Shown: positions 1 to 64,000 of the stretch, piece by piece | Layout of the letters: the number at the start of each line of letters is the position of its first letter | Numbering within the stretch: the stretch's first letter is position 1 | The notes under the pieces: generated by a model | Seen by the model: the letters and a program-made list of their open reading frames with translations, nothing else | The model's database searches: none | Told to the model about the DNA's origin: nothing | Translations under genes and position numbers: made by a program | Assembly: GCA_944324635.1 (NCBI GenBank) | Contig: CALUXC010000002.1 | Location: 124,001 to 188,000, forward strand | DNA length: 64,000 bases | Source: Candidatus Avelusimicrobium intestinipullorum | GTDB lineage: Bacteria > Elusimicrobiota > Elusimicrobia > Elusimicrobiales > Elusimicrobiaceae | Direction of reading: 5' to 3'

Positions 1-131
1 GACACGTCTGCAAACGTAACGTTTAATTCATACGAACGAGTGACGGAAAGCCCGCCCAAAAAATAAAGCGAAAAGCCGAAAATAATAAGCCCCACTACGG
101 TAAAAATACCCAATTTGGTTTCTGGTTTCAT
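1..131 (-). CDS. mlaD: MlaD-like MCE-domain protein (partial, N-terminus only)
   Basis: Only the first 43 codons lie in the window; the gene runs off the left edge. The translation begins MKPETKLGIFTVVG and has one hydrophobic segment (about residues 8-28) followed by the start of a polar domain. This is the usual layout of MlaD/MCE proteins: one inner-membrane anchor and a periplasmic lipid-binding MCE domain. The ATG at 131 is preferred over an in-frame ATG at 149 because AAGGA lies 7-8 bases upstream of it. It follows the MlaE permease and MlaF ATPase genes on the same strand, which supports the call. The MCE domain itself is not visible here, so the name rests on context and the N-terminal pattern. 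Confidence 0.7.
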   Translation of the reverse strand, partial: MKPETKLGIFTVVGLIIFGFSLYFLGGLSVTRSYELNVTFADV

Positions 132-176
132 GCTTGTATCCTTTTTCATTCCCGCGCGGCACACGCCGCGGGCGCG

Positions 177-941
177 TTAATCCTTCATAAGTTTCATTTG
201 TATCGGGCCTTGGCTGCTGCCGTCCACAAACTGTTTGACATACGGATTATCGGTACGTCTAAATTCGTCCGGGGTACCGTACATTAAAATATGTCCTTCA
301 TACAAAAAAGCGATATAGTCCGCAATCTTGAAGGCGGATCTCATGTCGTGCGTAATAACGACCGACGTTACCCCCAGCTTGGCCTTCAGGTCCATAATCA
401 AATCGCTGATAATGTCGGACATAATCGGGTCCAACCCGGTAGTCGGTTCGTCATACAAAATCACTTGCGGCCCCACGGCCAGCACGCGCGCCAAAGCAAC
501 GCGTTTTTTCATACCGCCGGAAAGCTCGCTGGGGTTCAGCTTGGCCACATCTTCCTGCAAGCCCACCAAGGCCAGTTTTTCTTTGATAATGGCCGGGTAA
601 TCTTTTTCGGGCGTATCGGTTAAATACTTAAGCCCGAAGGTTACGTTTTCCCCCACGGTCATGGAGTCAAACAACGCCCCCTCCTGGAACAAATATCCAA
701 AACGGCGGCGCAAGGCGGCCAGCTTAATTTCACTATGGATTTTGGTGATGTCTTTTCCCCCCACCAAAATCTGCCCGCCGGTAGCCTCTTCCAGGCCGAT
801 TAAACATTTAATCAGCGTGCTTTTGCCCGAGCCGGAACCGCCCAAAATACAGGTGGTTTTGCCTTCCTCTATTTTTAGGTTTACGCCTTTTAGAACTTTT
901 TTGGTTCCAAAACTTTTTTCCAGCCCGATGATTTCTATCAT
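177..941 (-). CDS. mlaF: ABC transporter ATP-binding protein, MlaF type
   Basis: ATPase of a phospholipid/organic-solvent-type ABC transporter that powers lipid movement between inner and outer membranes. The 254 aa protein has Walker A GGSGSGKST (residues 34-42), the signature LSGGM and Walker B VILYDEPTTGLDP, all intact. The start is placed at the ATG at 941, two bases beyond the mlaE stop and preceded by GGA; an in-frame TTG at 953 would overlap mlaE and has no better ribosome site. It is translated from the same transcript as mlaE upstream and the mlaD-like gene downstream, forming a compact mlaEFD set. Confidence 0.9.
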   Translation of the reverse strand: MIEIIGLEKSFGTKKVLKGVNLKIEEGKTTCILGGSGSGKSTLIKCLIGLEEATGGQILVGGKDITKIHSEIKLAALRRRFGYLFQEGALFDSMTVGENVTFGLKYLTDTPEKDYPAIIKEKLALVGLQEDVAKLNPSELSGGMKKRVALARVLAVGPQVILYDEPTTGLDPIMSDIISDLIMDLKAKLGVTSVVITHDMRSAFKIADYIAFLYEGHILMYGTPDEFRRTDNPYVKQFVDGSSQGPIQMKLMKD

Positions 942-942
942 A

Positions 943-1719
943 TTAAATTCCAAACGCCGTCAAAATGGCGGTTAAGAAATAGTCCAGCACCAAAATCAGC
1001 ACGATTGTCGTCACCACGGCGCCGGTGGTGGATTTACCCACCCCTTCCGCACCGCCACGGGTGCTGATGCCTTTGTAACAGCACACGGTGGCCACCATAA
1101 ACGCAAACACAAACGTTTTGATGAACCCGTGCATAAAGTCGCGCACGCCCATAAAAGAAGTGATGTCCGTCATATACACTTCCCCGGGTACGCCCAGCGC
1201 ATACACGGCCACCAAATAGCCGCCCAATACGCCAAACAAGTTGGAAAATAAGGTTAGAATGGGCATGGTAAGCACAAAGCCAAACATGCGCGGAATAACC
1301 AAATAGCGAATAGGGTTGGTGCCCAGCGTGTACAAGGCGTCAATTTGTTCGGTTACCGCCATGGTGCCGATTTGGGCCGTCACCGCCGCGCCCGCGCGGC
1401 CGGAAACCACCACGCTGGTCAGCACGGGGCCCAACTCGCGAATGAGCGAAAAAGTGACAATCGTCCCCACGAAAATGGGTTCGCCAAAAATATTGCCTAT
1501 CGTGTTGCCCGCCTGCAGCGCCAGCACCATACCCGTAAACAAACTGGTCAGTGCCGTTACACCCAGGGACTCCACGCCAATCGTTACGCTTTGGTCCACC
1601 GCTTGGCGGAATTCAAAACGCGAATGCGTCAGCCAAAACAGGCTGGAGCGCACCATCTGGGCGGCTCCTCCCACTTGGTTGAACATATGCGTCATGTATT
1701 TTCCGATAGCGGTAAACAT
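943..1719 (-). CDS. mlaE: ABC transporter permease, MlaE family
   Basis: Inner-membrane permease of the Mla-type lipid transporter. The 258 aa sequence has an amphipathic N-terminus and about five hydrophobic segments. It carries the family pattern around GREFAAQ-like positions, seen here as SGRAGAAVTAQIGTM with a following EQIDAL stretch that contacts the ATPase. Length is normal for the family. It starts two bases after the alr stop and is followed at once by mlaF, so it is probably co-transcribed with dnaB-alr. The family assignment is firm. The lipid substrate cannot be read from sequence. Confidence 0.92.
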   Translation of the reverse strand: MFTAIGKYMTHMFNQVGGAAQMVRSSLFWLTHSRFEFRQAVDQSVTIGVESLGVTALTSLFTGMVLALQAGNTIGNIFGEPIFVGTIVTFSLIRELGPVLTSVVVSGRAGAAVTAQIGTMAVTEQIDALYTLGTNPIRYLVIPRMFGFVLTMPILTLFSNLFGVLGGYLVAVYALGVPGEVYMTDITSFMGVRDFMHGFIKTFVFAFMVATVCCYKGISTRGGAEGVGKSTTGAVVTTIVLILVLDYFLTAILTAFGI

Positions 1720-1721
1720 AG

Positions 1722-2828
1722 TTATTCTTTATAAATTCTCGGGACGCGCGGCATCAAAAGAGTGCACAGTTCATAATCAATGGTGCCTGCCTTTTGAGCC
1801 AGTTCCGCAAAAGTCACTTCTTCGTCGCCTTGACGGCCGACGATGACAGCTTCGTCCCCCACGCACACGGGGCCGGCCTGGCTGATGTCCACCATCAGCA
1901 TATCCATCGTCACGTTGCCCAGTACGCGGCAGCGTTTGCCGCGGATTAAAATTTCGGCCTTGTTGGATAAAGCTCTCAAATACCCGTCCCCGTATCCAAG
2001 CGGCAGGGTAGCCACTTTCATGGCGCAAGGCGCAATAAAACTGCGGTTATAACTAATACTGCTTCCGGCGGGCACGTCTTTCACGTACACTACCCGCGTC
2101 TTAAGCGACATAATCGGTTCAAACCCCTTCTCCAGCCCAAACGCGCTATGCCCGGTGCGCACCATATCGTAATGAGCGTCCGGCCGCGCGGTAATGGCCG
2201 AAGAGGCCGCCACATGGCAGTGATTAATATGAATGTCGTGCAGTTTGACGTTAGTCAGCGTATCGCGGTAGTAGCCGATTTGTTCTTCGGTATAGGCCGG
2301 GTCCGACTCTACGCTGGACAAATGCGTATACAGCCCGTCCAGCACCGTATGCGGATTGTGAGCCAAAAATTCTATTACATTAAACACGCCGCCGCGGCGG
2401 GTGCCAATGCGCCCCATGCCCGTATCCTGTTTCACATGGCACAAGGCTTTCTTGCCCAGTTTGGCCGCAATATCGGCAATGGCTTTTGCGGCGTCCAAAC
2501 TGGCAATGGTAACGGCCAAATTATGGTTAATGGCATACTCAAACGCCTCAAACGGGTAAATGCTCCCCAATACCAACACGGGCAGCGTCACCCCCGCTTC
2601 GCGCAGGGCCAGGCCTTCTTCCACCGAGGCCGTACCAAAAAAATCACTTAGGCGGTTTTGCTGTAAAAACTGACCCAGCTTTTGCGCGCCGTGCCCATAG
2701 GCATTGGCCTTCAAAACGGTCAGCACTTTCACACCGGGGCCGGCCTGCTCGTGCACTTTACGCATATTGCGGGCCAGCTTTTTCAAATCCACTTCGGCAA
2801 TAGTAGGACGCAGAATAGGCATTTGCAT
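1722..2828 (-). CDS. alr: Alanine racemase
   Basis: PLP enzyme interconverting L- and D-alanine for peptidoglycan. The 368 aa chain has the N-terminal barrel with the PLP lysine in LKANAYGHG (K40) and the second-domain catalytic tyrosine in SYNRSF (Y260). The QDTGMGRIG and DMLMVD segments are also typical. The ATG at 2828 is chosen because GGAG sits about 6 bases upstream; a second ATG two codons in is possible. It lies 3 bases downstream of dnaB, a linkage also seen in other bacteria. Confidence 0.96.
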   Translation of the reverse strand: MQMPILRPTIAEVDLKKLARNMRKVHEQAGPGVKVLTVLKANAYGHGAQKLGQFLQQNRLSDFFGTASVEEGLALREAGVTLPVLVLGSIYPFEAFEYAINHNLAVTIASLDAAKAIADIAAKLGKKALCHVKQDTGMGRIGTRRGGVFNVIEFLAHNPHTVLDGLYTHLSSVESDPAYTEEQIGYYRDTLTNVKLHDIHINHCHVAASSAITARPDAHYDMVRTGHSAFGLEKGFEPIMSLKTRVVYVKDVPAGSSISYNRSFIAPCAMKVATLPLGYGDGYLRALSNKAEILIRGKRCRVLGNVTMDMLMVDISQAGPVCVGDEAVIVGRQGDEEVTFAELAQKAGTIDYELCTLLMPRVPRIYKE

Positions 2829-2831
2829 AGG

Positions 2832-4250
2832 TTACTCCGGCAGCGACATCATCGTGTTGCCGCTCATATCCTGTGCGGCTTCCATATGTTCGGGAGCAGG
2901 GTTGGTGAACAAGGCATACTCGCCGAAGAAGGCCAAATCAATATCGCCCACCGGGCCGTTACGCTGTTTGGCAATAATCAGCGTAGCTTTGTTTTTGAGG
3001 GATTCGTCGTCGCGCTTATAATAGGCTTCGCGGTGAATCAAGGCCACCACGTCGGCGTCCTGTTCAATAGAGCCGGATTCGCGCAAGTCAGAAAGCTGAG
3101 GTTTGTTGTCGGCGCGGGATTTGTCTTCGTTTTTACGGCTCAACTGCGAAAGCGCCAACACCGGCACGTTAAGCGTGCGGGCCAAATCTTTAAGCATACG
3201 GGAAATTTCGGACACTTCCTGCTGGCGACTTTCCGTACGGCGTTCCCCGCCGCGAATAAGCTGCAGGTAGTCAATCACAATCAGGCCCAATTCTTTGCCC
3301 TGCTTTTTCAGTTCCGTAGCCAAGCGGCGCGAACGCATGCGAAGCTCGGTAATGGAAATACCGGACGTATCGTCTATATACATAGGCGCCGAGGCCAAGC
3401 GGCCCAGTTCGCGCGTCAGGTCGGACCATTTGCTCTGCTCGTAATACCCGGTGCGCAATTTGTAAATTTCCACCATGGCGGCCGCACCCAACATACGTTC
3501 AAAAATGATGTGCCGTCCCATTTCCAGCGAAAAGAAAGCCACCGGTATTTTGCATTCCACGCACGCATGGTGGGCAATGTTAAGGGCCAAGGCCGTTTTC
3601 CCCTGGCTGGGGCGCGCGCCCAAGATAATCAGGTCGGACTTGCGCAGCCCGCCCGTTTTGCGGTCAAATTCGTCCAGCCCCGTCGGCACGCCTTGAATGG
3701 CACTTTTGTTGCGCACGGCTTTTTCCAAAATTTCAATTACTTCCGGGGCCAAATCCTTGGAAGACACAAAGCCAGACAAGCGCTGCTTCTGGCTCAAACG
3801 GTAAATTTGGTCGGCCGCTTCGTCTATCAGCACCTGCGGGTCATCGTCTTCTTCCTTATAACAGCGCTGTACCAAGCCCGTAGCGGTGCGGATTAAATCC
3901 CGCACGACGAACTTTTTGTACACAATTTCCGCATAGTGTTTAATGTGGGCGGCGGTGGAAACCTTGTCCACCAGCTGCGTCAGGTACAATTCCCCGCCCA
4001 GCTGGGTGAGCAGGTGGTTCTTTTTAAGCTCTTCCGTCAGCGTGATGATATCCACCGCTTGGTTTCGGTCCGCCAGGGACTTCATCGCGGCAAAAATCTT
4101 TTGGTGCGCTTCTTTATAGAAATGTTCCGGTTTTAAGATTTCCAACGCTTCCGTCACGGCGTCCGCGTCCAACAGCATGGACCCCAAAACGGCCATTTCC
4201 GCATCAATCGCCTGCGGAGGAATACGTTCTTCCAACAAGTTGCTAGCCAT
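2832..4250 (-). CDS. dnaB: Replicative DNA helicase DnaB
   Basis: Hexameric helicase that unwinds DNA at the replication fork. At 472 aa it has normal length. The N-terminal helical DnaB domain (from about residue 10, with PPQAIDAEMAVLGSML) is followed by the RecA-like motor domain with Walker A ARPSQGKTA near residue 215, the VIDYLQLI Walker B strand and the SQLSR and DLRESGSIEQDAD motifs. No intein is present. It is first in a minus-strand operon with alr and mla genes. Upstream, an islet separates it from rplI, its usual neighbour in many bacteria. Confidence 0.98.
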   Translation of the reverse strand: MASNLLEERIPPQAIDAEMAVLGSMLLDADAVTEALEILKPEHFYKEAHQKIFAAMKSLADRNQAVDIITLTEELKKNHLLTQLGGELYLTQLVDKVSTAAHIKHYAEIVYKKFVVRDLIRTATGLVQRCYKEEDDDPQVLIDEAADQIYRLSQKQRLSGFVSSKDLAPEVIEILEKAVRNKSAIQGVPTGLDEFDRKTGGLRKSDLIILGARPSQGKTALALNIAHHACVECKIPVAFFSLEMGRHIIFERMLGAAAMVEIYKLRTGYYEQSKWSDLTRELGRLASAPMYIDDTSGISITELRMRSRRLATELKKQGKELGLIVIDYLQLIRGGERRTESRQQEVSEISRMLKDLARTLNVPVLALSQLSRKNEDKSRADNKPQLSDLRESGSIEQDADVVALIHREAYYKRDDESLKNKATLIIAKQRNGPVGDIDLAFFGEYALFTNPAPEHMEAAQDMSGNTMMSLPE

Positions 4251-4454
4251 ACGACCTCTTAAAAATTAAAAATCGGCAAAATACCGCGTTTACGCCAACG
4301 GGCGCAAATGTTCTTTCTTTAATTGTAGCAATTTCATACGGAAAAAGGGGTACTTCCGCGCCTGTTTTTCGCGCGGACGCGGGGAAAGGTTTTTTCCCTA
4401 TAAAAGGCCAAAATTTAGTAAAGTTTATTATTCTTTACATTTTAGGAGGCGTAC
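4251..4454. promoter_or_regulatory. Divergent intergenic region dnaB / POT transporter
   Basis: About 200 AT-rich bases between divergent genes, expected to hold both promoters. A strong AGGAGG ribosome site lies at 4444-4449, six bases before the transporter ATG. The TTATTATTC stretch just upstream could be a -10 element, but I cannot assign a convincing -35 on either strand. Confidence 0.4.
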
Positions 4455-5903
4455 ATGGAACAAAATGTCGTAAAAACCAAACACCCCACCGGGCTTTGGC
4501 TGTTGTTTTTAACCGAAATGTGGGAGCGCTTTAGCTATTATGCTATGCGCGGTATTTTGATTTTCTACATGATCCACCTGCTGAAGATGGGCAATCCGCA
4601 AGCGTCCAACATTTACGGCACGTTTACCAGCTTGGTGTATCTGTCCTCTCTATTGGGCGGTTTCCTGGCGGACCGCTACCTGGGCCAAAAGTGGGCCACT
4701 ATCTGGGGCGGCATGATGATTGCGGCCGGTATGTTCGTGATGACTGTTCCCACGGAAGCATTTTTGTTTATTGCGATGGGCCTGATTATTTTGGGAAATG
4801 GTTTCTTCAAACCCAACGTGGTGGCCATCGTCGGCCAGTTATATGAAGAAAACGACGCCCGCCGCGACGGCGGTTTTACCATTTTCTACATGAGCGTAAA
4901 CATCGGCGCGTTTTTCGGCCCGCTGATGGTGGGCCATTATGCCGCCGCCGGCAACTATAAAGCGGCGTTTGGCATTGCTGGCGCCGGTATGATTATGGGG
5001 CTATTGACGTTTATCCTGGGGTACAAAAAGTTCCTCTCCGGCAAAGGCGCCGCCCCCAAAGAAAAACCTACTTTCTACAAGGACCCCGCCCTCTGGGCCA
5101 TCGTGCTGGCCATTCCCATGGTGGGGCTGTATATGAAGGGCTACCACACCGCTTCTTATATTTCCTTTGCGGTGTTGGCCGCGGCGTATTACGGATACAA
5201 TAAAAAAGTAAAACGGGCCAAAACCGAAAATACCGCTCCGCTGACTACCGAAGAAAAGCAAAAAATTGCGGTTATCGGTATCTTGGCGTTTTTCAGCATT
5301 TTCTTCTGGACGGCGTTTGAACAAGCCGGCGCCGCGCTTAACCTGTTTGCTTACGAATACACGGACCGCGTGATTTCTTTCTTTGGCCACACGTGGGAAA
5401 TTCCGGCCAACTGGTTCCAGAGCTTAAACCCGCTGTACGTGGTCATTTTTGCACCGCTGTTTTCCAAATTGTGGATTGAACTGGCTAAACGCGGCAAAGA
5501 ACCTTCCACCCCCGCCAAGTTTACGGTGGCACTGTGGTTGATTGCGGCGGCGTTTGGCGTGATGCTGTTGGGTGCGTTTGCGTTGGTCAACAACCCCAAA
5601 ATCAGCTTGTTCTACCTGGCATTTACGTACCTGTTCCAAACGTTTGCGGAACTGTGCATTTCGCCCGTGGGGAAATCCATGGTCACCAAATTGGCGCCGG
5701 CGCGGTATGTGTCGCTGTTAATTGGGATTTGGTACCTCTCCAACGCGGCGGCCAATAAGCTGGCTGGCATTTATTCGGGTTATTTCCAGAAAATCAGCAA
5801 CGAACAGTTCTTCCTGTGGTTGGTGATTGTGCCGCTGGCCGTATCCGGTATTTTGATGCTGTCCATGAAAGGCATCAAAAAATGGATGCATGGCATACAC
5901 TAA
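4455..5903 (+). CDS. Proton-dependent oligopeptide transporter (POT/PTR2 family)
   Basis: Inner-membrane symporter importing di- and tripeptides with protons. The 482 aa protein has the ExxER proton-coupling motif in EMWERFSYY (E21, E24, R25), the loop GGFLADRYLGQK, and the PTR2 signature region FYMSVNIGAFFGP. About 12-14 membrane segments are apparent. A strong AGGAGG site precedes the ATG and a good terminator follows, so it is a monocistronic gene. It sits with a pilin between rplI and dnaB. Peptide uptake fits an amino-acid fermenter. The exact substrate range is not readable from sequence. Confidence 0.93.
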   Translation: MEQNVVKTKHPTGLWLLFLTEMWERFSYYAMRGILIFYMIHLLKMGNPQASNIYGTFTSLVYLSSLLGGFLADRYLGQKWATIWGGMMIAAGMFVMTVPTEAFLFIAMGLIILGNGFFKPNVVAIVGQLYEENDARRDGGFTIFYMSVNIGAFFGPLMVGHYAAAGNYKAAFGIAGAGMIMGLLTFILGYKKFLSGKGAAPKEKPTFYKDPALWAIVLAIPMVGLYMKGYHTASYISFAVLAAAYYGYNKKVKRAKTENTAPLTTEEKQKIAVIGILAFFSIFFWTAFEQAGAALNLFAYEYTDRVISFFGHTWEIPANWFQSLNPLYVVIFAPLFSKLWIELAKRGKEPSTPAKFTVALWLIAAAFGVMLLGAFALVNNPKISLFYLAFTYLFQTFAELCISPVGKSMVTKLAPARYVSLLIGIWYLSNAAANKLAGIYSGYFQKISNEQFFLWLVIVPLAVSGILMLSMKGIKKWMHGIH

Positions 5904-5916
5904 GCGTTTTGCATGT

Positions 5917-5949
5917 AAAAACCCCGGGCCAAGCGCCCGGGGTTTTTTA
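5917..5949 (+). terminator. Rho-independent terminator after POT gene
   Basis: A 9-bp GC-rich stem (ACCCCGGGC with GCCCGGGGT) and short loop are followed by TTTTTT. The A-run on the left side may also let it act for the minus-strand pilin. Confidence 0.9.
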
Positions 5950-5975
5950 TCTATAAATCCGGCTTTGTAAAAACC

Positions 5976-6557
5976 TTAGAAGGAATAGCCTGGGTGCCCA
6001 TTGGGAGCATAAGGCGTGGGAGTGGTGCCTCCAGTCCAACTTTTACAGATTTTCCGCATTAATCCTTCCCGGTGATTGCTAAAATAATGGCACCCTCGTT
6101 GGCCGGCTGCATATTTCCAACCATTGCTGTCCGCACCGCTTATATTATCATACGCCACCATATAGCCGCCAAAAGGTTGATTTCCTTCATCTCCCCGCGA
6201 AACCCCCGCAAATCGGTCGTTAGCAAATACAATCATTCCATGCGTATATTTAATCCCGGAACCGCTTCCAAACATGGGACCCCTTGTTACGGGAGTGCCT
6301 GCGGGCATATCTACCCCCAATTCTTCCAAATTGGCGGCATATCGTCCGTTAGCCAAATAAAACGCTTCTTGCGCGTCTTTAAGGTGCTTTACTATGGGCA
6401 TATAGGAAGCAAAACGGGATTTCCATACCACTATTTCATATTGCGGCAACGCCACGGCCGCCAAGATACCAATAATAAGAACCACCACTAATAGCTCTAT
6501 TAGCGTAAATCCAGGGGTTTTATCCGCCGGGAATGTTTTTTGATAAATTTTTTCCAT
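5976..6557 (-). CDS. Type IV pilin-like / pseudopilin protein
   Basis: A prepilin of 193 aa. After a 17-residue polar leader comes the prepilin peptidase site G^FTLIE with Glu at +5, then a hydrophobic helix LLVVVLIIGILAAVALP that anchors it and packs in the pilus core. The C-terminal two-thirds is a globular domain with a few cysteines (CHYF, CKSW). The ATG at 6557 has no Shine-Dalgarno sequence; instead TAAATT sits 6 bases upstream, as in leaderless mRNAs. It is a solitary gene. Two similar pilins occur at 20401 and 37986. Whether it is a major pilin, minor pilin or T2SS pseudopilin cannot be told. Confidence 0.9.
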   Translation of the reverse strand: MEKIYQKTFPADKTPGFTLIELLVVVLIIGILAAVALPQYEIVVWKSRFASYMPIVKHLKDAQEAFYLANGRYAANLEELGVDMPAGTPVTRGPMFGSGSGIKYTHGMIVFANDRFAGVSRGDEGNQPFGGYMVAYDNISGADSNGWKYAAGQRGCHYFSNHREGLMRKICKSWTGGTTPTPYAPNGHPGYSF

Positions 6558-6769
6558 AAGCAAAATTTATCAAAAAAAAACGCGTCAAGGCCTGCCAAGC
6601 CCTGGGGCTCTGCCACGGACAGGGTTTGGCAAAATACGGCACTAACCCAGGGCTCCTCCCTCCAGGGCCACTCACACGACTGGTTGGGCCACATTATTTC
6701 CGCTCTGTCGTACTATCCACCAAAAGGACTTTCCTCTCTTCTTGCAGCTGTGGTTAGTGTCGTTTTCGT

Positions 6770-6798
6770 TTGTTCGGTCCTTTTGTCCCGTCTATAAA
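6770..6798 (+). promoter_or_regulatory. Candidate sigma-70 promoter for a plus-strand RNA
   Basis: TTGTTC at 6770-6775 and TATAAA at 6793-6798 are separated by exactly 17 bases. Transcription would start near 6805, at the foot of the long hairpin at 6803-6880. There is no plus-strand gene downstream, so a non-coding transcript is the natural product. Confidence 0.4.
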
Positions 6799-6802
6799 AA
6801 GC

Positions 6803-6970
6803 CTTCCAAGCGGATTGGAAATTTTATTGTTTGAGCGCGGGGTACAAGCCCTGCGAGTTATAAAATTTCCCGCTTGGAAGTGATTTTATGGGGCCATGGA
6901 CCGGGTATTTTTGGGGTACTTTTTTGTGCTCAAAAAATACCCCTGCCGGTGACGGGGCCTTACCGGCTGT
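6803..6970 (+). ncRNA. Candidate structured RNA of unknown family
   Basis: A long imperfect hairpin opens this stretch. Its outer arms are 6803-6812 and 6871-6880 (10 bp). After a 4-base bulge, the inner arms 6817-6827 and 6860-6870 form 11 bp, and a GC-rich apical helix closes around TACAAG. Two more hairpins follow (6903-6942 and 6945-6967). The candidate promoter at 6770-6798 fits its 5' end. The family is not recognised. On the minus strand the same first hairpin is followed by CTTTTTAT, so a terminator role in that direction is the main alternative. Confidence 0.35.
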
Positions 6971-7000
6971 GAAGCCCCCCGCCTAACGCCCACTCTATAC

Positions 7001-7025
7001 AAAAACCCCCGCTTTCGCGGGGGTT
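7001..7025 (-). terminator. Terminator of the rpsF-ssb-rpsR-rplI operon
   Basis: The stem AACCCCCGC/GCGGGGGTT with a tight loop is followed by TTTTTG on the minus strand, 26 bases past the rplI stop. Confidence 0.9.
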
Positions 7026-7050
7026 ATACAAAACGCAATTTGTTCGGGAT

Positions 7051-7563
7051 TTATTTGGCTTCGGCCGCGGCTTCGGTTTTTTCTTCCGGCTTGGCGTCGG
7101 CTACTTTTTCTTCCACCGTGGTCAAGGGGTTGATCTGCACCTTGATCGTGGCGGTGACGGTCGGCTTCAAATAAATGCCCACTTCGGTTTCACCCAAAGC
7201 TTTAATCGGCATATTCAGCTCAATGGCGTCCTTGGCAATGTTGTGGCCCAGGGCATTCAAGGCTTTGTAGATGTCGGCTTTGTTGACAGAGCCAAACACT
7301 ACGCCGTCGCTGTTGACGGTTTTGGTGAACGGCAATACCACACCCGCCAATTTTTCGGCGATGGCACGAGCTTCGGCAAGTTCCGCTTCAATGCGTTTGG
7401 CACGTCTTTCGGCGCCGAGCTGCCAGTTTTTAATCGCGCCTTCGGTGGCGAGTTCCGCCAAGCGGTGCGGGATCAAGAAGTTGCGGGCATAACCGGGCTT
7501 CACATCAACGATGCTGCCCACCATTCCCAAGTTTTTCACATTCTGTTTCAAAATAACTTTCAT
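7051..7563 (-). CDS. rplI: 50S ribosomal protein L9
   Basis: Large-subunit protein L9, 170 aa. The N-terminal domain is clear: MKVILKQNVKNLGMVG and the glycine-rich PGYARNFLIP. It is joined by a long helix to a C-terminal domain. About 20 extra residues rich in Glu, Ala and Lys follow the normal end (from about residue 150), a common variable tail. It is the last gene of the S6-SSB-S18-L9 operon and is followed by a strong terminator. Confidence 0.98.
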   Translation of the reverse strand: MKVILKQNVKNLGMVGSIVDVKPGYARNFLIPHRLAELATEGAIKNWQLGAERRAKRIEAELAEARAIAEKLAGVVLPFTKTVNSDGVVFGSVNKADIYKALNALGHNIAKDAIELNMPIKALGETEVGIYLKPTVTATIKVQINPLTTVEEKVADAKPEEKTEAAAEAK

Positions 7564-7579
7564 TTCCAGGTCCTCCGGC

Positions 7580-7903
7580 TTATTTCTTGGGCAACGAGTA
7601 CGGCAAAATCGCCAAGTTGCGGTCGCGTTTGATCGCTTTGGTGATTTGGCGCTGGTGTTTGGCGCAGGTGCCGGTGATTCTTCTGGAAAGGATTTTGCCG
7701 CTTTCCATGGTGAAAGACTTTACGAACTGAAAGTTCTTGTAATCGACATTTTCGATTTTTTCAGCGCAGACTTTGCAGACTTTTCTTCTGCTTTCAAAGC
7801 GCTTTTTGCCCATAAACGGACGCGCCGGTCTTTCGGGGCGGGCGGCCGCAGCGGCGGCCGGGGCCGCGGCAGGGGCTTGCGTGTTTTTAATTTCTTCAGA
7901 CAT
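7580..7903 (-). CDS. rpsR: 30S ribosomal protein S18
   Basis: Small-subunit protein S18, 107 aa. The conserved core (CKVCAEKIENVDYK, RRITGTCAKHQRQ, RNLAILPY) occupies residues about 40-105. It is preceded by a roughly 35-residue Ala/Pro/Arg-rich extension longer than in most bacteria. CKVCAEK and TGTCAKHQ keep the zinc-type C-C...C-H pattern. It lies between ssb and rplI with short gaps. Confidence 0.97.
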   Translation of the reverse strand: MSEEIKNTQAPAAAPAAAAAARPERPARPFMGKKRFESRRKVCKVCAEKIENVDYKNFQFVKSFTMESGKILSRRITGTCAKHQRQITKAIKRDRNLAILPYSLPKK

Positions 7904-7926
7904 GTTTTATCTCTCTTTGGTTCCTG

Positions 7927-8370
7927 TTAAAAAGGCACGTCGTCTTCCATCACGTCAGTAGTGGGGACGTCGTCCTTGGCGGCCGGGGAAACGTCTTGGT
8001 TATACGAAGCCGCGGCGCCGGATTCCAGTATTTGTATTCTCCGGGCGGTTACCTGCATGGATCTGCGGGTCTGTCCGGTATTTTTGTCGGTGTATTCGCT
8101 GCTGGTGAGGCGGCCTTCCACTTGTATGGGGGTCCCTTTTTTCACCCGGTCTTTACACCGTTCAGCGGCAGCACCCCAAACCACTACGGGAACAAATACG
8201 GTGTCATCCTTCCACTCGTTTGTGGTAGCGTCCAAATATCTGCGGTTCACCGCAATATCACAACGGCACACTGCCTGACCTTTCTGCGTAAAAGACACGT
8301 TAGGGTCACGTGTTAACCGTCCGACCAGAAGTACAATGTTTTGTTCCGGTAATTTGATTTGTGCTGTCAT
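7927..8370 (-). CDS. ssb: Single-stranded DNA-binding protein
   Basis: Binds and protects single-stranded DNA in replication and repair. The 147 aa protein has an N-terminal OB fold (NIVLLVGRLTRDPNVSF, GTPIQVEGRL), a low-complexity linker and the acidic tail DVMEDDVPF that recruits partner proteins. The ATG at 8370 is chosen because AAGG lies 5 bases upstream and it starts just after the rpsF stop; an in-frame TTG at 8388 would overlap rpsF. Co-transcribed with rpsF and rpsR. Confidence 0.97.
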   Translation of the reverse strand: MTAQIKLPEQNIVLLVGRLTRDPNVSFTQKGQAVCRCDIAVNRRYLDATTNEWKDDTVFVPVVVWGAAAERCKDRVKKGTPIQVEGRLTSSEYTDKNTGQTRRSMQVTARRIQILESGAAASYNQDVSPAAKDDVPTTDVMEDDVPF

Positions 8371-8377
8371 AGCGACC

Positions 8378-8698
8378 TTATTTTGCAACGGCAGGAGCCG
8401 GTTTCACTTTCACTTCCACGGCGGACATCGTCATGGAGCGAAGCACTTTTTCGTTAAGTTTCAAAGTGTCTTCAAATACTTTTACGAATTTGGGTTCAGC
8501 TTTGAACTTAAGGTAGAGGTAAAAACCGTCGCGAACGTGGTTCACTTCGTGGGTGAATTTTCTTCTGCCCAGTTTTTCTTCGCTGACGACTTCTCCACCG
8601 TTTTTCGCGATCAGGTCTTTGGCCTTGGTCACGAATTCGCCCACTTCTCCGTCGGAGAGTTGGGGTTTAACAATAATCACGCTTTCGTAAGTTCTCAT
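8378..8698 (-). CDS. rpsF: 30S ribosomal protein S6
   Basis: Small-subunit protein S6, 106 aa, partner of S18. The N-terminal MRTYESVIIVKPQLSD and the RRKFTHEVNHVRDGFYLYL region are typical. The reading frame stays open upstream to 8977, but only the ATG at 8698 gives a normal S6 N-terminus. First gene of the S6-SSB-S18-L9 operon; a promoter and a folded leader lie upstream. Confidence 0.97.
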   Translation of the reverse strand: MRTYESVIIVKPQLSDGEVGEFVTKAKDLIAKNGGEVVSEEKLGRRKFTHEVNHVRDGFYLYLKFKAEPKFVKVFEDTLKLNEKVLRSMTMSAVEVKVKPAPAVAK

Positions 8699-8828
8699 AT
8701 ACCAATTATTCTTTTTAGTTGCGTTTTGCAAGGTCAAAAAGCCCCCGCGGGCACTTCCTGCTGCCCGGAGAGTTCTGCGGAAAATCATTCGGCCTTCACT
8801 CACCCTTGGCCGGGGCAATCCTGACCCT
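8699..8828 (-). promoter_or_regulatory. Folded 5' leader of the rpsF operon
   Basis: About 130 bases lie between the likely transcription start and the rpsF ATG. Read on the minus strand, the leader has a closing GGTCA/TGACC helix, a GGCC...GGCC hairpin and a CCGGGCA...TGCCCG hairpin followed by GGGGGC-TTTTT. In many phyla the S6:S18 complex binds its own leader at a stem with a bulged CCG; this leader could be such a site, with the T-run giving attenuation. This is inference only. Confidence 0.4.
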
Positions 8829-8834
8829 ATGGAT

Positions 8835-8843
8835 ATTATAACA
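8835..8843 (-). promoter_or_regulatory. Extended -10 promoter of the rpsF operon
   Basis: On the minus strand TGTTATAAT ends at 8835, a perfect TGnTATAAT extended -10. No good -35 is visible 17 bases upstream, as is usual for extended -10 promoters. Confidence 0.6.
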
Positions 8844-8867
8844 AAATTAGCGTAAAAACGGGGATTT

Positions 8868-9095
8868 TTAAGCGCGTTTGAGGAAAATTTTGGACGGGCT
8901 GGTAGCCCCTTTGATAAGGGAAAGCTTGTTTTCCGCCACGCCCAAATGCTCCGCCAACAGCGTGCGCACCGCTTCATTGGCGCGGCCTTGTTCGGCCGGG
9001 GCCTTTACCCAAATTTCGTAAGAATCCGCCCCTTTGGCTTCCAACCGGTTCTTCTTTTCGCCCGCGTGGACTTTTACCTTTATATAGCTTTCCAT
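8868..9095 (-). CDS. DUF167 (YggU/UPF0235) family protein
   Basis: Small protein of 75 aa with the family's features: an N-terminal IKVKVHAGEKKN strand, the EIWVKAPAEQGRANEA core and the C-terminal LIKGATSPSKIFLK. The AEQGRANEA stretch is the hallmark of DUF167. Biochemical function is unknown across the family. It lies downstream of gpmI but beyond that gene's terminator. Confidence 0.88.
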   Translation of the reverse strand: MESYIKVKVHAGEKKNRLEAKGADSYEIWVKAPAEQGRANEAVRTLLAEHLGVAENKLSLIKGATSPSKIFLKRA

Positions 9096-9128
9096 ACCTT
9101 AATTTTACTTTTTCCGCGCTTCACACGC

Positions 9129-9165
9129 AAAAAAACGGGGAAAGAGGTCTTCCTCTTTCCCCGCT
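9129..9165 (-). terminator. Terminator after gpmI
   Basis: The 12-bp stem CGGGGAAAGAGG / CCTCTTTCCCCG is followed on the minus strand by TTTTTTTG. Confidence 0.9.
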
Positions 9166-9184
9166 TAAAAGAGCGGCTGAAAAA

Positions 9185-10741
9185 CTATTTTTCAGCAATC
9201 AAGCTCTTGGCCGTCATGTCGGCCGGCTTTTGCAGGCCCATTACGTCCAGCACCGTCACCGCGATGTCGCCCAGGTTGCCCGTGGCGGCCATTTTGGCGT
9301 TTTTGTGGTCTTTGCTGACGTACACAAAATCCACCAAGTTCGTGGTGTGGGCGGTTTTGGGCATGTTGATTTTTTCGTCCCACATTTCTTCGGCGTTGCC
9401 GTGGTCCGCGGTGATGAACACCGTGTAACCGGCCGCCAAAGCGGCTTCCGTTACCGCACCGGTGCATTCGTCCACCGTTTCTACGGCTTTAACCACGGAA
9501 TCAAAATTGCCCGTATGGCCGACCATGTCGCAGTTGGCAAAGTTGATGACGATAAAGTCATACTTATTGGTAGCGATTTGCTTGAGCGCTTCGTCTTTGA
9601 CGATATACGCTTCCATTTCCGGGTGTTCGGCAAACGTAGCGGGGTCAAAGCGGCCCTTAATTTCAATGCGGTCTTCGCCTTCGTACGGCTTAATCTGTTT
9701 GCCGTTGAAGAACGAAGTAACGTGTTTGAATTTTTGGGTTTCGGCCAAGCGCAGTTGTTTGAGGCCGGCTTTGGAAATCACTTCACCCAACAAATTGTTC
9801 ATACCGCCGCCGTCGGTCATGGACGGAAGGGCATTGTAGGGGAAGGAATCGTAGTATTTGGTCAAACCGCAATACACGCAAGGCACGCGGGCGCCGCGGT
9901 CTTTACCCGGATAGTTATCGTCAATAAATGCGCGGGTGAGCTGAATGGCGCGGTCCTGGCGGAAGTTAAAGAAAATCACGCTGGAACCTTCTTCCATTCC
10001 TTTATAGTCGCCCAAAACGGTCGGCGGGATATATTCGTCCACCATGGGGCCGCCGTCCGGCGTTTTCATGGTTTTGTAATCGGTCAGCACCACTTCTTCG
10101 GCGGTCGTGCCGTGCAGGCCCTGCGCGCGGACGATCAAGTTATAGGCTTTATCGGTCAAGCTCCAGTCTTCGCCGCGGTCCATGGCATAGTAGCGGCCTT
10201 GAATGGTGGCAATTTGGCCCACGCCGTATTCTTTCATTTTTTCTTCCAGCGTGCGGATAAAACCCACCGCGCTCTGAGGCGGCGTATCGCGGCCGTCGGC
10301 AAAGAAGTGCACGTACACATTTTTGATGCCTTTTTCGGCGGCGTATTTCAAAATGGCAAACAGGTGATCCTGGTGGGCATGGACGCCTTCGTCCTGCACC
10401 AACCCCATCACATGCAAGGGTTTATTGTTTTTCAAGCAATTGTCCACACAGGCGGAAAACGCGGCGGACTTAAACAAAGACCCGTCTTCAATGGTATCTT
10501 TCAAGCGTTTGAGTTCCTGAATAACGATTCTTCCCGCCCCCATATTCAGGTGGCCCACTTCGGAAGAGCCCATGTATCCGGCCGGGAGGCCCACTTGTTC
10601 GCCGGAGGCTTCAATCTGGGTATGCGGATATTCGGCCAGGTATTTATCCATGTTCGGCGTTTTGGCGTTGGTCACCGCGTTGTGCGGGCCGGCCTTAGCG
10701 TTACCCCAACCGTCTCTAATAATTAAAACCACTTTATTCAT
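9185..10741 (-). CDS. gpmI: 2,3-bisphosphoglycerate-independent phosphoglycerate mutase
   Basis: Glycolytic enzyme interconverting 3- and 2-phosphoglycerate with Mn ions. The 518 aa alkaline-phosphatase-superfamily protein has the N-terminal metal motif IIRDGWG, the catalytic serine region MGSSEVGHLNMGAGR near residue 60, the phosphatase-domain inserts (FADGRDTPP, YYAMDR) and the C-terminal metal motifs NCDMVGHTG and TADHGNAE. Start: ATGs at 10747 and 10741 are both in frame. AAGGAG is 8 bases before the second and only 2 before the first, so 10741 is preferred. It is the last gene of a kinase-membrane protein-exonuclease cluster. Confidence 0.96.
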   Translation of the reverse strand: MNKVVLIIRDGWGNAKAGPHNAVTNAKTPNMDKYLAEYPHTQIEASGEQVGLPAGYMGSSEVGHLNMGAGRIVIQELKRLKDTIEDGSLFKSAAFSACVDNCLKNNKPLHVMGLVQDEGVHAHQDHLFAILKYAAEKGIKNVYVHFFADGRDTPPQSAVGFIRTLEEKMKEYGVGQIATIQGRYYAMDRGEDWSLTDKAYNLIVRAQGLHGTTAEEVVLTDYKTMKTPDGGPMVDEYIPPTVLGDYKGMEEGSSVIFFNFRQDRAIQLTRAFIDDNYPGKDRGARVPCVYCGLTKYYDSFPYNALPSMTDGGGMNNLLGEVISKAGLKQLRLAETQKFKHVTSFFNGKQIKPYEGEDRIEIKGRFDPATFAEHPEMEAYIVKDEALKQIATNKYDFIVINFANCDMVGHTGNFDSVVKAVETVDECTGAVTEAALAAGYTVFITADHGNAEEMWDEKINMPKTAHTTNLVDFVYVSKDHKNAKMAATGNLGDIAVTVLDVMGLQKPADMTAKSLIAEK

Positions 10742-10753
10742 ACGCATTTCTCC

Positions 10754-11347
10754 TTAATTACTGCTAATCAAATCTTTCCAGCGCTTATGCTGAAACGGCT
10801 CCAGCTGTTCCAGCGTGCGCACACCGTGCTTACTTAATATTGTAAGAAAATAATAGAAAATCTGCTCGGCCATTTTGGTATCCGCCATAGCCCGGTGCCA
10901 CCCTTGCGGGTTGATACCCAGCTCAGCCGCGATACAGCCCAAATTGTTTCTGACGAATTTGCCGCTTTTGCGCGCCAGTTTAAGCGTGTCCAGCACCGAA
11001 TACGGCGGGAAACGCATGCCGCACTGGGCAAATTCGCTCTTTAAAAAGTTGACGTCAAACTCGGCATTGTGCGCCACGATTACGCAGCCGTCCAACAGCG
11101 AAAGCAGTTTCGGCAACAGCTGCCCAAACGACGGGGCCGACGCAACCATCTCATTGGTAATGCCGTGAATGGCCACCACGTCCGGGTGCATGGGCATGCC
11201 CGGGTTGACCAGAGAAGAGAACTCCTCCACCACCCGCCCGCCTTGCGAAACGGACACGGCAATCTCGCAAATTTTACCGCCTTCCAAGGGCGACAGCCCC
11301 GTAGTTTCGGTATCCAAACAAGCAAATTTAATTTCAGAAAGCTGCAT
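10754..11347 (-). CDS. DnaQ-like 3'-5' exonuclease (Pol III epsilon family)
   Basis: DEDDh exonuclease of 197 aa. Visible catalytic motifs are LDTETTG (D12, E14), AHNAEFDVNFL (Exo II Asp) and WHRAMADT (Exo III His and Asp). Such proteins proofread in Pol III or act in DNA or RNA trimming. No clamp- or alpha-binding tail can be recognised, so a role as the replicative epsilon subunit is possible but unproved. It lies 12 bases upstream of gpmI and 3 bases after a membrane protein gene. Confidence 0.9.
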   Translation of the reverse strand: MQLSEIKFACLDTETTGLSPLEGGKICEIAVSVSQGGRVVEEFSSLVNPGMPMHPDVVAIHGITNEMVASAPSFGQLLPKLLSLLDGCVIVAHNAEFDVNFLKSEFAQCGMRFPPYSVLDTLKLARKSGKFVRNNLGCIAAELGINPQGWHRAMADTKMAEQIFYYFLTILSKHGVRTLEQLEPFQHKRWKDLISSN

Positions 11348-11350
11348 ATG

Positions 11351-12064
11351 TTACCAATTCAAATAAAACCGCAGGCGCACCAAGAACCCAATTACCGAGG
11401 CGCCAATCCCGCCCATATAGAAAGCGAAAGTGGATACGTCCATCAAGCGTATTTTGCGCGCATACATGCAAGCCAAATACCACACCACAAACAGCACAAT
11501 CCACCGCCAGCCGGGCAGAAGCATAATCAAAAAGGAAATGGCGCACTGCATCGTCAGCAGCCAGCGCTCGTCAAAGGTGGGGTAATCGCGCCCGTAGCGG
11601 TCCTGCTCCACGGCAAAGATAAACCACCCCAACACGCGGGTAGCCGTCACCAGCCCCACACAGAAAATAATCCACGGCTCTGCAAACAAATTGCCCGTTT
11701 CGTACAGCACCTTAAACGGCACACACAAAAACAGGAACAACAGGTTTACAATCGTTTTGGTGAAAAAGGTCAGCACGTGCCCATGACGCATTTTCCCGCC
11801 AAATTGGAAGAAACGGTCGGAAAATACCAAAAACGCACAAAACAACAAAATACACAGCCAACCGGGAATATGCCAGAATCCCAAAAAAGGCCATTTCATC
11901 GTCAAATAGTCATAGCACAGAGCAAAGGCCCAAAACAGAAACACGCCCGCATGCAGCATATACGCCCGGGGACGATTTTGTTCTTCCATACGGTTAATAG
12001 TCTTATGGAAAAAGACAAAATTGGTTAAGAAAAACGCCAAAAACAAACGCCAAAAAACAATCAT
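11351..12064 (-). CDS. Polytopic membrane protein of unknown function
   Basis: A 237 aa protein with about seven hydrophobic segments and short charged loops (HKTINRMEEQNRPR, EQDRYGRDYPTFDER). I do not recognise the family. Its start overlaps the stop of the upstream histidine kinase gene by 4 bases (ATGA), implying translational coupling. It may work with the kinase, for example as a sensor partner, but it could equally be a lipid or transport protein. Confidence 0.8.
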   Translation of the reverse strand: MIVFWRLFLAFFLTNFVFFHKTINRMEEQNRPRAYMLHAGVFLFWAFALCYDYLTMKWPFLGFWHIPGWLCILLFCAFLVFSDRFFQFGGKMRHGHVLTFFTKTIVNLLFLFLCVPFKVLYETGNLFAEPWIIFCVGLVTATRVLGWFIFAVEQDRYGRDYPTFDERWLLTMQCAISFLIMLLPGWRWIVLFVVWYLACMYARKIRLMDVSTFAFYMGGIGASVIGFLVRLRFYLNW

Positions 12065-13770
12065 TTTTTCTCCTTGGGCAACGTCACCGTAAACAGGCTT
12101 CCCTCACCCGGTTTTGAAGTAACTTCCAGCGTGCCGCCGTGCGCCTGCACAATTTGGCGGCTGATAAACAGCCCCAGCCCATAACCGGGCCGGTCGGAAC
12201 GGAGCTGATGATACTTTTGAAAAAGATTTTTGATATCCTTTTCGGCTATGCCGATTCCGCTGTCCTGTACGGTAACATAGTAGGCTTTTTCGTCTTGAAA
12301 CGTCCGTACGCGCACAAATCCTTTATCCGTAAATTTGATGGCATTGGAAACCAAATTCATCACCACGCGCTGCAAGAGTTTCGGATCCGCGGGCAAGCGC
12401 GGCGCCTCTGCCTGGGCGCTAAGTTCCAATCCTTTCTGCTGGGCGGAAGGAGCCAGCGTGTCGGTTACGTTTTTAAGCAGGGCCGCCATATCCACACTTT
12501 CTTTGTGGGGGCTCATCATGCCTGCCTGCACGCGCGACACGTCCAACACGTCTTCCAGCAAGGCCGATAAATTTTTAGCGGCCTGGCTCATCAGTTCCAA
12601 ATAGTTTTTCCGTTCTTCTTCGTTTACCTTGCCGCTCTGCAAAATATACAAATATCCCTGCAAGCCCAGCAAGGGGGCACGCAAATCGTGCGCCACGGCA
12701 CGAAACACCTGCTCTTTCATTTCGCTCACCTGTGCTTGCAGCTGCAATACTTGGTAATCTTTCAAATCGGCGGTCATTTTGTTAAAAGATTCTATCAACT
12801 GCTTAAATTCCCCCCAGCCGATTTGCTCGTCCACCTTTTCGTCCAAATTTCCGCCGCTTACTTCTTTGGCGGCATGAGAGAGGGCTTCTATCGGCTCGCC
12901 CAATCGTTCGGCAAACGTCAGCGCGCCAAAGTACGACAGCGTGGCAATAGACAATAAAAACAGCGCAATAATAATGTTGGTGTAATAAATGCCGCGGTAG
13001 GCTTCGCTCTTTAGCTGCAGCACCGTCACATATACACCCAAAATAGGGGAAGACGCAAACGCCCCCACATATGTTTCCTGAGGTGTTTTTAAGTGTTTAA
13101 TCAGTTGGTCTTTGGAGGAAAAGGCCCTTTGGAGGGCTTCTGCGTCAAACGCGGGTTTGTATTGGTAATCGTTGGCATAGACCGAGCCGTCCTGCCCCAC
13201 AATATAGATTCTCCCCGTAAGCCCGATGCGCTGTTCCTGCACGCGGGACAAAAAGCCAAAAAAGCTCATAATCCCGTACAAAAAATCCCCATTGGAAAGC
13301 GGATAAATAAATTCACTAATCGGGCGGCCGGCCACAACGTCAAAACTGCTGACGGACAGACGCGGCTCTTTCGCCAGCTGCGGCAAAGACGGATCGTCCC
13401 GCAAATCCAAATTGGGAACCTGCTTAAGAATTTGCTTGTCGCCCGCGCGGTAGCGTTCTTTCCCGTCGGAAGACAATACCGCCAACATCAAAAAATCCGG
13501 GTTGGCATTTAAGGCTTCCTGCAAAACGGAATGCGGGTTTTTGCCGGCTTTTAAGGTATCGGTAAGCTGTTGGGCAAATGCCAGGCGCCAGGTTAAATCC
13601 TCTATATGCTGGTTCATAGAGGAAGAAACAATCTGGGCCAAGTTGGCGTGTGTTTCCAAGATGTTATTTTTCAAATGTACCTGGTAATAGGCCAGCAAAA
13701 AAAGCATGGGGATAAGCGGCATCAGCACCACGGCCAGGAACAATTTGAAAAGTTTTGAAAATATGGACAT
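12061..13770 (-). CDS. Membrane sensor histidine kinase
   Basis: A 569 aa sensor kinase. An N-terminal membrane helix (residues about 5-27) is followed by a roughly 240-residue extracytoplasmic sensing domain and a second helix near 275-300. A HAMP linker (GEPIEALSHAAKEVSGGNLD) leads to the HisKA box AVAHDLRAPLLGLQGY with the phospho-acceptor His and an ATPase domain with N box NLVSNAIKF, G1 DSGIGIAE and G2 GYGLGLFIS. No response regulator gene is next to it, so its partner is elsewhere. The ligand is unknown; the sensor region resembles Cache-type domains in position and size only. Confidence 0.93.
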   Translation of the reverse strand: MSIFSKLFKLFLAVVLMPLIPMLFLLAYYQVHLKNNILETHANLAQIVSSSMNQHIEDLTWRLAFAQQLTDTLKAGKNPHSVLQEALNANPDFLMLAVLSSDGKERYRAGDKQILKQVPNLDLRDDPSLPQLAKEPRLSVSSFDVVAGRPISEFIYPLSNGDFLYGIMSFFGFLSRVQEQRIGLTGRIYIVGQDGSVYANDYQYKPAFDAEALQRAFSSKDQLIKHLKTPQETYVGAFASSPILGVYVTVLQLKSEAYRGIYYTNIIIALFLLSIATLSYFGALTFAERLGEPIEALSHAAKEVSGGNLDEKVDEQIGWGEFKQLIESFNKMTADLKDYQVLQLQAQVSEMKEQVFRAVAHDLRAPLLGLQGYLYILQSGKVNEEERKNYLELMSQAAKNLSALLEDVLDVSRVQAGMMSPHKESVDMAALLKNVTDTLAPSAQQKGLELSAQAEAPRLPADPKLLQRVVMNLVSNAIKFTDKGFVRVRTFQDEKAYYVTVQDSGIGIAEKDIKNLFQKYHQLRSDRPGYGLGLFISRQIVQAHGGTLEVTSKPGEGSLFTVTLPKEKK

Positions 13771-13804
13771 AATCTACCTTATTATAGATTATATCAATTC
13801 GCAA

Positions 13805-13886
13805 GGGCCTAAAGTTCTCTGGGTCTATACCCGCTGGGACAATAGGCCTTTTTTATCCTCGCACCAGGGCCCTTTGACCCTGGTTT
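13805..13886. repeat. Two GC-rich palindromes between divergent genes
   Basis: The first hairpin pairs AAGGGCCTA (from about 13805) with TAGGCCTTT (to about 13851), with one G-U pair and an inner GGGT-CTAT-ACCC stem, followed by T's. The second is CCAGGG-CCCTTTGA-CCCTGG at about 13865-13884. Similar GGGCC...GGACA material occurs near 6600 and 16574. It might terminate readthrough or be a degenerate interspersed element. Confidence 0.45.
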
Positions 13887-13903
13887 CCCTCCGACGGAAA
13901 ACC

Positions 13904-13915
13904 TATAGTATAAGT
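13904..13915 (+). promoter_or_regulatory. -10 element giving a leaderless start for the small ORF
   Basis: TATAGT at 13904-13909 is followed by 6 bases and then ATG, the same spacing as at the HIT and xerD-like genes. No Shine-Dalgarno precedes this ATG. Confidence 0.4.
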
Positions 13916-14179
13916 ATGACCAGAAAAATTATGAATTTAGCTTTCCTTATGCACCGGGCGTTTATCCATAAAAGGGAACGGGATATGCGCCACCAGGATA
14001 TACGTCTGTTTCGCATACGGGAACAAATTGTTTATTTAAGCGATGAAGAAGCCGCCTTTGTAGCGCTGGAGTCGCGCCGTTTATTGCGGGCCCGGCGGCA
14101 AGAAGCCAAACGTAAAAAACGCTTGGGTATTCCACCCCCTCCCGCTCCGGGGAAAATAGCCTACGCCGTATATATGTAA
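13916..14179 (+). CDS. Small basic hypothetical protein
   Basis: An 87 aa ORF with no family I recognise. It is rich in Arg and Lys (RRLLRARRQEAKRKKR) and ends in a Pro-rich tail GIPPPPAPGKIAYAVYM. The ATG at 13916 is suggested by a -10 box 6 bases upstream. An internal ATG at 13985, with GGG-rich bases upstream, would give 64 aa. The frame is also open upstream into the kinase gene, but there it overlaps that gene antisense. A terminator follows directly, which supports a real transcription unit. It could bind nucleic acid judging by charge alone. Confidence 0.55.
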   Translation: MTRKIMNLAFLMHRAFIHKRERDMRHQDIRLFRIREQIVYLSDEEAAFVALESRRLLRARRQEAKRKKRLGIPPPPAPGKIAYAVYM

Positions 14180-14188
14180 GATTTACAA

Positions 14189-14222
14189 TAAAAACCCGCT
14201 TTCATCAAAAGCGGGTTTTTTA
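14189..14222. terminator. Bidirectional terminator
   Basis: The stem AAAACCCGCTTT / AAAGCGGGTTTT with an A-run on one side and a T-run on the other lies between the convergent small ORF and the EreA/ChaN-like gene. Confidence 0.85.
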
Positions 14223-14227
14223 TTTTT

Positions 14228-15368
14228 CTATTCTAAAAGTTCTCTGGTCTGCACCCTGTATATACTCAAATCACACCCCACCGATACGGCCGCCCGCTTG
14301 CTTTTGAAGTGGCGCACAAAATAGACGGGGACAATCGGATTGTTGTGTAACAAGGCTCGGGCTTGCTCGTAAGTTTCGGGCATAACGGGCGCGTGTTTTT
14401 CAAGTAGCGTGTTTAATTTAAGTCCTTTCTCGGAAAATTCCGTTACAAACGGATTAAACTCTTTCAGCATCCACGGCAGCGAATTGGCATGATTATAATT
14501 GGTATGCCCCAACCCGGCATGCACCACCACCAGGGCGCGAGGATCCTGAGCGTAAATTTGGCGGATAATGTGCGTCCAATACGCATTACGTTTTTTTAGG
14601 CCGGACGCAGATACCGCTTTCCAAGCAAAAGCCGTTTGGCGGAAGAACGGGTCGCGCCCCATGCGGATAAATTCTTCCGACAGGGCCGGGTCTTCCAACC
14701 CCACCACCCGCACACCAGCCGCACGCAAGCGGTTCGTCACCGCGCGGTAATACGGGCGCTTTCGCACCAAGTGTTCCACATCGTTGGCATCTTGCAAAAT
14801 ATACAAATTACCCAGTCCGCTGGCATCTACAAATTCAGACGCATAATATATATTTTTATCCGGGTATTTATTTTTCAACTGCAATACCGCCCGCTCCACT
14901 TCATTTACCATCCAATTTTGCTGATGCACTTCCCCCATAATCACCAAGCGGGTTTCCTCCGGGATATAGCGGGTATAGTCTTTCTTGCCCTGCACGGCCT
15001 GCACCGAAATATTTTTACGCAGGCTTTGCATATATTGAGTTGCGTAAAAGTCGCGCTCCAGCCAGTTTTGCACCAACATACGCCGCATTTTTTCGTCCTG
15101 CCGCAATATTTCGGGCGGAACATTCCTGGAATCTAACAAAAAACAATCTTTCATCATGCGGTCCAAATCGCGGAAATTTTCCCGCTCTAAGGCGCGCAAA
15201 TGAGCCTGATAGGCCGCGCTGGAAGCAAACGCCTCGGCAGGAATCTTAATTTGGCCGGGGCACTTTCAAAAAACTTTTCGCCACAGTAGAAGGAAGCCGC
15301 GTTAACTGCGCGGAACACGGCCATGAAACCATCATTAACAAAGCGAGCAAAACCCACGTTTTTTTCAT
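14228..15368 (-). pseudogene. Exported EreA/ChaN-like protein, frameshifted copy
   Basis: The ATG at 15368 opens a signal peptide (MKKTWVLLALLMMVSWPCSA) and then QLTRLPSTVAKSFLKVP, but the frame stops at 15246 after 40 codons. Removing one C from the CCCC run at 15257-15260 joins it to a long open frame reading PGQIKIPAEAFASS and onward to 14228, about 380 aa in total. The intact neighbour at 15389-16528 has the same layout, so one gene with a +1 insertion is the best reading. The main body has the LVIMGEVHQQNW motif, a YYASEF strand and VHAGLGHTNY, matching the EreA/ChaN-like fold. The change may be a real pseudogene, phase variation in a short homopolymer, or a sequencing error. Confidence 0.75.
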
Positions 15369-15388
15369 ATTTTTCCTCTACTTCTTTC

Positions 15389-16528
15389 TCATCTGCCTTC
15401 CGTATTGGCAGGCAACGGACGAATGAGCAAATTGCTTCCCGTCAGCCAGGCGGCGCGTTTACCCTCTTGTACTTGTACAAAATAAACACTCTTTCCCGGA
15501 TTTTTTACCGCTGTTCTTCTGGCCTGCTCCAGCAAAGGAGCCGAAACAGCCAAATGTTTTTCAGAAGGAGCATAGGTGTTTTTAATAAAAGAAAATTCCA
15601 CTACAAACGGCTCATACCGCTGCAGCAATCGGGGCAAAGAATAAAGCTGGCGGTAACTGGTGTGTCCGCTTCCCGCATGCACCAATACCAGTGCCTGCGG
15701 GTCCTGTTCGTAAATTCCGTGGATAATTTCCGTCCAATACCGGTTGCGTTCCCGCACGCCCTCGGGCGATAGAATATTCCAAGACCGGGCCGACTGCCAA
15801 AAAGACATTTCTTCCCTTTGCAGCTTTTGTTTAAGCCCATTATCCGGGTTTTCCAACCCCACCATGCGCACACCCGTATGGAAAAGGCGTTCATTCAGCT
15901 CCCGGTAAAAAGGAGTGGAAAGAGAGAAACGGGCTACTTCATCGGGCGATTTTAATACGGCACCGGGATTCTCGTCATTGGCATAAATAAATTCGGACGC
16001 ATAATAAATACGCCGCCCCGGATAAGCCCGCCGCATTTGTTCAATAACGGAAAATATCTCCCCCGCAATCCAGCCATGTCCATGGGCCTCCCCCAGCAAT
16101 ACCAAACGACTTTGAGAAGGAATAAGTTCCAAATAGTTTATTTTATCCACCGCCAGGCTTGCCCGCACACTATGGGTCAAATGAGCCGAATGTTTGAAAG
16201 CGGCGTATTCTTTTTCCAGCCAATGGCGCACCATTTGAAGCTGTAATTTTTGGTTTTCCTGCAGTTGGGCACCACTGGCCACTTTCGGGTTCGGCAAGAA
16301 ATAATTTCCAAGAGCCATATCTATGCTGGACAAATCGGTCTGTTTCTGCCAAAAAGACACTTTGTCCGCCAAGGCACGTGCTTTCCGGGCTTCCTTTGGC
16401 ACTTTGGCCAACCCCGCAGAAGAAGAAATAATTTCTTGGGCCACCGCCGAAGGCAACTTTTGCACCTGAGCCCGGCACGGCAGCACCCCCGCCAACAGAA
16501 GCAGTAAAAACGCAAAAATTTTCCTCAT
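15389..16528 (-). CDS. Exported EreA/ChaN-like protein
   Basis: A 379 aa protein with a signal peptide (cleavage near LPCRA-Q, residue 20). A helical region of about 100 residues leads into a domain with LVLLGEAHGHGWIAGE, YYASEFIYA, VGLENPDNG and VLVHAGSGHTSY. The GE-H...E pattern is typical of the erythromycin-esterase/ChaN/TIKI-like superfamily, which includes haem-binding lipoproteins and hydrolases. There is no lipobox. It is 20 bases upstream of a frameshifted paralog, so the pair arose by tandem duplication. Substrate unknown; family level moderately sure. Confidence 0.75.
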   Translation of the reverse strand: MRKIFAFLLLLLAGVLPCRAQVQKLPSAVAQEIISSSAGLAKVPKEARKARALADKVSFWQKQTDLSSIDMALGNYFLPNPKVASGAQLQENQKLQLQMVRHWLEKEYAAFKHSAHLTHSVRASLAVDKINYLELIPSQSRLVLLGEAHGHGWIAGEIFSVIEQMRRAYPGRRIYYASEFIYANDENPGAVLKSPDEVARFSLSTPFYRELNERLFHTGVRMVGLENPDNGLKQKLQREEMSFWQSARSWNILSPEGVRERNRYWTEIIHGIYEQDPQALVLVHAGSGHTSYRQLYSLPRLLQRYEPFVVEFSFIKNTYAPSEKHLAVSAPLLEQARRTAVKNPGKSVYFVQVQEGKRAAWLTGSNLLIRPLPANTEGR

Positions 16529-16597
16529 AGAATTCCTCTTATAAATACTCTGCCTCTTTTTATTTAATTATGACAGGGCCTTTAGCCCCAGGACAAA

Positions 16598-16636
16598 CAA
16601 AAAAGAGGACCTATCTTCCGATAGGTCCTCTTTTTA
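16598..16636 (-). terminator. Terminator of the Etf operon
   Basis: The 12-bp stem AGAGGACCTATC / GATAGGTCCTCT with loop TTCC is followed on the minus strand by TTTTTTG, 13 bases past the etfA stop. An adjoining GGGCCTTTAGCCCC palindrome lies at 16576-16589. Confidence 0.9.
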
Positions 16637-16648
16637 TTTCAAAAACCG

Positions 16649-17839
16649 TTATTTGGTTTTTTTAATCTGCTCAATAATGCGGGGCAGGATTTGGTGCGCA
16701 TCGCCCACGAAGCCGTATTTGCAGACGTTGAAAATCGGCGCGTTAGCGTCTTTGTTAATACCGATAATCACGTCGCTGTGCTCCATACCGACGATATGCT
16801 GTACCGCACCGGAAATACCGCACGCCACATACAGCTTGGAAGCCACGGTCACACCGCTCTGGCCGATTTGTTTGTCTTTGGGTTTGAGGCCCAAGTCAAT
16901 CGCCGCGCGGCTGGCGCCCACGGCGCCGCCCAAGTCGGCAGCCAATTCTTCCAGCAGGTTAAAACCATTCTGGTCTTTCATGCCGCGTCCGCCGGCGATA
17001 ACCACTTCGGCTTCGTCCAGCTTGTCCATGGCGGACACTTCGTCAATGTGCGTGTTGATAATGCGCACTTTGGCGGCCTGAGCCGGCACGGCAATTGCTT
17101 CCGTTACCACCTGGGCCATTTTGCCGGGGGTGGTGACCACTTTTTTGAACACGTTGGGGCGCACGGTGGACATTTGCGGACGATAGTCCGGGCATTTAAT
17201 GTCGGCCATGATGTTGCCGCCAAACGCGGGGCGGGTCTGAATGAGGTTGCCGTCTTTAATGGACAGGCCGGTGCAGTCCGCCGTCAAACCGACGAACAGC
17301 TCGGAAGAAATACGCGGGGACAAATCGCGCCCAATGTAGGTGGACGGATACAACACCACGCTGGGGTTGTATTTTTTAATCAACGTCACCATCGCATTGG
17401 CATAAGCCAGCGTGTTGTAGTTGCGGTATTCGGGGCCGTTCACGGCGTAAATTTTGTCCGTGCCGTACTGGGAAAGTTCCGCATAGTACTGGGAAACATT
17501 ATCACCAATTACCACGGCACAAAGTTCTTCGCCCAGCTGGTCAGCCAGTTCGCGGCCTTTGGACAAAAGTTCAAAGCCCACGGGGCGCACTTTCTGGGTT
17601 TTCCCGTCGTCGGCGATTTCAATAAACACCCACACGCCTTTGTAGGCGGAAAGGTCTTTCTTGGCCGCGCCGGCAGCAGGCAGCGAAAGCGCCTTTACCG
17701 GGCAGACGGACACGCACGCACCGCACATCGTGCAGCTGGCGTTAGGCACCGCTTTGCGGTTTACCAAAGAGAGCGCACCAAACGGGCAGGTGCTTACGCA
17801 TTTGCCGCAACCTACGCAATTAGAAGCTACTTGAATCAT
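16649..17839 (-). CDS. etfA: Electron transfer flavoprotein alpha subunit with N-terminal 2[4Fe-4S] ferredoxin domain
   Basis: Alpha subunit of Etf, 396 aa. Residues 1-50 are a ferredoxin domain with two full cysteine sets: C8, C11, C14, C18 and C36, C39, C42, C46. The Etf domain follows, ending in the FAD-binding part (GGRGMKDQNGF, GASRAAIDLG, GQSGVTVASKLYVACGISGAVQH, NKDANAPIF). Ferredoxin-fused EtfA is known from anaerobes, for example CarE of the caffeoyl-CoA reductase complex, where Etf takes part in flavin-based electron bifurcation. It overlaps etfB by 4 bases (ATGA) and follows an acyl-CoA dehydrogenase gene, the same order as carC-carD-carE. Bifurcation is inference. Confidence 0.95.
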   Translation of the reverse strand: MIQVASNCVGCGKCVSTCPFGALSLVNRKAVPNASCTMCGACVSVCPVKALSLPAAGAAKKDLSAYKGVWVFIEIADDGKTQKVRPVGFELLSKGRELADQLGEELCAVVIGDNVSQYYAELSQYGTDKIYAVNGPEYRNYNTLAYANAMVTLIKKYNPSVVLYPSTYIGRDLSPRISSELFVGLTADCTGLSIKDGNLIQTRPAFGGNIMADIKCPDYRPQMSTVRPNVFKKVVTTPGKMAQVVTEAIAVPAQAAKVRIINTHIDEVSAMDKLDEAEVVIAGGRGMKDQNGFNLLEELAADLGGAVGASRAAIDLGLKPKDKQIGQSGVTVASKLYVACGISGAVQHIVGMEHSDVIIGINKDANAPIFNVCKYGFVGDAHQILPRIIEQIKKTK

Positions 17840-18624
17840 TTGATTACACTCTCCTTTTTCAAAATTTCCACGAATTTATCCGCCAGTTCCACGGCAGAGC
17901 CGGAGAACATTTCCCCTTTCGGGCGGGCCGGCGGCGGGAAGATGCGGTCCACGCGGGTGGGCGAACCTTCCAAGCCCAGTTTGTGCGGGTCGGCGCCAAT
18001 GTCGGCCGCCGTCCAGGTGAAAGTGGCTTTGTCCTGCGCTTTATGGGCAGCCATAAAGGAAGGATATTTCGGCGCATAGTCGTGCGGCATGGTCATGGTG
18101 ACCAAAAGCGGCAAGTCGGCTTCCAGAATTTGGTGACCGCCTTCAATCAGCTTTTTCACCACCACTTGGTTGCCGTTGGCATCAATGCTTTCGCAGAAAG
18201 TGATTTGGGGAATACCCAAGTGGAAAGCAATGCCGGGGCCGGTTTGAGCGGTATCACCGTCAATAGCCATTTGACCGCACAGGATCAAATCGTACTGACC
18301 GATTTTGCGAATAGCCGTAGCCAACGCGTAGGAAGTGGCCCACGTATCCGAACCGGCAAAAGCGCGGTCGGAAAGCAGGACGCCTTCATCGGCGCCGAGG
18401 GCCAAGGCCAAGCGCAGCACCGCCGTGGCCTGGGCAGGGCCCATGGACAGCACGGTCACTTTCGCGCCGGTTTTGGCTTTAATGTCCAACGCTTTTTCCA
18501 AAGCGTAATGGTCATAGGGGTTCAAGATGCTGGGCACGCCCGCGCGGATGAGCGTACCGGTTTTCGGGTCCACCTTTACTTGGGTGGAATCGGGAACTTG
18601 TTTAATACAAACAATGATATTCAT
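17836..18624 (-). CDS. etfB: Electron transfer flavoprotein beta subunit
   Basis: Beta subunit of Etf, 262 aa, with the N-terminal MNIIVCIKQVPDSTQVKVD, the NPYDHYALEKAL helix and the nucleotide-binding CGQMAIDGDTAQTGP region. The C-terminal arm (from about 185) reaches toward the alpha subunit. Bifurcating Etfs carry a flavin here that takes electrons from NADH, while classical ones hold AMP; I cannot decide between them by eye. Translationally coupled to etfA and 10 bases after the acyl-CoA dehydrogenase gene. Confidence 0.96.
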   Translation of the reverse strand: MNIIVCIKQVPDSTQVKVDPKTGTLIRAGVPSILNPYDHYALEKALDIKAKTGAKVTVLSMGPAQATAVLRLALALGADEGVLLSDRAFAGSDTWATSYALATAIRKIGQYDLILCGQMAIDGDTAQTGPGIAFHLGIPQITFCESIDANGNQVVVKKLIEGGHQILEADLPLLVTMTMPHDYAPKYPSFMAAHKAQDKATFTWTAADIGADPHKLGLEGSPTRVDRIFPPPARPKGEMFSGSAVELADKFVEILKKESVIK

Positions 18625-18634
18625 GCGTTATATC

Positions 18635-20278
18635 CTATTTCTTGAAAACTTCTCTAAGTTTGGCGGAAACGACGTCCATATCGTCAATCAGTCCGCGCAT
18701 TTTTTCTTCAATGCCAACCAAGTTCACGCCTTGGCTGAGGTCGGCGGCGTTGATATTGGGGCAGGTGCCCAAAATAAGGCGCATACCGTCCGTAGCGGTT
18801 TTGAACGCGCTCTGGCGGGCGTTGACGCGGGCCATGGTGCTTAAAGTGTTCAAGTCAAAGCGGCTGCCTTCGGTGATCACTTTGTTGGCGCACTGGCGGG
18901 TGAACACGGCGGCCACTTCCATTTCGCTGATAAGGTCGCCCAGCATAAAGGTAACGTACTGGTGGCGGGTCAGCTTGTTGACGCGGCAATCGTCCAACAC
19001 GCGGGCCAAAGCTCTAAAGCCCAAGGCCACGCTGTCGGCACCCACGTTGGGGTTCTGCGCGTGAATGGCGTCAAATTCGGCGGCCTGGTTCAAATAGTAT
19101 TGGCCGCGGCTCTTTAAGTGTTCCTGCCAGCGTCCGCGGAAGATGGTCATTTCCAACACTTCGCTGGTACCTTCATAAATGCAGGTGATTTTGACGTCGC
19201 GTTTAATTTTTTCCACCGCAAATTCTTTGGTGTAACCAAAACCGCCCATAGCTTGGATAGAATCTTCGGCGGCTTTGTTACCGGTTTCGGTGGCGTAAAG
19301 TTTAGCGATAGCGCCTTCCGTGGCCAGGCCATGGTTGTTTACTTCCAACTGTTTGGCCGTCCAGTCAATATAAGCGCGGGCCGCTTCAAAGCGTACATAG
19401 TGCGGCGTGATGAGCTTTAACATAAAGCCCTGTTTTTCAGCTAGCGGGCCGCCAGCCTGAATGCGCTGCTGGGCATACTGCAAGGCAGTTTCCACGGCTT
19501 CTTCGCCGCCGCCCAAACCAAACGCGGCCACCATGAGGCGCGTATAGCCGAACACGGCCTGCGCCTGCAGGAAGCCCTGGCCTTCTTTAAGACCAATCAA
19601 ATTTTCGGCGGGCACGTACACATCATCAAACGCCAAACCGGCGGTGTTGGACAAGCGAATACCGTGCTTGTCTTCGTGCACGTCCTGGGTAAAACCGGGG
19701 GTGCCTTTTTCTACGATGAACCAGCTCGGGCCGCCGGGAGCGAGCGCGAGCACGGTGTAGATATCGGCTACGCCGCCGTTGGAAATCCACATCTTGCTGC
19801 CGGTAATTTTGTAACCCACTACTTTGCCGTCTTTAATGACGTGCTCGGCGCGGGTGCGCAAGGACACCAAGTCGGAACCGGCATCGGCTTCGGTGGCGCC
19901 GTACGCCACGAGTTTGTTTTCGTGAGCGATTTTCTTAAACCATTTGGCTTTCTGTTCCGGGGTACCGCCCACGTTAATGGGGTCGCTGCCCAGGAAGGTG
20001 GCGAACACGCCGGTGGCGATGCCCAGGTCAATACGGGCCAACTGTTCGCACACGCGGTAGATTTCGGTGGTCTGGCCGCCGAGTCCGCCGTATTCTTCGG
20101 GGATAAGCAAAAGATGTACGCCCAGCACGTCGTGGTCGTACATCTCTTTCAAAATGTCTAACGGAATTTCGTTTTTCGCGTCATGCTCCCGGATAAGGTT
20201 AAAGGAAATCCGGTTCTTAGCATATTGCTTCAAACTGTCCAACATCAGGTTTCTGGTTGTCAGGTCGTTCTTTGCCAT
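18635..20278 (-). CDS. Acyl-CoA dehydrogenase, long (VLCAD/ACAD9-like) form
   Basis: Flavoenzyme of 547 aa that oxidises, or in a bifurcating complex forms, acyl-CoA from enoyl-CoA. The N-terminal domain has the PEEYGGLGG motif, the middle domain YGATEADAGSDLVSLRT and KMWISNGG, and the C-terminal helical domain the catalytic glutamate in IYEGTSEVLE. An extra helical region of roughly 150 residues follows, as in membrane-associated long acyl-CoA dehydrogenases; CarC-type enzymes of about 380 aa lack it. The ATG at 20278 (MAKNDLTTRN) is preferred to an upstream in-frame start because GGAG precedes it. First gene of the Etf operon. Chain-length preference is unknown. Confidence 0.93.
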   Translation of the reverse strand: MAKNDLTTRNLMLDSLKQYAKNRISFNLIREHDAKNEIPLDILKEMYDHDVLGVHLLLIPEEYGGLGGQTTEIYRVCEQLARIDLGIATGVFATFLGSDPINVGGTPEQKAKWFKKIAHENKLVAYGATEADAGSDLVSLRTRAEHVIKDGKVVGYKITGSKMWISNGGVADIYTVLALAPGGPSWFIVEKGTPGFTQDVHEDKHGIRLSNTAGLAFDDVYVPAENLIGLKEGQGFLQAQAVFGYTRLMVAAFGLGGGEEAVETALQYAQQRIQAGGPLAEKQGFMLKLITPHYVRFEAARAYIDWTAKQLEVNNHGLATEGAIAKLYATETGNKAAEDSIQAMGGFGYTKEFAVEKIKRDVKITCIYEGTSEVLEMTIFRGRWQEHLKSRGQYYLNQAAEFDAIHAQNPNVGADSVALGFRALARVLDDCRVNKLTRHQYVTFMLGDLISEMEVAAVFTRQCANKVITEGSRFDLNTLSTMARVNARQSAFKTATDGMRLILGTCPNINAADLSQGVNLVGIEEKMRGLIDDMDVVSAKLREVFKK

Positions 20279-20324
20279 ATTTGGGAGTCTCCAAAATACA
20301 ATATAGATATATGATACCAATTTT

Positions 20325-20356
20325 TAAGCCCCCGCGCATATACCGCAGGGGCTTAA
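20325..20356 (-). terminator. Hairpin terminator after the pilin gene
   Basis: An imperfect stem AAGCCCC(T)GCGG / (C)GCGGGGGCTT is followed by AAAAATT on the minus strand. It separates the pilin from the acyl-CoA dehydrogenase gene. The T-run is weak, so it might be a stem-loop with another role. Confidence 0.55.
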
Positions 20357-20400
20357 AGAATGTATCAACCGGCAATTTTTCGCCGCAGAAGCGGCCTTAT

Positions 20401-20865
20401 TTAGAACGTATAAGGAGCCGTTTGTTTGTTGGTCAAAAAGCGGCACAGCTTTTCGCCTTCGGCATTATCGTAGTAGCAAGTTAACTGTTTCGTGTCTTTG
20501 GCGGCATAAATGGCATACGGCTTGCCAATGCGGCGGCATACGCCATACCCAAGCGTAGAAGTAGTGGTCGTGCCGGCGCTGACAGCCCGGCAATGAAAAT
20601 TCTTGATAATCTTGCTGGGAGTTCCCGATGCCGTGGTATCCTCTCCCGGTACGGATAAATCCAAATCCGCCAAATCCGTAGCATAGGTGCCATTGGCCAG
20701 ATAATATGCTTCCTGTGCCAGCAAAATGGATTTCACCATGGTCAACGCTTCCGACACGCGGGACTTTTCCACCGCTTTTTCATATTGCAGCAAAGCCACT
20801 CCCGCCAAAATACCAATAATCAGCACCACCACCAACAGCTCTATCAAAGTAAAACCGCGTTTCAT
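20401..20865 (-). CDS. Type IV pilin-like / pseudopilin protein
   Basis: A 154 aa prepilin with a very short leader (MKRG^FTLIE), Glu at +5 and the hydrophobic helix LLVVVLIIGILAGVALLQY. The QEAYYLANGTYATDLADLDL segment closely parallels the other two pilins here. The C-terminal domain has four cysteines (CRAV, CRRI, CYYD, CRFL) that could form disulfides. A GGGGGAA ribosome site precedes the ATG. Solitary gene. Exact pilus role unknown. Confidence 0.92.
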   Translation of the reverse strand: MKRGFTLIELLVVVLIIGILAGVALLQYEKAVEKSRVSEALTMVKSILLAQEAYYLANGTYATDLADLDLSVPGEDTTASGTPSKIIKNFHCRAVSAGTTTTSTLGYGVCRRIGKPYAIYAAKDTKQLTCYYDNAEGEKLCRFLTNKQTAPYTF

Positions 20866-20975
20866 AAGAATTCCCCCATATAATACTTATATATAGTTTG
20901 GCCAATTACATAGCAAGCTTGCAATTTGCCCCGCATGCAGGCAAATAAATTGACGCGTTCGCCCCGTCAAATATG

Positions 20976-20987
20976 TATAATAATTTT
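20976..20987 (+). promoter_or_regulatory. -10 element of the HIT gene, leaderless arrangement
   Basis: A consensus TATAAT at 20976-20981 lies exactly 6 bases before the ATG, so transcription should begin at or next to the start codon. TTGACG at 20950-20955 is a possible -35, though a 20-base gap is long. No Shine-Dalgarno is present. Confidence 0.6.
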
Positions 20988-21323
20988 ATGAATTGTATTT
21001 TTTGCGGCATTGCCGACGGCTCCATCAAAAGCCAACTGGTGTATGAAGATGAAGATGTGGTGGCCTTTAAGGACTTAAACCCTCAAGCCCCCACGCATCT
21101 ATTAATTATCCCGCGCAAACACATTGCGCGCCTGTCCGAAGCGGACGAGCAGGACGCCCTGCTGCTGGGCAAAGTGTTGCTGGTGGCCAAAAAATTGGCC
21201 AAACAGTTTGACCTAAAAGACTTTCGCCTGGTTACCAACAACGGCAAAGGCGCCGGCCAAAGCGTGGATCACTTGCACTTCCACCTGATGGCGGGCCGCC
21301 GCTTTTTGTGGCCGGCCGGCTAA
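20988..21323 (+). CDS. HIT family nucleotide hydrolase (HINT-like)
   Basis: A 111 aa histidine-triad protein. It starts MNCIFCGIADGSIKS, with a CxxC pair, contains DVVAFKDLNPQAPTHLLIIPRKH and ends with the triad DHLHFHLMAGR. HINT-type members hydrolyse AMP-lysine or adenosine phosphoramidates and may recycle adenylated side products. Length is normal. The transcript seems leaderless. It precedes rpsU on the same strand. Confidence 0.95.
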   Translation: MNCIFCGIADGSIKSQLVYEDEDVVAFKDLNPQAPTHLLIIPRKHIARLSEADEQDALLLGKVLLVAKKLAKQFDLKDFRLVTNNGKGAGQSVDHLHFHLMAGRRFLWPAG

Positions 21324-21423
21324 AAGGCTGCGCCAAAAAGGCAAAAAATAAGCTATAATATATATAAGGTAAAAATTACCGTTTTATTTTTGTCTATTGA
21401 CCGTAGAAGGTGGTGAAAAAGGA

Positions 21424-21618
21424 ATGGTTTTTGTAAAAGTAAGAGACGCCGAGCACTTGGAAGAAGCTCTGAAACGCTTCAAAAGAGAATGTGAGAAGAA
21501 CGGCATTTTGAAAGAAATCAAAAGACGCGAAACTTACATGCCTCCGAGCGTAAAGAGAAAAATCAAATCTCAAGAAGCTCAACGCCGCGCCCGCCGCACC
21601 AAACGCAGACGTTTTTAA
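21424..21618 (+). CDS. rpsU: 30S ribosomal protein S21
   Basis: Small-subunit protein S21, 64 aa, with the typical MVFVKVRDAEHLEEALKRF start, the KNGILKEIKRRETY core and the basic tail. The ATG at 21424 is preceded by AGGTGG and AAGGA; an upstream in-frame ATG would add an unlikely nine residues. First gene of the rpsU-dnaG-rpoD macromolecular synthesis operon. Confidence 0.97.
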   Translation: MVFVKVRDAEHLEEALKRFKRECEKNGILKEIKRRETYMPPSVKRKIKSQEAQRRARRTKRRRF

Positions 21619-21634
21619 TTAAAGAAGCACCACA

Positions 21635-21682
21635 GGCAATAGTCCTTTACGCAAGTATCGGACTATTGCCTTCTTTGCCTTT
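21635..21682 (+). terminator. Internal terminator/attenuator between rpsU and dnaG
   Basis: The 11-bp perfect stem GGCAATAGTCC / GGACTATTGCC with a 14-base loop is followed by a broken T-rich run (TTCTTTGCCTTT). Position and weak tail match the partial terminator that lowers dnaG expression in the equivalent operon of other bacteria. Confidence 0.7.
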
Positions 21683-21703
21683 AATCCAAACAGGCGGCCA
21701 AGC

Positions 21704-23455
21704 GTGAACAACAATATCGTAGAACAAATCAAGGACAGGTTGGACATTGTAGAATTTATCCGGCAATATGTTCCGGACTTAAAACGCGCGGGTAAAACCT
21801 ACAAGGCCTGCTGTCCTTTTCATAAAGAAAAGACCCCTTCTTTCACCTGCAGCAGCGAAAAGGGGTTGTTCTATTGTTTTGGCTGTCAGGAAGGGGGCGA
21901 CATCTTTGCTTTTTTGATGAAGATGGAACACCTTTCCTTCAACGAAGCCTTGGAAAAACTGGCCGATTTGGCCGGGGTAGAATATAAGCCGGCAAAGCCT
22001 TTAACGGGCGAAGAAATCCGCCGTGCAAACGCCCGAAAGCTGTTGGATTTTGCCAAAGCGTTCTACCATAAAAATTTAATGTCAGCGGGCGGCGAACACG
22101 CGCGCGCGTACGTGAAAGAGCGAAACCTGACCAAGGAAACCTGCCAAAAATTTGAGCTGGGCCTGGCCAAGAATGAACCCACCGCCTTGGTGCGCGAAGC
22201 AAAAGCGGCGGGATATACCGAAAAAGATTTGAAAGAAGCCGGCCTGTGCGCTTTAACGTCTTACGGGGCGCGGGATTATTACCGCAACCGCCTGATGTTC
22301 CCCATCATCAACCAACGGGGTGACACGGTAGGCTTCGGCGGGCGTATTTTGGGCGAAGGCGAACCCAAATACTTAAACTCGCCGGAAACGGTTCTTTTTA
22401 CAAAAAGCCACGTGCTTTACGGGCTGAATTTTGCAGGTCCGGCCATTCGCAAAGCGGGGCGGGCGGTGCTGTTGGAAGGGTATATGGACGTGATAGCCTG
22501 CCACCAGGCGGGTGCGGAATATACCGTGGCGCCTTTGGGCACCAGCTTAACCGAAGATCACGCGCGCCTGCTCAAGCGCTATACGGATAACGTTATCGTA
22601 TTGTTTGACCCGGACGCCGCCGGCATTAAAGCCGCCTTGCGCGGGGCGCTTATTTTGATAGAACGCGGGCTTTTTGTAAAGGTGGCCTCTCTGCCCGAAG
22701 GCCTGGACCCGGACGAATACATCGCCAAATACGGCAAAGACAGTTTTGAAGAAGTCTTAAACCGCGCACAAGATTTGATGGCGTTTCATACGGCCCTGCA
22801 GCTGGATTTATATCCCAAGCCGTTGGACGCCCAAAACAAAACCCGGATTATTTCCGAGTTAGCGGAAACCATCGCCAAACAGCCGGACGAAATCGTGCGG
22901 CGCGAATGGGCCAAATACGTGGCGGAACACGTGGGAGTGGACGAACAGCTGGTGCTGGAAAGGCTGCGCAAGCCCGCCTTGCAAACGTCCGCCTATTCCC
23001 GGGCCAAAGCACCCGCCACACGCCGCCAGGCTCCGGCCAACGCGGCAGAGGAAGACTTGCTTTCCTGGCTGATGAAAAGCCCCGAACACATGGTGTTGTG
23101 TTCGGAACTGACGCAAGAAGATTTTTCCGGTGCGGGCGCGTGGAATATGTTCCAAGCGCTTGTGCGAGCCCATGCGGAAAACCCGCAGGCAACGGACTTG
23201 GCGGAAAAAGCCGCCCAATATGCACCGGAGCAAAAAAACGAGTTGGTAAAGCTGGCGCTTCTGCAAGCGCCGGACGATTTTGACCCCGCGCGGGACATTG
23301 CGGCCTGTGCGGCCAAGCTGGAACAAGCCGGCCTGCATAAGCGGCTGGAAGCCGTCAAACGGCAAATGAAACAGCTGGGTGCGGGCAATGTGCCGCAGGA
23401 ATTGATTCAAAAATATATGCAGTTGCAGAACAAAATAAAAAAATATCGCAGTTGA
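21704..23455 (+). CDS. dnaG: DNA primase
   Basis: Makes RNA primers for replication. The 583 aa protein has an N-terminal zinc domain ([12 protein letters not shown] and CFGC, with C-H-C-C ligands), the catalytic core, and a Toprim fold with [10 protein letters not shown] and VLFDPDAAG. The C-terminal helicase-binding domain (about 430-583) is variable and rich in Ala and Glu. It starts with GTG at 21704, preceded by AGGCGG. Its helicase partner DnaB is at 2832-4250. Confidence 0.97.
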
Positions 23456-23462
23456 GGGAAAT

Positions 23463-25175
23463 ATGGCATCTGGAAACAAAGCGCTGAAAGATTTAGTGGA
23501 AGAAGGGAAAGAAAGCGGTTTTCTGTCGTTGGAAGACTTGAACCGCTCCATTGCCGCGTCCGACATGAGCGCGGAAGACATTGACGGCGTAATGGGAACG
23601 TTGGACGATTTGGGAATCCAAGTCGTGGACCAGAAAAAATTCAAATCGGTTTCCGCCCAGGATAAAGAAGCCCTGAGCGAAGACTGGTCCTCCAGCCCGG
23701 ACATTTCCAACTCTATCCGCATGTATCTGTCCGAAATGGGCAAAGTGCCGCTTTTGTCGCGCGACGAAGAAATCACCCTGGCGCGCAATATCCGCGAACG
23801 CGAAAAAGAACTGCGCAAGCTGGTGCTGGAATCCCCCATCACCATGCGCGAAATCTGCAACTGGGAAGAGCTCGTGGATCAGGAAGAAATGACCACCAAA
23901 GAGCTTATGCCCCGCGGTAAACGCACCACGCGCGAGCTGAACAACATGCGCAAAAAACTCAAAGATGCGGCGCAGTTTATCGGCAAGCGCGAACAGGAAA
24001 TCACCAAACTGATGAAAGAACTGCGCGAAGGTGATTTGAGCGAAAAGAAACGCAACAACGCTATTGAAAAGCTGGAAGCCAAACAAAAAGAAGTGGTGGC
24101 CAGCATCACCAAACTGAATTTGAACCAAAACAAAATCAAACGTTTGACCAATAAAATCAAGAACCTGGCCGACCGCCTGACCAAAGCCCGCAACGACATG
24201 AAGCGCTTTGACGAGTACTTCGGCCCGTATGAAGAAGTGAAAAAATTGGTCAACCGCTACAAAGCCAAAAAAATCACCGATAAAGAATTCAAAAAAGCCA
24301 CCAAATTCACCCTCCCGGAACTGGAACGCGCGTTGTCCAACATTGAAGACGTACAGCGCCGCCACGCCCAGATGGTGGATACGCTGCCGATGACCGAGAA
24401 AGAATTCCTCGCGTTCAACGACCGCATCGTATTTTTTGAAGATATGATTTTGCAGGACAAACTCAAACTCATCAAAGCCAACCTGCGCTTGGTGGTGTCC
24501 ATCGCCAAGAAACACGTCAATTCCAATTTGGAACTGTCGGACTTGATTCAGGAAGGCGGTTTGGGATTGATGAAAGCCGTAGAAAAATTTGAATACAAAC
24601 GCGGCTTCAAGTTTTCCACTTACGCTACGTGGTGGATCCGCCAAAGCATTAACCGCGCCATCGCGGACCAGGCCAACACCATTCGTATCCCGGTGCACAT
24701 GAAAGAATTGGTTTCCAAGCTCACCAAGGTGACCAACAAATTCCGCCAGGAACACGGCCGCGAACCCACGCTGGAAGATTATTCCAAGACGTTGCGCCTG
24801 TCGGTAGAAAAAGTAAAAAGCGTACTAAAAATCATGCAGGATCCGATTTCGCTTTCTACGCCTATTGGGGAGGACGAGGATTCCAACCTGGAAGACTTTA
24901 TTGAAGATAAGAACGGACCGAACCCCACCAGCGCGGCGGTGGACTTCCTGCGCAAGCAAGAAGTGGCCGATGTATTGGCAACCTTATCTGAAAGAGAAGC
25001 CAAAATCATCAGCCTGCGCTTTGGGATTGACTCGGGTTACCCCCGCACGCTGGAAGAAGTGGGCAAAATGTTCAACGTTACGCGCGAACGCGTGCGCCAG
25101 ATAGAAGCCAAAGCTATCCGCAAGCTGCGCCACCCCAGCCGCACCAAAATGCTTAAGGATTATCAAGACAATTAA
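23463..25175 (+). CDS. rpoD: RNA polymerase primary sigma factor (sigma-70)
   Basis: Housekeeping sigma factor, 570 aa. Region 1.1-like N-terminus, region 1.2 ([20 protein letters not shown]) and a charged non-conserved insert (residues about 120-310) precede regions 2.1-2.4 ([30 protein letters not shown]). Regions 3 and 4 follow, with the -35 helix-turn-helix near [24 protein letters not shown] sits just before the ATG. Last gene of the rpsU-dnaG-rpoD operon. It predicts ordinary TTGACA/TATAAT promoters. Confidence 0.98.
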
Positions 25176-25176
25176 T

Positions 25177-25206
25177 TAAAACCCCGGCCAAAAGCCGGGG
25201 TTTTTA
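25177..25206 (+). terminator. Terminator of the rpsU-dnaG-rpoD operon
   Basis: The stem AACCCCGGC / GCCGGGGTT is followed by TTTTT, just past the rpoD stop. Confidence 0.93.
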
Positions 25207-25210
25207 TCAT

Positions 25211-25246
25211 AAAAAAGGAGCGGTGCCCAAAGGGCCGCTCCTTTTA
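25211..25246 (-). terminator. Terminator of the metzincin-like protease gene
   Basis: The 11-bp stem AAAAGGAGCGG / CCGCTCCTTTT is followed on the minus strand by more T's. It can act in both directions. Confidence 0.88.
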
Positions 25247-25266
25247 TTTACACGCTTTCAAATACG

Positions 25267-26742
25267 TTATTTTTTCACCTGCTCCTGGCGAATTTGGTAC
25301 CATTTCGCCAATTGGCTTTTTATTTTCTCGCGCGTGCCAACTCCTATGTGGTGTTCCACCTGACGGCGGATAGCCTGCGAAGCGACGGACATTTCTTTAT
25401 CGCCTTGTTTTTTCTTGGCCGAGGCTTCCACTATCCCATACGCTTCCCTCCACTCGGTCACGTGGGAATTCCCTTTTTTATCAAAGGCCAACTTCACCAA
25501 AAGGCCTCTGTTTTCCGCCTCGTTTTCTTCTATATAGAAAGCGCTTCCGCCTTTATTTTTGGATACGACCACCCCCGTTGTCACGAAAGCGCCGTTCTGG
25601 TTAAAGAAGAAAGTCGTGCGGTCCATTTTCTTACGGCCATTCCACACAAAGTTGTGCTGTGAAAGCCACAATGCCTTGCCGTTTAGCACGGCCATGCGAG
25701 TGGCGGCTTCAAATACGTAATAATAGTAAATCTTTTCTCCGTGCGGTCCTTGCGAGAGGAGGGGCCGGCCGAACTTATCACGCTGGAGAACGGTTTCTTT
25801 TGCCGGAATCAGCGGCAAGAAAGCCCCTTGGCTGGCCATGGTGTAAGTTTGAGCGGAATGTTTTTCCCCGTTTTGATAGATTTCCAGCAACAAGGAATTG
25901 TCCTCTTGCAAAGACAGGACGTACGGACTGCGCAAAGCGGACTGACTGCGTATATAATAATCCTGCGATTTGGGGCACAAGCTCTTCCAGCCTGTATTGC
26001 CGCCGCGGGCTACGCCGCGCACCAAGTCTATCAAGTTGACAATGCCGTCGGCATCGTCGCAGGAGAATTTTTTCAAAGAGGACATAACCCCCTTGCCGCT
26101 TTGGGCCGAGGAATAGCGGTGGTGGGACGTGGAGTCTTTGGCTTTATCGTACTGATCGCTAAGGCCTAAAGAGTGGCCCACCTCATGAAGCCCCACCCGG
26201 GACAAACCCAACTGCCCCGAGGAAAGCACTTTCAGTACGAAATGATCTTTAGGTAAAAAGAGGTCCGGAGTTTCGCCTTCTCTTCTCTGGTAGCACCCGC
26301 CCGCGGAAGGGCCACATTTCCAGCGCACTTCCGACCAGGGCAAAATATGCGCCCAAATATCGGCCGCGGACGCATGGTCCACAAACTCCACATTCACCCC
26401 TTTCTGCAACAGGGGCATAATATCGGCAAATTCCTGTTCGCGCTTAGCGGAGCGAATGACATCGGCCGTACCGGTAAACCATTTATTATAGCTTTTGGCT
26501 AAAATTTCTTGATATTTGGCGTAGTCCTTGTCGGAAGCGCCCGGCGCGTCCACAAATATACGCACGGGTTTCCCGGCCAAAATCTGCGGCAGCAAATAAC
26601 GTTCCCCCATGGTTTTGGGAGCGTCGGCATCGGGCTGGACGGGGAGGTCAAAATCCGCCAAAGCCCCCCACGGGGCTCCATAAACAAGTGCTCCGGGCAA
26701 AAGGCTGAGTACGGTTAAAAGAAGTTTGTGTATATTTTTCAT
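25267..26742 (-). CDS. Exported metzincin-like zinc metalloprotease
   Basis: A 491 aa protein with a signal peptide (cut near residue 22, VYGA-PW). The metzincin zinc motif is complete as HEVGHSLGLSD (H186, E187, H190, D196). Asp as the third ligand recalls snapalysin-type enzymes rather than the HExxHxxGxxH form. The Met-turn candidate is GVMSSL (M220), 24 residues on. The C-terminal 250 residues are not recognised and may be a substrate-binding or pro-region. A monocistronic gene with its own terminator. It may degrade host or dietary proteins, which would suit the peptide transporter; that link is inference. Confidence 0.8.
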   Translation of the reverse strand: MKNIHKLLLTVLSLLPGALVYGAPWGALADFDLPVQPDADAPKTMGERYLLPQILAGKPVRIFVDAPGASDKDYAKYQEILAKSYNKWFTGTADVIRSAKREQEFADIMPLLQKGVNVEFVDHASAADIWAHILPWSEVRWKCGPSAGGCYQRREGETPDLFLPKDHFVLKVLSSGQLGLSRVGLHEVGHSLGLSDQYDKAKDSTSHHRYSSAQSGKGVMSSLKKFSCDDADGIVNLIDLVRGVARGGNTGWKSLCPKSQDYYIRSQSALRSPYVLSLQEDNSLLLEIYQNGEKHSAQTYTMASQGAFLPLIPAKETVLQRDKFGRPLLSQGPHGEKIYYYYVFEAATRMAVLNGKALWLSQHNFVWNGRKKMDRTTFFFNQNGAFVTTGVVVSKNKGGSAFYIEENEAENRGLLVKLAFDKKGNSHVTEWREAYGIVEASAKKKQGDKEMSVASQAIRRQVEHHIGVGTREKIKSQLAKWYQIRQEQVKK

Positions 26743-26770
26743 CCTATTTTAAGTATAGAAGAAAAGCATA

Positions 26771-26802
26771 AAAAAACCACCCCAGCAACGGGGTGGTTTT
26801 CA
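26771..26802 (-). terminator. Terminator after the mechanosensitive-channel-like gene
   Basis: The stem AAAACCACCCC / GGGGTGGTTTT is followed by T's on the minus strand. Confidence 0.9.
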
Positions 26803-26808
26803 AAAACA

Positions 26809-27489
26809 TTATTTGCTTTGCTTTTTGAATAATTCCCGCAGGAACTCGGCCACCAGTTCCTTGCTTCCCAAGCCTACGCCAATGCCAAACGCCAAGCCCA
26901 AAGAGGCCAGCACAATAATAACCACATTATTTACCAATTGGTTGGCAAAGCCCAGGTTTTCCACGGCAATCAGCGCACAAAAGAAAACGATAAAGAAGTT
27001 TACCGCTTTGGAAATAAAAAATCCGCCTTTCAAATTGTTGGCCTGGGCAGAGTTATCAATAATATTGCCCATCAGTTTGCCAAACAACAAGCCCGCAAAC
27101 AGAATCAGCACGGACACGAAAAGCGTGGGGATAAATTCCAAAAACTGCGTAAACAAATTGCGGATAATATCCAAATGCAGCACCTCGGCCGCCAGCACCA
27201 CCGCATAAAAAATAACGGCCCAAGCCAGCACAAACGAGATGATGTACGTAGGCGACTTGCCCAACCCAAACCGTACGCACAGTTCATTAATGCCCAGTTT
27301 AGAGGTTTTATCGTCAAACGAAATTTTATTTAACAGCTTTTTGACGTAAGAACCCACAAAGCGGGAAATATACAGCCCGATTACCAAAATCAGCACCGCG
27401 GCCACCAACGCCGCCAATACTTTTAGGCTGCTTTGCCCCACTTGCAGCAGGTGGGCGCTTACTTGTTGAGAAATAGCTTCTAAATCCAT
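26809..27489 (-). CDS. Mechanosensitive-channel-like membrane protein (conserved TM helix family)
   Basis: A 226 aa protein with about four to five membrane helices. Repeated blocks VLIGLYISRFVG / LFAGLLFGKLMG and the glycine-rich ALASLGLAFGIGVGLGSKELVAEFL resemble the pore helix of MscS relatives and of the CmpX/TM-helix repeat family. It lacks the large cytoplasmic beta domain of MscS. A gating or osmotic role is plausible but not shown. Transcribed alone, divergently from recG. Confidence 0.8.
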   Translation of the reverse strand: MDLEAISQQVSAHLLQVGQSSLKVLAALVAAVLILVIGLYISRFVGSYVKKLLNKISFDDKTSKLGINELCVRFGLGKSPTYIISFVLAWAVIFYAVVLAAEVLHLDIIRNLFTQFLEFIPTLFVSVLILFAGLLFGKLMGNIIDNSAQANNLKGGFFISKAVNFFIVFFCALIAVENLGFANQLVNNVVIIVLASLGLAFGIGVGLGSKELVAEFLRELFKKQSK

Positions 27490-27548
27490 AAAAAACTCCT
27501 CCTTGATTTTATTGTAGCAAATATTATTTGTAAAATAAGAATATAACT

Positions 27549-29645
27549 ATGACGGTTTCCACCCAAATTCAATACTTAAAAGGCATCGGTCCGGCCAAGG
27601 CGAAACTTTTTGAACGCCTGGGCGTGCAGACCGTGGAAGAACTGCTGCATTATTATCCGCGCACCTATCAGGACCGCCGCCTGGGTGCCCCGCCAAACGA
27701 ATATAATTCGGACGCCTTGGTCGTATTCAAAGGCCGCGTACTGCGCACGCAGGAAATCCCGGCCCGCAGCGTCCTTATCTTCAAAGCCTTCCTGGAAGAC
27801 GAAAAAGGCGCCCAAATAGAGTGCACCTGGTTCAAAAAACGCATGTACCGCGGCTTTCGGTTTGACCCGTTTGGCACGCTAAAAAAAGATTTCAAAATGA
27901 ATAACGAAGTGTGGGTGATTGGCAAGCGGGACGACAAAAACAACTTCTTTGGCAATAAAATAACGGTGGACGAACACTACCCCGCGCAAGATGCGCTCAC
28001 CCAGCTCCACGCCGGGCGCCTAACGCCTATTTACGCCTTAACCGAAGGCCTTACCAACAAAAACTTTCGCCAATTTGTACACGAAGCTCTGCATTCGGGC
28101 ACGCTGGAGCGCGAGCCCGAAATTTTGCCCGTGGAACTACTCTCCAAGCGCAAACTGCTCAGCGCGCCTCAAGCGTTAAAAGCCATTCATTTTCCCAATT
28201 CCTTAGCGGAGCTGGAAAGCGCCCGCACGCGCCTGGCCTATGAAGAATTTTTGCTGTTGGCCGCCGCCTGGGGCATTAAACGCACCCAAACCAAAATTTT
28301 AGCCAAAGACTATTCCTATCAAATTCACAAAACCCTGCTCACGCCTTTTCGCAAGCAGCTGGGTTTTGAGTTCACCAATAGCCAAAAAAAGGTTATTAAT
28401 GAAATTTTTAATGATTTATGTTCCCCCCGCCCCATGAACCGCCTGCTGCAGGGGGATGTGGGCTCCGGCAAAACGGTGGTGGCGCTATGCGCCATGTTGC
28501 TGGCTGTGGAAAACGGCTACCAGGCCGTACTGATGGCCCCGACCGAAATCCTGGCCGAACAACATTTCCTCACCTTCAAACGCCTGCTTACTGGCTTAAA
28601 CGTGCGTTTAGCGGTGCTTACGTCCAGCACCAAAGCCGCGGCAAAAAAGAAACTCTTAAAAGAACTCGCAGACGGAGAAATAGACATTTTGGTGGGCACT
28701 CACGCCGTGATACAAGACGGGGTTCAATTTCGCAATTTGCGCCTGGCGGTAATAGACGAGCAGCACCGTTTTGGCGTAAAACAAAGAAGCCGCCTGAAAG
28801 AAAAAACCGCCAAGCTGGACCTGCTTACCATGACGGCCACCCCCATTCCCCGCACGCTGGCGCTGGCATTTTACGGGGATTTGGAAGTATCCACCTTAAA
28901 CGAACTGCCCCCCGGCCGCCAACCCATCAAAACAGAAACGGCCACTTCCAAGCTGGCCTATGACCGCGTGCGCGAAGAAGTGCTAAAAGGACGGCAGGCT
29001 TATATCGTGTTCCCGCTGATAGAAGAAAGCGAAAAGATATCCGCCAAAGCCGTAACGGAAGAATTTGAAAAACTAAAACACGTGTTCCCGCAGTTCCGCC
29101 TGGCGGTACTGCACGGGCAGATGAGCCAAAGCGAAAAAGAAAGCGTCATGGCGGATTTTGCCGCCCACAAAACCGATATTTTAGTGGCCACCCCCGTGAT
29201 AGAAGTAGGGATAGACGTCAAAAACGCCACCGTTATGGTGATAGAAAACGCCGAACGCTTTGGCCTGGCCAGCCTGCACCAACTGCGCGGACGCGTAGGC
29301 CGCGGCGAGCACGAGAGCTACTGCATTTTGGTACCCCAGCACGCAGGAAGCGTGGCCAAAGAACGCGTGGACATTATTTGCGCCACGCGCGACGGCTTCA
29401 AAATTGGCGAGCGGGACATGCAGCTAAGAGGCCCGGGCGAAATTTTGGGCACGCGCCAAAGCGGCGAGCTGGAATTTAAGGCCGGGGATATTTTTAAGGA
29501 CAAAAACATTTTGTATTGGGCCATAGAGGACCGCGACCAACTGCTCAGCCAAGACCCCTCCCTCTCCCAGCCCCAGCACGCCCTTTTCCGCCAAAAGCTG
29601 GTGGAACTCTATCAAAAAGACTGGCATTTAATAGATTTAAGTTAA
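27549..29645 (+). CDS. recG: ATP-dependent DNA helicase RecG
   Basis: Branch-migration helicase for stalled forks and recombination intermediates. The 698 aa protein has the N-terminal wedge OB domain, then helicase motifs: Walker A GDVGSGKTVVA, DEQHRFGVKQR (motif II), TMTATPIPRTLAL (motif III) and the C-terminal QLRGRVGRGEHESYC with the QRSGELEF-like TRP region. Full length. The ATG has no clear ribosome site; TAAAAT lies 12 bases upstream. Confidence 0.97.
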   Translation: MTVSTQIQYLKGIGPAKAKLFERLGVQTVEELLHYYPRTYQDRRLGAPPNEYNSDALVVFKGRVLRTQEIPARSVLIFKAFLEDEKGAQIECTWFKKRMYRGFRFDPFGTLKKDFKMNNEVWVIGKRDDKNNFFGNKITVDEHYPAQDALTQLHAGRLTPIYALTEGLTNKNFRQFVHEALHSGTLEREPEILPVELLSKRKLLSAPQALKAIHFPNSLAELESARTRLAYEEFLLLAAAWGIKRTQTKILAKDYSYQIHKTLLTPFRKQLGFEFTNSQKKVINEIFNDLCSPRPMNRLLQGDVGSGKTVVALCAMLLAVENGYQAVLMAPTEILAEQHFLTFKRLLTGLNVRLAVLTSSTKAAAKKKLLKELADGEIDILVGTHAVIQDGVQFRNLRLAVIDEQHRFGVKQRSRLKEKTAKLDLLTMTATPIPRTLALAFYGDLEVSTLNELPPGRQPIKTETATSKLAYDRVREEVLKGRQAYIVFPLIEESEKISAKAVTEEFEKLKHVFPQFRLAVLHGQMSQSEKESVMADFAAHKTDILVATPVIEVGIDVKNATVMVIENAERFGLASLHQLRGRVGRGEHESYCILVPQHAGSVAKERVDIICATRDGFKIGERDMQLRGPGEILGTRQSGELEFKAGDIFKDKNILYWAIEDRDQLLSQDPSLSQPQHALFRQKLVELYQKDWHLIDLS

Positions 29646-29658
29646 GCTATCCCCCATA

Positions 29659-29692
29659 AGAAAAGGACCCGTAAAAACGGGTCCTTTTTTAT
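29659..29692 (+). terminator. Terminator after recG
   Basis: The stem AAAAGGACCCGT / ACGGGTCCTTTT is followed by T's; A-rich on the left, so usable by the convergent ankyrin gene as well. Confidence 0.92.
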
Positions 29693-30342
29693 AAGATGGG
29701 AAACGTAATCGGTTCTTCCACCGGTTTTGGCTTCGGAGCCGGTTTGGGAGCCGCTTTTTTGGCGGCGGGTTTAGGCTTGGGGCATACGGAAAGCAGCTGT
29801 GCGGGCGTTTTGCCGGCGGCGTTTCGCGCCTTGGGGTTGGCCCCATGATCCAAGAGGTATTTATAAATTTGGAAGTTGCACTTTTTAGCGGCCAAATGCA
29901 GGGGTGTATTGCGGTCGTTGGCCACGCTGGTGCGAGGGGCGTTTTCCCGCATGCGGGGCATATTGATTAAATGCCTGGGCATATCGGGGTCTTCATCCGC
30001 GGCCAAACGAACCAACAGTCTAAGCATGGGTTCATCTTCATTATTCACGGCAATATGCATGGCATTCCCCGCTGTGGAAGAATCCCCCAGGCGGGAAAAA
30101 TAATCCGCTAGCAAATACGTCATCTCCAAATCGCGGCTTTCCACGGCCGTCAAAAATGGCGTCATGCCGCGGCGGTCGGTAATAAACACCAGGGTCTTAT
30201 CCTTGGCAATCATGCGTTTTACTTCGTCGCGGTCCCCGCTGCGAACGGCAACGAAGAAGTCGGCCCCTCTGTCCGCGTAGCACACGGAAGCGGCCGCTAC
30301 CAGTAAGGTTAATAAAAGGGAAATCGGTTTTATGTTTTTCAT
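29689..30342 (-). CDS. Exported ankyrin-repeat protein
   Basis: A 217 aa protein with a signal peptide (cut near VCYA-DR, residue 23). Residues about 25-185 hold roughly four ankyrin-like repeats, the clearest being DRNTPLHLAAKKCNFQIYKYLL and ADRRGMTPFLTAVESRDLEMTYLL-type units. A Lys/Pro/Ala-rich tail (KPKPAAKKAAPKPAPK) ends the chain. Such proteins bind other proteins; a periplasmic or secreted partner is unknown. Transcribed alone. Confidence 0.85.
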   Translation of the reverse strand: MKNIKPISLLLTLLVAAASVCYADRGADFFVAVRSGDRDEVKRMIAKDKTLVFITDRRGMTPFLTAVESRDLEMTYLLADYFSRLGDSSTAGNAMHIAVNNEDEPMLRLLVRLAADEDPDMPRHLINMPRMRENAPRTSVANDRNTPLHLAAKKCNFQIYKYLLDHGANPKARNAAGKTPAQLLSVCPKPKPAAKKAAPKPAPKPKPVEEPITFPIL

Positions 30343-30382
30343 CTTTTTAGTTTAATCTTTTTGCCCGCTTTTTACAAGCCTA

Positions 30383-30416
30383 AAAAAGCGGACGGGGGCA
30401 AAACCCCGTCCGCGTG
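30383..30416 (-). terminator. Terminator after metG
   Basis: The stem GCGGACGGGG / CCCCGTCCGC is followed by TTTTTTA on the minus strand, just past the metG stop. Confidence 0.92.
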
Positions 30417-30437
30417 TTCCTTTCAAATAGGCCCGTA

Positions 30438-31949
30438 TTATTTTTTGGGCGCGTCCAACCGCGGGAAAAGCGGCGGATATTTTTCAATTTTGCCGGGCAG
30501 CAAGCGCTTTTGCATTTCTTTGGCCACCGTCGGCATAAAAGGCTCTATCCACACGGCCACTTTGCGCAGGCAGGCCACCAGCTCCAGCAAAACGGCTTTG
30601 GCGGCTTCCACGTCGGTTTTGGCCAGTTCCCAAGGCTTTTTCTCGTCCACCAATTTGTTCAAGTCGCTGGAGAAGCCGTAAATGTTTTCCAACACTTTAT
30701 CAAAAGCCAATTCGTCATAGGCTTTATCAATGGCGTCTTCCACTTCGGCCGATTTGGCTAGGAGCGGATAATTGCCTTCAATTTTTTCCGGCAGGTCGCC
30801 CACGTTTTTGGCGGCCATGTTAAGCGTGCGGGAAAGCAAGTTGCCGATGTTGTTGGCGAGGTCCGAATTGTAGCGGTTCTTGAAGCTTTCCATAGAAAAG
30901 TCCCCGTCCTGCCCAAAAGGAACTTCGCGGAACAAGAACGCGCGCAGCGGGTCCACCCCGTATTTGGCGGCTACTTCGGCAGGGTCTATAATGTTGCCCA
31001 AGGATTTGGACATTTTTTCCCCTTCCACCGTCCACCACCCATGGGCAAACACTTTTTTGGGAAGCGGCAGCCCCAGCGCCATCAGCACCGCGGGCCAAAT
31101 GACCGTATGGAAGCGGAAAATTTCTTTCCCCACCATATGCAAATCAGCAGGCCACAAATCCTCAAATTTTTCGGCGCCGATTTGTTTCAGCTGCGCTTCG
31201 TGCAAGGTTTTATCTTCGCAAATCAAGGTGCCGTATCCGGCCGCGGAAATATAGTTAATCAGCGCATCAAACCACACGTAAATGGTGTGTTTGGGGTTGC
31301 TGGGTACGCGAATACCCCACGCTACCTTCGTGCGCGTGACGGACAAATCCTGTAGACCGCCCTTTACGAAATTGATAATTTCGTTGGCGCGGGTTTTGGG
31401 GCTTAAAAATTCGGGGTGTTCTTCGTAGTATTTAAGCAAAGGTTTTTCGTAGCGGGAAAGCTTGAAGAAGTACGTTTCTTCGTGCACTTCGGTCAGCGGG
31501 CGTTTGTGCACGGGGCAGAGGTTGCCTTCCAAAATTTCGCTGTCGTTGTAATACTGTTCGCAGGACAGGCAGTATTTGCCCGAGTAGGAACCCAAATAAA
31601 TATCCCCGCTCTTAAGCAATTTTTCAAAAATAGCCTGCACCACTTGTTCGTGTTTCGCATCCGTGGTGCGGATAAAATCGTCATAAGAAATGTTGAGCGT
31701 TTTCCACAGTTCTTTGTATTTGGCGGACACTTGGTCGGTCCATTCTTTGGGCGTCACGCCGGCCGCGGCGGCAGATTTTTCAATGTTGGCACCGTGTTCG
31801 TCGGTCCCGGTTAGGAAGCGCACGTCAAAGCCTTTTTGGCGTTTGTAGCGGGCCAGCACGTCTTGCGCAATGGTCGTATAGGCATGGCCGATGTGCGGCA
31901 CCGAGTTCACATAGTAAATAGGGGTGGTGATGTAGAGTTTTTTGGTCAT
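30438..31949 (-). CDS. metG: Methionyl-tRNA synthetase
   Basis: Charges tRNA-Met. The 503 aa class I enzyme has the HIGH motif in VPHIGHAYTT, a zinc/knuckle insert with CLSCEQYYND and CPVHKR, and the KMSKS loop GEKMSKSLGN. The anticodon-binding helical domain forms the C-terminal third. There is no C-terminal tRNA-binding EMAP-like domain, so it is the shorter form. GGAG precedes the ATG. It follows holB by 12 bases. Confidence 0.97.
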   Translation of the reverse strand: MTKKLYITTPIYYVNSVPHIGHAYTTIAQDVLARYKRQKGFDVRFLTGTDEHGANIEKSAAAAGVTPKEWTDQVSAKYKELWKTLNISYDDFIRTTDAKHEQVVQAIFEKLLKSGDIYLGSYSGKYCLSCEQYYNDSEILEGNLCPVHKRPLTEVHEETYFFKLSRYEKPLLKYYEEHPEFLSPKTRANEIINFVKGGLQDLSVTRTKVAWGIRVPSNPKHTIYVWFDALINYISAAGYGTLICEDKTLHEAQLKQIGAEKFEDLWPADLHMVGKEIFRFHTVIWPAVLMALGLPLPKKVFAHGWWTVEGEKMSKSLGNIIDPAEVAAKYGVDPLRAFLFREVPFGQDGDFSMESFKNRYNSDLANNIGNLLSRTLNMAAKNVGDLPEKIEGNYPLLAKSAEVEDAIDKAYDELAFDKVLENIYGFSSDLNKLVDEKKPWELAKTDVEAAKAVLLELVACLRKVAVWIEPFMPTVAKEMQKRLLPGKIEKYPPLFPRLDAPKK

Positions 31950-31961
31950 AGTTTCTCCATA

Positions 31962-32966
31962 TTAAAAAATCTGCACGTTCAGTCCGTCCAAGCTCATCAG
32001 GGCGGTTTCCAGCACAAGCGCGGGCGATACGTTCCGCCCGATACTGCGTTTGTAATTTTCAAATCGTTTCAGCGCTTCCTGCAGGGTGCGCTGGCGCGGC
32101 AGGTCGGTTCCGGCGGTCCATTCGCGGTGCAAAGCCGCAATCAGCACGTCCAACACGGCCTGGGCCTCTTGGCGGGCTGTTACCAGCGTGCGGGAAAGCC
32201 CCGCCGCCACAGCCGCCGGACCTTGCGGGGTGCCAAAGTCCCCATTTTTCAAGAGTTCCAACGCTTCGGCCGCTTTCAGCGCGCCGGACACCGAACCCCC
32301 GCTGTATTGGGCACACAAGTCGGCATCGGGCACGTCCGCCCCGGTACGGGTTAAAATTTGTTTTACGCAGTCGGGCGTTAACGGGGCAAACGCCAACGGC
32401 TGGCAGCGCGACAAAATGGTTTTAAGCATCGTGGCGCGCTTATTGGTAATCAAAATCCACACCGTCTTGTAAGGCGGCTCCTCAATAAACTTAAGAAGCG
32501 CATTGGCCGCCGCGGCCTGCATGGTTTGGGCTTGGTCTATAATCAGCACTTTCCACCCGCCGCCCACGGCTTTTTGCTGGGATTTGGCGGTCACATCGCG
32601 GATAGTATCCACATTGATGTGCTGTTGTTTGGCAATTTCTTTTTCCAGTTCTTCTTCATAGCCTTTGCTGGAAAAATCTTTCTTTACTTCCAAGCGCGCC
32701 TGGTAGGCAAAATCCACAAACGTTACGTCCGGGTGAGTGGATTTGGCGATAGCCTGGCAAGCGGCGCACAGGCCGCACGCTTCACCCGTTTGGCGGGCTT
32801 GCGGGTCCAGGCAGTTAAGCGCCTGGGCAAAAGCCATGGCTGCACGCGCTTTGCCCACGCCGTCCGGCCCGTAAAATAAAAGAGCGCCCGGAACTTTTTG
32901 AGTTCCGACCAGCTTTTTCAAATACGAGGAGGCTTTTTCCTGCCCCAGGATATCGGCAAACGGCAT
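31962..32966 (-). CDS. holB: DNA polymerase III delta' subunit
   Basis: Clamp-loader subunit, 334 aa. It has the N-terminal AAA+ fold with YGPDGVGKAR, where the usual Ser/Thr after the P-loop lysine is Ala, as expected for a non-hydrolysing delta'. A four-Cys zinc module (CLDPQ, CGLCAAC) follows. The SRCQPLAFAPL sensor region is also present. Its start overlaps the tmk stop by one base (TAATG), a common tmk-holB linkage. The delta subunit gene holA is at 42757. Confidence 0.92.
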   Translation of the reverse strand: MPFADILGQEKASSYLKKLVGTQKVPGALLFYGPDGVGKARAAMAFAQALNCLDPQARQTGEACGLCAACQAIAKSTHPDVTFVDFAYQARLEVKKDFSSKGYEEELEKEIAKQQHINVDTIRDVTAKSQQKAVGGGWKVLIIDQAQTMQAAAANALLKFIEEPPYKTVWILITNKRATMLKTILSRCQPLAFAPLTPDCVKQILTRTGADVPDADLCAQYSGGSVSGALKAAEALELLKNGDFGTPQGPAAVAAGLSRTLVTARQEAQAVLDVLIAALHREWTAGTDLPRQRTLQEALKRFENYKRSIGRNVSPALVLETALMSLDGLNVQIF

Positions 32967-33586
32967 TAATCAATAATATGGTGTTCTTCCAACAGCTGCA
33001 GCACGCGGGCTTGAATTTCGCCAATGTGCTTATCGGCGTCAATCAAATACGCATTGGGCGTGCGGTCAATCATTTCCAGGTAGCCTTTGCGCATTTTTTG
33101 GCGGAAGGCCAAATCTTCCTGTTCCAATCGGTCCGAAAACAGGTATTCGCCGCGTTCGGTGAAATACTTGTCGGACATTAAAAAAACGAGCGTCAAATCG
33201 GGGGTGGTATTCTGCGTGGCGATTTGATTAAGCGTGCCAATAACGTCCAGCGAAATGCCTCTTCCATACCCCTGATAGGCACAGGTGGACATGGTGTAGC
33301 GCTCGCAAATGACGATTTTCCCCTCCGCCAGTGCCGGCAAAATCTTTTCCTGCGTGTGCTGCGCGCGGGAAGCTTCATACAACAAAAGCTCCGCCAGTGG
33401 GCGCACATCCAGCCCCGGTTCCAGCACAATCTGGCGTATCCGTTCCGCCGTAGGGGTTCCGCCCGGTTCGCGGGTTAAAATTACGTCTTTCCCGCGGGCA
33501 ATAAGCTGATTGTAAAGCATTTTTGCCTGGGTGGATTTGCCGCAGCGGTCCGGTCCTTCCAATACGATAAATTTTCCTTTCTTCAT
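32966..33586 (-). CDS. tmk: Thymidylate kinase
   Basis: Phosphorylates dTMP to dTDP. The 206 aa protein has a P-loop GPDRCGKSTQ, the DRx motif as CERYTMSTCAYQGYGRG and a helical lid. The P-loop carries an Arg where most bacterial enzymes have Gly (DGAGKTT), a feature of the eukaryote-type (type I) thymidylate kinases. Upstream of holB and kept in the same operon. Confidence 0.94.
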   Translation of the reverse strand: MKKGKFIVLEGPDRCGKSTQAKMLYNQLIARGKDVILTREPGGTPTAERIRQIVLEPGLDVRPLAELLLYEASRAQHTQEKILPALAEGKIVICERYTMSTCAYQGYGRGISLDVIGTLNQIATQNTTPDLTLVFLMSDKYFTERGEYLFSDRLEQEDLAFRQKMRKGYLEMIDRTPNAYLIDADKHIGEIQARVLQLLEEHHIID

Positions 33587-33597
33587 ACTTTCCCCGC

Positions 33598-34197
33598 TTA
33601 GGCCAGCCCTTCCTGCGAAGTAACCACTTCCATTTCCGGGCGCTTGCCCGAGGTCCAGGCGGAAGCTTCCACCTGCTGCAAAATAGGTTCCAGCTTGCCT
33701 TGCGCCTGCAGAATAAAATCAATAATTTCGCGGTAGGCGCCGTCCCCACCCACGCGCTTGGTGATATAGTGGGCGTGTTTTTTCACGCAGTCCAGCGCAT
33801 TGGGCACGGTAGCGGCAAACCCGACTTCGGCCAACAGCGGGATATCGGTAATATCATCGCCGATATAGGCCACTTCGTCCGCGGTCAGGTGTTCTTTTTC
33901 CAAGATGTCGTTGAGCGGGCCGATTTTGGTTAAAAACCCTTGGTACATGTACTTAAAACCCAAATTTTTGGCCCGAGCCACGGTGGTGGGATGGCGGCGG
34001 CCGGTGATAATGCCGCACACAATATGCGCACTGTGGCAGAGCAGGACGGCGATGCCGTCCTGCGTGTTAAAAGATTTGAATTCGTCTATTTTGCCGTCGT
34101 CACGCACGAAAAAGTTCACTTTTCCGTCCGTTAAAATACCGTCTACGTCGGTCAAAATGGCCTTAATTTTACGGGCCCGTTCAATAGCTTGTTCCAT
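33598..34197 (-). CDS. kdsC: KDO 8-phosphate phosphatase (KdsC family, HAD superfamily)
   Basis: Removes phosphate from KDO-8-phosphate for lipopolysaccharide synthesis. The 199 aa protein has the HAD motif I ILTDVDGILTDG, motif II region GIITGRRHP, the lysine region and motif IV YIGDDITDIPLL. The ATG at 34197 gives a normal N-terminus; the frame is open further upstream but only as AT-rich non-coding sequence. A TATAAT lies 9 bases before it, so the mRNA is probably leaderless. The tail of about 25 residues is longer than usual. Confidence 0.9.
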   Translation of the reverse strand: MEQAIERARKIKAILTDVDGILTDGKVNFFVRDDGKIDEFKSFNTQDGIAVLLCHSAHIVCGIITGRRHPTTVARAKNLGFKYMYQGFLTKIGPLNDILEKEHLTADEVAYIGDDITDIPLLAEVGFAATVPNALDCVKKHAHYITKRVGGDGAYREIIDFILQAQGKLEPILQQVEASAWTSGKRPEMEVVTSQEGLA

Positions 34198-34212
34198 ATA
34201 TAAGGTATTATA
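34198..34212 (-). promoter_or_regulatory. -10 element of the kdsC operon
   Basis: TATAAT (34212 to 34207 on the minus strand) lies 9 bases before the kdsC ATG, leaving about 2-3 bases of leader and no ribosome site. Confidence 0.5.
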
Positions 34213-34269
34213 CCAAATATCCCCCGCCGCGGCCCGCACGGCCAGGCCCGCGGACAGGCGTTATTTTTA

Positions 34270-34275
34270 TATAAT
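34270..34275 (+). promoter_or_regulatory. -10 element of clpC
   Basis: TATAAT at 34270-34275, about 33 bases before the clpC ATG, with no strong -35 box. A GC-rich hairpin-forming stretch (about 34221-34260) lies between this and the divergent kdsC promoter; I see no CtsR- or CIRCE-type repeat there. Confidence 0.5.
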
Positions 34276-34307
34276 GGTAGTAATCGTTTCAAAGGGGTTA
34301 TTATCAG

Positions 34308-36836
34308 ATGGCAAAAAGATTTACCGAAAATGCGCAAAAAATCATTCTCATCGCGCAGGAAGAGGCCAAACGCCTCAATCACGACTATGTAGGCACGGAA
34401 CACATTCTATTGGGGCTAAGCGCCATAGAAGGAACCGTATCCAATAAAATTTTGACGAATTTAGGGGTAACGTTTCGCAAAGTCCGCCTGGAAATAGAAA
34501 AAATGGTGGGCATTGGCGATACGATTATGCTGTTGGGCGAAATCCCGTTTACGCCGCGTGCCAAAAAAGTGCTGGAATTCTCGGTGGAAGAATCCCAAAT
34601 GCTGGGGACGGACCACATCGGCACCGAACACATTTTGCTAGGCCTTATCCGCGAAGAAGAAGGCATGGCCGGGCGCATTTTGGAAAATTTGGGCCTTAAG
34701 CTTGATACCGTGCGCGACGCGGTACTCAACTTCCTCGGCAACGCCGAACCCGGCGACCTGACCGAAGACTTAAGCGACCTGCCCCAGGAAATCAATTTGA
34801 ACTCCATTCCCAAACGCGAGCGGGAACAAACCGAGAAAAAGAAAACCCAAACGCCCACGTTGGACGAATACACGCGCGACCTGACCAAACTGGCCGCCAA
34901 AAACCAGCTGGACCCGGTCATCGGGCGTGACGAAGAAATTGAACGCCTGGTGCAAATTTTGGCCCGCCGCACCAAAAACAATCCCGTTTTAATCGGCGAG
35001 CCGGGCGTAGGCAAGACCGCCATTGTGGAAGGCCTGGCGCAAAAAATGGCCCGCGGCGAAATTTCGGACGTATTGTGCAACAAACGCCTGCTGGCGCTGG
35101 ACTTGGCGTCCGTCATCGCAGGCACCAAATACCGCGGCGAATTTGAACAACGCTTAAAAAACATCATTGACGAATTGGCCGCCGCCAAAGACGCCATCAT
35201 TTTTATTGACGAGCTGCACACTATTATCGGTGCCGGCGCGGCGGAAGGCTCCATAGACGCTTCCAACATGTTAAAGCCCGCCCTGGCCCGCGGCGAAGTG
35301 CAGTGCATCGGCGCCACTACGTTTGACGAATACCGCAAATATATCGAGGCCGACACCGCCCTGGAACGCCGTTTCCAGCCCGTTGTGGCGGACCCGCCGG
35401 ACGTGGAAGAAACCGTCACCATCTTAAAAGGAATCCGCGCCAAATACGAACAACACCATAAGGTGAAATATACCGACGGAGCCATCCGCGCGGCCGCCTC
35501 CATTGCGGACCGCTATATCACCGACCGCGCCATGCCCGATAAAGCCATCGACCTCTTTGACGAAGCCGGCGCCCGCGCCCGCTTAAAAAATGCCACCCTG
35601 CCGCCCGAAATCAAACAAAAACAGCTGGAATACAACCAGGCCGTGCAGGAAAAAGAAGAAGCCTTGGCCAACAAAGAATTTGAAAAAGCCGCCTCTGCCA
35701 AAGATACCGAAGAGCGCTTAAAAGCCTATGTGGAACATCTCAAACAGCAGTGGCACGAAAAGCACGATAAAGAAGTCCCGCAGGTGACTGAGGAAGACAT
35801 TGCCCTCGTGGCGTCCAAATGGACGGGTATTCCCGTCACGCGTTTGACGCAAAGCGAAACCGAAAAGATTTTGCACATGGAAGAACACCTCCATGAGCGC
35901 ATCATCGGCCAAGACGACGCGGTAAAAGCCGTTTCGCTGGCCATTCGCCGCAACCGCACGGGGCTGGGCAATCCGCACCGTCCCATTGGCGGGTTCCTGT
36001 TCTTGGGTCCCACGGGCGTGGGTAAAACCGAGCTGGCCAAGAGTTTGGCCATGTTCCTCTTTGGCGATGAAGACGCCATGATTCGTTTGGACATGTCCGA
36101 ATACATGGAAAAATTTGCCGTATCGCGCCTAATCGGAGCGCCGCCCGGCTACGTGGGCTATGAAGAAGGCGGCCAACTGACCGAAGCCGTCCGCCGCCGC
36201 CCCTACAGCGTGGTAGTGCTGGACGAATTGGAAAAAGCCCACCCGGATATTTACAATATTCTGCTCCAAGTGCTCGACGAAGGCGCCCTGTCGGACAATT
36301 TGGGCCACAAGGTGAGTTTCAAAAACTGCGTGATTATCATGACGTCCAACGTCGGCGCGCGGGAAATCACCAACAAAGGCAACGCCTTGGGTTTTGCCGC
36401 CCGCCAAACGGAAGAGCAGGAATACCAGGACATGCGCAAAAACGTGATGGACGAAGTGAAAAAAACCTTCAACCCGGAATTTATCAACCGTATAGATGAA
36501 ATCGTCGTCTTTCACTCGCTGTCCAAGGAAAACATCGGCCAGATTTTGGACTTGGCGTTAAAAGACGTGGACGCCAAACTGGAAGAAAGAGAACTTTCCT
36601 TAAAACTGACTGACGCAGCCAAAAACTTTTTGGTGGAAAAAGGATTTGACGTAAAATTCGGCGCGCGCCCGCTTTTGCGCACGCTGCAGCGCGAGCTGGA
36701 AGACCCGCTGGCGGAGAACATTCTCGTCAGCCGCTATCCGGCAAAGACCGAAATTGTGGTAGACTTTGATAAAGACGCCGGCAAGCTCACTTTTGCCGGT
36801 GCGGCGGCCAAAAAGAAAGCCGCTGTTGCGATTTAA
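34308..36836 (+). CDS. clpC: ATP-dependent Clp protease ATP-binding subunit ClpC
   Basis: AAA+ unfoldase that feeds ClpP. The 842 aa protein has two N-terminal Clp repeats (residues about 1-145), AAA-1 with GEPGVGKTAIVEGLA, a short UVR-containing middle segment (EKEEALANKEFEKAASAKDTE) and AAA-2 with LGPTGVGKTELAK, then the D2 small domain. The UVR region and short middle domain separate it from ClpB. No clpP or mcsAB is in the window. Followed by recA with a 21-base gap. Confidence 0.96.
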   Translation: MAKRFTENAQKIILIAQEEAKRLNHDYVGTEHILLGLSAIEGTVSNKILTNLGVTFRKVRLEIEKMVGIGDTIMLLGEIPFTPRAKKVLEFSVEESQMLGTDHIGTEHILLGLIREEEGMAGRILENLGLKLDTVRDAVLNFLGNAEPGDLTEDLSDLPQEINLNSIPKREREQTEKKKTQTPTLDEYTRDLTKLAAKNQLDPVIGRDEEIERLVQILARRTKNNPVLIGEPGVGKTAIVEGLAQKMARGEISDVLCNKRLLALDLASVIAGTKYRGEFEQRLKNIIDELAAAKDAIIFIDELHTIIGAGAAEGSIDASNMLKPALARGEVQCIGATTFDEYRKYIEADTALERRFQPVVADPPDVEETVTILKGIRAKYEQHHKVKYTDGAIRAAASIADRYITDRAMPDKAIDLFDEAGARARLKNATLPPEIKQKQLEYNQAVQEKEEALANKEFEKAASAKDTEERLKAYVEHLKQQWHEKHDKEVPQVTEEDIALVASKWTGIPVTRLTQSETEKILHMEEHLHERIIGQDDAVKAVSLAIRRNRTGLGNPHRPIGGFLFLGPTGVGKTELAKSLAMFLFGDEDAMIRLDMSEYMEKFAVSRLIGAPPGYVGYEEGGQLTEAVRRRPYSVVVLDELEKAHPDIYNILLQVLDEGALSDNLGHKVSFKNCVIIMTSNVGAREITNKGNALGFAARQTEEQEYQDMRKNVMDEVKKTFNPEFINRIDEIVVFHSLSKENIGQILDLALKDVDAKLEERELSLKLTDAAKNFLVEKGFDVKFGARPLLRTLQRELEDPLAENILVSRYPAKTEIVVDFDKDAGKLTFAGAAAKKKAAVAI

Positions 36837-36857
36837 CCTGATCGGGAGGAATGTTTA

Positions 36858-37928
36858 ATGGACGCAAACAAACAAAAAGCGCTTGATTTGGCCCTGGGCC
36901 AGATTGAGAAAGCTTTCGGAAAAGAAGCGATTTGCAAACTGGGCGGCGGAAGCGTGAAAAACGTGGAAGCCATTCCCACGGGCGCCCTGTCTTTGGACTT
37001 GGCACTGGGTGTGGGCGGCTTGCCGCGCGGGCGCGTAATTGAAATTTACGGGCCGGAAGCCGGCGGTAAAACCACGCTCTCCCTGCATGTGGCGGCCCAA
37101 ACCCAAAAGATGGGCGGCACGGTGGCTTTTATTGACGCCGAACACGCCTTGGACCCCGTTTACGCAGCTAATTTGGGCGTAAATGTGGACGAACTGTTGG
37201 TCTCTCAGCCCGATTCCGGCGAACAAGCGTTGGAAATTGCCGAAAAGTTGGTGCGCTCGGGCGCGATTGATTTGATTATTGTAGACTCCGTGGCCGCCTT
37301 GGTACCGAAAGCCGAAATTGAAGGCGAAATGGGCGACGCGCACGTGGGCTTGCAGGCCAGACTCATGAGCCAGGCCCTGCGCAAGCTGACCAGCATTCTC
37401 AACAAAACCAAAACGAGCATCATTTTTATCAACCAGCTGCGTCAGAAAATCGGCGTCATGTTCGGCAACCCCGAAACGACCCCCGGCGGCTTGGCGCTTA
37501 AGTTTTATGCGTCCGTCCGCATTGACGTACGCCGCATTGAAAACCTTAAAAAAGGCGACGAAATCATCGGCACCCGCGTGCGGGCCAAAGTGACCAAAAA
37601 CAAAGTAGCCCCGCCCTACCGCCAGGCCGAATTTACCATGATTTTGGGCCACGGTATTTCGCGCGAAGCCTGCATCATAGACAAAGGCGTAGAAGCCGGG
37701 TTTATTGAAAAGAGCGGCAGCTGGTTTATCTACGGCGAAGAAAAGCTGGGCCAAGGCGCCGACAATGCCCGCCAATACTTAAAAGACAATCCGGAATTGG
37801 CGGCCGAAATTGAGGATAAGCTCTACGTCAAATACTTGGGGCACCACTACAACGGCAAAAAGGCCGAACCTGCCGAAACCAAACCGGCAGAAGAAGCCAA
37901 AGCCGAAAAGAAGTCCTCCAAAAAATAA
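36858..37928 (+). CDS. recA: Recombinase RecA
   Basis: Strand-exchange protein and SOS co-protease. The 356 aa chain has the Walker A region GPEAGGKTT (most RecAs read GPESSGKTT), [29 protein letters not shown], the L2 loop [11 protein letters not shown] and a Lys/Glu/Ala-rich C-tail. No LexA-type box is obvious in the short gap from clpC. GGGAGGA precedes the ATG. Confidence 0.98.
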
Positions 37929-37940
37929 GTATTCCGCAAA

Positions 37941-37974
37941 TAAAAACGCCTCCCGAATGGGAGGCGTTTTTTAT
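37941..37974 (+). terminator. Terminator after recA
   Basis: The stem AAAAACGCCTCCC / GGGAGGCGTTTTT; bidirectional, so it may also end the convergent pilin transcript. Confidence 0.93.
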
Positions 37975-37985
37975 TTCTATTTTGT

Positions 37986-38528
37986 TTACGGTAAAACGTA
38001 ACGTTGCCACCAGGAACGTAAATCTCCCAAAGTTCCCTCTTCAAGTCCTTGGCAGAACTCCCCATTTTTAATGGTGGAAGTCCCGTTGCGTGATTCTATA
38101 CACATCAGCTGATCTTCCCGTAAAGGGGACCAACTAAACCCGTTGCACTTGTATTTGCCAGACGTCCACACCGCGGCAATCCCGCCAGCAGTAGCCGAGT
38201 CGTTATTAAGCACCACATAAAAATCCTTCCCTTGGCGGATAGAATCAGCCCCCAGCGTAATCAGCTGGCAAGTATTGCCAATGCCGGCAGATACGGAAGG
38301 CGCATCCAGCGGCAAATCTATATCCAATTGGTCAAACCGTCCGGCAAAAACACCGTTTGCCATCAGATACACTTTCTGTGCTTCCACGACGGACTGCACC
38401 GCCGTTTTTAATTGTGTATTGCGTGATTTCCAAACGGCTTTTTCATACTGAGGCACGGCAATGGCCGCCAAAATGCCAATAATTAATACCACTACCAATA
38501 ATTCTATTAAGGTAAACCCTTTTGGCAT
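37986..38528 (-). CDS. Type IV pilin-like / pseudopilin protein
   Basis: A 180 aa prepilin: leader MPKG^FTLIE with Glu at +5, hydrophobic helix LLVVVLIIGILAAIAVPQY, then VWKSRNTQLKTAVQSV and a unique C-terminal domain with cysteines (CQLI, CNGF, CIES, CQGL). GGAG lies 6 bases before the ATG at 38528. Third solitary pilin in the window, with the same N-terminus and a different C-terminus. Lies between recA and an xerD-like gene. Confidence 0.93.
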   Translation of the reverse strand: MPKGFTLIELLVVVLIIGILAAIAVPQYEKAVWKSRNTQLKTAVQSVVEAQKVYLMANGVFAGRFDQLDIDLPLDAPSVSAGIGNTCQLITLGADSIRQGKDFYVVLNNDSATAGGIAAVWTSGKYKCNGFSWSPLREDQLMCIESRNGTSTIKNGEFCQGLEEGTLGDLRSWWQRYVLP

Positions 38529-38627
38529 GTCTGTCTCCAAAACCGGAATTAAATGTTATTTTAGTTTACCAGTTCCTAAGGAAGAAAACAATCCCGCCCC
38601 ACTCTCCCAGTAAAAGCCCTAAAAAAC

Positions 38628-38639
38628 TATAATAAGAGC
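38628..38639 (+). promoter_or_regulatory. -10 element of the xerD-like gene, leaderless arrangement
   Basis: A consensus TATAAT at 38628-38633 is exactly 6 bases before the ATG at 38640, so the mRNA should start at the initiation codon. Confidence 0.55.
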
Positions 38640-39527
38640 ATGGACCGCTTTTTACTGGAAGATTTTCAAAACCATTTAATGTTTGAACGCCAACTGTCCA
38701 AGAACACGGTGGCGGCCTATGGTTCTGACGTGGAAAGCTTTTTGGAATACTGCCTGGCTAACGAAAAAGACCCCATTTCCATTGAGCCTGAGTTTTTGGA
38801 TCAGTACAACTATCAGCTGCGCTCGGTGGAAGGGCTGGCCCCGGCCAGCGTGTTTCGCAAGATGGAAGCGGTAAAATGTTTTTATAAGTTTTTGATGATT
38901 GAAGAAAAAATCAAAGAAGACCCCACCCGCTTTCTCAAATCGCCCAAGCTCGCGCAAAAAATCCCCACCCAGCTTACGCGGGAAGAAATGGACCGACTCC
39001 TTTCCTACCCGGCCGAAACGCTGGCGGAAATACGCACCGTCACCATTGTGGAACTGCTGTATGCGGCGGGGCTGAGAGTGAGCGAACTGATTAACCTGCG
39101 GTTGGAAAACGTGAACACCCAGGAAGGCTGGGTACTGGCTTTTGGCAAAGGGGGCAAACAGCGTTTTGTGCCCATTCACCCCCGTGCGTGCCAACGTATT
39201 AAAGAATACCTGGCCGTGCGCGAAGCACATTTTGCGTCCAAAAATGTAGGTTCGGAAGTGTTCTTAAACAAAAACGGCAAAAAAATCAGCCGCGTGTCCG
39301 TCTGGAAAGACCTGGCGGATTTGGGGCGCAAGGCGGGTATTTCTCAGCCGCTTCACCCGCATTTATTCCGCCACACGTTTGCCAGCCACATGCTGCAAGG
39401 CGGGGCCGATTTAAGAAGCTTGCAGGAAATGCTGGGCCATGCCAATCTAACTACCACGCAAATCTACACCCACCTGGACGTAAGCGACCTAAAAAACAAA
39501 CACAAAAAGTTCCACCCGCGCGGCTAA
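38640..39527 (+). CDS. xerD: Tyrosine recombinase XerC/XerD
   Basis: Site-specific recombinase of 295 aa that resolves chromosome dimers. The N-terminal SAM-like domain (residues 1-85) is followed by the catalytic domain with R in AAGLRVSEL, K in GKGGKQR, HLFRHTFASHML (H and R), LGHANLTTTQIY (H) and the nucleophile Tyr in TQIYTHL. All are intact. Full length and without integrase accessory domains, so a housekeeping Xer is more likely than a phage integrase. XerC and XerD cannot be told apart confidently. Confidence 0.9.
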   Translation: MDRFLLEDFQNHLMFERQLSKNTVAAYGSDVESFLEYCLANEKDPISIEPEFLDQYNYQLRSVEGLAPASVFRKMEAVKCFYKFLMIEEKIKEDPTRFLKSPKLAQKIPTQLTREEMDRLLSYPAETLAEIRTVTIVELLYAAGLRVSELINLRLENVNTQEGWVLAFGKGGKQRFVPIHPRACQRIKEYLAVREAHFASKNVGSEVFLNKNGKKISRVSVWKDLADLGRKAGISQPLHPHLFRHTFASHMLQGGADLRSLQEMLGHANLTTTQIYTHLDVSDLKNKHKKFHPRG

Positions 39528-39607
39528 CGTTCCCCGCTGTTTATGTCCCTGTATGTGATAGCTGGCCGCCCAATACAACAGGGCTTATTTTTCGTGCTAA
39601 AAATTGT

Positions 39608-39622
39608 TAAAATAAAAGTATT
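39608..39622 (+). promoter_or_regulatory. -10 element of leuS, near-leaderless arrangement
   Basis: TAAAAT at 39608-39613 lies 9 bases before the leuS ATG and no ribosome site is seen. Confidence 0.35.
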
Positions 39623-42136
39623 ATGAGTATTGATAACTTTCCGCAAATAGACAAGAAACAACAAGACCGCTGGGAAAAAGCCAACCTTTTTGCCAGCCCC
39701 AAAATGCCTAAAGGCAAGAAATTTTACTGCCTGGATATGTTCCCGTATCCGTCGGGAGCGGGTTTGCACGTAGGCCACCCGGAAGGGTACACCGCGTCGG
39801 ACATTTTGGTACGCTATAAACTCATGAACGGCTACGACGTTCTGCACCCCATGGGGTGGGACGCCTTCGGCCTACCTGCGGAAAACTATGCAATCTCCAC
39901 GGGCATTCACCCGCGGATTACCACTCATAAAAATATTGAAAATTTCAAACGTCAAATCAAATCCATCGGCCTTGCCTACGATTGGAACCGCGAAATTGAT
40001 ACCACCGACCCGCAGTATTATAAATGGACGCAGTGGATTTTCCTGCAGCTCTTCAAAAAGGGCCTTGCCTATGAATCCACCGTACCGATAAACTGGTGTC
40101 CCTCCTGCAAGACGGGGCTTGCCAACGAAGAAGTTTTCAACGGCAAATGCGAACGCTGCGGCCACGAAATTGAACGCAAAGCGCTTCGCCAGTGGATTTT
40201 GCGCATCACCGATTATGCCGAACAACTGCTGGAAGGTTTAGACAAACTGGATTGGCCCGAAAGCACGTTAACCATGCAGCGCAACTGGATTGGCAAATCC
40301 AACGGGGCGGAAGTACACTTTAAGCTGGACGGGCACGACGACACGCTGACCGTTTTCACCACCCGCCCGGACACGCTTTTCGGCGCCACGTACATGGTGG
40401 TTTCGCCGGAACACCCGATTCTTAAAAAAATTGTCACGCCCGAACAAAAGGCCGCCGTGGAAAAATACCAGGCCGAAGCCGCCAAAAAGAGCGATTTGGA
40501 ACGCGGCGATTTGAATAAGGACAAAACCGGCGTATTTACCGGCGCTTATGCCATCAACCCGGTGAACGGCAAAAAAATCCCGGTGTGGACGTCCGACTAT
40601 GTACTGATGGGCTACGGCACCGGCGCTATTATGGCCGTTCCCGCCCACGACGAACGCGACTACGCTTTTGCCAAAAAATTCGGCTTGGACATCATTGAAG
40701 TCATCAAGAGCGAACAAGGCGTAGAAAAAGAAGCTTTCACCGGCGACGGGGAACTGGTCAACTCCGGTTTCTTAAACGGTTTACGCGTAAAAGAATCCAA
40801 AGCCGCCATGATTAAATGGCTTTCGGAACGCGGCCTGGGCAATGCCAAAACCACCTACAAACTGCGCGACTGGGTGTTCGCCCGCCAGCGCTATTGGGGA
40901 GAACCGATCCCCGTGGTGCACTGCCCCAAATGCGGCGTAGTGCCGCTGCCGGAAGATCAGCTGCCGCTGACCTTGCCGGAAGTGGAAAAATTTGAACCCT
41001 CCGGCACGGGGGAATCCCCGCTGTCCACGGTAGAAAGCTGGGTAAACACCACCTGCCCGCATTGCGGCGGTCCGGCCAAACGGGAAACCAACACCATGCC
41101 CCAATGGGCCGGTTCCTGCTGGTATTACCTGCGCTATATGGACCCGCATAACGATAAAGCCCTGGTGGACCCGGCCATTGAAAAAGCCTACGGCCCGGTG
41201 GACTGCTATATCGGCGGGGCGGAACATGCCGTGCTGCACCTGCTGTATGCGCGGTTCTGGCATCATGTATTGTTTGACCTGGGCGTCGTAAGCCACCCGG
41301 AACCGTTCCAAAAGTTGCGCCACCAAGGCATGATTTTGGCCTTCTCTTACCGCGACAAAATGGGCGCCTACCACGGTTACGACGAAATAGATTTCAAGGA
41401 CGGAAAAGCCTTCTTAAAAACCACAGGGGAAGAACTCTCCCCCATGGTGGAAAAGATGTCCAAATCCAAAAAGAACGTCATCAATCCGGACGATATCCTC
41501 TCCCAATACGGGGCGGATGCCTTCCGCATGTATGAAATGTTCATGGGGCCGTTTGAATCCAGCAAACCCTGGGACATGAAAGGCATTGAAGGCATTTCCC
41601 GCTTCTTAAAACGCGTAAGCGCTTGGAGCGAAAACGTTAAACTTGCCGACGGGCCCGACCCGCGCAAGAGCGAAATCCTGAAAAACAAAACCATTGCCAA
41701 AGTAAGCGAAGACATTGAAAACTTCCGCTTCAACACGGCCATTTCTTCTTTGATGGTGCTTTTTAACGACATCAGCAAACTGCCGCAGACCAGCCGCGAC
41801 ACGTTCCAAACGTTCCTCAAGCTGCTCCACCCGTTTGCACCGCACCTGACGGAAGAAATCTGGCAGGAAAAAGGCTACGAAGGGTTTGTAGTCAAATCCG
41901 CCTGGCCCGTGCCCAACCCCGAACTGATGCAAGACGACGCTGTAGAAATCGGCGTACAGGTAAACGGCAAAGTGCGCGACCGCGTGCCCGTACCGGTAAA
42001 CGCCGCCCGCGAGGAAATTGAAAAAATCGCCCTCGCCAGCGCCAAAGTGCAACGCAGTTTGGAAGGAATGGAAATCAAAAAAATTATCGTCGTACCCGGC
42101 CGCATGGTTAGCGTGGTGGCCGCACCCAAAAAATAA
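39623..42136 (+). CDS. leuS: Leucyl-tRNA synthetase
   Basis: Charges tRNA-Leu; 837 aa class I enzyme. HIGH is seen as [10 protein letters not shown] zinc-type knuckle CPSCKTG...CERCG, the CP1 editing domain with [14 protein letters not shown] and the KMSKS loop EKMSKSKKN follow, then anticodon and C-terminal domains. Complete. First of leuS-lptE-holA, an order also found in Proteobacteria. Confidence 0.98.
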
Positions 42137-42173
42137 TAGCCGCGCATGTAAAATGCCGGCAGAGGGAGCATTT

Positions 42174-42755
42174 ATGAGAAAATTCCTGACCGTCTTATGC
42201 GCGGCTGCCGCACTTGCGGCCTGCGCCAGCGAAGGGGCCGTGTATAAACCGCAAGCCCAGATTATGCCGCAGCACATCAAAAAAATTGCCGTGCGGCAGA
42301 TTTTGAACAAGACCGAAGTCTTTGCGCTGGAAGATAAATTCTACAACGAATTATACGACGAGTTTCTGCGCAACGGCTCTTATCAAATCGTATCCGAAAA
42401 CAACGGGGCGGAAGGCGTGGTCGTCACCACGATTTCGCGCTACTTAAACGTACCCATTCAGTACGACAGCCAACTCATTCCCACGGTGTACCGCATGGAT
42501 ATCTGGCTGGATGTGGTGTTTATGGACAAAACCACCAACGCCCCCGTTTGGCGTGAACCGGCCTTCTTGGGCACGCAAATTTACGCCGCTTCCACCCTGC
42601 CCGGAGGCATGACCGAAGTGCAGGCGCGGGACGTCGTATTTGAAAAGCTGTCCAAAGACATCGTAAAACGCACGGTGGACGGGTTCGGCTCGGTAATGAG
42701 CGAAAACAAAAAGAAAGTAATGAACAACCCCGAATATACCACCATTACGCAATAA
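42174..42755 (+). CDS. lptE: LptE-like outer-membrane lipoprotein
   Basis: A 193 aa lipoprotein: signal peptide MRKFLTVLCAAAALAAC with lipobox LAAC, so Cys17 would be lipidated. The body has the pattern of LptE/LPS-assembly lipoproteins: HIKKIAVRQILNKTE strand, a VVTTISRYLNVPI strand and VYRMDIWLDVVFMD. The ATG at 42174 is preceded by GAGGGAG; the frame is open upstream through the leuS tail but that is not coding. The position leuS-lptE-holA matches Gram-negative gene order. Sequence similarity to LptE is weak by eye, so context carries much of the call. Confidence 0.78.
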   Translation: MRKFLTVLCAAAALAACASEGAVYKPQAQIMPQHIKKIAVRQILNKTEVFALEDKFYNELYDEFLRNGSYQIVSENNGAEGVVVTTISRYLNVPIQYDSQLIPTVYRMDIWLDVVFMDKTTNAPVWREPAFLGTQIYAASTLPGGMTEVQARDVVFEKLSKDIVKRTVDGFGSVMSENKKKVMNNPEYTTITQ

Positions 42756-42756
42756 C

Positions 42757-43767
42757 ATGGCCAAAATCACCGCGGAAAAACTAAACGCAGAACTTGCCAA
42801 AAATACCGTTTTCCCCGTCTACTTGCTGACGGGGGAAGACGTCTATCGCAAGAATTTAGTCATTCAAAAAATCCGCGAAGTGCTCCACCCGGACGATTTT
42901 AACTCCTACCAAAGCGAAGCCGACAAAGCCGACTTGGGCGAAGTGCTGGCGCTGGCCAACACCTCTCCCGTTTTTTCGGACAGCCGCCTCATCGTGCTGA
43001 CCGGCATTGAAAAACTGCGCAAAGAGCCCAAAGAGGCCTTAATCCGCTACCTGGACAATCCCCTCCCCACCACCACCTTGGTGCTGACGCACAACGATTC
43101 CAAAAAGATGAAAACGGAAAAAGTGCTGGCGGAAGTTTGTTCGGACGCGGGACGCGTGGCCAATTTTGACGAATTAAAAAAAGATGAACTCAACTCCTGG
43201 GTGCGCCAAAAAATGCAGGAAAAAGGCCTAAAACCCACGTTTGATTCGGTGGATTTGCTGTGCGAAAGCGTGGGCGGAGAACTAAACGCATTGGAAAATG
43301 AAATAGAAAAGATTTCTCTCTACACGGCCGACCGCGAAGACAAGTCCATCTCTAAAGAAGACGTCCTGGCCTGCATTGGTTTTAGCAAAGAAGAAAACCC
43401 TTTTGAACTTTCCAACGCCATCACCGCCTGCAATAAAACGCGCGCGGTGCAGCTGGTGGACAAACTGGTAGATGACGGGGAAGAACCGGTGGCTATTTTA
43501 AGCAAAATGACGTTTCCTATCCTCAAAATGGCCCGCATCAAACGCTTGAGCGAAGCCGGTATGGCTCCGGCCGAAATTCTGCGTGCGGCAGGGCTTATGT
43601 ATTGGGAAAGCCGCCTGGTAAGTGCGGCGCGCTCTTTCCCGGCGCAAAAGAATTTTCTAAACGCTCTTAACCGTATTATAGACGCTGACGCCGCTTTCAA
43701 ATCTTCCTCCGCGTCCGACCCCAAAATTCTGCTTAAAGGCATTTTGCTTACGCTTTTTAATAAATAA
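42757..43767 (+). CDS. holA: DNA polymerase III delta subunit
   Basis: Clamp-loader subunit that opens the sliding clamp. The 336 aa protein has the N-terminal YLLTGEDVYRKNLVIQKI, a VLTGIEKLRK strand, and the LDNPLPTTTLVL and ELNALENEIEKISLY regions typical of HolA, and the C-terminal collar domain (ILLKGILLTLF). It starts one base after the lptE stop. Confidence 0.93.
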   Translation: MAKITAEKLNAELAKNTVFPVYLLTGEDVYRKNLVIQKIREVLHPDDFNSYQSEADKADLGEVLALANTSPVFSDSRLIVLTGIEKLRKEPKEALIRYLDNPLPTTTLVLTHNDSKKMKTEKVLAEVCSDAGRVANFDELKKDELNSWVRQKMQEKGLKPTFDSVDLLCESVGGELNALENEIEKISLYTADREDKSISKEDVLACIGFSKEENPFELSNAITACNKTRAVQLVDKLVDDGEEPVAILSKMTFPILKMARIKRLSEAGMAPAEILRAAGLMYWESRLVSAARSFPAQKNFLNALNRIIDADAAFKSSSASDPKILLKGILLTLFNK

Positions 43768-43782
43768 TCTGCCCAAAAGGAA

Positions 43783-43812
43783 GGGAGCCCGCTCCCCCTG
43801 CAGGCTCCCCCG
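43783..43812 (-). terminator. Terminator after the beta-barrel gene
   Basis: The stem GGGAGCC / GGCTCCC with a GC-rich loop is followed by TTCCTTTTG on the minus strand. Confidence 0.65.
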
Positions 43813-43832
43813 GTTTACCCCCCGTTTCCTGG

Positions 43833-44489
43833 TTAAATTTTGTAATTCACTCTTAAAACGGACGACAAGAAATTGGCCTTTTGGTATACGCGCATATAGT
43901 GCCCGCCGGAACCGACGTGTCCGTCATCAAACTTATTTCCGCTGTAGCGCGCTTCAAACCCCAGGCTCCAGTGCGGGCCGTACTCCCGCTCCACGCCAAT
44001 GCCGCCGTAATAGCTAAACCCCGTATCGGTAAAACGTTCATGCGGATCAAATTCTATAGTCATTTTTGTGCGCGACACGCCGGCCCCCATCGCCAAATAT
44101 ACTTTGTATTTATCACACGGGTTAATAAAAATACGCGAAGCCAGCAAATACCGCTGCTGCCGGGTGCCTCCATCCACATACCACCCGCTGGAGCGTTCCT
44201 CCACAAACAATTGGTGTGACAGATCCACCCCCACAGCAATGTGCGGATTCAAAAAATAAAACACTTGCAAATCCAACCCCACTCCGGGTTCCCCCAACTT
44301 GGCATCATGCGTAATGCCTAAGGTACGGTCCTCCACGTTCACTTCCCCCCAATCACTTCCCAACTCCACCGGTGAAGTTATTGCCCCAATACTCACCATC
44401 ACATCTTTTGTTTCATAAGCTTGCGTGTTCGTGCCACACATCACACACATTACCCCCAGCAGCAAGCCCCAACTTTTTTTGAACAGCAT
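43833..44489 (-). CDS. Outer-membrane beta-barrel protein
   Basis: A 218 aa protein with a signal peptide (cut near NTQA-YE, residue 24). The mature part is a series of short alternating hydrophobic strands (VGLDLQVFYFLNPHIAVGVDLSH, YKVYLAMGAGVSRT, HWSLGFEARYSG) typical of small OmpA/OmpW-like barrels, ending in the aromatic-hydrophobic strand SSVLRVNYKI. No OmpA peptidoglycan domain. GGGAGG lies upstream. A perfect 24-bp palindrome sits about 24 bases before the ATG, a likely control site. Confidence 0.8.
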   Translation of the reverse strand: MLFKKSWGLLLGVMCVMCGTNTQAYETKDVMVSIGAITSPVELGSDWGEVNVEDRTLGITHDAKLGEPGVGLDLQVFYFLNPHIAVGVDLSHQLFVEERSSGWYVDGGTRQQRYLLASRIFINPCDKYKVYLAMGAGVSRTKMTIEFDPHERFTDTGFSYYGGIGVEREYGPHWSLGFEARYSGNKFDDGHVGSGGHYMRVYQKANFLSSVLRVNYKI

Positions 44490-44512
44490 AGATGATTAAG
44501 CCTCCCGATTTT

Positions 44513-44536
44513 TATTTACTTACCGGTAAGTAAATA
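44513..44536. promoter_or_regulatory. Perfect 24-bp palindrome, probable operator
   Basis: TATTTACTTACC and its exact inverted copy meet at a central CCGG. It lies between divergent genes for a beta-barrel protein (start 44489) and a DedA protein (start 44580). A TTACCGGTAA core within a longer dyad is common among TetR-family operators. No regulator gene is adjacent. Confidence 0.6.
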
Positions 44537-44579
44537 ATAGCATAATAGACGTACTTTGTACAGATTTTTTTAATTTACG

Positions 44580-45266
44580 ATGGAGGCAAACGCTATTTTG
44601 TACAATTTATGTATGGAATTTTTATCTCAAGCAATAGATATTTTTTTGCACTTGGACGTGCACTTAAACTCCTGGGCGGCCTGGATGGGCGTCTGGTTAT
44701 ATGTGGTGATTTTTGTGGTGGTGTTTTGCGAAACGGGCCTGGTGGTAACGCCCTTTTTGCCGGGGGATTCCCTGCTGTTTGCCTGCGGGGCTTTGGCCGC
44801 GGCCGAAGGAAGCGCCATCAACCTGTATTGGCTTATCCCCATTGTGTTTGCAGCGGCTGTGCTGGGGGATTTTTGCAACTACGAAATAGGCAAGTGGCTG
44901 GGGCCAAAAGTATTTACGAAGCAGGACAGTATTTTCTTAAATAAAGACCACCTGAATAAAGCCCACGCGTTTTATGAAAAATATGGCGGCAAAACGATTA
45001 TTCTGGCCCGCTTTATTCCTATCATTCGCACGTTTGCGCCGTTTGTGGCGGGCATTGGTAAGATGACCTATTTTCACTTTGCTTCGTACAATTTAATCGG
45101 GGCGGCCATTTGGGTGCTCGCGTTCACGCTGGGCGGATTCTTTTTTGCGGATTTGCCCGTAGTGCAGAACCACTTTCACTATGTGGTGGTGGCGATTGTG
45201 ATTATTTCCGTGCTGCCTGCGGTGTATGAGTTTTGGAACGCTCATCGCCAGCCGAAGCAGAAGTAG
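44580..45266 (+). CDS. DedA family membrane protein
   Basis: A 228 aa inner-membrane protein of the DedA/VTT superfamily, linked to undecaprenyl-phosphate and lipid flipping. Hallmarks: FCETGLVVTPFLPGDSLLFACG, YEIGKWLGPKVF, and ARFIPIIRTFAPFVAGIGKM with conserved arginines. The ATG at 44580 is followed by GGAGG inside the gene; alternatives are TTG 44598 and ATG 44613. TTTAAT 5 bases before 44580 fits a leaderless start. Its last 65 bases overlap the convergent GH3 gene. Confidence 0.92.
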   Translation: MEANAILYNLCMEFLSQAIDIFLHLDVHLNSWAAWMGVWLYVVIFVVVFCETGLVVTPFLPGDSLLFACGALAAAEGSAINLYWLIPIVFAAAVLGDFCNYEIGKWLGPKVFTKQDSIFLNKDHLNKAHAFYEKYGGKTIILARFIPIIRTFAPFVAGIGKMTYFHFASYNLIGAAIWVLAFTLGGFFFADLPVVQNHFHYVVVAIVIISVLPAVYEFWNAHRQPKQK

Positions 45267-46902
45267 GTTCAGGCGGGAGCTGCAAGTCCACGGGCAGGCG
45301 CCCGCGGGGCGTTAAATTGCCCAGGATAATGTGGGCAGCCGTTTGAAGCGCATATTTATTTAACCCGTAGGTGGCCAATACAACGTCCGCCTCCGGGTAA
45401 TTTTTTATGTCATAAGGGCTCATGGTGGAAATAAAAACCGTATTTTTATTTTCCTTAATCAAGCCGTTTATGGCATTTTTTTGGTTGATGTTGGTCTTGT
45501 CGGCCCATTGGAGGCTGGTCAAAATCAGCAAATCGGCTCCCTTGGCGCATTCGGCCGCGCGCTGGCTGTCTTTTTTGCGGGGCGTTAAGGCGGCGTTATA
45601 GCTGCGGATTTTCCACCCTTTTTCCAAAAACGGTTTGGAAAAACTCATCAGCTGGTCCGCAAAGCGTGAAGGCGCAAAAAACACGGCACATACGGTAGGT
45701 TTGCCCTTTTTGTTTTGCGGCGGGACAAAAGGCAAAAGGCCTTTGCGGTCCCGCACGAGGGTGACGGATTCGTTGCTGATTTTTTCCAACGCGGCCTGAT
45801 AGGCTTGTTCTATGGGGGCGGGTGTTTGGATAGTACCGTCCAATAGTCCCAGTTTTTCTTTCCATTCAAAAATCCGCCGCGCCGCTTCTTCCACGCGCGG
45901 CTGCATTTTTTTCTGCTGGGTTTCCTGCAAAATTTGCTTAAAAACCGTAAGCGGTTTAATATAGCGGCCCAATAAAATCATATCGGCCCCGCTGTCCAGC
46001 GCGCGCACCGCACAGCCTGCAATGGTGCAAAAAGAAGTGGCACTTTTCATGTCCAAACTGTCGGTAACGACGAACCCCTTAAAGCCCATTTTTTCGCGGA
46101 GCAAATCATGCAAAATAGGTTTAGAAAAAGTGGCAATGTTTTTCCCGTCTAAGGCGGGATACATCACATGCCCCGTCATTACGCCAGGCACTTCTTGACG
46201 CACAGCCTCGGCAAACGGCGCCAGGTGAATTTTTTGCAATTCGTTATAATCCGCCTTCACAACGGGCACTTTATAGTGGGAGTCGGCCGAAGTGTCGCCA
46301 TGCCCAGGGAAATGCTTCACCACGCTGATTACGCCCGCGGCCTTAAATCCGTTCATTAAAGAAAGGCCCATTTTAGTCACATTCGCCGGATCCGAACCGA
46401 AAGAACGCACCCCAATAATGGGATTGTGGGGATTACTGTTTACGTCCAACACCGGCGAAAAATTGATATGCACGCCCGCACGGCGCAGCTCCAAGCCGGC
46501 CAGGTAGGCTATAGCGGCGGCGCCTTCTTCGTCCTGCGCGGCGGAAAGCATCATGTTGGTGGGAAGATAGTCAAACCCCAGCGTAATGGGCGTATAGACG
46601 GTGCCACCTTCGTAGTCTATGGAAATTAAAAGCGGAATTTTGTGCGGACTTTTGGCGGCCCAGCTTTGAAGTTTTTCCACCAACTGCTGGGTCTGCTTGA
46701 GGGAATAGTTGCCCCATTGGATTAGTACGCCGCCTATTTTGCCGGCTTCTATGGCGGGGCGTACCTGGGAAGCGCTGTCCACATCTACAAACACCACCAG
46801 CGTCTGCCCCAGTTTTTCTTCGTAGGATAAATCTTCAAACCGTGTAGCGGCCGCCACCGGAAGCGCTAAAAACAAAACAATAAGCGCGGCCAAACGCTTC
46901 AT
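45202..46902 (-). CDS. Glycoside hydrolase family 3 beta-N-acetylhexosaminidase (NagZ-like), exported
   Basis: A 566 aa enzyme with a signal peptide (cut near AAA-TR, residue 19). The GH3 barrel has IDYEGG, RSFGSDP, VKHFPGHGDTSADSH (catalytic-loop Asp/His dyad) and the nucleophile Asp in VVTDSLDM. A second alpha/beta domain occupies residues about 390-540. The His/Asp dyad loop points to N-acetyl-hexosaminidase rather than glucosidase. A periplasmic place with two domains suggests peptidoglycan or chitin-type sugar release. It overlaps the phosphoesterase stop by 4 bases (ATGA) and the DedA 3' end antisense. Confidence 0.92.
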   Translation of the reverse strand: MKRLAALIVLFLALPVAAATRFEDLSYEEKLGQTLVVFVDVDSASQVRPAIEAGKIGGVLIQWGNYSLKQTQQLVEKLQSWAAKSPHKIPLLISIDYEGGTVYTPITLGFDYLPTNMMLSAAQDEEGAAAIAYLAGLELRRAGVHINFSPVLDVNSNPHNPIIGVRSFGSDPANVTKMGLSLMNGFKAAGVISVVKHFPGHGDTSADSHYKVPVVKADYNELQKIHLAPFAEAVRQEVPGVMTGHVMYPALDGKNIATFSKPILHDLLREKMGFKGFVVTDSLDMKSATSFCTIAGCAVRALDSGADMILLGRYIKPLTVFKQILQETQQKKMQPRVEEAARRIFEWKEKLGLLDGTIQTPAPIEQAYQAALEKISNESVTLVRDRKGLLPFVPPQNKKGKPTVCAVFFAPSRFADQLMSFSKPFLEKGWKIRSYNAALTPRKKDSQRAAECAKGADLLILTSLQWADKTNINQKNAINGLIKENKNTVFISTMSPYDIKNYPEADVVLATYGLNKYALQTAAHIILGNLTPRGRLPVDLQLPPEPTSASAGDERSKTHTPQAARK

Positions 46903-47978
46903 GCGTTCACCTCTATAATCGGTATTTCGGCGGGAGCCAAAAAGCGCAGCGGAATACCCCAGTAAAAAATACCGGAAGTAATGTAGAAAGGCATGCCGTC
47001 CACGTCAAACAAACCGTACACGCGCGAAAATTGCAGGCGAACCAGATAATTAAAAGGAAAAATTTGCCCGTTGTGCGTATGCCCGCTAAACATCATGTCC
47101 GCCCCCGCCGAGCGGGCGGCTTCGGCATAAAGCGGAGTATGGCTTAAATAAATGAGAGGTTTAGAAGCGTCCGCACTTTTCAACAGGTTCTGCACATCTT
47201 GCTCGCTCACGCGGGCGGTGCGAACGTCTTTTACGCCGGCCACCTGCACGCCGTTAGGCATAAGGGCAATTTCGTTTTGCAGCAGACGAATGTCCGCTTG
47301 TTCAAAAAAGCTTTTGGAATTTTCGTACCCGACATAATACTCGTGATTGCCAAACACGCCGTACGACCCAAGCGGCGTTTTTACCTGCGCCAGGCGCTTG
47401 GCATATTGTTCCCGATGCGGGCCATACTCAAAAATATCCCCCAACACCAAGAGTGCGTCCGGGCGTTCGGCTTCCAAGCGTTTGAGCGCCTTGTCCAGCC
47501 GGTTAAGAGATACGCCCACGCCTAAGTGTGCGTCCGACAGCAAAGCCAAGCGCATCTTGGGCGCGCCGGGCACCGTCACGCTTACGCGTTTAATGCGCGG
47601 AGCCGATACCCCGCCATACACCGCCATGCACGCCGTTACCCCTATTAGAACCAAGCTGACAGGCCCCAGCCAAGCACGCGCCTGCACCTGCATAAAGCCC
47701 AGTACCCACTGCACCACCGCGCAGACGGCACAAATGCAAAAAGCCAAAAACACCAGTCCAGCCCAGGTATAGGCCAAATAGTAGGCCCAGCTTTCCCAGG
47801 CACCCCAATGGGTGCGGGTGTATTCCATAAAAAAGCGGAATAAAACGGTCATCACCAGCGGAACGGCCGCCACCGGTATTTTCCAGCCGATTTGCGGAAA
47901 CGCAAAATACAGCCAGGCACCAACGGTTACCTGCATCAGCCACAACACTACGGAAGCTACGATAAAAAAAGCACTCAC
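46899..47978 (-). CDS. Membrane-anchored metallophosphoesterase
   Basis: A 359 aa protein. About four N-terminal membrane helices (residues 1-130) are followed by a calcineurin-like domain with all metal motifs: LSDAHLG, GDIFEYG, GNHEYY, LSHTP and GHTHNGQ. The layout matches YkoQ/YaeI-type phosphoesterases, some of which act on lipid pyrophosphates (LpxH/LpxG-type) or peptidoglycan lipid carriers. It begins with GTG at 47978 preceded by a GGGG-rich site. Coupled to the downstream GH3 gene. Confidence 0.9.
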   Translation of the reverse strand: MSAFFIVASVVLWLMQVTVGAWLYFAFPQIGWKIPVAAVPLVMTVLFRFFMEYTRTHWGAWESWAYYLAYTWAGLVFLAFCICAVCAVVQWVLGFMQVQARAWLGPVSLVLIGVTACMAVYGGVSAPRIKRVSVTVPGAPKMRLALLSDAHLGVGVSLNRLDKALKRLEAERPDALLVLGDIFEYGPHREQYAKRLAQVKTPLGSYGVFGNHEYYVGYENSKSFFEQADIRLLQNEIALMPNGVQVAGVKDVRTARVSEQDVQNLLKSADASKPLIYLSHTPLYAEAARSAGADMMFSGHTHNGQIFPFNYLVRLQFSRVYGLFDVDGMPFYITSGIFYWGIPLRFLAPAEIPIIEVNA

Positions 47979-48086
47979 AGCCCTACCCCACTGAAAAGGA
48001 AACTTACTCTATATATTTTATAACATAAAGAGGTATAATATATTTAGATACGCACACTATATATACACAGAGGATACGACTTTATT

Positions 48087-49550
48087 ATGACCGTAAGAGT
48101 TAGATTTGCCCCGTCTCCGACCGGATTTTTGCACATCGGAGGGGTTCGCACTGCGCTTTTCAACTACCTTTTTGCCAAGAAAAACAAAGGCACGTTCTTG
48201 CTCCGCATTGAAGATACCGACGAAGAACGCTCCACCCAAGCTTCCACCGATGCCATTTTTGAAGGCATGCAGTGGATGAACTTAACCTGGGACGAAGGCC
48301 CCATGCCCGACGGCACCAACAAAGGGCCCGACGCTCCCTACTATCAGGCTATCCGCGCCGATCAAGGCATTTATAAAAAATATATTGACCAGCTTCTTGC
48401 CGAAGGCAAAGCGTACAAATGCTACTGCACCGAAGAAGAACTAGAAGAAAACCGCCAGAAATGTCTGGCCGAACACCGCCCGCCCAAATACAGCGGCAAA
48501 TGCAGCCACCTGACGGAAGAACAACAAAAAGAACTGGAAGCCCAGGGACGCAAATACGTCATTCGCTTCCGCATGCCGCAGGAAGGCGACGTGGAATGGG
48601 ACGACATGATCCGCGGCCACGTAAAATTCGCCAGCAAAGATTTGTACGACCTCGTTATTCAAAAAACAAGCGGTTACCCCACTTATAACTTTGCCGTAGT
48701 GGTGGACGACCACTTGATGCGTATGACGCACGTTATCCGCGGGGACGACCACATTTCCAACACCCCGGCCCAAATCCAGATTTACCGCGCCCTGGGCTGG
48801 AAAGAACCGATTTTTGCGCACCTGTCCATGATTCACGGACCGGACGGCAAAAAACTTTCCAAACGCCATGGTGCCACGAACGTGGTGGAATTTCGCAACA
48901 TGGGCTACCTGCCCGAAGCGTTGAAGAACTACCTGGCGCTTTTGGGTTGGGCCACGCCCGATTCCCAACAGCTGTTTGCCCCGGGCGAATTGGAAGAAAA
49001 ATTTGATATTTCCGGCTGTCAGCCCAGCCCGGCCGTAATGGACCCCGAAAAACTGAACTGGATGAACGGGGAATACATTCGTGCCACGCCCATTAGCCGC
49101 CTGACCGATTTGGCTATGCCGTTTATTGAAAAAGCCGGCATCAACGTTTCCGGCGTGGACCGCGCCAGACTGGAAGGCATTATCGGCCTGGAACAGGAAA
49201 AATACAAACTGTTGACCGAAATCCCGGATTTGATCCGCTTCTTCTTTGAAGAACCGGTATTTGAACAGGAAGCTATTGAAAAAGTCTTCTCCAAACCCGA
49301 AGCCAAACAAGTGTTGGAAGGCATGGCGCAGGTGTATGGCAACTTGGCCGACTTCACCGAAGCCAACCTGGAAGCTGCCGCCCGCGCTTACGCCAAAGAA
49401 AACGGCATGAAAGCGGGACAAATCTTCCACCCGGTGCGCGTGGCCGTTTCGGGCCGCACCCACGGGCCGACCTTGTTTAAGATGTTGGAATATATGGGGA
49501 AGGACACGGTTCTCGCGCGGCTTAAAAACGCGCTGCAATATTGCAAATAA
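48087..49550 (+). CDS. gltX: Glutamyl-tRNA synthetase
   Basis: Charges tRNA-Glu; 487 aa class I enzyme. The HIGH motif is in SPTGFLHIGGVRTAL, a zinc-like C-C...C segment is CYCTEEE..., and KMSKS appears as KKLSKRHGATNV. Full length. No gatCAB or glnS in the window, so whether it also charges tRNA-Gln cannot be judged. Possible Shine-Dalgarno AGAGG is 13 bases from the ATG. Confidence 0.97.
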   Translation: MTVRVRFAPSPTGFLHIGGVRTALFNYLFAKKNKGTFLLRIEDTDEERSTQASTDAIFEGMQWMNLTWDEGPMPDGTNKGPDAPYYQAIRADQGIYKKYIDQLLAEGKAYKCYCTEEELEENRQKCLAEHRPPKYSGKCSHLTEEQQKELEAQGRKYVIRFRMPQEGDVEWDDMIRGHVKFASKDLYDLVIQKTSGYPTYNFAVVVDDHLMRMTHVIRGDDHISNTPAQIQIYRALGWKEPIFAHLSMIHGPDGKKLSKRHGATNVVEFRNMGYLPEALKNYLALLGWATPDSQQLFAPGELEEKFDISGCQPSPAVMDPEKLNWMNGEYIRATPISRLTDLAMPFIEKAGINVSGVDRARLEGIIGLEQEKYKLLTEIPDLIRFFFEEPVFEQEAIEKVFSKPEAKQVLEGMAQVYGNLADFTEANLEAAARAYAKENGMKAGQIFHPVRVAVSGRTHGPTLFKMLEYMGKDTVLARLKNALQYCK

Positions 49551-49579
49551 CTCCGCCCGCACAAGGGCAAGGGGCCGCC

Positions 49580-51601
49580 ATGAAATATTGGTTTTTTGAC
49601 GGGAATGACGTCGTCGGGCCGTTTGAGCCAAAAGAGCTCACGGCGCGGCCCGGCTTTGCCGCAACCAGTTTGGTATGCCCCGAGAACTACAGCGACGACC
49701 AGGACAGCTGGAAGCTGGCCGGTTCTTTTGAAGACTTTCATTTTGACGCCAAAGACCTCCCCCCCATCGAACGGCCCGAGCCGGAGGTGAGCCAGGACGC
49801 CTTTGACGAAGAAATGGACACTTTGCTTAAGGAGCGCTCTCCGCTGGGCAATTTGGACGAAAGCCCCGTGGAGGCGCCCTCTTTGGAAGTACCTAAAAAG
49901 CCCGCCAAACCCGGCCCGATAGAAGATTACTTCAACAATATCAAAGGCGAAGATTTGGGCGATATTTTGGGCATTCCGGACCCGAATGAAAATTCGGACA
50001 TGAACCTGGCCCGCGCCCTTCAAAAGCAGTTTAACAAAACGGCTCCGCCGCCGGATAAAGATTTTCAACCTATAGAAAACGACCCGTTTGACGAGTTCAC
50101 CTCCAATGAAGATACCGAGGAGGAAGAACTCCCTTTCCCGCAAGAAGAATCCTTGCCGGAAAAAGAACTTCCGCGCGAAAAACCGCTCACCGCGCCGGCT
50201 CCGCCTGCGCCCAAGCCGGTTTTGCAGCAGCCTGAAGCGGCCCCGAAAAAGAACGCCGAAAAAGCAAAAAAGGAAGAACCGACGTCTATTCCCATGTCGC
50301 AGTCTTCCGAAGAAGAACTGGTGCTGACGGTGCACGGCCAACCGCCGCTGCAAGAGTCCGCCCCCAAAGAGGTCCCTGCCGAAGAGCCCGCTCAACCCGA
50401 GCCGGAAAAACCTGCGGACGCCCCTGCGGCCGAACCCGCCAAAGAACCTGCGGAAGAAAAACCGTCCGAAACGCCTGAGCAAACGGGCACAGAAGAGTCC
50501 CCCGAAAAAGAAACGCCGGAAGAACAACCCACGGAAGAGGAAGAAGCCCCCACTTTCCAGCTGCCCATTTTAGGCCAGCAGGAAACACAAATTCCGCCCG
50601 TTCCCGAGCAAGAACCCGTTTTTGAACCTCAACCGGAAGAAAAAGAACCGCAGCAAACGCCTGTGCCGCCAGAAACTCCCGCCGAGCCAAGCGCACAAGA
50701 GCCTTTGCCTCAGGCTGAAGCGGCCCCGCAAGCGGAACCGACCGCCGAAGAACCCGCGCCAAGTGCGCAGCCGATTTCGGAACCGGACACCTTGGAAGAG
50801 AAACAGCCCGCGGTGGACCAAGCGCCGGAAAACGACCAGCCCGAAGAGCTAGTTCCGTCCCCGGAGCCGCAAAACTCCAAAGAAGGAGCCGTAGAACAGA
50901 TTTTAGAAGGCAAGCTGGAAGTGGAACTGGCACCCGAAATTCCGGAACCAATTAAAAATGTACCGGTGGAAACGAAAGTAAATCAAGTACGCACGCACTT
51001 GAAACAAACGCCGGAAATCAAAGAATTTTTGACGCAAACCCAAAACGAACGGGCCGAACGCGAAAAATCGCATAAAAAAGCCATGGCGGCACTGTCCGTG
51101 CTGGTGGCGTTGCTGGCGGTTGGCGCGGCCGTATATATTAATCAAACCTTGCTCAACCCGCAACCGGCGGCCCAAACGGAAAGCATGCCCTTCCCGCAAG
51201 AAACGGCACCCGTGCAAGACGCCGTGCCCATGGCCCCGCCGCAGGAAGAAAACGACGCGGAAGAATTATTGCCGGATATTCCCGTGCCTCCTCCGCCGGC
51301 CATACCGGACCCGTCGCTCGAAGAAAAAGCCCTTTCGGCCGTTCAAAATTACCGTCTGCCAGGCAACCGCGGCACCGTAGCCGCGTATTTGGAAAAGCTC
51401 TACCGCACGCAAAAAGCGCAGGGCTATACGTCCGCCTGGTCCGTTGAACCTTTGCACAAAAATACATATATTGTAAAATACAGGCTGACCAAGACGCGTA
51501 TGGAACCGATTGTATACGTCTTTCAAGCGGACGCCGAACAAGGCAAACTGACAGGCGCCTTGAACAATATCACGTTGGACTTGGTTGGGAAAATTCAATA
51601 A
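49580..51601 (+). CDS. GYF_2-domain, Pro/Glu-rich single-pass membrane protein
   Basis: A 673 aa protein of unknown function. Residues 1-60 resemble a GYF_2/DUF4339 domain (MKYWFFDGNDVVGPFEPKEL). Residues about 110-480 are low complexity, rich in Pro, Glu and Ala with many PAEEP/PEK repeats, likely extended. A single membrane helix (AALSVLVALLAVGAAVYI, about 507-524) precedes a Pro/Glu spacer and a C-terminal globular domain of about 95 residues (SAVQNYRLPGNRG...). The ATG at 49580 has AAGGGG upstream. Between gltX and pilT and 15 bases before pilT, so a role in pilus function is worth testing. Confidence 0.8.
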   Translation: MKYWFFDGNDVVGPFEPKELTARPGFAATSLVCPENYSDDQDSWKLAGSFEDFHFDAKDLPPIERPEPEVSQDAFDEEMDTLLKERSPLGNLDESPVEAPSLEVPKKPAKPGPIEDYFNNIKGEDLGDILGIPDPNENSDMNLARALQKQFNKTAPPPDKDFQPIENDPFDEFTSNEDTEEEELPFPQEESLPEKELPREKPLTAPAPPAPKPVLQQPEAAPKKNAEKAKKEEPTSIPMSQSSEEELVLTVHGQPPLQESAPKEVPAEEPAQPEPEKPADAPAAEPAKEPAEEKPSETPEQTGTEESPEKETPEEQPTEEEEAPTFQLPILGQQETQIPPVPEQEPVFEPQPEEKEPQQTPVPPETPAEPSAQEPLPQAEAAPQAEPTAEEPAPSAQPISEPDTLEEKQPAVDQAPENDQPEELVPSPEPQNSKEGAVEQILEGKLEVELAPEIPEPIKNVPVETKVNQVRTHLKQTPEIKEFLTQTQNERAEREKSHKKAMAALSVLVALLAVGAAVYINQTLLNPQPAAQTESMPFPQETAPVQDAVPMAPPQEENDAEELLPDIPVPPPPAIPDPSLEEKALSAVQNYRLPGNRGTVAAYLEKLYRTQKAQGYTSAWSVEPLHKNTYIVKYRLTKTRMEPIVYVFQADAEQGKLTGALNNITLDLVGKIQ

Positions 51602-51616
51602 AAAAGAGGGTTGCTT

Positions 51617-52696
51617 ATGATATTAATGGACGATTTGTTCAAACTGATGAAAGCCAAAAACGCTTCCGATATTCACCTGACGGTAGGCGTTCCGCCCGTG
51701 TTGCGCATACAGGGCCGCCTTTACGCCACGCAATTTGAACCCTTAACCAAGGAAAGCGCCCAAACGCTTATCTACTCCATTATGACCGACGAACAGCGCC
51801 AGCAGTTTGAAGAAAACCTGGAGCTGGACTTTTCGTTCGGTATCAAATCCCTCGGCCGTCTGCGCGTAAACGTATATAAGCAAAAAGGCTGTGTGGCCGC
51901 CGCCTTGCGTTCCATTCCCAACGATTTCAAATCTTTTGAAGAATTAAACCTGCCCCCCGTGGTGTACAACATCATGAAGCTAAACAAAGGGCTCGTACTG
52001 GTAACGGGCTGCACCGGTTCCGGTAAATCTACCTCTTTGGCCAGCATGATCAACTACCTCAACATGAACGAAAGCAACCATATCATGACGGTGGAAGACC
52101 CTATCGAATTCGTACACCCGCACAAACGCAGTATCGTCAACCAGCGCGAAGTAGGGGCGGACACGCTTTCTTTCGCCGCCGCGCTGAAACACTTTTTGCG
52201 TCAGGACCCCGATATCATTCTGGTAGGCGAGTTGCGCGACCGCGAAACCATGGAAGCCTGCTTAACGCTGGCCGAAACAGGTCACTTGGTGTTTGCCACC
52301 CTGCACACCAACGACGCCGTGCAGTCCATCAACCGTATCATTGACGTGTTCCCCGCCAACCAGCAGCCGCAAATCCGCACGCAGCTGTCGTTCGTGTTGG
52401 AAGCCATTTTGTCCCAGCAGCTTATTCCCACCCTTACCGGCGGGCGCGCCATGGCGTGCGAAGTGTTGCTGGCCAACTCCGCCGTGCGCAGCTTAATCCG
52501 CGACGGCAAAGCCGAACAGATTATCTCCACCATGCAAACCAACGTGGGCATGGGTATGATCACCATGAACCAGGCCTTGGGCGACTTGTATATCCAAAAG
52601 AAAATCAGCTACCAGGAAGCCCTTTCCCACACGGGTGATCCTTCCGGGCTCAAGACGTATCTCCAGCAAAAACTGGGCACGGCAAGCTTCAAATAA
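51617..52696 (+). CDS. pilT: Type IV pilus retraction ATPase PilT
   Basis: Hexameric ATPase that powers pilus retraction and twitching. The 359 aa protein has the N-terminal PAS-like domain (MKAKNASDIHLTVGVPP), Walker A GCTGSGKST, the Asp box VEDPIEFVH, Walker B IILVGELRD and the His box TLHTNDA, plus the C-terminal AIRNLIR-type helix region. The ATG at 51617 has GAGGG 6 bases upstream. It could serve as PilT or PilU. It is the only pilus machinery gene here apart from the pilins. Confidence 0.93.
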   Translation: MILMDDLFKLMKAKNASDIHLTVGVPPVLRIQGRLYATQFEPLTKESAQTLIYSIMTDEQRQQFEENLELDFSFGIKSLGRLRVNVYKQKGCVAAALRSIPNDFKSFEELNLPPVVYNIMKLNKGLVLVTGCTGSGKSTSLASMINYLNMNESNHIMTVEDPIEFVHPHKRSIVNQREVGADTLSFAAALKHFLRQDPDIILVGELRDRETMEACLTLAETGHLVFATLHTNDAVQSINRIIDVFPANQQPQIRTQLSFVLEAILSQQLIPTLTGGRAMACEVLLANSAVRSLIRDGKAEQIISTMQTNVGMGMITMNQALGDLYIQKKISYQEALSHTGDPSGLKTYLQQKLGTASFK

Positions 52697-52709
52697 CCGT
52701 CCACTTTAC

Positions 52710-52747
52710 AAAACGCCGCGGGCAATATGTCCGCGGCGTTTTTTGTT
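52710..52747 (+). terminator. Terminator after pilT
   Basis: The stem AAACGCCGCGG / CCGCGGCGTTT is followed by TTTTG, just past the pilT stop. Confidence 0.92.
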
Positions 52748-52761
52748 GAGCAAAAAGATTG

Positions 52762-54132
52762 CTATAAATCCCTTCCGGCAGGGTCTTTGCCGTCAATCAA
52801 GCCTTCCTGTTTTTGGTGGCCCGTCAGTTCGGCTTTGTTGCGAAGGGTGCGATGGTAGGTGATGGCAAAACGGTGCACTTCGTCGCGTATTTCCATCAAG
52901 AGGTTAAGGGCAGGGTCGCCTACGGGCAGCTTTATGCTTTCGGCGGCTCCGGGCAAATAAATGCCTTCATGTGTTTCCGCCAGTGAAATAAACGGAATAT
53001 AGAGGCCGGCCCGGTCAAACGCGTTCATGGCGGCTGAAATTTGGCTTTTGCCGCCGTCCAGCAAAATCAAATCCGGCGTTTGGGAAGGGTCGCGCTTGAG
53101 CTGGCGCAACCGGCGGTAAACGCTTTCTTCCATCATGGCAAAATCACTGCCGCCGCGTTCAGGCAGTTTGGAGCGAATCTTAAAGCGGCGGTAATGCTCG
53201 TGATTCTTTTCGCCATTTATATAACATACCATACACCCCACCGCCTCCCGGCCAAATAAGTGCGAGTTATCAAACGCTTCTATGTGCGCGGGCAGCTTGC
53301 GCAGGCCGATAATTTGAGCCAGGCGTTTTAGTTTGTCGGTGTTTTCCATGGCGGTGGTAATTTGGTCGTCCTTAAAGCGGCCCACTATCACCCGTTCGCG
53401 CATATGCACAAGCGCCTGCAAAAAATTGCGGTACACGGCGGCCTGTTCATATTCCAGCTTCTCGGAATGCTGCAGCATAAGCGAACGGATATTTTCGGTA
53501 ATGTTGCCAAAATTTCCGTCCAAAAAGTCGGCCATGCGTTCGGCCACGGCACGGTATTGTTCGTATGAGATTTTGCCCGTGCAGGGTGCAGGGCACTGCC
53601 CGGTGTGGTAATAAATACACGTATTTATTTTGCGCGGGTCCAGCGGTTTTTCGCGCGAAAAGTTCCATTTGCAAGGGCGCAAGGGCGCGTATTTGCTCTT
53701 CCACAAAAAGCGCATTAAACTTTTGACGATACTGGATTTCGGATACGGGCCGAAATACAAATCTTTCCCGCGCACCACGCGCCGCGTAAGCTGCAGGCGG
53801 GGAAAGTCCTCCCCCATCGTCAGCTTCAAATAAGGGTAGCTTTTCCCGTCCTTCCCCAGTGAGTTAAAAAACGGCTGATACTGCTTAATCAGCTTTTCTT
53901 CCAGCACCAAGGCGTCACGTTCGCTGGCGGTGGTTACGTAGTCTATTTTGGCAATCAGCGGCAGCAGGCAGGGCAATTTCCAGCCGCGGGAATAGAGGTT
54001 GGATTCCTGAAAGTATTGTTTTACCCGGTCGGAAAGATTTTTGGCTTTTCCCACGTAAATAATCGTGCCTTCCTTGGAACGCATGATGTAAACGCCGGGT
54101 TTATTTGGTAAAATATCTAATCTAGGATCCAT
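52762..54132 (-). CDS. uvrC: UvrC-like excinuclease subunit, short form lacking the C-terminal HhH domain
   Basis: Nucleotide excision repair endonuclease homolog. The 456 aa protein has the GIY-YIG domain (GVYIMRSKEG, IYVGKAKNL), the cysteine cluster CIYYHTGQCPAPC, a UVR helix (MLQHSEKLEYEQAAVYRNFL) and the RNase H-like domain (AFDNSHLFGREAVG, DLILLDGGKSQ, FAITYHR). Typical UvrC is about 600 aa and ends with a double helix-hairpin-helix; here the chain stops right where that should start, with GKDPAGRDL. No frameshift to a downstream HhH is visible before the pilT terminator. Confidence 0.9.
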   Translation of the reverse strand: MDPRLDILPNKPGVYIMRSKEGTIIYVGKAKNLSDRVKQYFQESNLYSRGWKLPCLLPLIAKIDYVTTASERDALVLEEKLIKQYQPFFNSLGKDGKSYPYLKLTMGEDFPRLQLTRRVVRGKDLYFGPYPKSSIVKSLMRFLWKSKYAPLRPCKWNFSREKPLDPRKINTCIYYHTGQCPAPCTGKISYEQYRAVAERMADFLDGNFGNITENIRSLMLQHSEKLEYEQAAVYRNFLQALVHMRERVIVGRFKDDQITTAMENTDKLKRLAQIIGLRKLPAHIEAFDNSHLFGREAVGCMVCYINGEKNHEHYRRFKIRSKLPERGGSDFAMMEESVYRRLRQLKRDPSQTPDLILLDGGKSQISAAMNAFDRAGLYIPFISLAETHEGIYLPGAAESIKLPVGDPALNLLMEIRDEVHRFAITYHRTLRNKAELTGHQKQEGLIDGKDPAGRDL

Positions 54133-54249
54133 ATTTTTATTTTAACATTTCCCGCGCCCTGCACGCCGAAGCGTTAAAAAAGAAGTTGACCCGGTCAAAA
54201 TAATAGGATAAAATATAAATAACCGATTTTTCTATAGAGGAATTATTAA

Positions 54250-54531
54250 ATGGCAAAATTAAAAACTGGTAGACACACTAGCGCCATCAAAGCGCAGCGC
54301 CAAGCCGAAAAAAGAACTTCCGCTAACAAGGGACTTACCAAAAAAGTCCGCTTGGCCACCAAAGCCGTAGCCGCTTCCATCAAAACGAAAGCCGCCACGC
54401 TGAAAGAAGACTTGAAAAAAGCCGAATCTTGCATTGACAAGGCCGCCAAAAAGAGCGTTATGCACTGGAAAACGGCCGCCCGCAAGAAATCCCGCTTGGC
54501 CAAAGCCGCCAACAAAGCGGCCGCCAAATAA
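54250..54531 (+). CDS. rpsT: 30S ribosomal protein S20
   Basis: Small-subunit protein S20, 93 aa, Lys/Ala-rich and helical, with the usual MAKLKTGRHTSAIKAQRQAEKR-type start and the KKSVMHWKTAARKKSRLAK end. GAGGAA lies before the ATG. Monocistronic with its own terminator. Confidence 0.95.
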   Translation: MAKLKTGRHTSAIKAQRQAEKRTSANKGLTKKVRLATKAVAASIKTKAATLKEDLKKAESCIDKAAKKSVMHWKTAARKKSRLAKAANKAAAK

Positions 54532-54549
54532 GTCGTTCGGTCCATTTGA

Positions 54550-54578
54550 AACCGCCCTTAAAAAGGGCGGTTTTTTTA
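54550..54578 (+). terminator. Terminator after rpsT
   Basis: The stem AACCGCCCTT / AAGGGCGGTT followed by TTTTT. Confidence 0.93.
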
Positions 54579-54605
54579 TGCCCGGCAGAAAGTTTTTCTC
54601 CCCCA

Positions 54606-54648
54606 ATAAAAAACGGCGTTTCCGTAAAAGAAACGCCGTTTTTCAAAC
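54606..54648 (-). terminator. Terminator after the nucleoside transporter
   Basis: The 13-bp stem AAAACGGCGTTTC / GAAACGCCGTTTT is flanked by A/T runs, so it is likely bidirectional. Confidence 0.9.
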
Positions 54649-54659
54649 TGTCAGCTTTA

Positions 54660-55976
54660 TTACGCTTCCGGCACGTGTTTGTACTTAAAGATAAAGGCAA
54701 ACAGAATAGCCACCACCAGCGAAAAGCCCGAGAAAACGAACCACGATTCGCTCCACCCGGTCATGATGGCTTGGGAAACGTCCGCCGGGTAAACGGAACC
54801 GGACGGCAAGAAGCCGTGTGCGGCGGTGTAGGCATTGATGTGAACGTTGACCAGTTTGTTAATCACCCACTGGGCGCCCAAGGTGCCAATCATCGCACCG
54901 AAACCGTTGGTCATCAGCATGAACACGCCCTGCGCGCTGGAGCGGATGGCGGGGTCGGTTTCTTTGTCCACATACAGCGAGCCGGACACGTTGAAAAAGT
55001 CAAACGCCACGCCGTAAACAATCATGGACAGCACCAACAGCACAATACCCGTAGCCGTGGAGGGGTTGCCAATACCAAAGAACCCAAAGCGCAGCACCCA
55101 GGCAAACATGCTGATTAACATTACTTTCTTGATACCAAAGCGTTTTAAGAAGAACGGAATCAGCAAAATACAAAGCGTTTCGGACATTTGAGACAGCGAA
55201 ATAAGCGCATTGGCGTTATTGGCGCCCCAAGAGCCGGCAAATCCGTCCAGCGAGTTAAAGCCGTTAATAAACGGGTTGGCATACGCGTTGGTGATTTGGA
55301 GCGACATACCCAACAGCATGGAGAAAATGAAGAAGATGGCCATTTTTTTCTCTTTGAACAAAGCAAACGCTTTGAGGCCCAGCGCTTCCACCAAGCTTTT
55401 GGCTTTTTCCGCGCAAGTGGGGCATTGGGGCAGCGTAAAGCAGTATATGCCCAACAGCAAACCCAGCGCACCGGAGAAGTACCACTGCATATAGGTGTTT
55501 TGGAAGCCCGTAAAGTTGGAAGTCAACATCGCGCAGATAAAACCCACGGTTCCGAATACGCGGATAGGCGGGAAAGCGGACACGGTGTTGAAGTTATTCT
55601 GGCGCAAAACGGTGTACGCCACGGAGTTGGAAAGCGCAATGGTGGGCATGTAGAAGGCCACGCTAAACGTATAGAGGCCAAACACCATCGCCAGGCTTAC
55701 CTGGGGCAGAGAGCCAAAATAGGCCGCTCCGGCCATACCGGCCGCCGCCAGCAGATGGCAGATACCCAGCAGCTTCTGCGCGGGAACCCAGCGATCCGCC
55801 ACGATGCCGATAATCGCCGGCATAAACAGCGACACAAAGCCCTGCGCTGCGTAGAACCAACCAATATTCTCTGCCAATCCGGCGCCGGCCAGAAACGTAC
55901 CCATAGACGTCAAGTACGCCCCCCACACGCCAAACTGGAGGAAGTTCATCACGGTTAAACGAATTTTGATTTTCAT
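54660..55976 (-). CDS. Nucleoside:proton symporter family (NupG-like MFS) transporter
   Basis: A 438 aa transporter with 12 predicted helices. The N-terminal KIRLTVMNFLQFGVWGAYLTSMG and the GIVADRWVPAQKLLG loop match the nucleoside:H+ symporter family (NupG/XapB). The middle loop CPTCAEKAKS and C-terminal GSLYVDKETDPAIRSSAQG follow. The ATG at 55976 is chosen for the family-like N-terminus; sequence open further upstream looks non-coding. Nucleoside uptake is the likely role; MFS sugar transport is an alternative. Confidence 0.85.
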   Translation of the reverse strand: MKIKIRLTVMNFLQFGVWGAYLTSMGTFLAGAGLAENIGWFYAAQGFVSLFMPAIIGIVADRWVPAQKLLGICHLLAAAGMAGAAYFGSLPQVSLAMVFGLYTFSVAFYMPTIALSNSVAYTVLRQNNFNTVSAFPPIRVFGTVGFICAMLTSNFTGFQNTYMQWYFSGALGLLLGIYCFTLPQCPTCAEKAKSLVEALGLKAFALFKEKKMAIFFIFSMLLGMSLQITNAYANPFINGFNSLDGFAGSWGANNANALISLSQMSETLCILLIPFFLKRFGIKKVMLISMFAWVLRFGFFGIGNPSTATGIVLLVLSMIVYGVAFDFFNVSGSLYVDKETDPAIRSSAQGVFMLMTNGFGAMIGTLGAQWVINKLVNVHINAYTAAHGFLPSGSVYPADVSQAIMTGWSESWFVFSGFSLVVAILFAFIFKYKHVPEA

Positions 55977-56095
55977 AAGCGAAACACCGCCGGAGAAACC
56001 GGCGCAGACGAACGAGTCAACCTCCGTAGGATAGGACGGAAAAAGCGACCCAAAAACGCTTTCCCTCGCCGATAAAATCATTGTACAAAAAAAGA

Positions 56096-56101
56096 TATAA
56101 T
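56096..56101 (+). promoter_or_regulatory. -10 element for the yajQ-TPR operon
   Basis: TATAAT just before 56102, about 45 bases ahead of the yajQ-like ATG, in an AT-rich run. A GGAGG ribosome site precedes the ATG. Confidence 0.5.
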
Positions 56102-56145
56102 ATAGGAAATAAATCGGAGCCACCCGATTATGGAGGTTAATCACT

Positions 56146-56640
56146 ATGGCAGATTTTAGCTTTGACATTGTTTCCAAAGTGGATTTGAACGTGATTTCGG
56201 AGGCCGTTTCCGCCGCCAACAAAGAAATCACCAACCGCTACGATTTCAAAGGTACCAACTCCAGCATTGAGCTGAACCAAAAAGACAACGAACTCAAACT
56301 CGCTTCCAGCAACGAATATAAAGTGAATACCCTGCGCGATATCATCTTTACGCGCATTGCCAAACGGGGTATTCCGCTTAAAAATATGCTCCCGCAAAAA
56401 ATTGAAGCCGCTTTGGGCGGAAACGCCAAACAGACGGTCAAAATTCAGCAGGGCATTCCGTCCGATAAAGCCAAGGAAATTTCCAAAGCCATCAAGGACG
56501 CCAAACTTAAAGTTTCCGCCTCTATTCAGGGGGATCAGCTGCGCGTTTCGTCCAAATCCAAAGACGAATTGCAAAACACGATGGCTCTTTTAAGAGGGCG
56601 GGATTTCGGAGTAGAACTTCAGTTCACCAACTACAGATAA
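56146..56640 (+). CDS. yajQ: YajQ family cyclic-di-GMP-binding protein
   Basis: A 164 aa protein with two alpha/beta domains and typical motifs: FDIVSKVDLNVISEAVSAANKEI, TNRYDFKG, and KAIKDAKLKVSASIQGDQLRVSSKSKDELQ. The YajQ family binds nucleotides; some members bind cyclic-di-GMP. It might link second-messenger signals to surface functions, but no c-di-GMP enzymes are in the window. Two bases before the TPR gene, so coupled. Confidence 0.93.
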   Translation: MADFSFDIVSKVDLNVISEAVSAANKEITNRYDFKGTNSSIELNQKDNELKLASSNEYKVNTLRDIIFTRIAKRGIPLKNMLPQKIEAALGGNAKQTVKIQQGIPSDKAKEISKAIKDAKLKVSASIQGDQLRVSSKSKDELQNTMALLRGRDFGVELQFTNYR

Positions 56641-56642
56641 TC

Positions 56643-57902
56643 ATGCGTAAAATTCTTTTCACACTGCTGGCGGTGCTTTTTGCCGCCCCCTGCGTCCGCG
56701 CTGCGGACGCTGCCGCTTCGTTGGATTTCTACAAGAAGCAGTCCCTCACGCTTTCCGCGCAACTCTCGCGCGAAGAGCGTGCTTTTGCCAAAACGCTGGC
56801 CAACGGCATTGGAACCTGGGTGAAACAAAACCCCAAAAACGCCTCCGTCCCGGAAGCACTGCTGCTCCAAGCCCGGCTGTATGTGCGCGCGGAAGATTAC
56901 GACCGCGCTTTGGTCACCTTGTTTAAGCTGCGCAAAATGTACCCCACCACGGACCTGGCCCTCTTAAACCCGTTAATGGCCGACGCCGTGCTGGCCGTCA
57001 ATTCCAAAAATCGGGAAGAAGCCACCGCGCTCTTTACGGCGCCCCTGCCCGAAGACGCCAAAACCCCTGCCCAGCGCCAGGCGCAAGCGCTTTATGCGCT
57101 TTCCAAACTGCCTGGCCGCAGCTTATACGAACCCGCCGCCGAAGCGTTTGAAGAATTCTTCGCCGCTAACGACGATTATAAAGAAACCGATATCGTGGAA
57201 CTGTGGTACGGGGATTTGCACCGCAGCAACGGCAACTATTTAGCCGCCATTTCGCAATATAAAAAAGCGGGTGAGCTATACCCCAAAACGCCGTATCGGG
57301 CCGCCAGCCTGCGCTTGATTGGCGATATTTATGCCGACAACCTCAAAGACACCGCCAACGCCATGGGCACCTATACCCAAGTGTTGCGCGAGTTTCCGGG
57401 TTCGTCCGAAACGGGCATTGTGTACAAACACATGGCGATTTTGGACGAAAACAACAAGCAATACGACAGCGCCCTTATTAATTACGACAAAGCCATCTCG
57501 CTCTTGGGCGTAACTCCCGCCGCGTACGAAGCGTATCAGGGCAAAGCGGACGTATATGTAAAAACCAAAAACTATGCCGACGCTTACCAAACCCTTCATA
57601 AAATGGCGACGGTGTTTTCCGCCAACGAAAAACTTTCTACCGAAGCTTTGATGAAAGCCGCAGAATTGGCCAGAAAACAAATGCGCGACCAAGCCAAATA
57701 TGCCCAGTCGCTGGAAAAAGCCTTACTGGCACACCCGCAAAGCGCCAAAGCACCCGAACTCATGTATGAGCTGGGCCGGGCGTACGAACAGCAGAAAAAC
57801 ACCACCCAAGCTATCGCCGTGTATCGGAAGCTGGTTCTTTCCCGCCCCACGGACAAATGGGCCTCCCGTGCCCAGGGAAGACTCTCCCGCTTGGAAAAAT
57901 AA
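56643..57902 (+). CDS. Exported TPR-repeat protein
   Basis: A 419 aa protein with a signal peptide (cut near VRA-AD, residue 20). About eight TPR-like helix pairs follow (for example PEALLLQARLYVRAEDYDRALVTLF, GNYLAAISQYKKAGELYP, KTPYRAASLRLIGDIYADNLKD). This is like BamD/YbgF-type outer-membrane or Tol-Pal scaffold proteins, though there is no lipobox. A periplasmic scaffold is the best guess. Same operon as yajQ. Confidence 0.85.
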   Translation: MRKILFTLLAVLFAAPCVRAADAAASLDFYKKQSLTLSAQLSREERAFAKTLANGIGTWVKQNPKNASVPEALLLQARLYVRAEDYDRALVTLFKLRKMYPTTDLALLNPLMADAVLAVNSKNREEATALFTAPLPEDAKTPAQRQAQALYALSKLPGRSLYEPAAEAFEEFFAANDDYKETDIVELWYGDLHRSNGNYLAAISQYKKAGELYPKTPYRAASLRLIGDIYADNLKDTANAMGTYTQVLREFPGSSETGIVYKHMAILDENNKQYDSALINYDKAISLLGVTPAAYEAYQGKADVYVKTKNYADAYQTLHKMATVFSANEKLSTEALMKAAELARKQMRDQAKYAQSLEKALLAHPQSAKAPELMYELGRAYEQQKNTTQAIAVYRKLVLSRPTDKWASRAQGRLSRLEK

Positions 57903-57916
57903 AACGTGTCTTTACC

Positions 57917-57951
57917 AAAAAACCGGCCTTTATCCAGGCCGGTTTTTTATT
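57917..57951 (+). terminator. Terminator after the yajQ-TPR operon
   Basis: The stem AAAACCGGCCT / AGGCCGGTTTT is followed by TTT. Confidence 0.9.
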
Positions 57952-58132
57952 GCACTTTTTACCAAAACTCGGAACTTTATTTCCCATGTTCCCTGCACAT
58001 AATAAATCAAAAGAATGGCCCCATATTCTTGCCTTCCCGCAAGGGGCTAACAGAACCCGCTTACGGCTAAACGAGTACGGCGTACTCCGTTTAGAAATGA
58101 TATAGGGCATTACGAGTGGCCAGGGCCCACGC
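57952..58132. other. Unassigned intergenic stretch with a strong hairpin
   Basis: No gene is recognised. A stem of CTAAACG-AGTAC paired with GTACT-C-CGTTTAG lies at 58067-58094, with only one bulged base and a GGC loop. No T-run follows. Just upstream, 58050-58063 reads ACAGAACCCGCTTA, close to a conserved 3' motif of RNase P RNA, but the rest of that RNA is absent. Confidence 0.4.
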
Positions 58133-58172
58133 AAAACAAAAACGGCGGGCGGGATTTCCCCGTCCACCGTTT
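58133..58172 (-). terminator. Terminator after the SEC-C gene
   Basis: An imperfect stem, AACGGTGGACGGGG with CCCGCCCGCCGTT, is followed by TTTGTTTT on the minus strand. Confidence 0.75.
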
Positions 58173-58193
58173 CAAAAGCGCTTTTGCGAGCCG

Positions 58194-58601
58194 TTACTTA
58201 CCGGCGCCGCAGCATTTTTTGTACTTCTTGCCGCTGCCGCACGGGCACGGATCATTGCGCCCGATTTTGGGCCCTTCGTGCACGACGGTTTCCACTTTAG
58301 TTACGGTGCCGCCGGACATTTCGGCCTTCAGCTCCGCTTCGTGAGCCTTCATCCATTTTTTCATTTGGCGAATGCTCTTAAAGTCTACGCCGTCTTTTTC
58401 CATGCGTTTGGCGATATCAATAAAGCGTTTTTTGATGGCGGGATCTTTCAGCTTGCCTTTAATCATTTCGGGCAAGGAATCAATTTCCCGTTCCAAGCGT
58501 TCTTCAATGGATTCTTTTTTACCTTCTTTTTTGGCGGCCTGTTCCGGCGCGGACTGCGCGGAGGGCTCGTCCTCGTGTTTTTTCTTAAACGGATTCCACA
58601 T
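58194..58601 (-). CDS. SEC-C motif protein
   Basis: A 135 aa protein. A charged N-terminus ([32 protein letters not shown]) precedes a helical region. The C-terminal [17 protein letters not shown] is a complete SEC-C zinc finger like that at the end of SecA, with four Cys ligands. Such stand-alone SEC-C proteins may bind SecB-like or ribosomal partners; role unknown. Last gene of a minus-strand cluster with two P-loop ATPases and an M23 peptidase. Confidence 0.88.
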
Positions 58602-58616
58602 CTTGTTGCTCCTTAA

Positions 58617-59180
58617 TTAATCGGAAATAAGTTTTTCTACAAAGTTTTTGATAATTTCCGCTTTTTCAAAATAATGTTTTTCCCGCGGAACTACCAAACG
58701 GTTGGGGTGTTTCTCCCAAATTTTCAAAATTTTATCGTCAATTTCAAACGCCTGCTGCAAGTTTTCGGTGCGGACGTTGGTGGCCTGATAAAAATCTTTC
58801 TCCGGCGGCGGGGAAAGGTGAATGACCGCATCGTAGCGGGCCAGTTCCGCTTCCAGCGAAGAATGCATGGAGGTGAAGAAATTTTCCGGTCCGTACGGCC
58901 AATAAACCGCACCGTCAATGGACCCGCGGTCGCACACCATCACTTTGGCGTTAGAAGTTACTTCCGCCAAATGTTCCAACTGGTGCACGGTGTAAAAAAT
59001 AATATTCTGGGCGTGTTCAATGTGCACGGGGCTGTTGTCTTTGCGCGGGAAACCGCCGCTGTAAATCAGCGTAGCCGCTTCCTGCACTAAAGCGATCTTG
59101 TTGCCAAACGTTTCTTTCAAAATAGAAAGAGCCGTGGTTTTGCCGCCGCTGGGGCCGCCGGTTAAAACGATTTTTTTCAT
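58617..59180 (-). CDS. P-loop ATPase/kinase (AAA_28 family), copy A
   Basis: A 187 aa P-loop protein with Walker A GGPSGGKTT (residues 8-16), LVQEAATLIYSGGFPR and the Walker-B-like MVCDRGSIDGAVYWP. The family (AAA_28, NadR-kinase-like) includes predicted small-molecule kinases. It is a clear paralog of the gene upstream (LTGGP, ALSILKETFG, EAATxIxSGGFPRxDNS, ELARYDAVxHLSPP shared), overlapping its stop by 4 bases. Substrate unknown. Confidence 0.85.
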   Translation of the reverse strand: MKKIVLTGGPSGGKTTALSILKETFGNKIALVQEAATLIYSGGFPRKDNSPVHIEHAQNIIFYTVHQLEHLAEVTSNAKVMVCDRGSIDGAVYWPYGPENFFTSMHSSLEAELARYDAVIHLSPPPEKDFYQATNVRTENLQQAFEIDDKILKIWEKHPNRLVVPREKHYFEKAEIIKNFVEKLISD

Positions 59181-59752
59181 AAGCTATCCTTTAATAATTT
59201 TTCTACAAAATTTTTAATGATTTCTGCTTTTTCAAAAAAGTGTTCTTTGCCGCCCACAATCAAACGATTGGGGTGGTTTTCCCAAATTTTAAGGATTTTG
59301 CGGTCAATGGCAAAAGCCTCGTCCAAATTTTCCGTGCGTACATGCGTGGACTGATAAAACGCCGGATTAGTAGGCGGGGAAAGATGCAACACCGCATCGT
59401 AGCGGGCCAGTTCCGCCTCCAGCGTGGTGCCCATTTTGGCAAAGAAATCTTCCACTCCGCCGGGCCAATACACCGCCGCGTCCACCGTCCCGCGGTCGCA
59501 CACGATAAGGGGCGCCTCGGACGATTCTTCCGCCAGGCTTTCCATTTCGCGGGTAGCGTAAAAAATAATCTGCTGGGCGGCTTCAATATGGGGGCGGCTG
59601 TTGTCCTGACGCGGAAACCCGCCGCTAAAAATCATCGTGGCGGCTTCGCGCACCAACTCTACTTTCGGCCCGAATGTTTCTTTCAAGATAGAAAGCGCGG
59701 TGGTTTTGCCGCTGTTGGGGCCTCCGGTAAGGGCTATCTTTTTATGCTTCAT
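59177..59752 (-). CDS. P-loop ATPase/kinase (AAA_28 family), copy B
   Basis: A 191 aa paralog of the preceding gene, with Walker A GGPNSGKTT and IVCDRGTVDAAVYWP. The ATG at 59752 is preferred; a TTG at 59785 is in frame but overlaps the M23 gene more deeply. Both copies keep all visible catalytic motifs, so neither looks decayed. The two differ most in the C-terminal third. They may form a heterodimer or act on different substrates. Confidence 0.85.
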   Translation of the reverse strand: MKHKKIALTGGPNSGKTTALSILKETFGPKVELVREAATMIFSGGFPRQDNSRPHIEAAQQIIFYATREMESLAEESSEAPLIVCDRGTVDAAVYWPGGVEDFFAKMGTTLEAELARYDAVLHLSPPTNPAFYQSTHVRTENLDEAFAIDRKILKIWENHPNRLIVGGKEHFFEKAEIIKNFVEKLLKDSL

Positions 59753-61031
59753 TGCTTTCCTCCGAAGCGGCCGGCTTTTTTTCAAATGCCGCTTTTTTGG
59801 CCGCGTCCAATTCTTTTAAGTATAACACTTTTAACTCTTCAAATTCTTTCCGTTTGTCTTTCGGCACGTCCCGCACGGCGGAGTTGCGGTTTTTCATTTT
59901 CAGGAAATCCACAAACTTGTTCTTTTCCTTAATACGGAAGTCCAAGTGCGGCCCAGTGGAAAGCCCCGTGCTTCCCACATATCCCACCGTTTGGCCCTGT
60001 TTCACTTTAGCGCCGGATTTAATACCTTTGCCATAGCTTTTTAAGTGGCCGTACATGGTGGTATATCCGTTGGCGTGGCGGATTTCCACATAATTGCCGT
60101 ATCCGCCCTTTCTGCCGGCATAGCGCACCGTTCCGTCCGCCACGGCCTGCACCGGCGTACCGGCCGGGGCCGCATAATCTATGCCCAGGTGAGGGCGGCG
60201 GATTTTGAGGATAGGGTGCATGCGTCCGTACGAAAAACGCGAAGAAATGCGATAGTTACGAAAGCTGATGGGCGATTTCAAGAACATCTTTTTGCTCATT
60301 TTGCCCGTTTCGTCATAAAAATCGTCTTCAAAATAAAACGCGTTGGTGGTCACGCCGGTTTCGGCCCCTTTATAAGAAGCGGCCAACAAATCCTGCCCGG
60401 TAATTTCGCCCGTGACGGTATAATGTTCCTCCCACAGGGCGGCGTATTCGTCGCCGTTGCGGGTATCGGTGTTGAAGTCAATGGTCCAGGAGAAGGCGTC
60501 CGTAAAGTCCAAAATAAGCGGCACCTGAAGGCCCTTGGCCAGCATGGAGTTAAACAGAGCCCCTTCCACTTTCCCGGCGGCCGTTTTTACGCGGGTTTTA
60601 ATTTCCACATCGCTCACTCCGGCCACCAAAGCACCTTCCACATTGGCCACGTAATAGCGTTTGAACCCTTGCGTTAAAAGCAGCATGATAAAATGTTTAT
60701 CGGAATCAACGGAAATAGAAAAAGTGTCCCCTTTCTGCAGTTTGCGTGTATCCACTACAGAACCCAATTTGCTGACAATCTGTGCAACCGTTTGGTTATC
60801 CAACCCCGCTTCCTGCAAAGCCACATAAACCGGTTTTTCTTTAACGGTATATTCCACCACCGGGATTTCGCGTTCCTGCAAGTTTTCGCGTTCCTGCGCG
60901 TCTTTGGCGCGGGAAATTTGAATGGCCGCATAAGTGGAAACGACAATCACGCACAGGGTAAGTACGTAAAAAAGGATATCGTGATAGCGCCGATAATGAC
61001 GCTGGAATAAAGCTAAAATCTTTTTTCTCAT
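59742..61031 (-). CDS. M23 family peptidase (LytM/OapA-like), membrane-anchored
   Basis: A 429 aa protein: N-terminal membrane anchor (LFYVLTLCVIVVSTYAAI, residues about 20-37), an OapA/LysM-like middle part, and a C-terminal LytM fold with GRMHPILKIRRPHLGID (H and D ligands) and TGPHLDFRI. Most M23 enzymes read HLHF/HLHY, so the usual final zinc His is Asp here. HLD forms exist among related peptidases. It may cleave peptidoglycan cross-links or be a non-catalytic activator. It overlaps the P-loop ATPase gene by 11 bases. Confidence 0.9.
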   Translation of the reverse strand: MRKKILALFQRHYRRYHDILFYVLTLCVIVVSTYAAIQISRAKDAQERENLQEREIPVVEYTVKEKPVYVALQEAGLDNQTVAQIVSKLGSVVDTRKLQKGDTFSISVDSDKHFIMLLLTQGFKRYYVANVEGALVAGVSDVEIKTRVKTAAGKVEGALFNSMLAKGLQVPLILDFTDAFSWTIDFNTDTRNGDEYAALWEEHYTVTGEITGQDLLAASYKGAETGVTTNAFYFEDDFYDETGKMSKKMFLKSPISFRNYRISSRFSYGRMHPILKIRRPHLGIDYAAPAGTPVQAVADGTVRYAGRKGGYGNYVEIRHANGYTTMYGHLKSYGKGIKSGAKVKQGQTVGYVGSTGLSTGPHLDFRIKEKNKFVDFLKMKNRNSAVRDVPKDKRKEFEELKVLYLKELDAAKKAAFEKKPAASEESNEA

Positions 61032-61041
61032 AGACAGGACG

Positions 61042-61066
61042 AGGGGCGGCCCTGCGGCCGCCCCTT
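61042..61066. other. GC-rich stem-loop between ptb and the M23 gene
   Basis: AGGGGCGGC and GCCGCCCCT flank a short loop. No T-run follows on the minus strand, so it may be a processing or stability hairpin rather than a terminator. Confidence 0.5.
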
Positions 61067-61074
61067 AGCGAATG

Positions 61075-61992
61075 TTATTTCTGATCTTTCAAGTAAGAGC
61101 AAAGCGCGATGGCGTTGAGCTTTACCTTCGGGTCATCGGCACGAGACGGCAAGATGACCGGAATGGTCGGCCCCACCAGCACGGCGGCAGCTTCCATCTG
61201 GTCGCCAAAGAACGTGAGCGCTTTGTAAAGCGGGTTGGCGGCGTCCAGATCCGGCAGCATCAAAATATCGGCGTCGCCGGCCACGGTTTTGCCGGTGATG
61301 CCTTTTTCGGCCGCTTTTTCGGCGGAAAGGGAAATATAGAGGTCATACGGCCCTTCCACGCTGCAACCGGTGATTTTGCCTTCCGCATTCATCTGAGCCA
61401 AAGCCGCGGCGTCCACGGTGGAAGGGATTTTTTCGTTCAATTTTTCCACAGGGCACACGCAGGCCACTTTCGGGTGTTCCAAGCCCAGTTTGTGCATGGT
61501 GTTGACGGCGTTCTGAATGATTTTGGCTTTTTGTTCCAAAGTCGGCGCAATCACCACGGCGGAATCGGTTACGGCAAACGGTTTTTTGTATTTGGGCGTG
61601 CTGAACAACACAAAGTGAGACAAGAGCGCCCCTTCCGGCACCAAGTGAGCTTCCTTGTTCAAGATGGCTTTCATGTAGTACTTGGTATCCACCAAACCTT
61701 TAATCAAGAAATCGCCTTTCCCGGCCAAAATTTGGTCTACGGCCAGTTTGCACATGGTGGGCACGTCTTCGCAGTCAATAAATTCAAACTTGCTTTCGTC
61801 CAAGCCCACGCTGGCTACCATTTCTTTCACGGCGGCGATGGGGCCGATTAAAATCCCGTGGGAAATCAGTCCGTTTTCGTCCGCCATTTTGATGGCCGTC
61901 AACGCTTCTTTGTTGTTGGCGCCCGGAACGACGACTCTGTTTGATTTACCTTTCACTTGGTTAATCAAATCAGCAAAACTTTTGAATTTCAT
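61075..61992 (-). CDS. ptb: Phosphate butyryltransferase
   Basis: Converts butyryl-CoA (or similar acyl-CoA) and phosphate to acyl-phosphate. The 305 aa protein has family motifs VVVPGANNKEALTAI, the ILAGKGDFLIKGLVDTKYYMKAIL segment, VTDSAVVIAPTLEQK and ADILMLPDLDAANPLYKAL. Paired with buk directly upstream, it yields ATP from acyl-CoA. Branched-chain acyl-CoAs are an alternative substrate. Confidence 0.93.
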   Translation of the reverse strand: MKFKSFADLINQVKGKSNRVVVPGANNKEALTAIKMADENGLISHGILIGPIAAVKEMVASVGLDESKFEFIDCEDVPTMCKLAVDQILAGKGDFLIKGLVDTKYYMKAILNKEAHLVPEGALLSHFVLFSTPKYKKPFAVTDSAVVIAPTLEQKAKIIQNAVNTMHKLGLEHPKVACVCPVEKLNEKIPSTVDAAALAQMNAEGKITGCSVEGPYDLYISLSAEKAAEKGITGKTVAGDADILMLPDLDAANPLYKALTFFGDQMEAAAVLVGPTIPVILPSRADDPKVKLNAIALCSYLKDQK

Positions 61993-62024
61993 ACGTTTGT
62001 TTCTCCTATAAGTGATAATACAAA

Positions 62025-63137
62025 TCAGCTGTATTGTTTAACGATTTTGGGATTGTCCAGCGCGCGGGTGGCGGCTTCGCGCAGGGCATCTTTTTCTTCG
62101 CTGCCCGGGAACACATACACCGGCGCAATCCACCCCACGTAGCGGCTGAGTTCCTGCGGAATGTATTTGCTGTGCATCAGCCCGCCCGTAAGCGCAATAA
62201 AATCCACTTTCCCTTCCAGCACCACCGCCATGGAGCCGATGTATTTGGCCACTTGATAAATCATGGCGTCTTCGGCCAGCTGTGCTTCTTCGCGCGAGCA
62301 GTGAATGAGGGAGCCGGGTCTTTTTTCCCCGGTGCGGATAAATTCTTCCAAATCTTTTACGTCGGACGTACCCGTGTACGCCACCAACCCCCCTTTGCCG
62401 CGCATTTTAAGGCGCATATCGCGCATGGTGTATTTACCCGAGTAGCACATTTGTACCAAACCCGCGTTGGGGGTGCCGCCGCTTCGCTGCGGGGTCATGG
62501 GGCCGTCACCTTCATAGCCGTTATTGACGTCCACCACTTTCCCCTGCCGGTGCGCGCCTACGGTAATGCCGCCCCCGCCGTGGCACACGATGCAGTTTAC
62601 CTGTTCATATTTCTTGCCGCGTTTTTCGGCAATCATGCGGGCCACGCGTTTTTGGCTAAGGGCGTGAAAAATGGATACGCGGGGATTTTCGGGCATGCCC
62701 GAATAGCGGGCCACGGGCTGTAATTCATCAATCACAACGGGGTTGGCGATAAAGCTGGGGCATCCCGCATATTGGGCAATTTCTTTGGCCAAGATGCCGC
62801 CCAAGTTGCTGGGGTGAATTCCGCCGTAGCGGCCGGTTTCCAAGTCGGAAACCATCTGATCGTTTACGGCATATACGCCGCCTTCCATAGCGCGGATAAA
62901 CCCGCCGCGGCCGATTACGGCGTCTATTTCTTTCAAAGGAACTTTATGGTCCAGCAGGTAATCCAAAATCAGTTTGCGGCGAAGCGGGAGCTGTTCGGTA
63001 ACGTTTTTGCCTTCATACGGCTCCAAATCGGTCAAAGAATAGCGAACGGTTACTTCAAAAACGGGTTTATCCCCTCTGTAGTAGCCGATATCGTCCGATG
63101 TAGAACCCGGGTTTATTACCAAGATGTTGTAAGCCAT
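62025..63137 (-). CDS. buk: Butyrate kinase
   Basis: Converts acyl-phosphate and ADP to acid and ATP. The 370 aa ASKHA-fold protein keeps most motifs: GRGGFIRAMEGGVYAVN, HPSNLGGILAKEIA, GGGGITVGAHRQGKVVDVNN and PMTPQRSGGTPNAG. The N-terminal phosphate loop reads NPGSTSDDIG instead of the usual NPGSTSTK, so the loop lysine is missing. The ATG at 63137 has a GGGGGG ribosome site. Next to ptb. Confidence 0.9.
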   Translation of the reverse strand: MAYNILVINPGSTSDDIGYYRGDKPVFEVTVRYSLTDLEPYEGKNVTEQLPLRRKLILDYLLDHKVPLKEIDAVIGRGGFIRAMEGGVYAVNDQMVSDLETGRYGGIHPSNLGGILAKEIAQYAGCPSFIANPVVIDELQPVARYSGMPENPRVSIFHALSQKRVARMIAEKRGKKYEQVNCIVCHGGGGITVGAHRQGKVVDVNNGYEGDGPMTPQRSGGTPNAGLVQMCYSGKYTMRDMRLKMRGKGGLVAYTGTSDVKDLEEFIRTGEKRPGSLIHCSREEAQLAEDAMIYQVAKYIGSMAVVLEGKVDFIALTGGLMHSKYIPQELSRYVGWIAPVYVFPGSEEKDALREAATRALDNPKIVKQYS

Positions 63138-63200
63138 AAAGCCCCCCTTTGCCAGCATTACCTATATTTTAACAAAATAAACGTCCTTTGGCCGATGGAT

Positions 63201-63911
63201 TTACGGCAGTTTTTCGGCCAATTTTTCCGCCCATTTTTTAAGGAAAAACAGCTGCTCGCAGGATAATCCCTGCCGAGACAGCATTTGGCGGAGAATGGTT
63301 TTGCGCTGGGAAGAAGAAAAATCGGTCTTAAAATCGGATTTTTCAAACAGCGCGTCCGCCGCCGAAATAAAAATTTCCTTTTGCGCGTCCGTAGGGAATT
63401 TGCCCTCCTGCCCCGGGGTACGAATAGGCACGAAATCCGGCCGGCGGGAAAGTTCGTAACAGGTTAAAATAACGGCTTGCGCCAAATTGATAGACGGCTG
63501 TTTGCTGACCGTGGGGATATTTAGCACTTCGTCACAGCGTTCTATGTCCTCGTTGGACAAACCCGTTTTTTCATTTCCAAACACAAAGGCCGTGCGCCCT
63601 TGCGCCCGCTGGGCCAAACGTTCGTTTAGGTGCGGTAAGGTGACGATATGTTGCGTCAAATCGCGGTTTTTGAGTGCAGTGGAAGCCAGCGAAAAGTGTA
63701 CGTCCGCCAAGGCTTGGTCCAGGGTGTCGCATTTTTGCGCATGCTGTAAAATGTCGGACACGCCTACCGCGCTGACGGCCTCGCGCCATACGGGCGGATA
63801 CGGGTCCACCACGCGCAAATCGCTTAGTCCAAAATTTCCCATAGCCCGCGCACAGGCCCCAATGTTGTTGGGGTCGCGCGGACGGACCAGCACTACGCAA
63901 AATTCGTTCAT
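63201..63911 (-). CDS. trmJ: tRNA/rRNA 2'-O-methyltransferase, TrmJ/SpoU family
   Basis: A 236 aa SPOUT methyltransferase. Motif 1 is VLVRPRDPNNIGACARAMGNFG, motif 2 FVFGNEKTGLSNEDI and motif 3 NIPTVSKQPSINLAQAV, which forms the knotted SAM site. The start at 63911 overlaps the upstream stop by 4 bases (ATGA), with GGGGAGG about 10 bases before; a GTG at 63920 is a less likely start. TrmJ methylates position 32 in tRNA; other SpoU roles are possible. Confidence 0.9.
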   Translation of the reverse strand: MNEFCVVLVRPRDPNNIGACARAMGNFGLSDLRVVDPYPPVWREAVSAVGVSDILQHAQKCDTLDQALADVHFSLASTALKNRDLTQHIVTLPHLNERLAQRAQGRTAFVFGNEKTGLSNEDIERCDEVLNIPTVSKQPSINLAQAVILTCYELSRRPDFVPIRTPGQEGKFPTDAQKEIFISAADALFEKSDFKTDFSSSQRKTILRQMLSRQGLSCEQLFFLKKWAEKLAEKLP

Positions 63912-64000
63912 TTTGCGCACGCCTCCCCTAAAGATTCGGCAAACGTTGGGTGGGCAAAAATAATTTCCTTAAAATCCTGCACCGTCATTTGGGCGGCCAA
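63908..64000 (-). CDS. lpd: Dihydrolipoamide dehydrogenase-like protein (C-terminal fragment)
   Basis: The last 30 codons before a TGA at 63908, entering from the right edge. They encode VQDFKEIIFAHPTFAESLGEA, matching the C-terminal interface of dihydrolipoamide dehydrogenases (HPTxSE motif). The stop overlaps the trmJ start (ATGA). Too little is present for certainty; other flavin disulfide reductases end similarly. Confidence 0.6.
   Translation of the reverse strand: MAAQMTVQDFKEIIFAHPTFAESLGEACAK

Follow-up and report, generated by a model that had tools for sequence, protein, structure and literature searches.

A repeated hairpin-shaped DNA element upstream of dispersed type IV pilin genes in Candidatus Avelusimicrobium intestinipullorum and its relatives

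The stretch of Candidatus Avelusimicrobium intestinipullorum DNA analysed here (the window, 64,000 nucleotides) contains a densely structured region at positions 6558-7000, between a type IV pilin-like gene and rplI. Its main part, 6768-6905, belongs to a family of hairpin-shaped repeats that most likely act as DNA rather than as a new RNA, and the region upstream of the pilin gene as a whole is a mosaic of repeated modules (Table 1). Dozens of copies of the element are found in sister species. We give about an even chance to the reading that this is a fork-oriented DNA element of dispersed pilin units, which would probably function as a recombination or insertion site.

Table 1. Features of the locus (positions in the window)
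Feature	Position	Strand	Basis
Type IV pilin-like gene, 193 aa	5976..6557	-	PF07963 N_methyl, TIGR02532
Perfect palindrome of 16 bp whose loop contains the pilin start codon, TTTGATAAATTTTG..ATG..CAAAATTTATCAAA	6536..6577	-	Inverted-repeat scan
Leader module A, GC-rich hairpin TGCCAAGCCC..GGGTTTGGCA	6593..6631		Inverted-repeat scan and copies
Leader module B, CACTCACACGACTGGTT..GCCACATTATTTCC..CTGTCGTAC, another dispersed repeat	6662..6718		DNA matches
Main element, long imperfect palindrome, core TTGTTTGAGC-hairpin-GCGAGTT	6768..6905	+	Alignments, model R1
Second palindrome closing the element, here ..GGGTATTTTTGGGGTAC..	6903..6942		Inverted-repeat scan; in most aligned copies
Terminator-like hairpin after rplI, outside the element	7004..7025	-	Terminator scan; also kept behind rplI in related genomes
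rplI (ribosomal protein L9), syntenic anchor	7051..7563	-	TIGR00158, 126.8 bits
POT-family oligopeptide:H+ symporter gene, syntenic anchor on the opposite flank	4455..5903	+	TIGR00924, 331 bits

The pilin gene, scanned minus its first residue, scores above the cut-offs of both of its families (PF07963, 30.3 bits for a cut-off of 21.2; TIGR02532, 30.2 bits for 16.3), and its product has the prepilin N-terminal motif. Across 78 distinct pilin starts, the palindrome around the start codon hardly varies, even at synonymous third positions (AAA 78:0, TAT 78:0, CAA 77:1, ATT 72:6), as found with a search pattern that fixed the residues and allowed synonymous codons. Directly upstream of it, a run of about 10 T recurs across the pilin starts. 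It is possible that this palindrome is a translation or recombination signal. Leader module A has copies of 81-86% similarity at L027, L030 and L051, and at other loci within longer matches. Three diverged copies of leader module B were recognized by eye in the rplI-pilin spacer of the related genome G024 (L195). The second palindrome takes the forms ..AAAAAGTAC or ..AAAAAGGGC at other copies of the element.

The sequence-only reading had described 6558-7000 as a dense, structured region, and inverted-pair counts and folding energy show that it is indeed more structured than expected by chance. There are 16 perfect inverted 8-mer pairs in the region, a number reached by none of 300 dinucleotide shuffles and by none of 144 stretches of 443 nt from the window. 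Folding energies compared with shuffles give z of -5.8 on the plus strand and -4.0 on the minus strand, and 6770-6945 folded as DNA gives z of -8.1. The surplus of helices comes from a single hairpin at about 6770-6905 and the palindrome after it. The strongest hairpin, 6794-6889, is real and forms the heart of the main element. The two perfect 8-bp helices reported earlier (6640-6647 with 6752-6759, and 6722-6729 with 6777-6784) are exact, and the other helices also lie where they had been placed. The pseudoknot proposed from the crossing of these two helices does not stand, since some crossing 8-bp pair is present in 68 of 300 shuffles and in 25 of 144 real stretches, i.e., at chance level. 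Among related copies whose two arms can be aligned, none pairs all 8 of 8 positions of either helix. The pseudoknot was therefore rejected as a chance crossing of arms from separate repeat modules, with helices that are not conserved.

A DNA search of 41 related genomes revealed many copies at about 69-89% identity in five genomes of the same genus (G007, G012, G014, G021, G024) and weaker ones in G002 and G019. The element is 125-170 bp long and forms an imperfect palindrome built about a fixed core, TGTTTGAGC-hairpin-GCGAGTT, with the apical hairpin bracketed by TGTTTGA and GAGTT. From the outside inward, the consensus arms are CCGGCCC..GGGCCGG, GCCCC/GGGGC, ATAAAAA/TTTTTAT, CTTCCAAGCGG/CCGCTTGGAAG and GAAATTTTAT/ATAAAATTTC. 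Fifty copies were fetched and aligned. Alignment A1 (47 copies) leaves out L038, L050 and L071, which are cut or internally duplicated, and A2 (45 copies, 43 distinct) further leaves out L047 and L061. In the window, the element is described by 47 pairs in 6 helices, and model R1 gives this copy 128.5 bits. Matches to R1 occur in 39 of 294 genomes of the phylum. Of these, 34 belong to the genus and the other 5 to three distant families, where the core TGTTTGA(G/A)..GAGTT is retained and the arms are different yet largely complementary. Draft contigs often end in or beside an element (G012:C14, G007:C22, G002:C1, G024:C4/C6/C7), and copy numbers from draft genomes are thus probably underestimates.

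The core pattern was also found in at least 118 stretches of genome contigs, and those whose titles name a phylum are mostly Elusimicrobiota. Eleven of these loci and the single viral hit were rescored with R1. Weaker copies with the same TGTTTGAGCG..GCGAGTTAT core are seen in Clostridia, namely at L083 (Anaerococcus marasmi) and at L121 and L129 (Clostridium sp. MAG.206). Rescoring supports the Clostridium sp. MAG.206 copies (49 and 37 bits), yields weak copies in Anaerococcus (24-20 bits) and gives no match for the Dependentiae and Methylococcaceae core hits. The Clostridia copies suggest a wider, apparently unnamed repeat family. On a viral contig, a copy of 89 bits (L193:1637-1761) follows the gene for a major head protein and a tail-like gene, so the repeat can travel on phage. 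A search of phage records showed no DNA similarity.

The covariation that the sequence-only reading had proposed to look for among homologs is present: pairing is kept through compensatory changes. In the structure of A2, which was drawn by eye from a single copy (L044) and is thereby favoured over slid controls, 95.2% of cells pair, vs. 35.8-53.1% when the structure is slid (47 pairs, 43 distinct rows). Two-sided changes are seen in 24 of the 47 pairs and in 155 cells, and none of 500 shuffles reaches any of these measures. From one subfamily to another the two arms vary in step, as in GCCCC/GGGGC, GTCCC/GGGAC, GAGCC/GGCTC and GTCCT/AGGAC. The drawing of the structure from one copy does not explain the two-sided changes.

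Compensatory change on its own fits either nucleic acid. On the strand that is transcribed, a functional RNA can pass through G.U but does not tolerate A.C. Among the 1,936 cells, the element has 1,820 Watson-Crick pairs vs. 23 G.U and 38 A.C mismatches, i.e., the stem covaries with no G.U preference on either strand; an earlier count on A1 gave 23 G.U and 26 A.C. In contrast, RNase P RNA of the same genus, used as a control, has 269 G.U vs. 28 A.C (31 sequences, pairs from RNAalifold). This lack of G.T preference, unlike RNase P RNA, makes the constraint on the element look DNA-level rather than RNA-level. RNAalifold itself prefers another register on the plus strand, with 94 G.U to 15 A.C, and gives 26 G.U and 18 A.C on the minus strand. 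The plus-strand 94:15 is largely due to two pairs in competition with one covarying from C-G to U-A in 10 rows, and because of this covarying pair the hand-drawn register was kept and the RNAalifold one rejected. The comparison with RNase P RNA provides a cheap general test to distinguish a DNA palindrome from an RNA structure where covariation alone cannot decide.

These counts bear directly on the possibility that the region encodes a structured RNA, either a leader of the minus-strand pilin mRNA or a plus-strand small RNA made from a promoter at 6770-6798. Such an RNA would account for the strong fold and the compensatory pairs, for the conserved unpaired bases around the core, for the sense placement upstream of pilins and for the T-runs that flank the hairpin on both strands. 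The mismatch counts argue against it, and so does the promoter evidence. The 17-bp-spaced promoter described earlier turned out to be weak: a consensus scan finds no promoter there, and its -10 box reads TACAAA in many copies, a change accompanied by a compensating one in the opposite arm. The distance from element to pilin start is very variable, and copies that lack a pilin persist. The earlier statement that the region matches no known RNA family holds, as an Rfam 15 check gave no match at gathering score in the window and only chance-like, non-credible hits below threshold at 6400-7200; there is likewise no tRNA or tmRNA in the window. RNase P RNA, suggested by GAGGAAAGUCC on the minus strand, was rejected, since an ordinary rnpB lies elsewhere in the genome (G000:C2:69752-70096, 205 bits). 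The region is also non-coding, as had been read, and the lone 85-aa open reading frame across it matches no Pfam family. The mismatch counts do not favour a long non-coding RNA, and we regard the structured-RNA explanation as unlikely.

The element could alternatively be a bidirectional terminator or insulator that shields pilin genes from read-through. In favour of this, its long stem has runs of A and of T at the base, the genes on either side of several element-only sites are convergent or in tandem, and transcription of rplI is directed at the pilin gene. However, rplI has its own terminator-like hairpin (Table 1), the conserved core and bulges go beyond what a terminator needs, and the terminator scanner did not call the element. 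We consider this role very improbable.

Placement was analysed for 49 copies in four genomes, i.e., that of the window (G000) and G007, G021 and G024. The genome of the window has 50 N_methyl matches, and the three relatives have 65-88. Forty of the 49 copies are found upstream of a type IV pilin start, at no more than 700 bp from it; 34 of the forty have the orientation seen in the window and six are inverted. The 34 comprise 27 from the distance list, six from a direct recheck and the window copy. Pilin distances rest on 150 of 272 matches listed and are upper bounds; 22 copies were rechecked directly. Seven copies have no upstream pilin, and two at contig ends (G024:C4, G024:C5) stand outside the pilin test. 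By our own arithmetic, such positions, up to 700 bp upstream of a pilin, make up about 3% of the four genomes. Four of the six inverted copies belong to head-to-head pairs, and the other two are G000:C1:437848 and G007:C15:57. The four head-to-head inverted pairs are in G007 (C4:44053/44308, C3:111567/111759, C20:7425/7672, C10:11308/11529), and in each the copy closer to the pilin is the inverted one.

The main rival to our reading is that the element is a passive or selfish non-autonomous palindromic repeat of MITE or REP type, which hitchhikes in a spacer duplicated along with pilins and has no role in their turnover; pilin orientation would then result from selection against head-on transcription. 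The inspected copies in distant Elusimicrobiota families, in Clostridia and on the one phage contig are not beside pilins, which speaks for it, as do the inverted head-to-head pairs and the range of 0 to 28 copies per genome. Against it stands the concentration of 34 of the 49 copies in one place and one orientation upstream of pilins, far above the share of the genome that such positions make up.

Orientation to the replication fork was assessed with the leading strand defined by GC skew, in 39 stretches of 20 kb from G007, G021 and G024, one set of which was picked to hold elements. Pilin open reading frames are on the leading strand in 45 of 45 cases, vs. 352 leading to 295 lagging for other frames (Fisher p 7e-12). 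In the genome of the window, where most stretches were picked to hold pilins, the figures are 20 of 21 for pilins vs. 173:162 for other frames (p 5e-5), which brings the four genomes to 65 of 66. L286 (|GC skew| under 0.02) and L331 and L335 (each with one leading-strand pilin) were left out of these totals. In 20 evenly spaced stretches, 12 of 12 pilins are on the leading strand. The other two pilins of the window (20401-20865 and 37986-38540) are on the minus strand like the one discussed here. The elements of the three relatives are oriented to the fork 27:3, and all three exceptions are inverted partners.

The genome of the window has only two copies of the element for its 50 pilins, and its pilins are fork-oriented all the same; pilin orientation thus does not require the element. 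This agrees with the passive-repeat explanation, and selection against head-on transcription could be enough by itself to orient pilins. However, the skew-tested stretches also include five copies with no upstream pilin, and every one of these has the standard orientation to the fork. The orientation of pilins and that of elements may have a common origin, in a shared route or in selection. In itself, the near-complete placement of pilins on the leading strand is striking; it calls for insertion coupled to the fork or else for very strong selection. We consider the passive repeat possible, if somewhat doubtful.

Our preferred reading, a recombination or insertion site, draws on the different states of single sites across species. 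At the lpxK site (between a deacetylase-like gene and lpxK, names assigned by eye), the element is found with no pilin in G007, G012 and G014, and G021 has element, pilin and element in direct orientation. In G021, the flanking repeats, each made of leader and element, agree with one another at 417 of 462 aligned bases; the flank in G014 is matched better by the outer right flank than by the inner one. The mscL-gdpD site (names also by eye) was compared at 15 loci: it is empty in seven genomes, holds leader and element in G007 and G021, and holds pilin, leader and element in G263; the remaining five have other genes or were unclassed. A second core at this site in G263 was rejected as a chance TTGTTTGAG inside the pilin gene. 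At the rplI site, pilin and element occur together in G000 and G007, the pilin occurs with no element in G021 and G024, and G012 and G045 have neither. Neither a target-site duplication nor a precise point of insertion was found, and the empty mscL-gdpD sites are too diverged to define a duplication. The states resemble gain and loss through flanking repeats, with a direction of change that we infer from the comparison.

Several known systems offer partial parallels. Integron attC sites carry an AAC/GTT motif at their R'/R'' ends. By eye, the element has no such ends, and the pilin genes are dispersed in the genome, not arrayed. Integron integrase (TIGR02249) is over cut-off in none of 61 genomes of the genus, all of which have sub-threshold tyrosine recombinases, and for want of an IntI an integron was rejected. 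In three genomes, a tyrosine recombinase gene is found some 0.2-0.7 kb away from an element copy (G024:C1:118954-119565, G045:C8:76702-77286, G291:C18:10152-10739), which may reflect one syntenic site rather than a functional link. attC sites are imperfect hairpin DNA with structure conserved beyond sequence, they belong to single-gene units and they are sensitive to the orientation of replication (PMC5371416); the element resembles them in its imperfect-hairpin form and in its orientation to the fork.

REP/REPIN sequences with their RAYT (TnpAREP) are likewise dispersed intergenic palindromes, present as single copies and inverted pairs (PMC6006769). REP are short hairpins, in contrast to the 125-170 bp of the element, and the GTAG/GTGG tetranucleotide at the hairpin foot was not seen by eye in the 47-copy consensus. 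MITEs also invite comparison, the element being palindromic. IS200/IS605 elements characteristically insert into the lagging-strand template at the replication fork (PMC6006769). However, Y1 transposase (PF01797) gives no match in G000, G007, G012, G014, G021 or G024, and no left and right end pair is defined for the element. The transposase is found in 7 of 41 genomes of the genus; mobility by RAYT or IS200 was rejected, since the element-rich genomes lack it. In Neisseria, a guanine quartet upstream of pilE is structured DNA that promotes pilin gene conversion (PMC3547852, PMC10094033). The element likewise lies upstream of pilin genes, but it is a predicted hairpin, not a quartet, and is present at many intact pilin genes, not at one expression locus. 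Literature searches on Elusimicrobi- with pilins, type IV pili, palindromic repeats and the core letters yielded no description of the element among the matches listed.

The recombination or insertion reading implies the following sequence of events. The complementary arms and fixed core would allow a long hairpin or cruciform to form in the cell. With pilins and elements in one fork orientation, the pilin-sense strand is the lagging-strand template, the strand on which attC sites and IS200/IS605 ends are exposed as folded hairpins (PMC5371416, PMC6006769). The folded element, or leader and element together, may then mark or serve as a recombination or insertion site. Pilin units would be gained, duplicated and lost at forks, and element-only sites would be left behind. 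The enzyme would be host recombination acting between repeated leaders, or some recombinase; no element-specific one was identified in searches for Y1 transposases and integron integrase.

A more specific form of this proposal is a cassette-like system, in which single pilin genes are inserted, exchanged and lost at forks via single-stranded hairpins. We put it forward tentatively and think it rather unlikely. If true, it would mean a previously undescribed arrangement in which each genome has dozens of pilin genes as single units, many of them preceded by a palindrome that folds as DNA, and a shuffled surface-pilus repertoire in a gut lineage that has neither an integron integrase nor a Y1 transposase. 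As for the broader reading of a recombination or insertion site, it would, if right, help to explain how a gut lineage with a reduced genome keeps 50-88 scattered pilin-type genes per genome. The upkeep of these pilins would then be testable, with sites, orientation, and candidate donor and acceptor states in hand.
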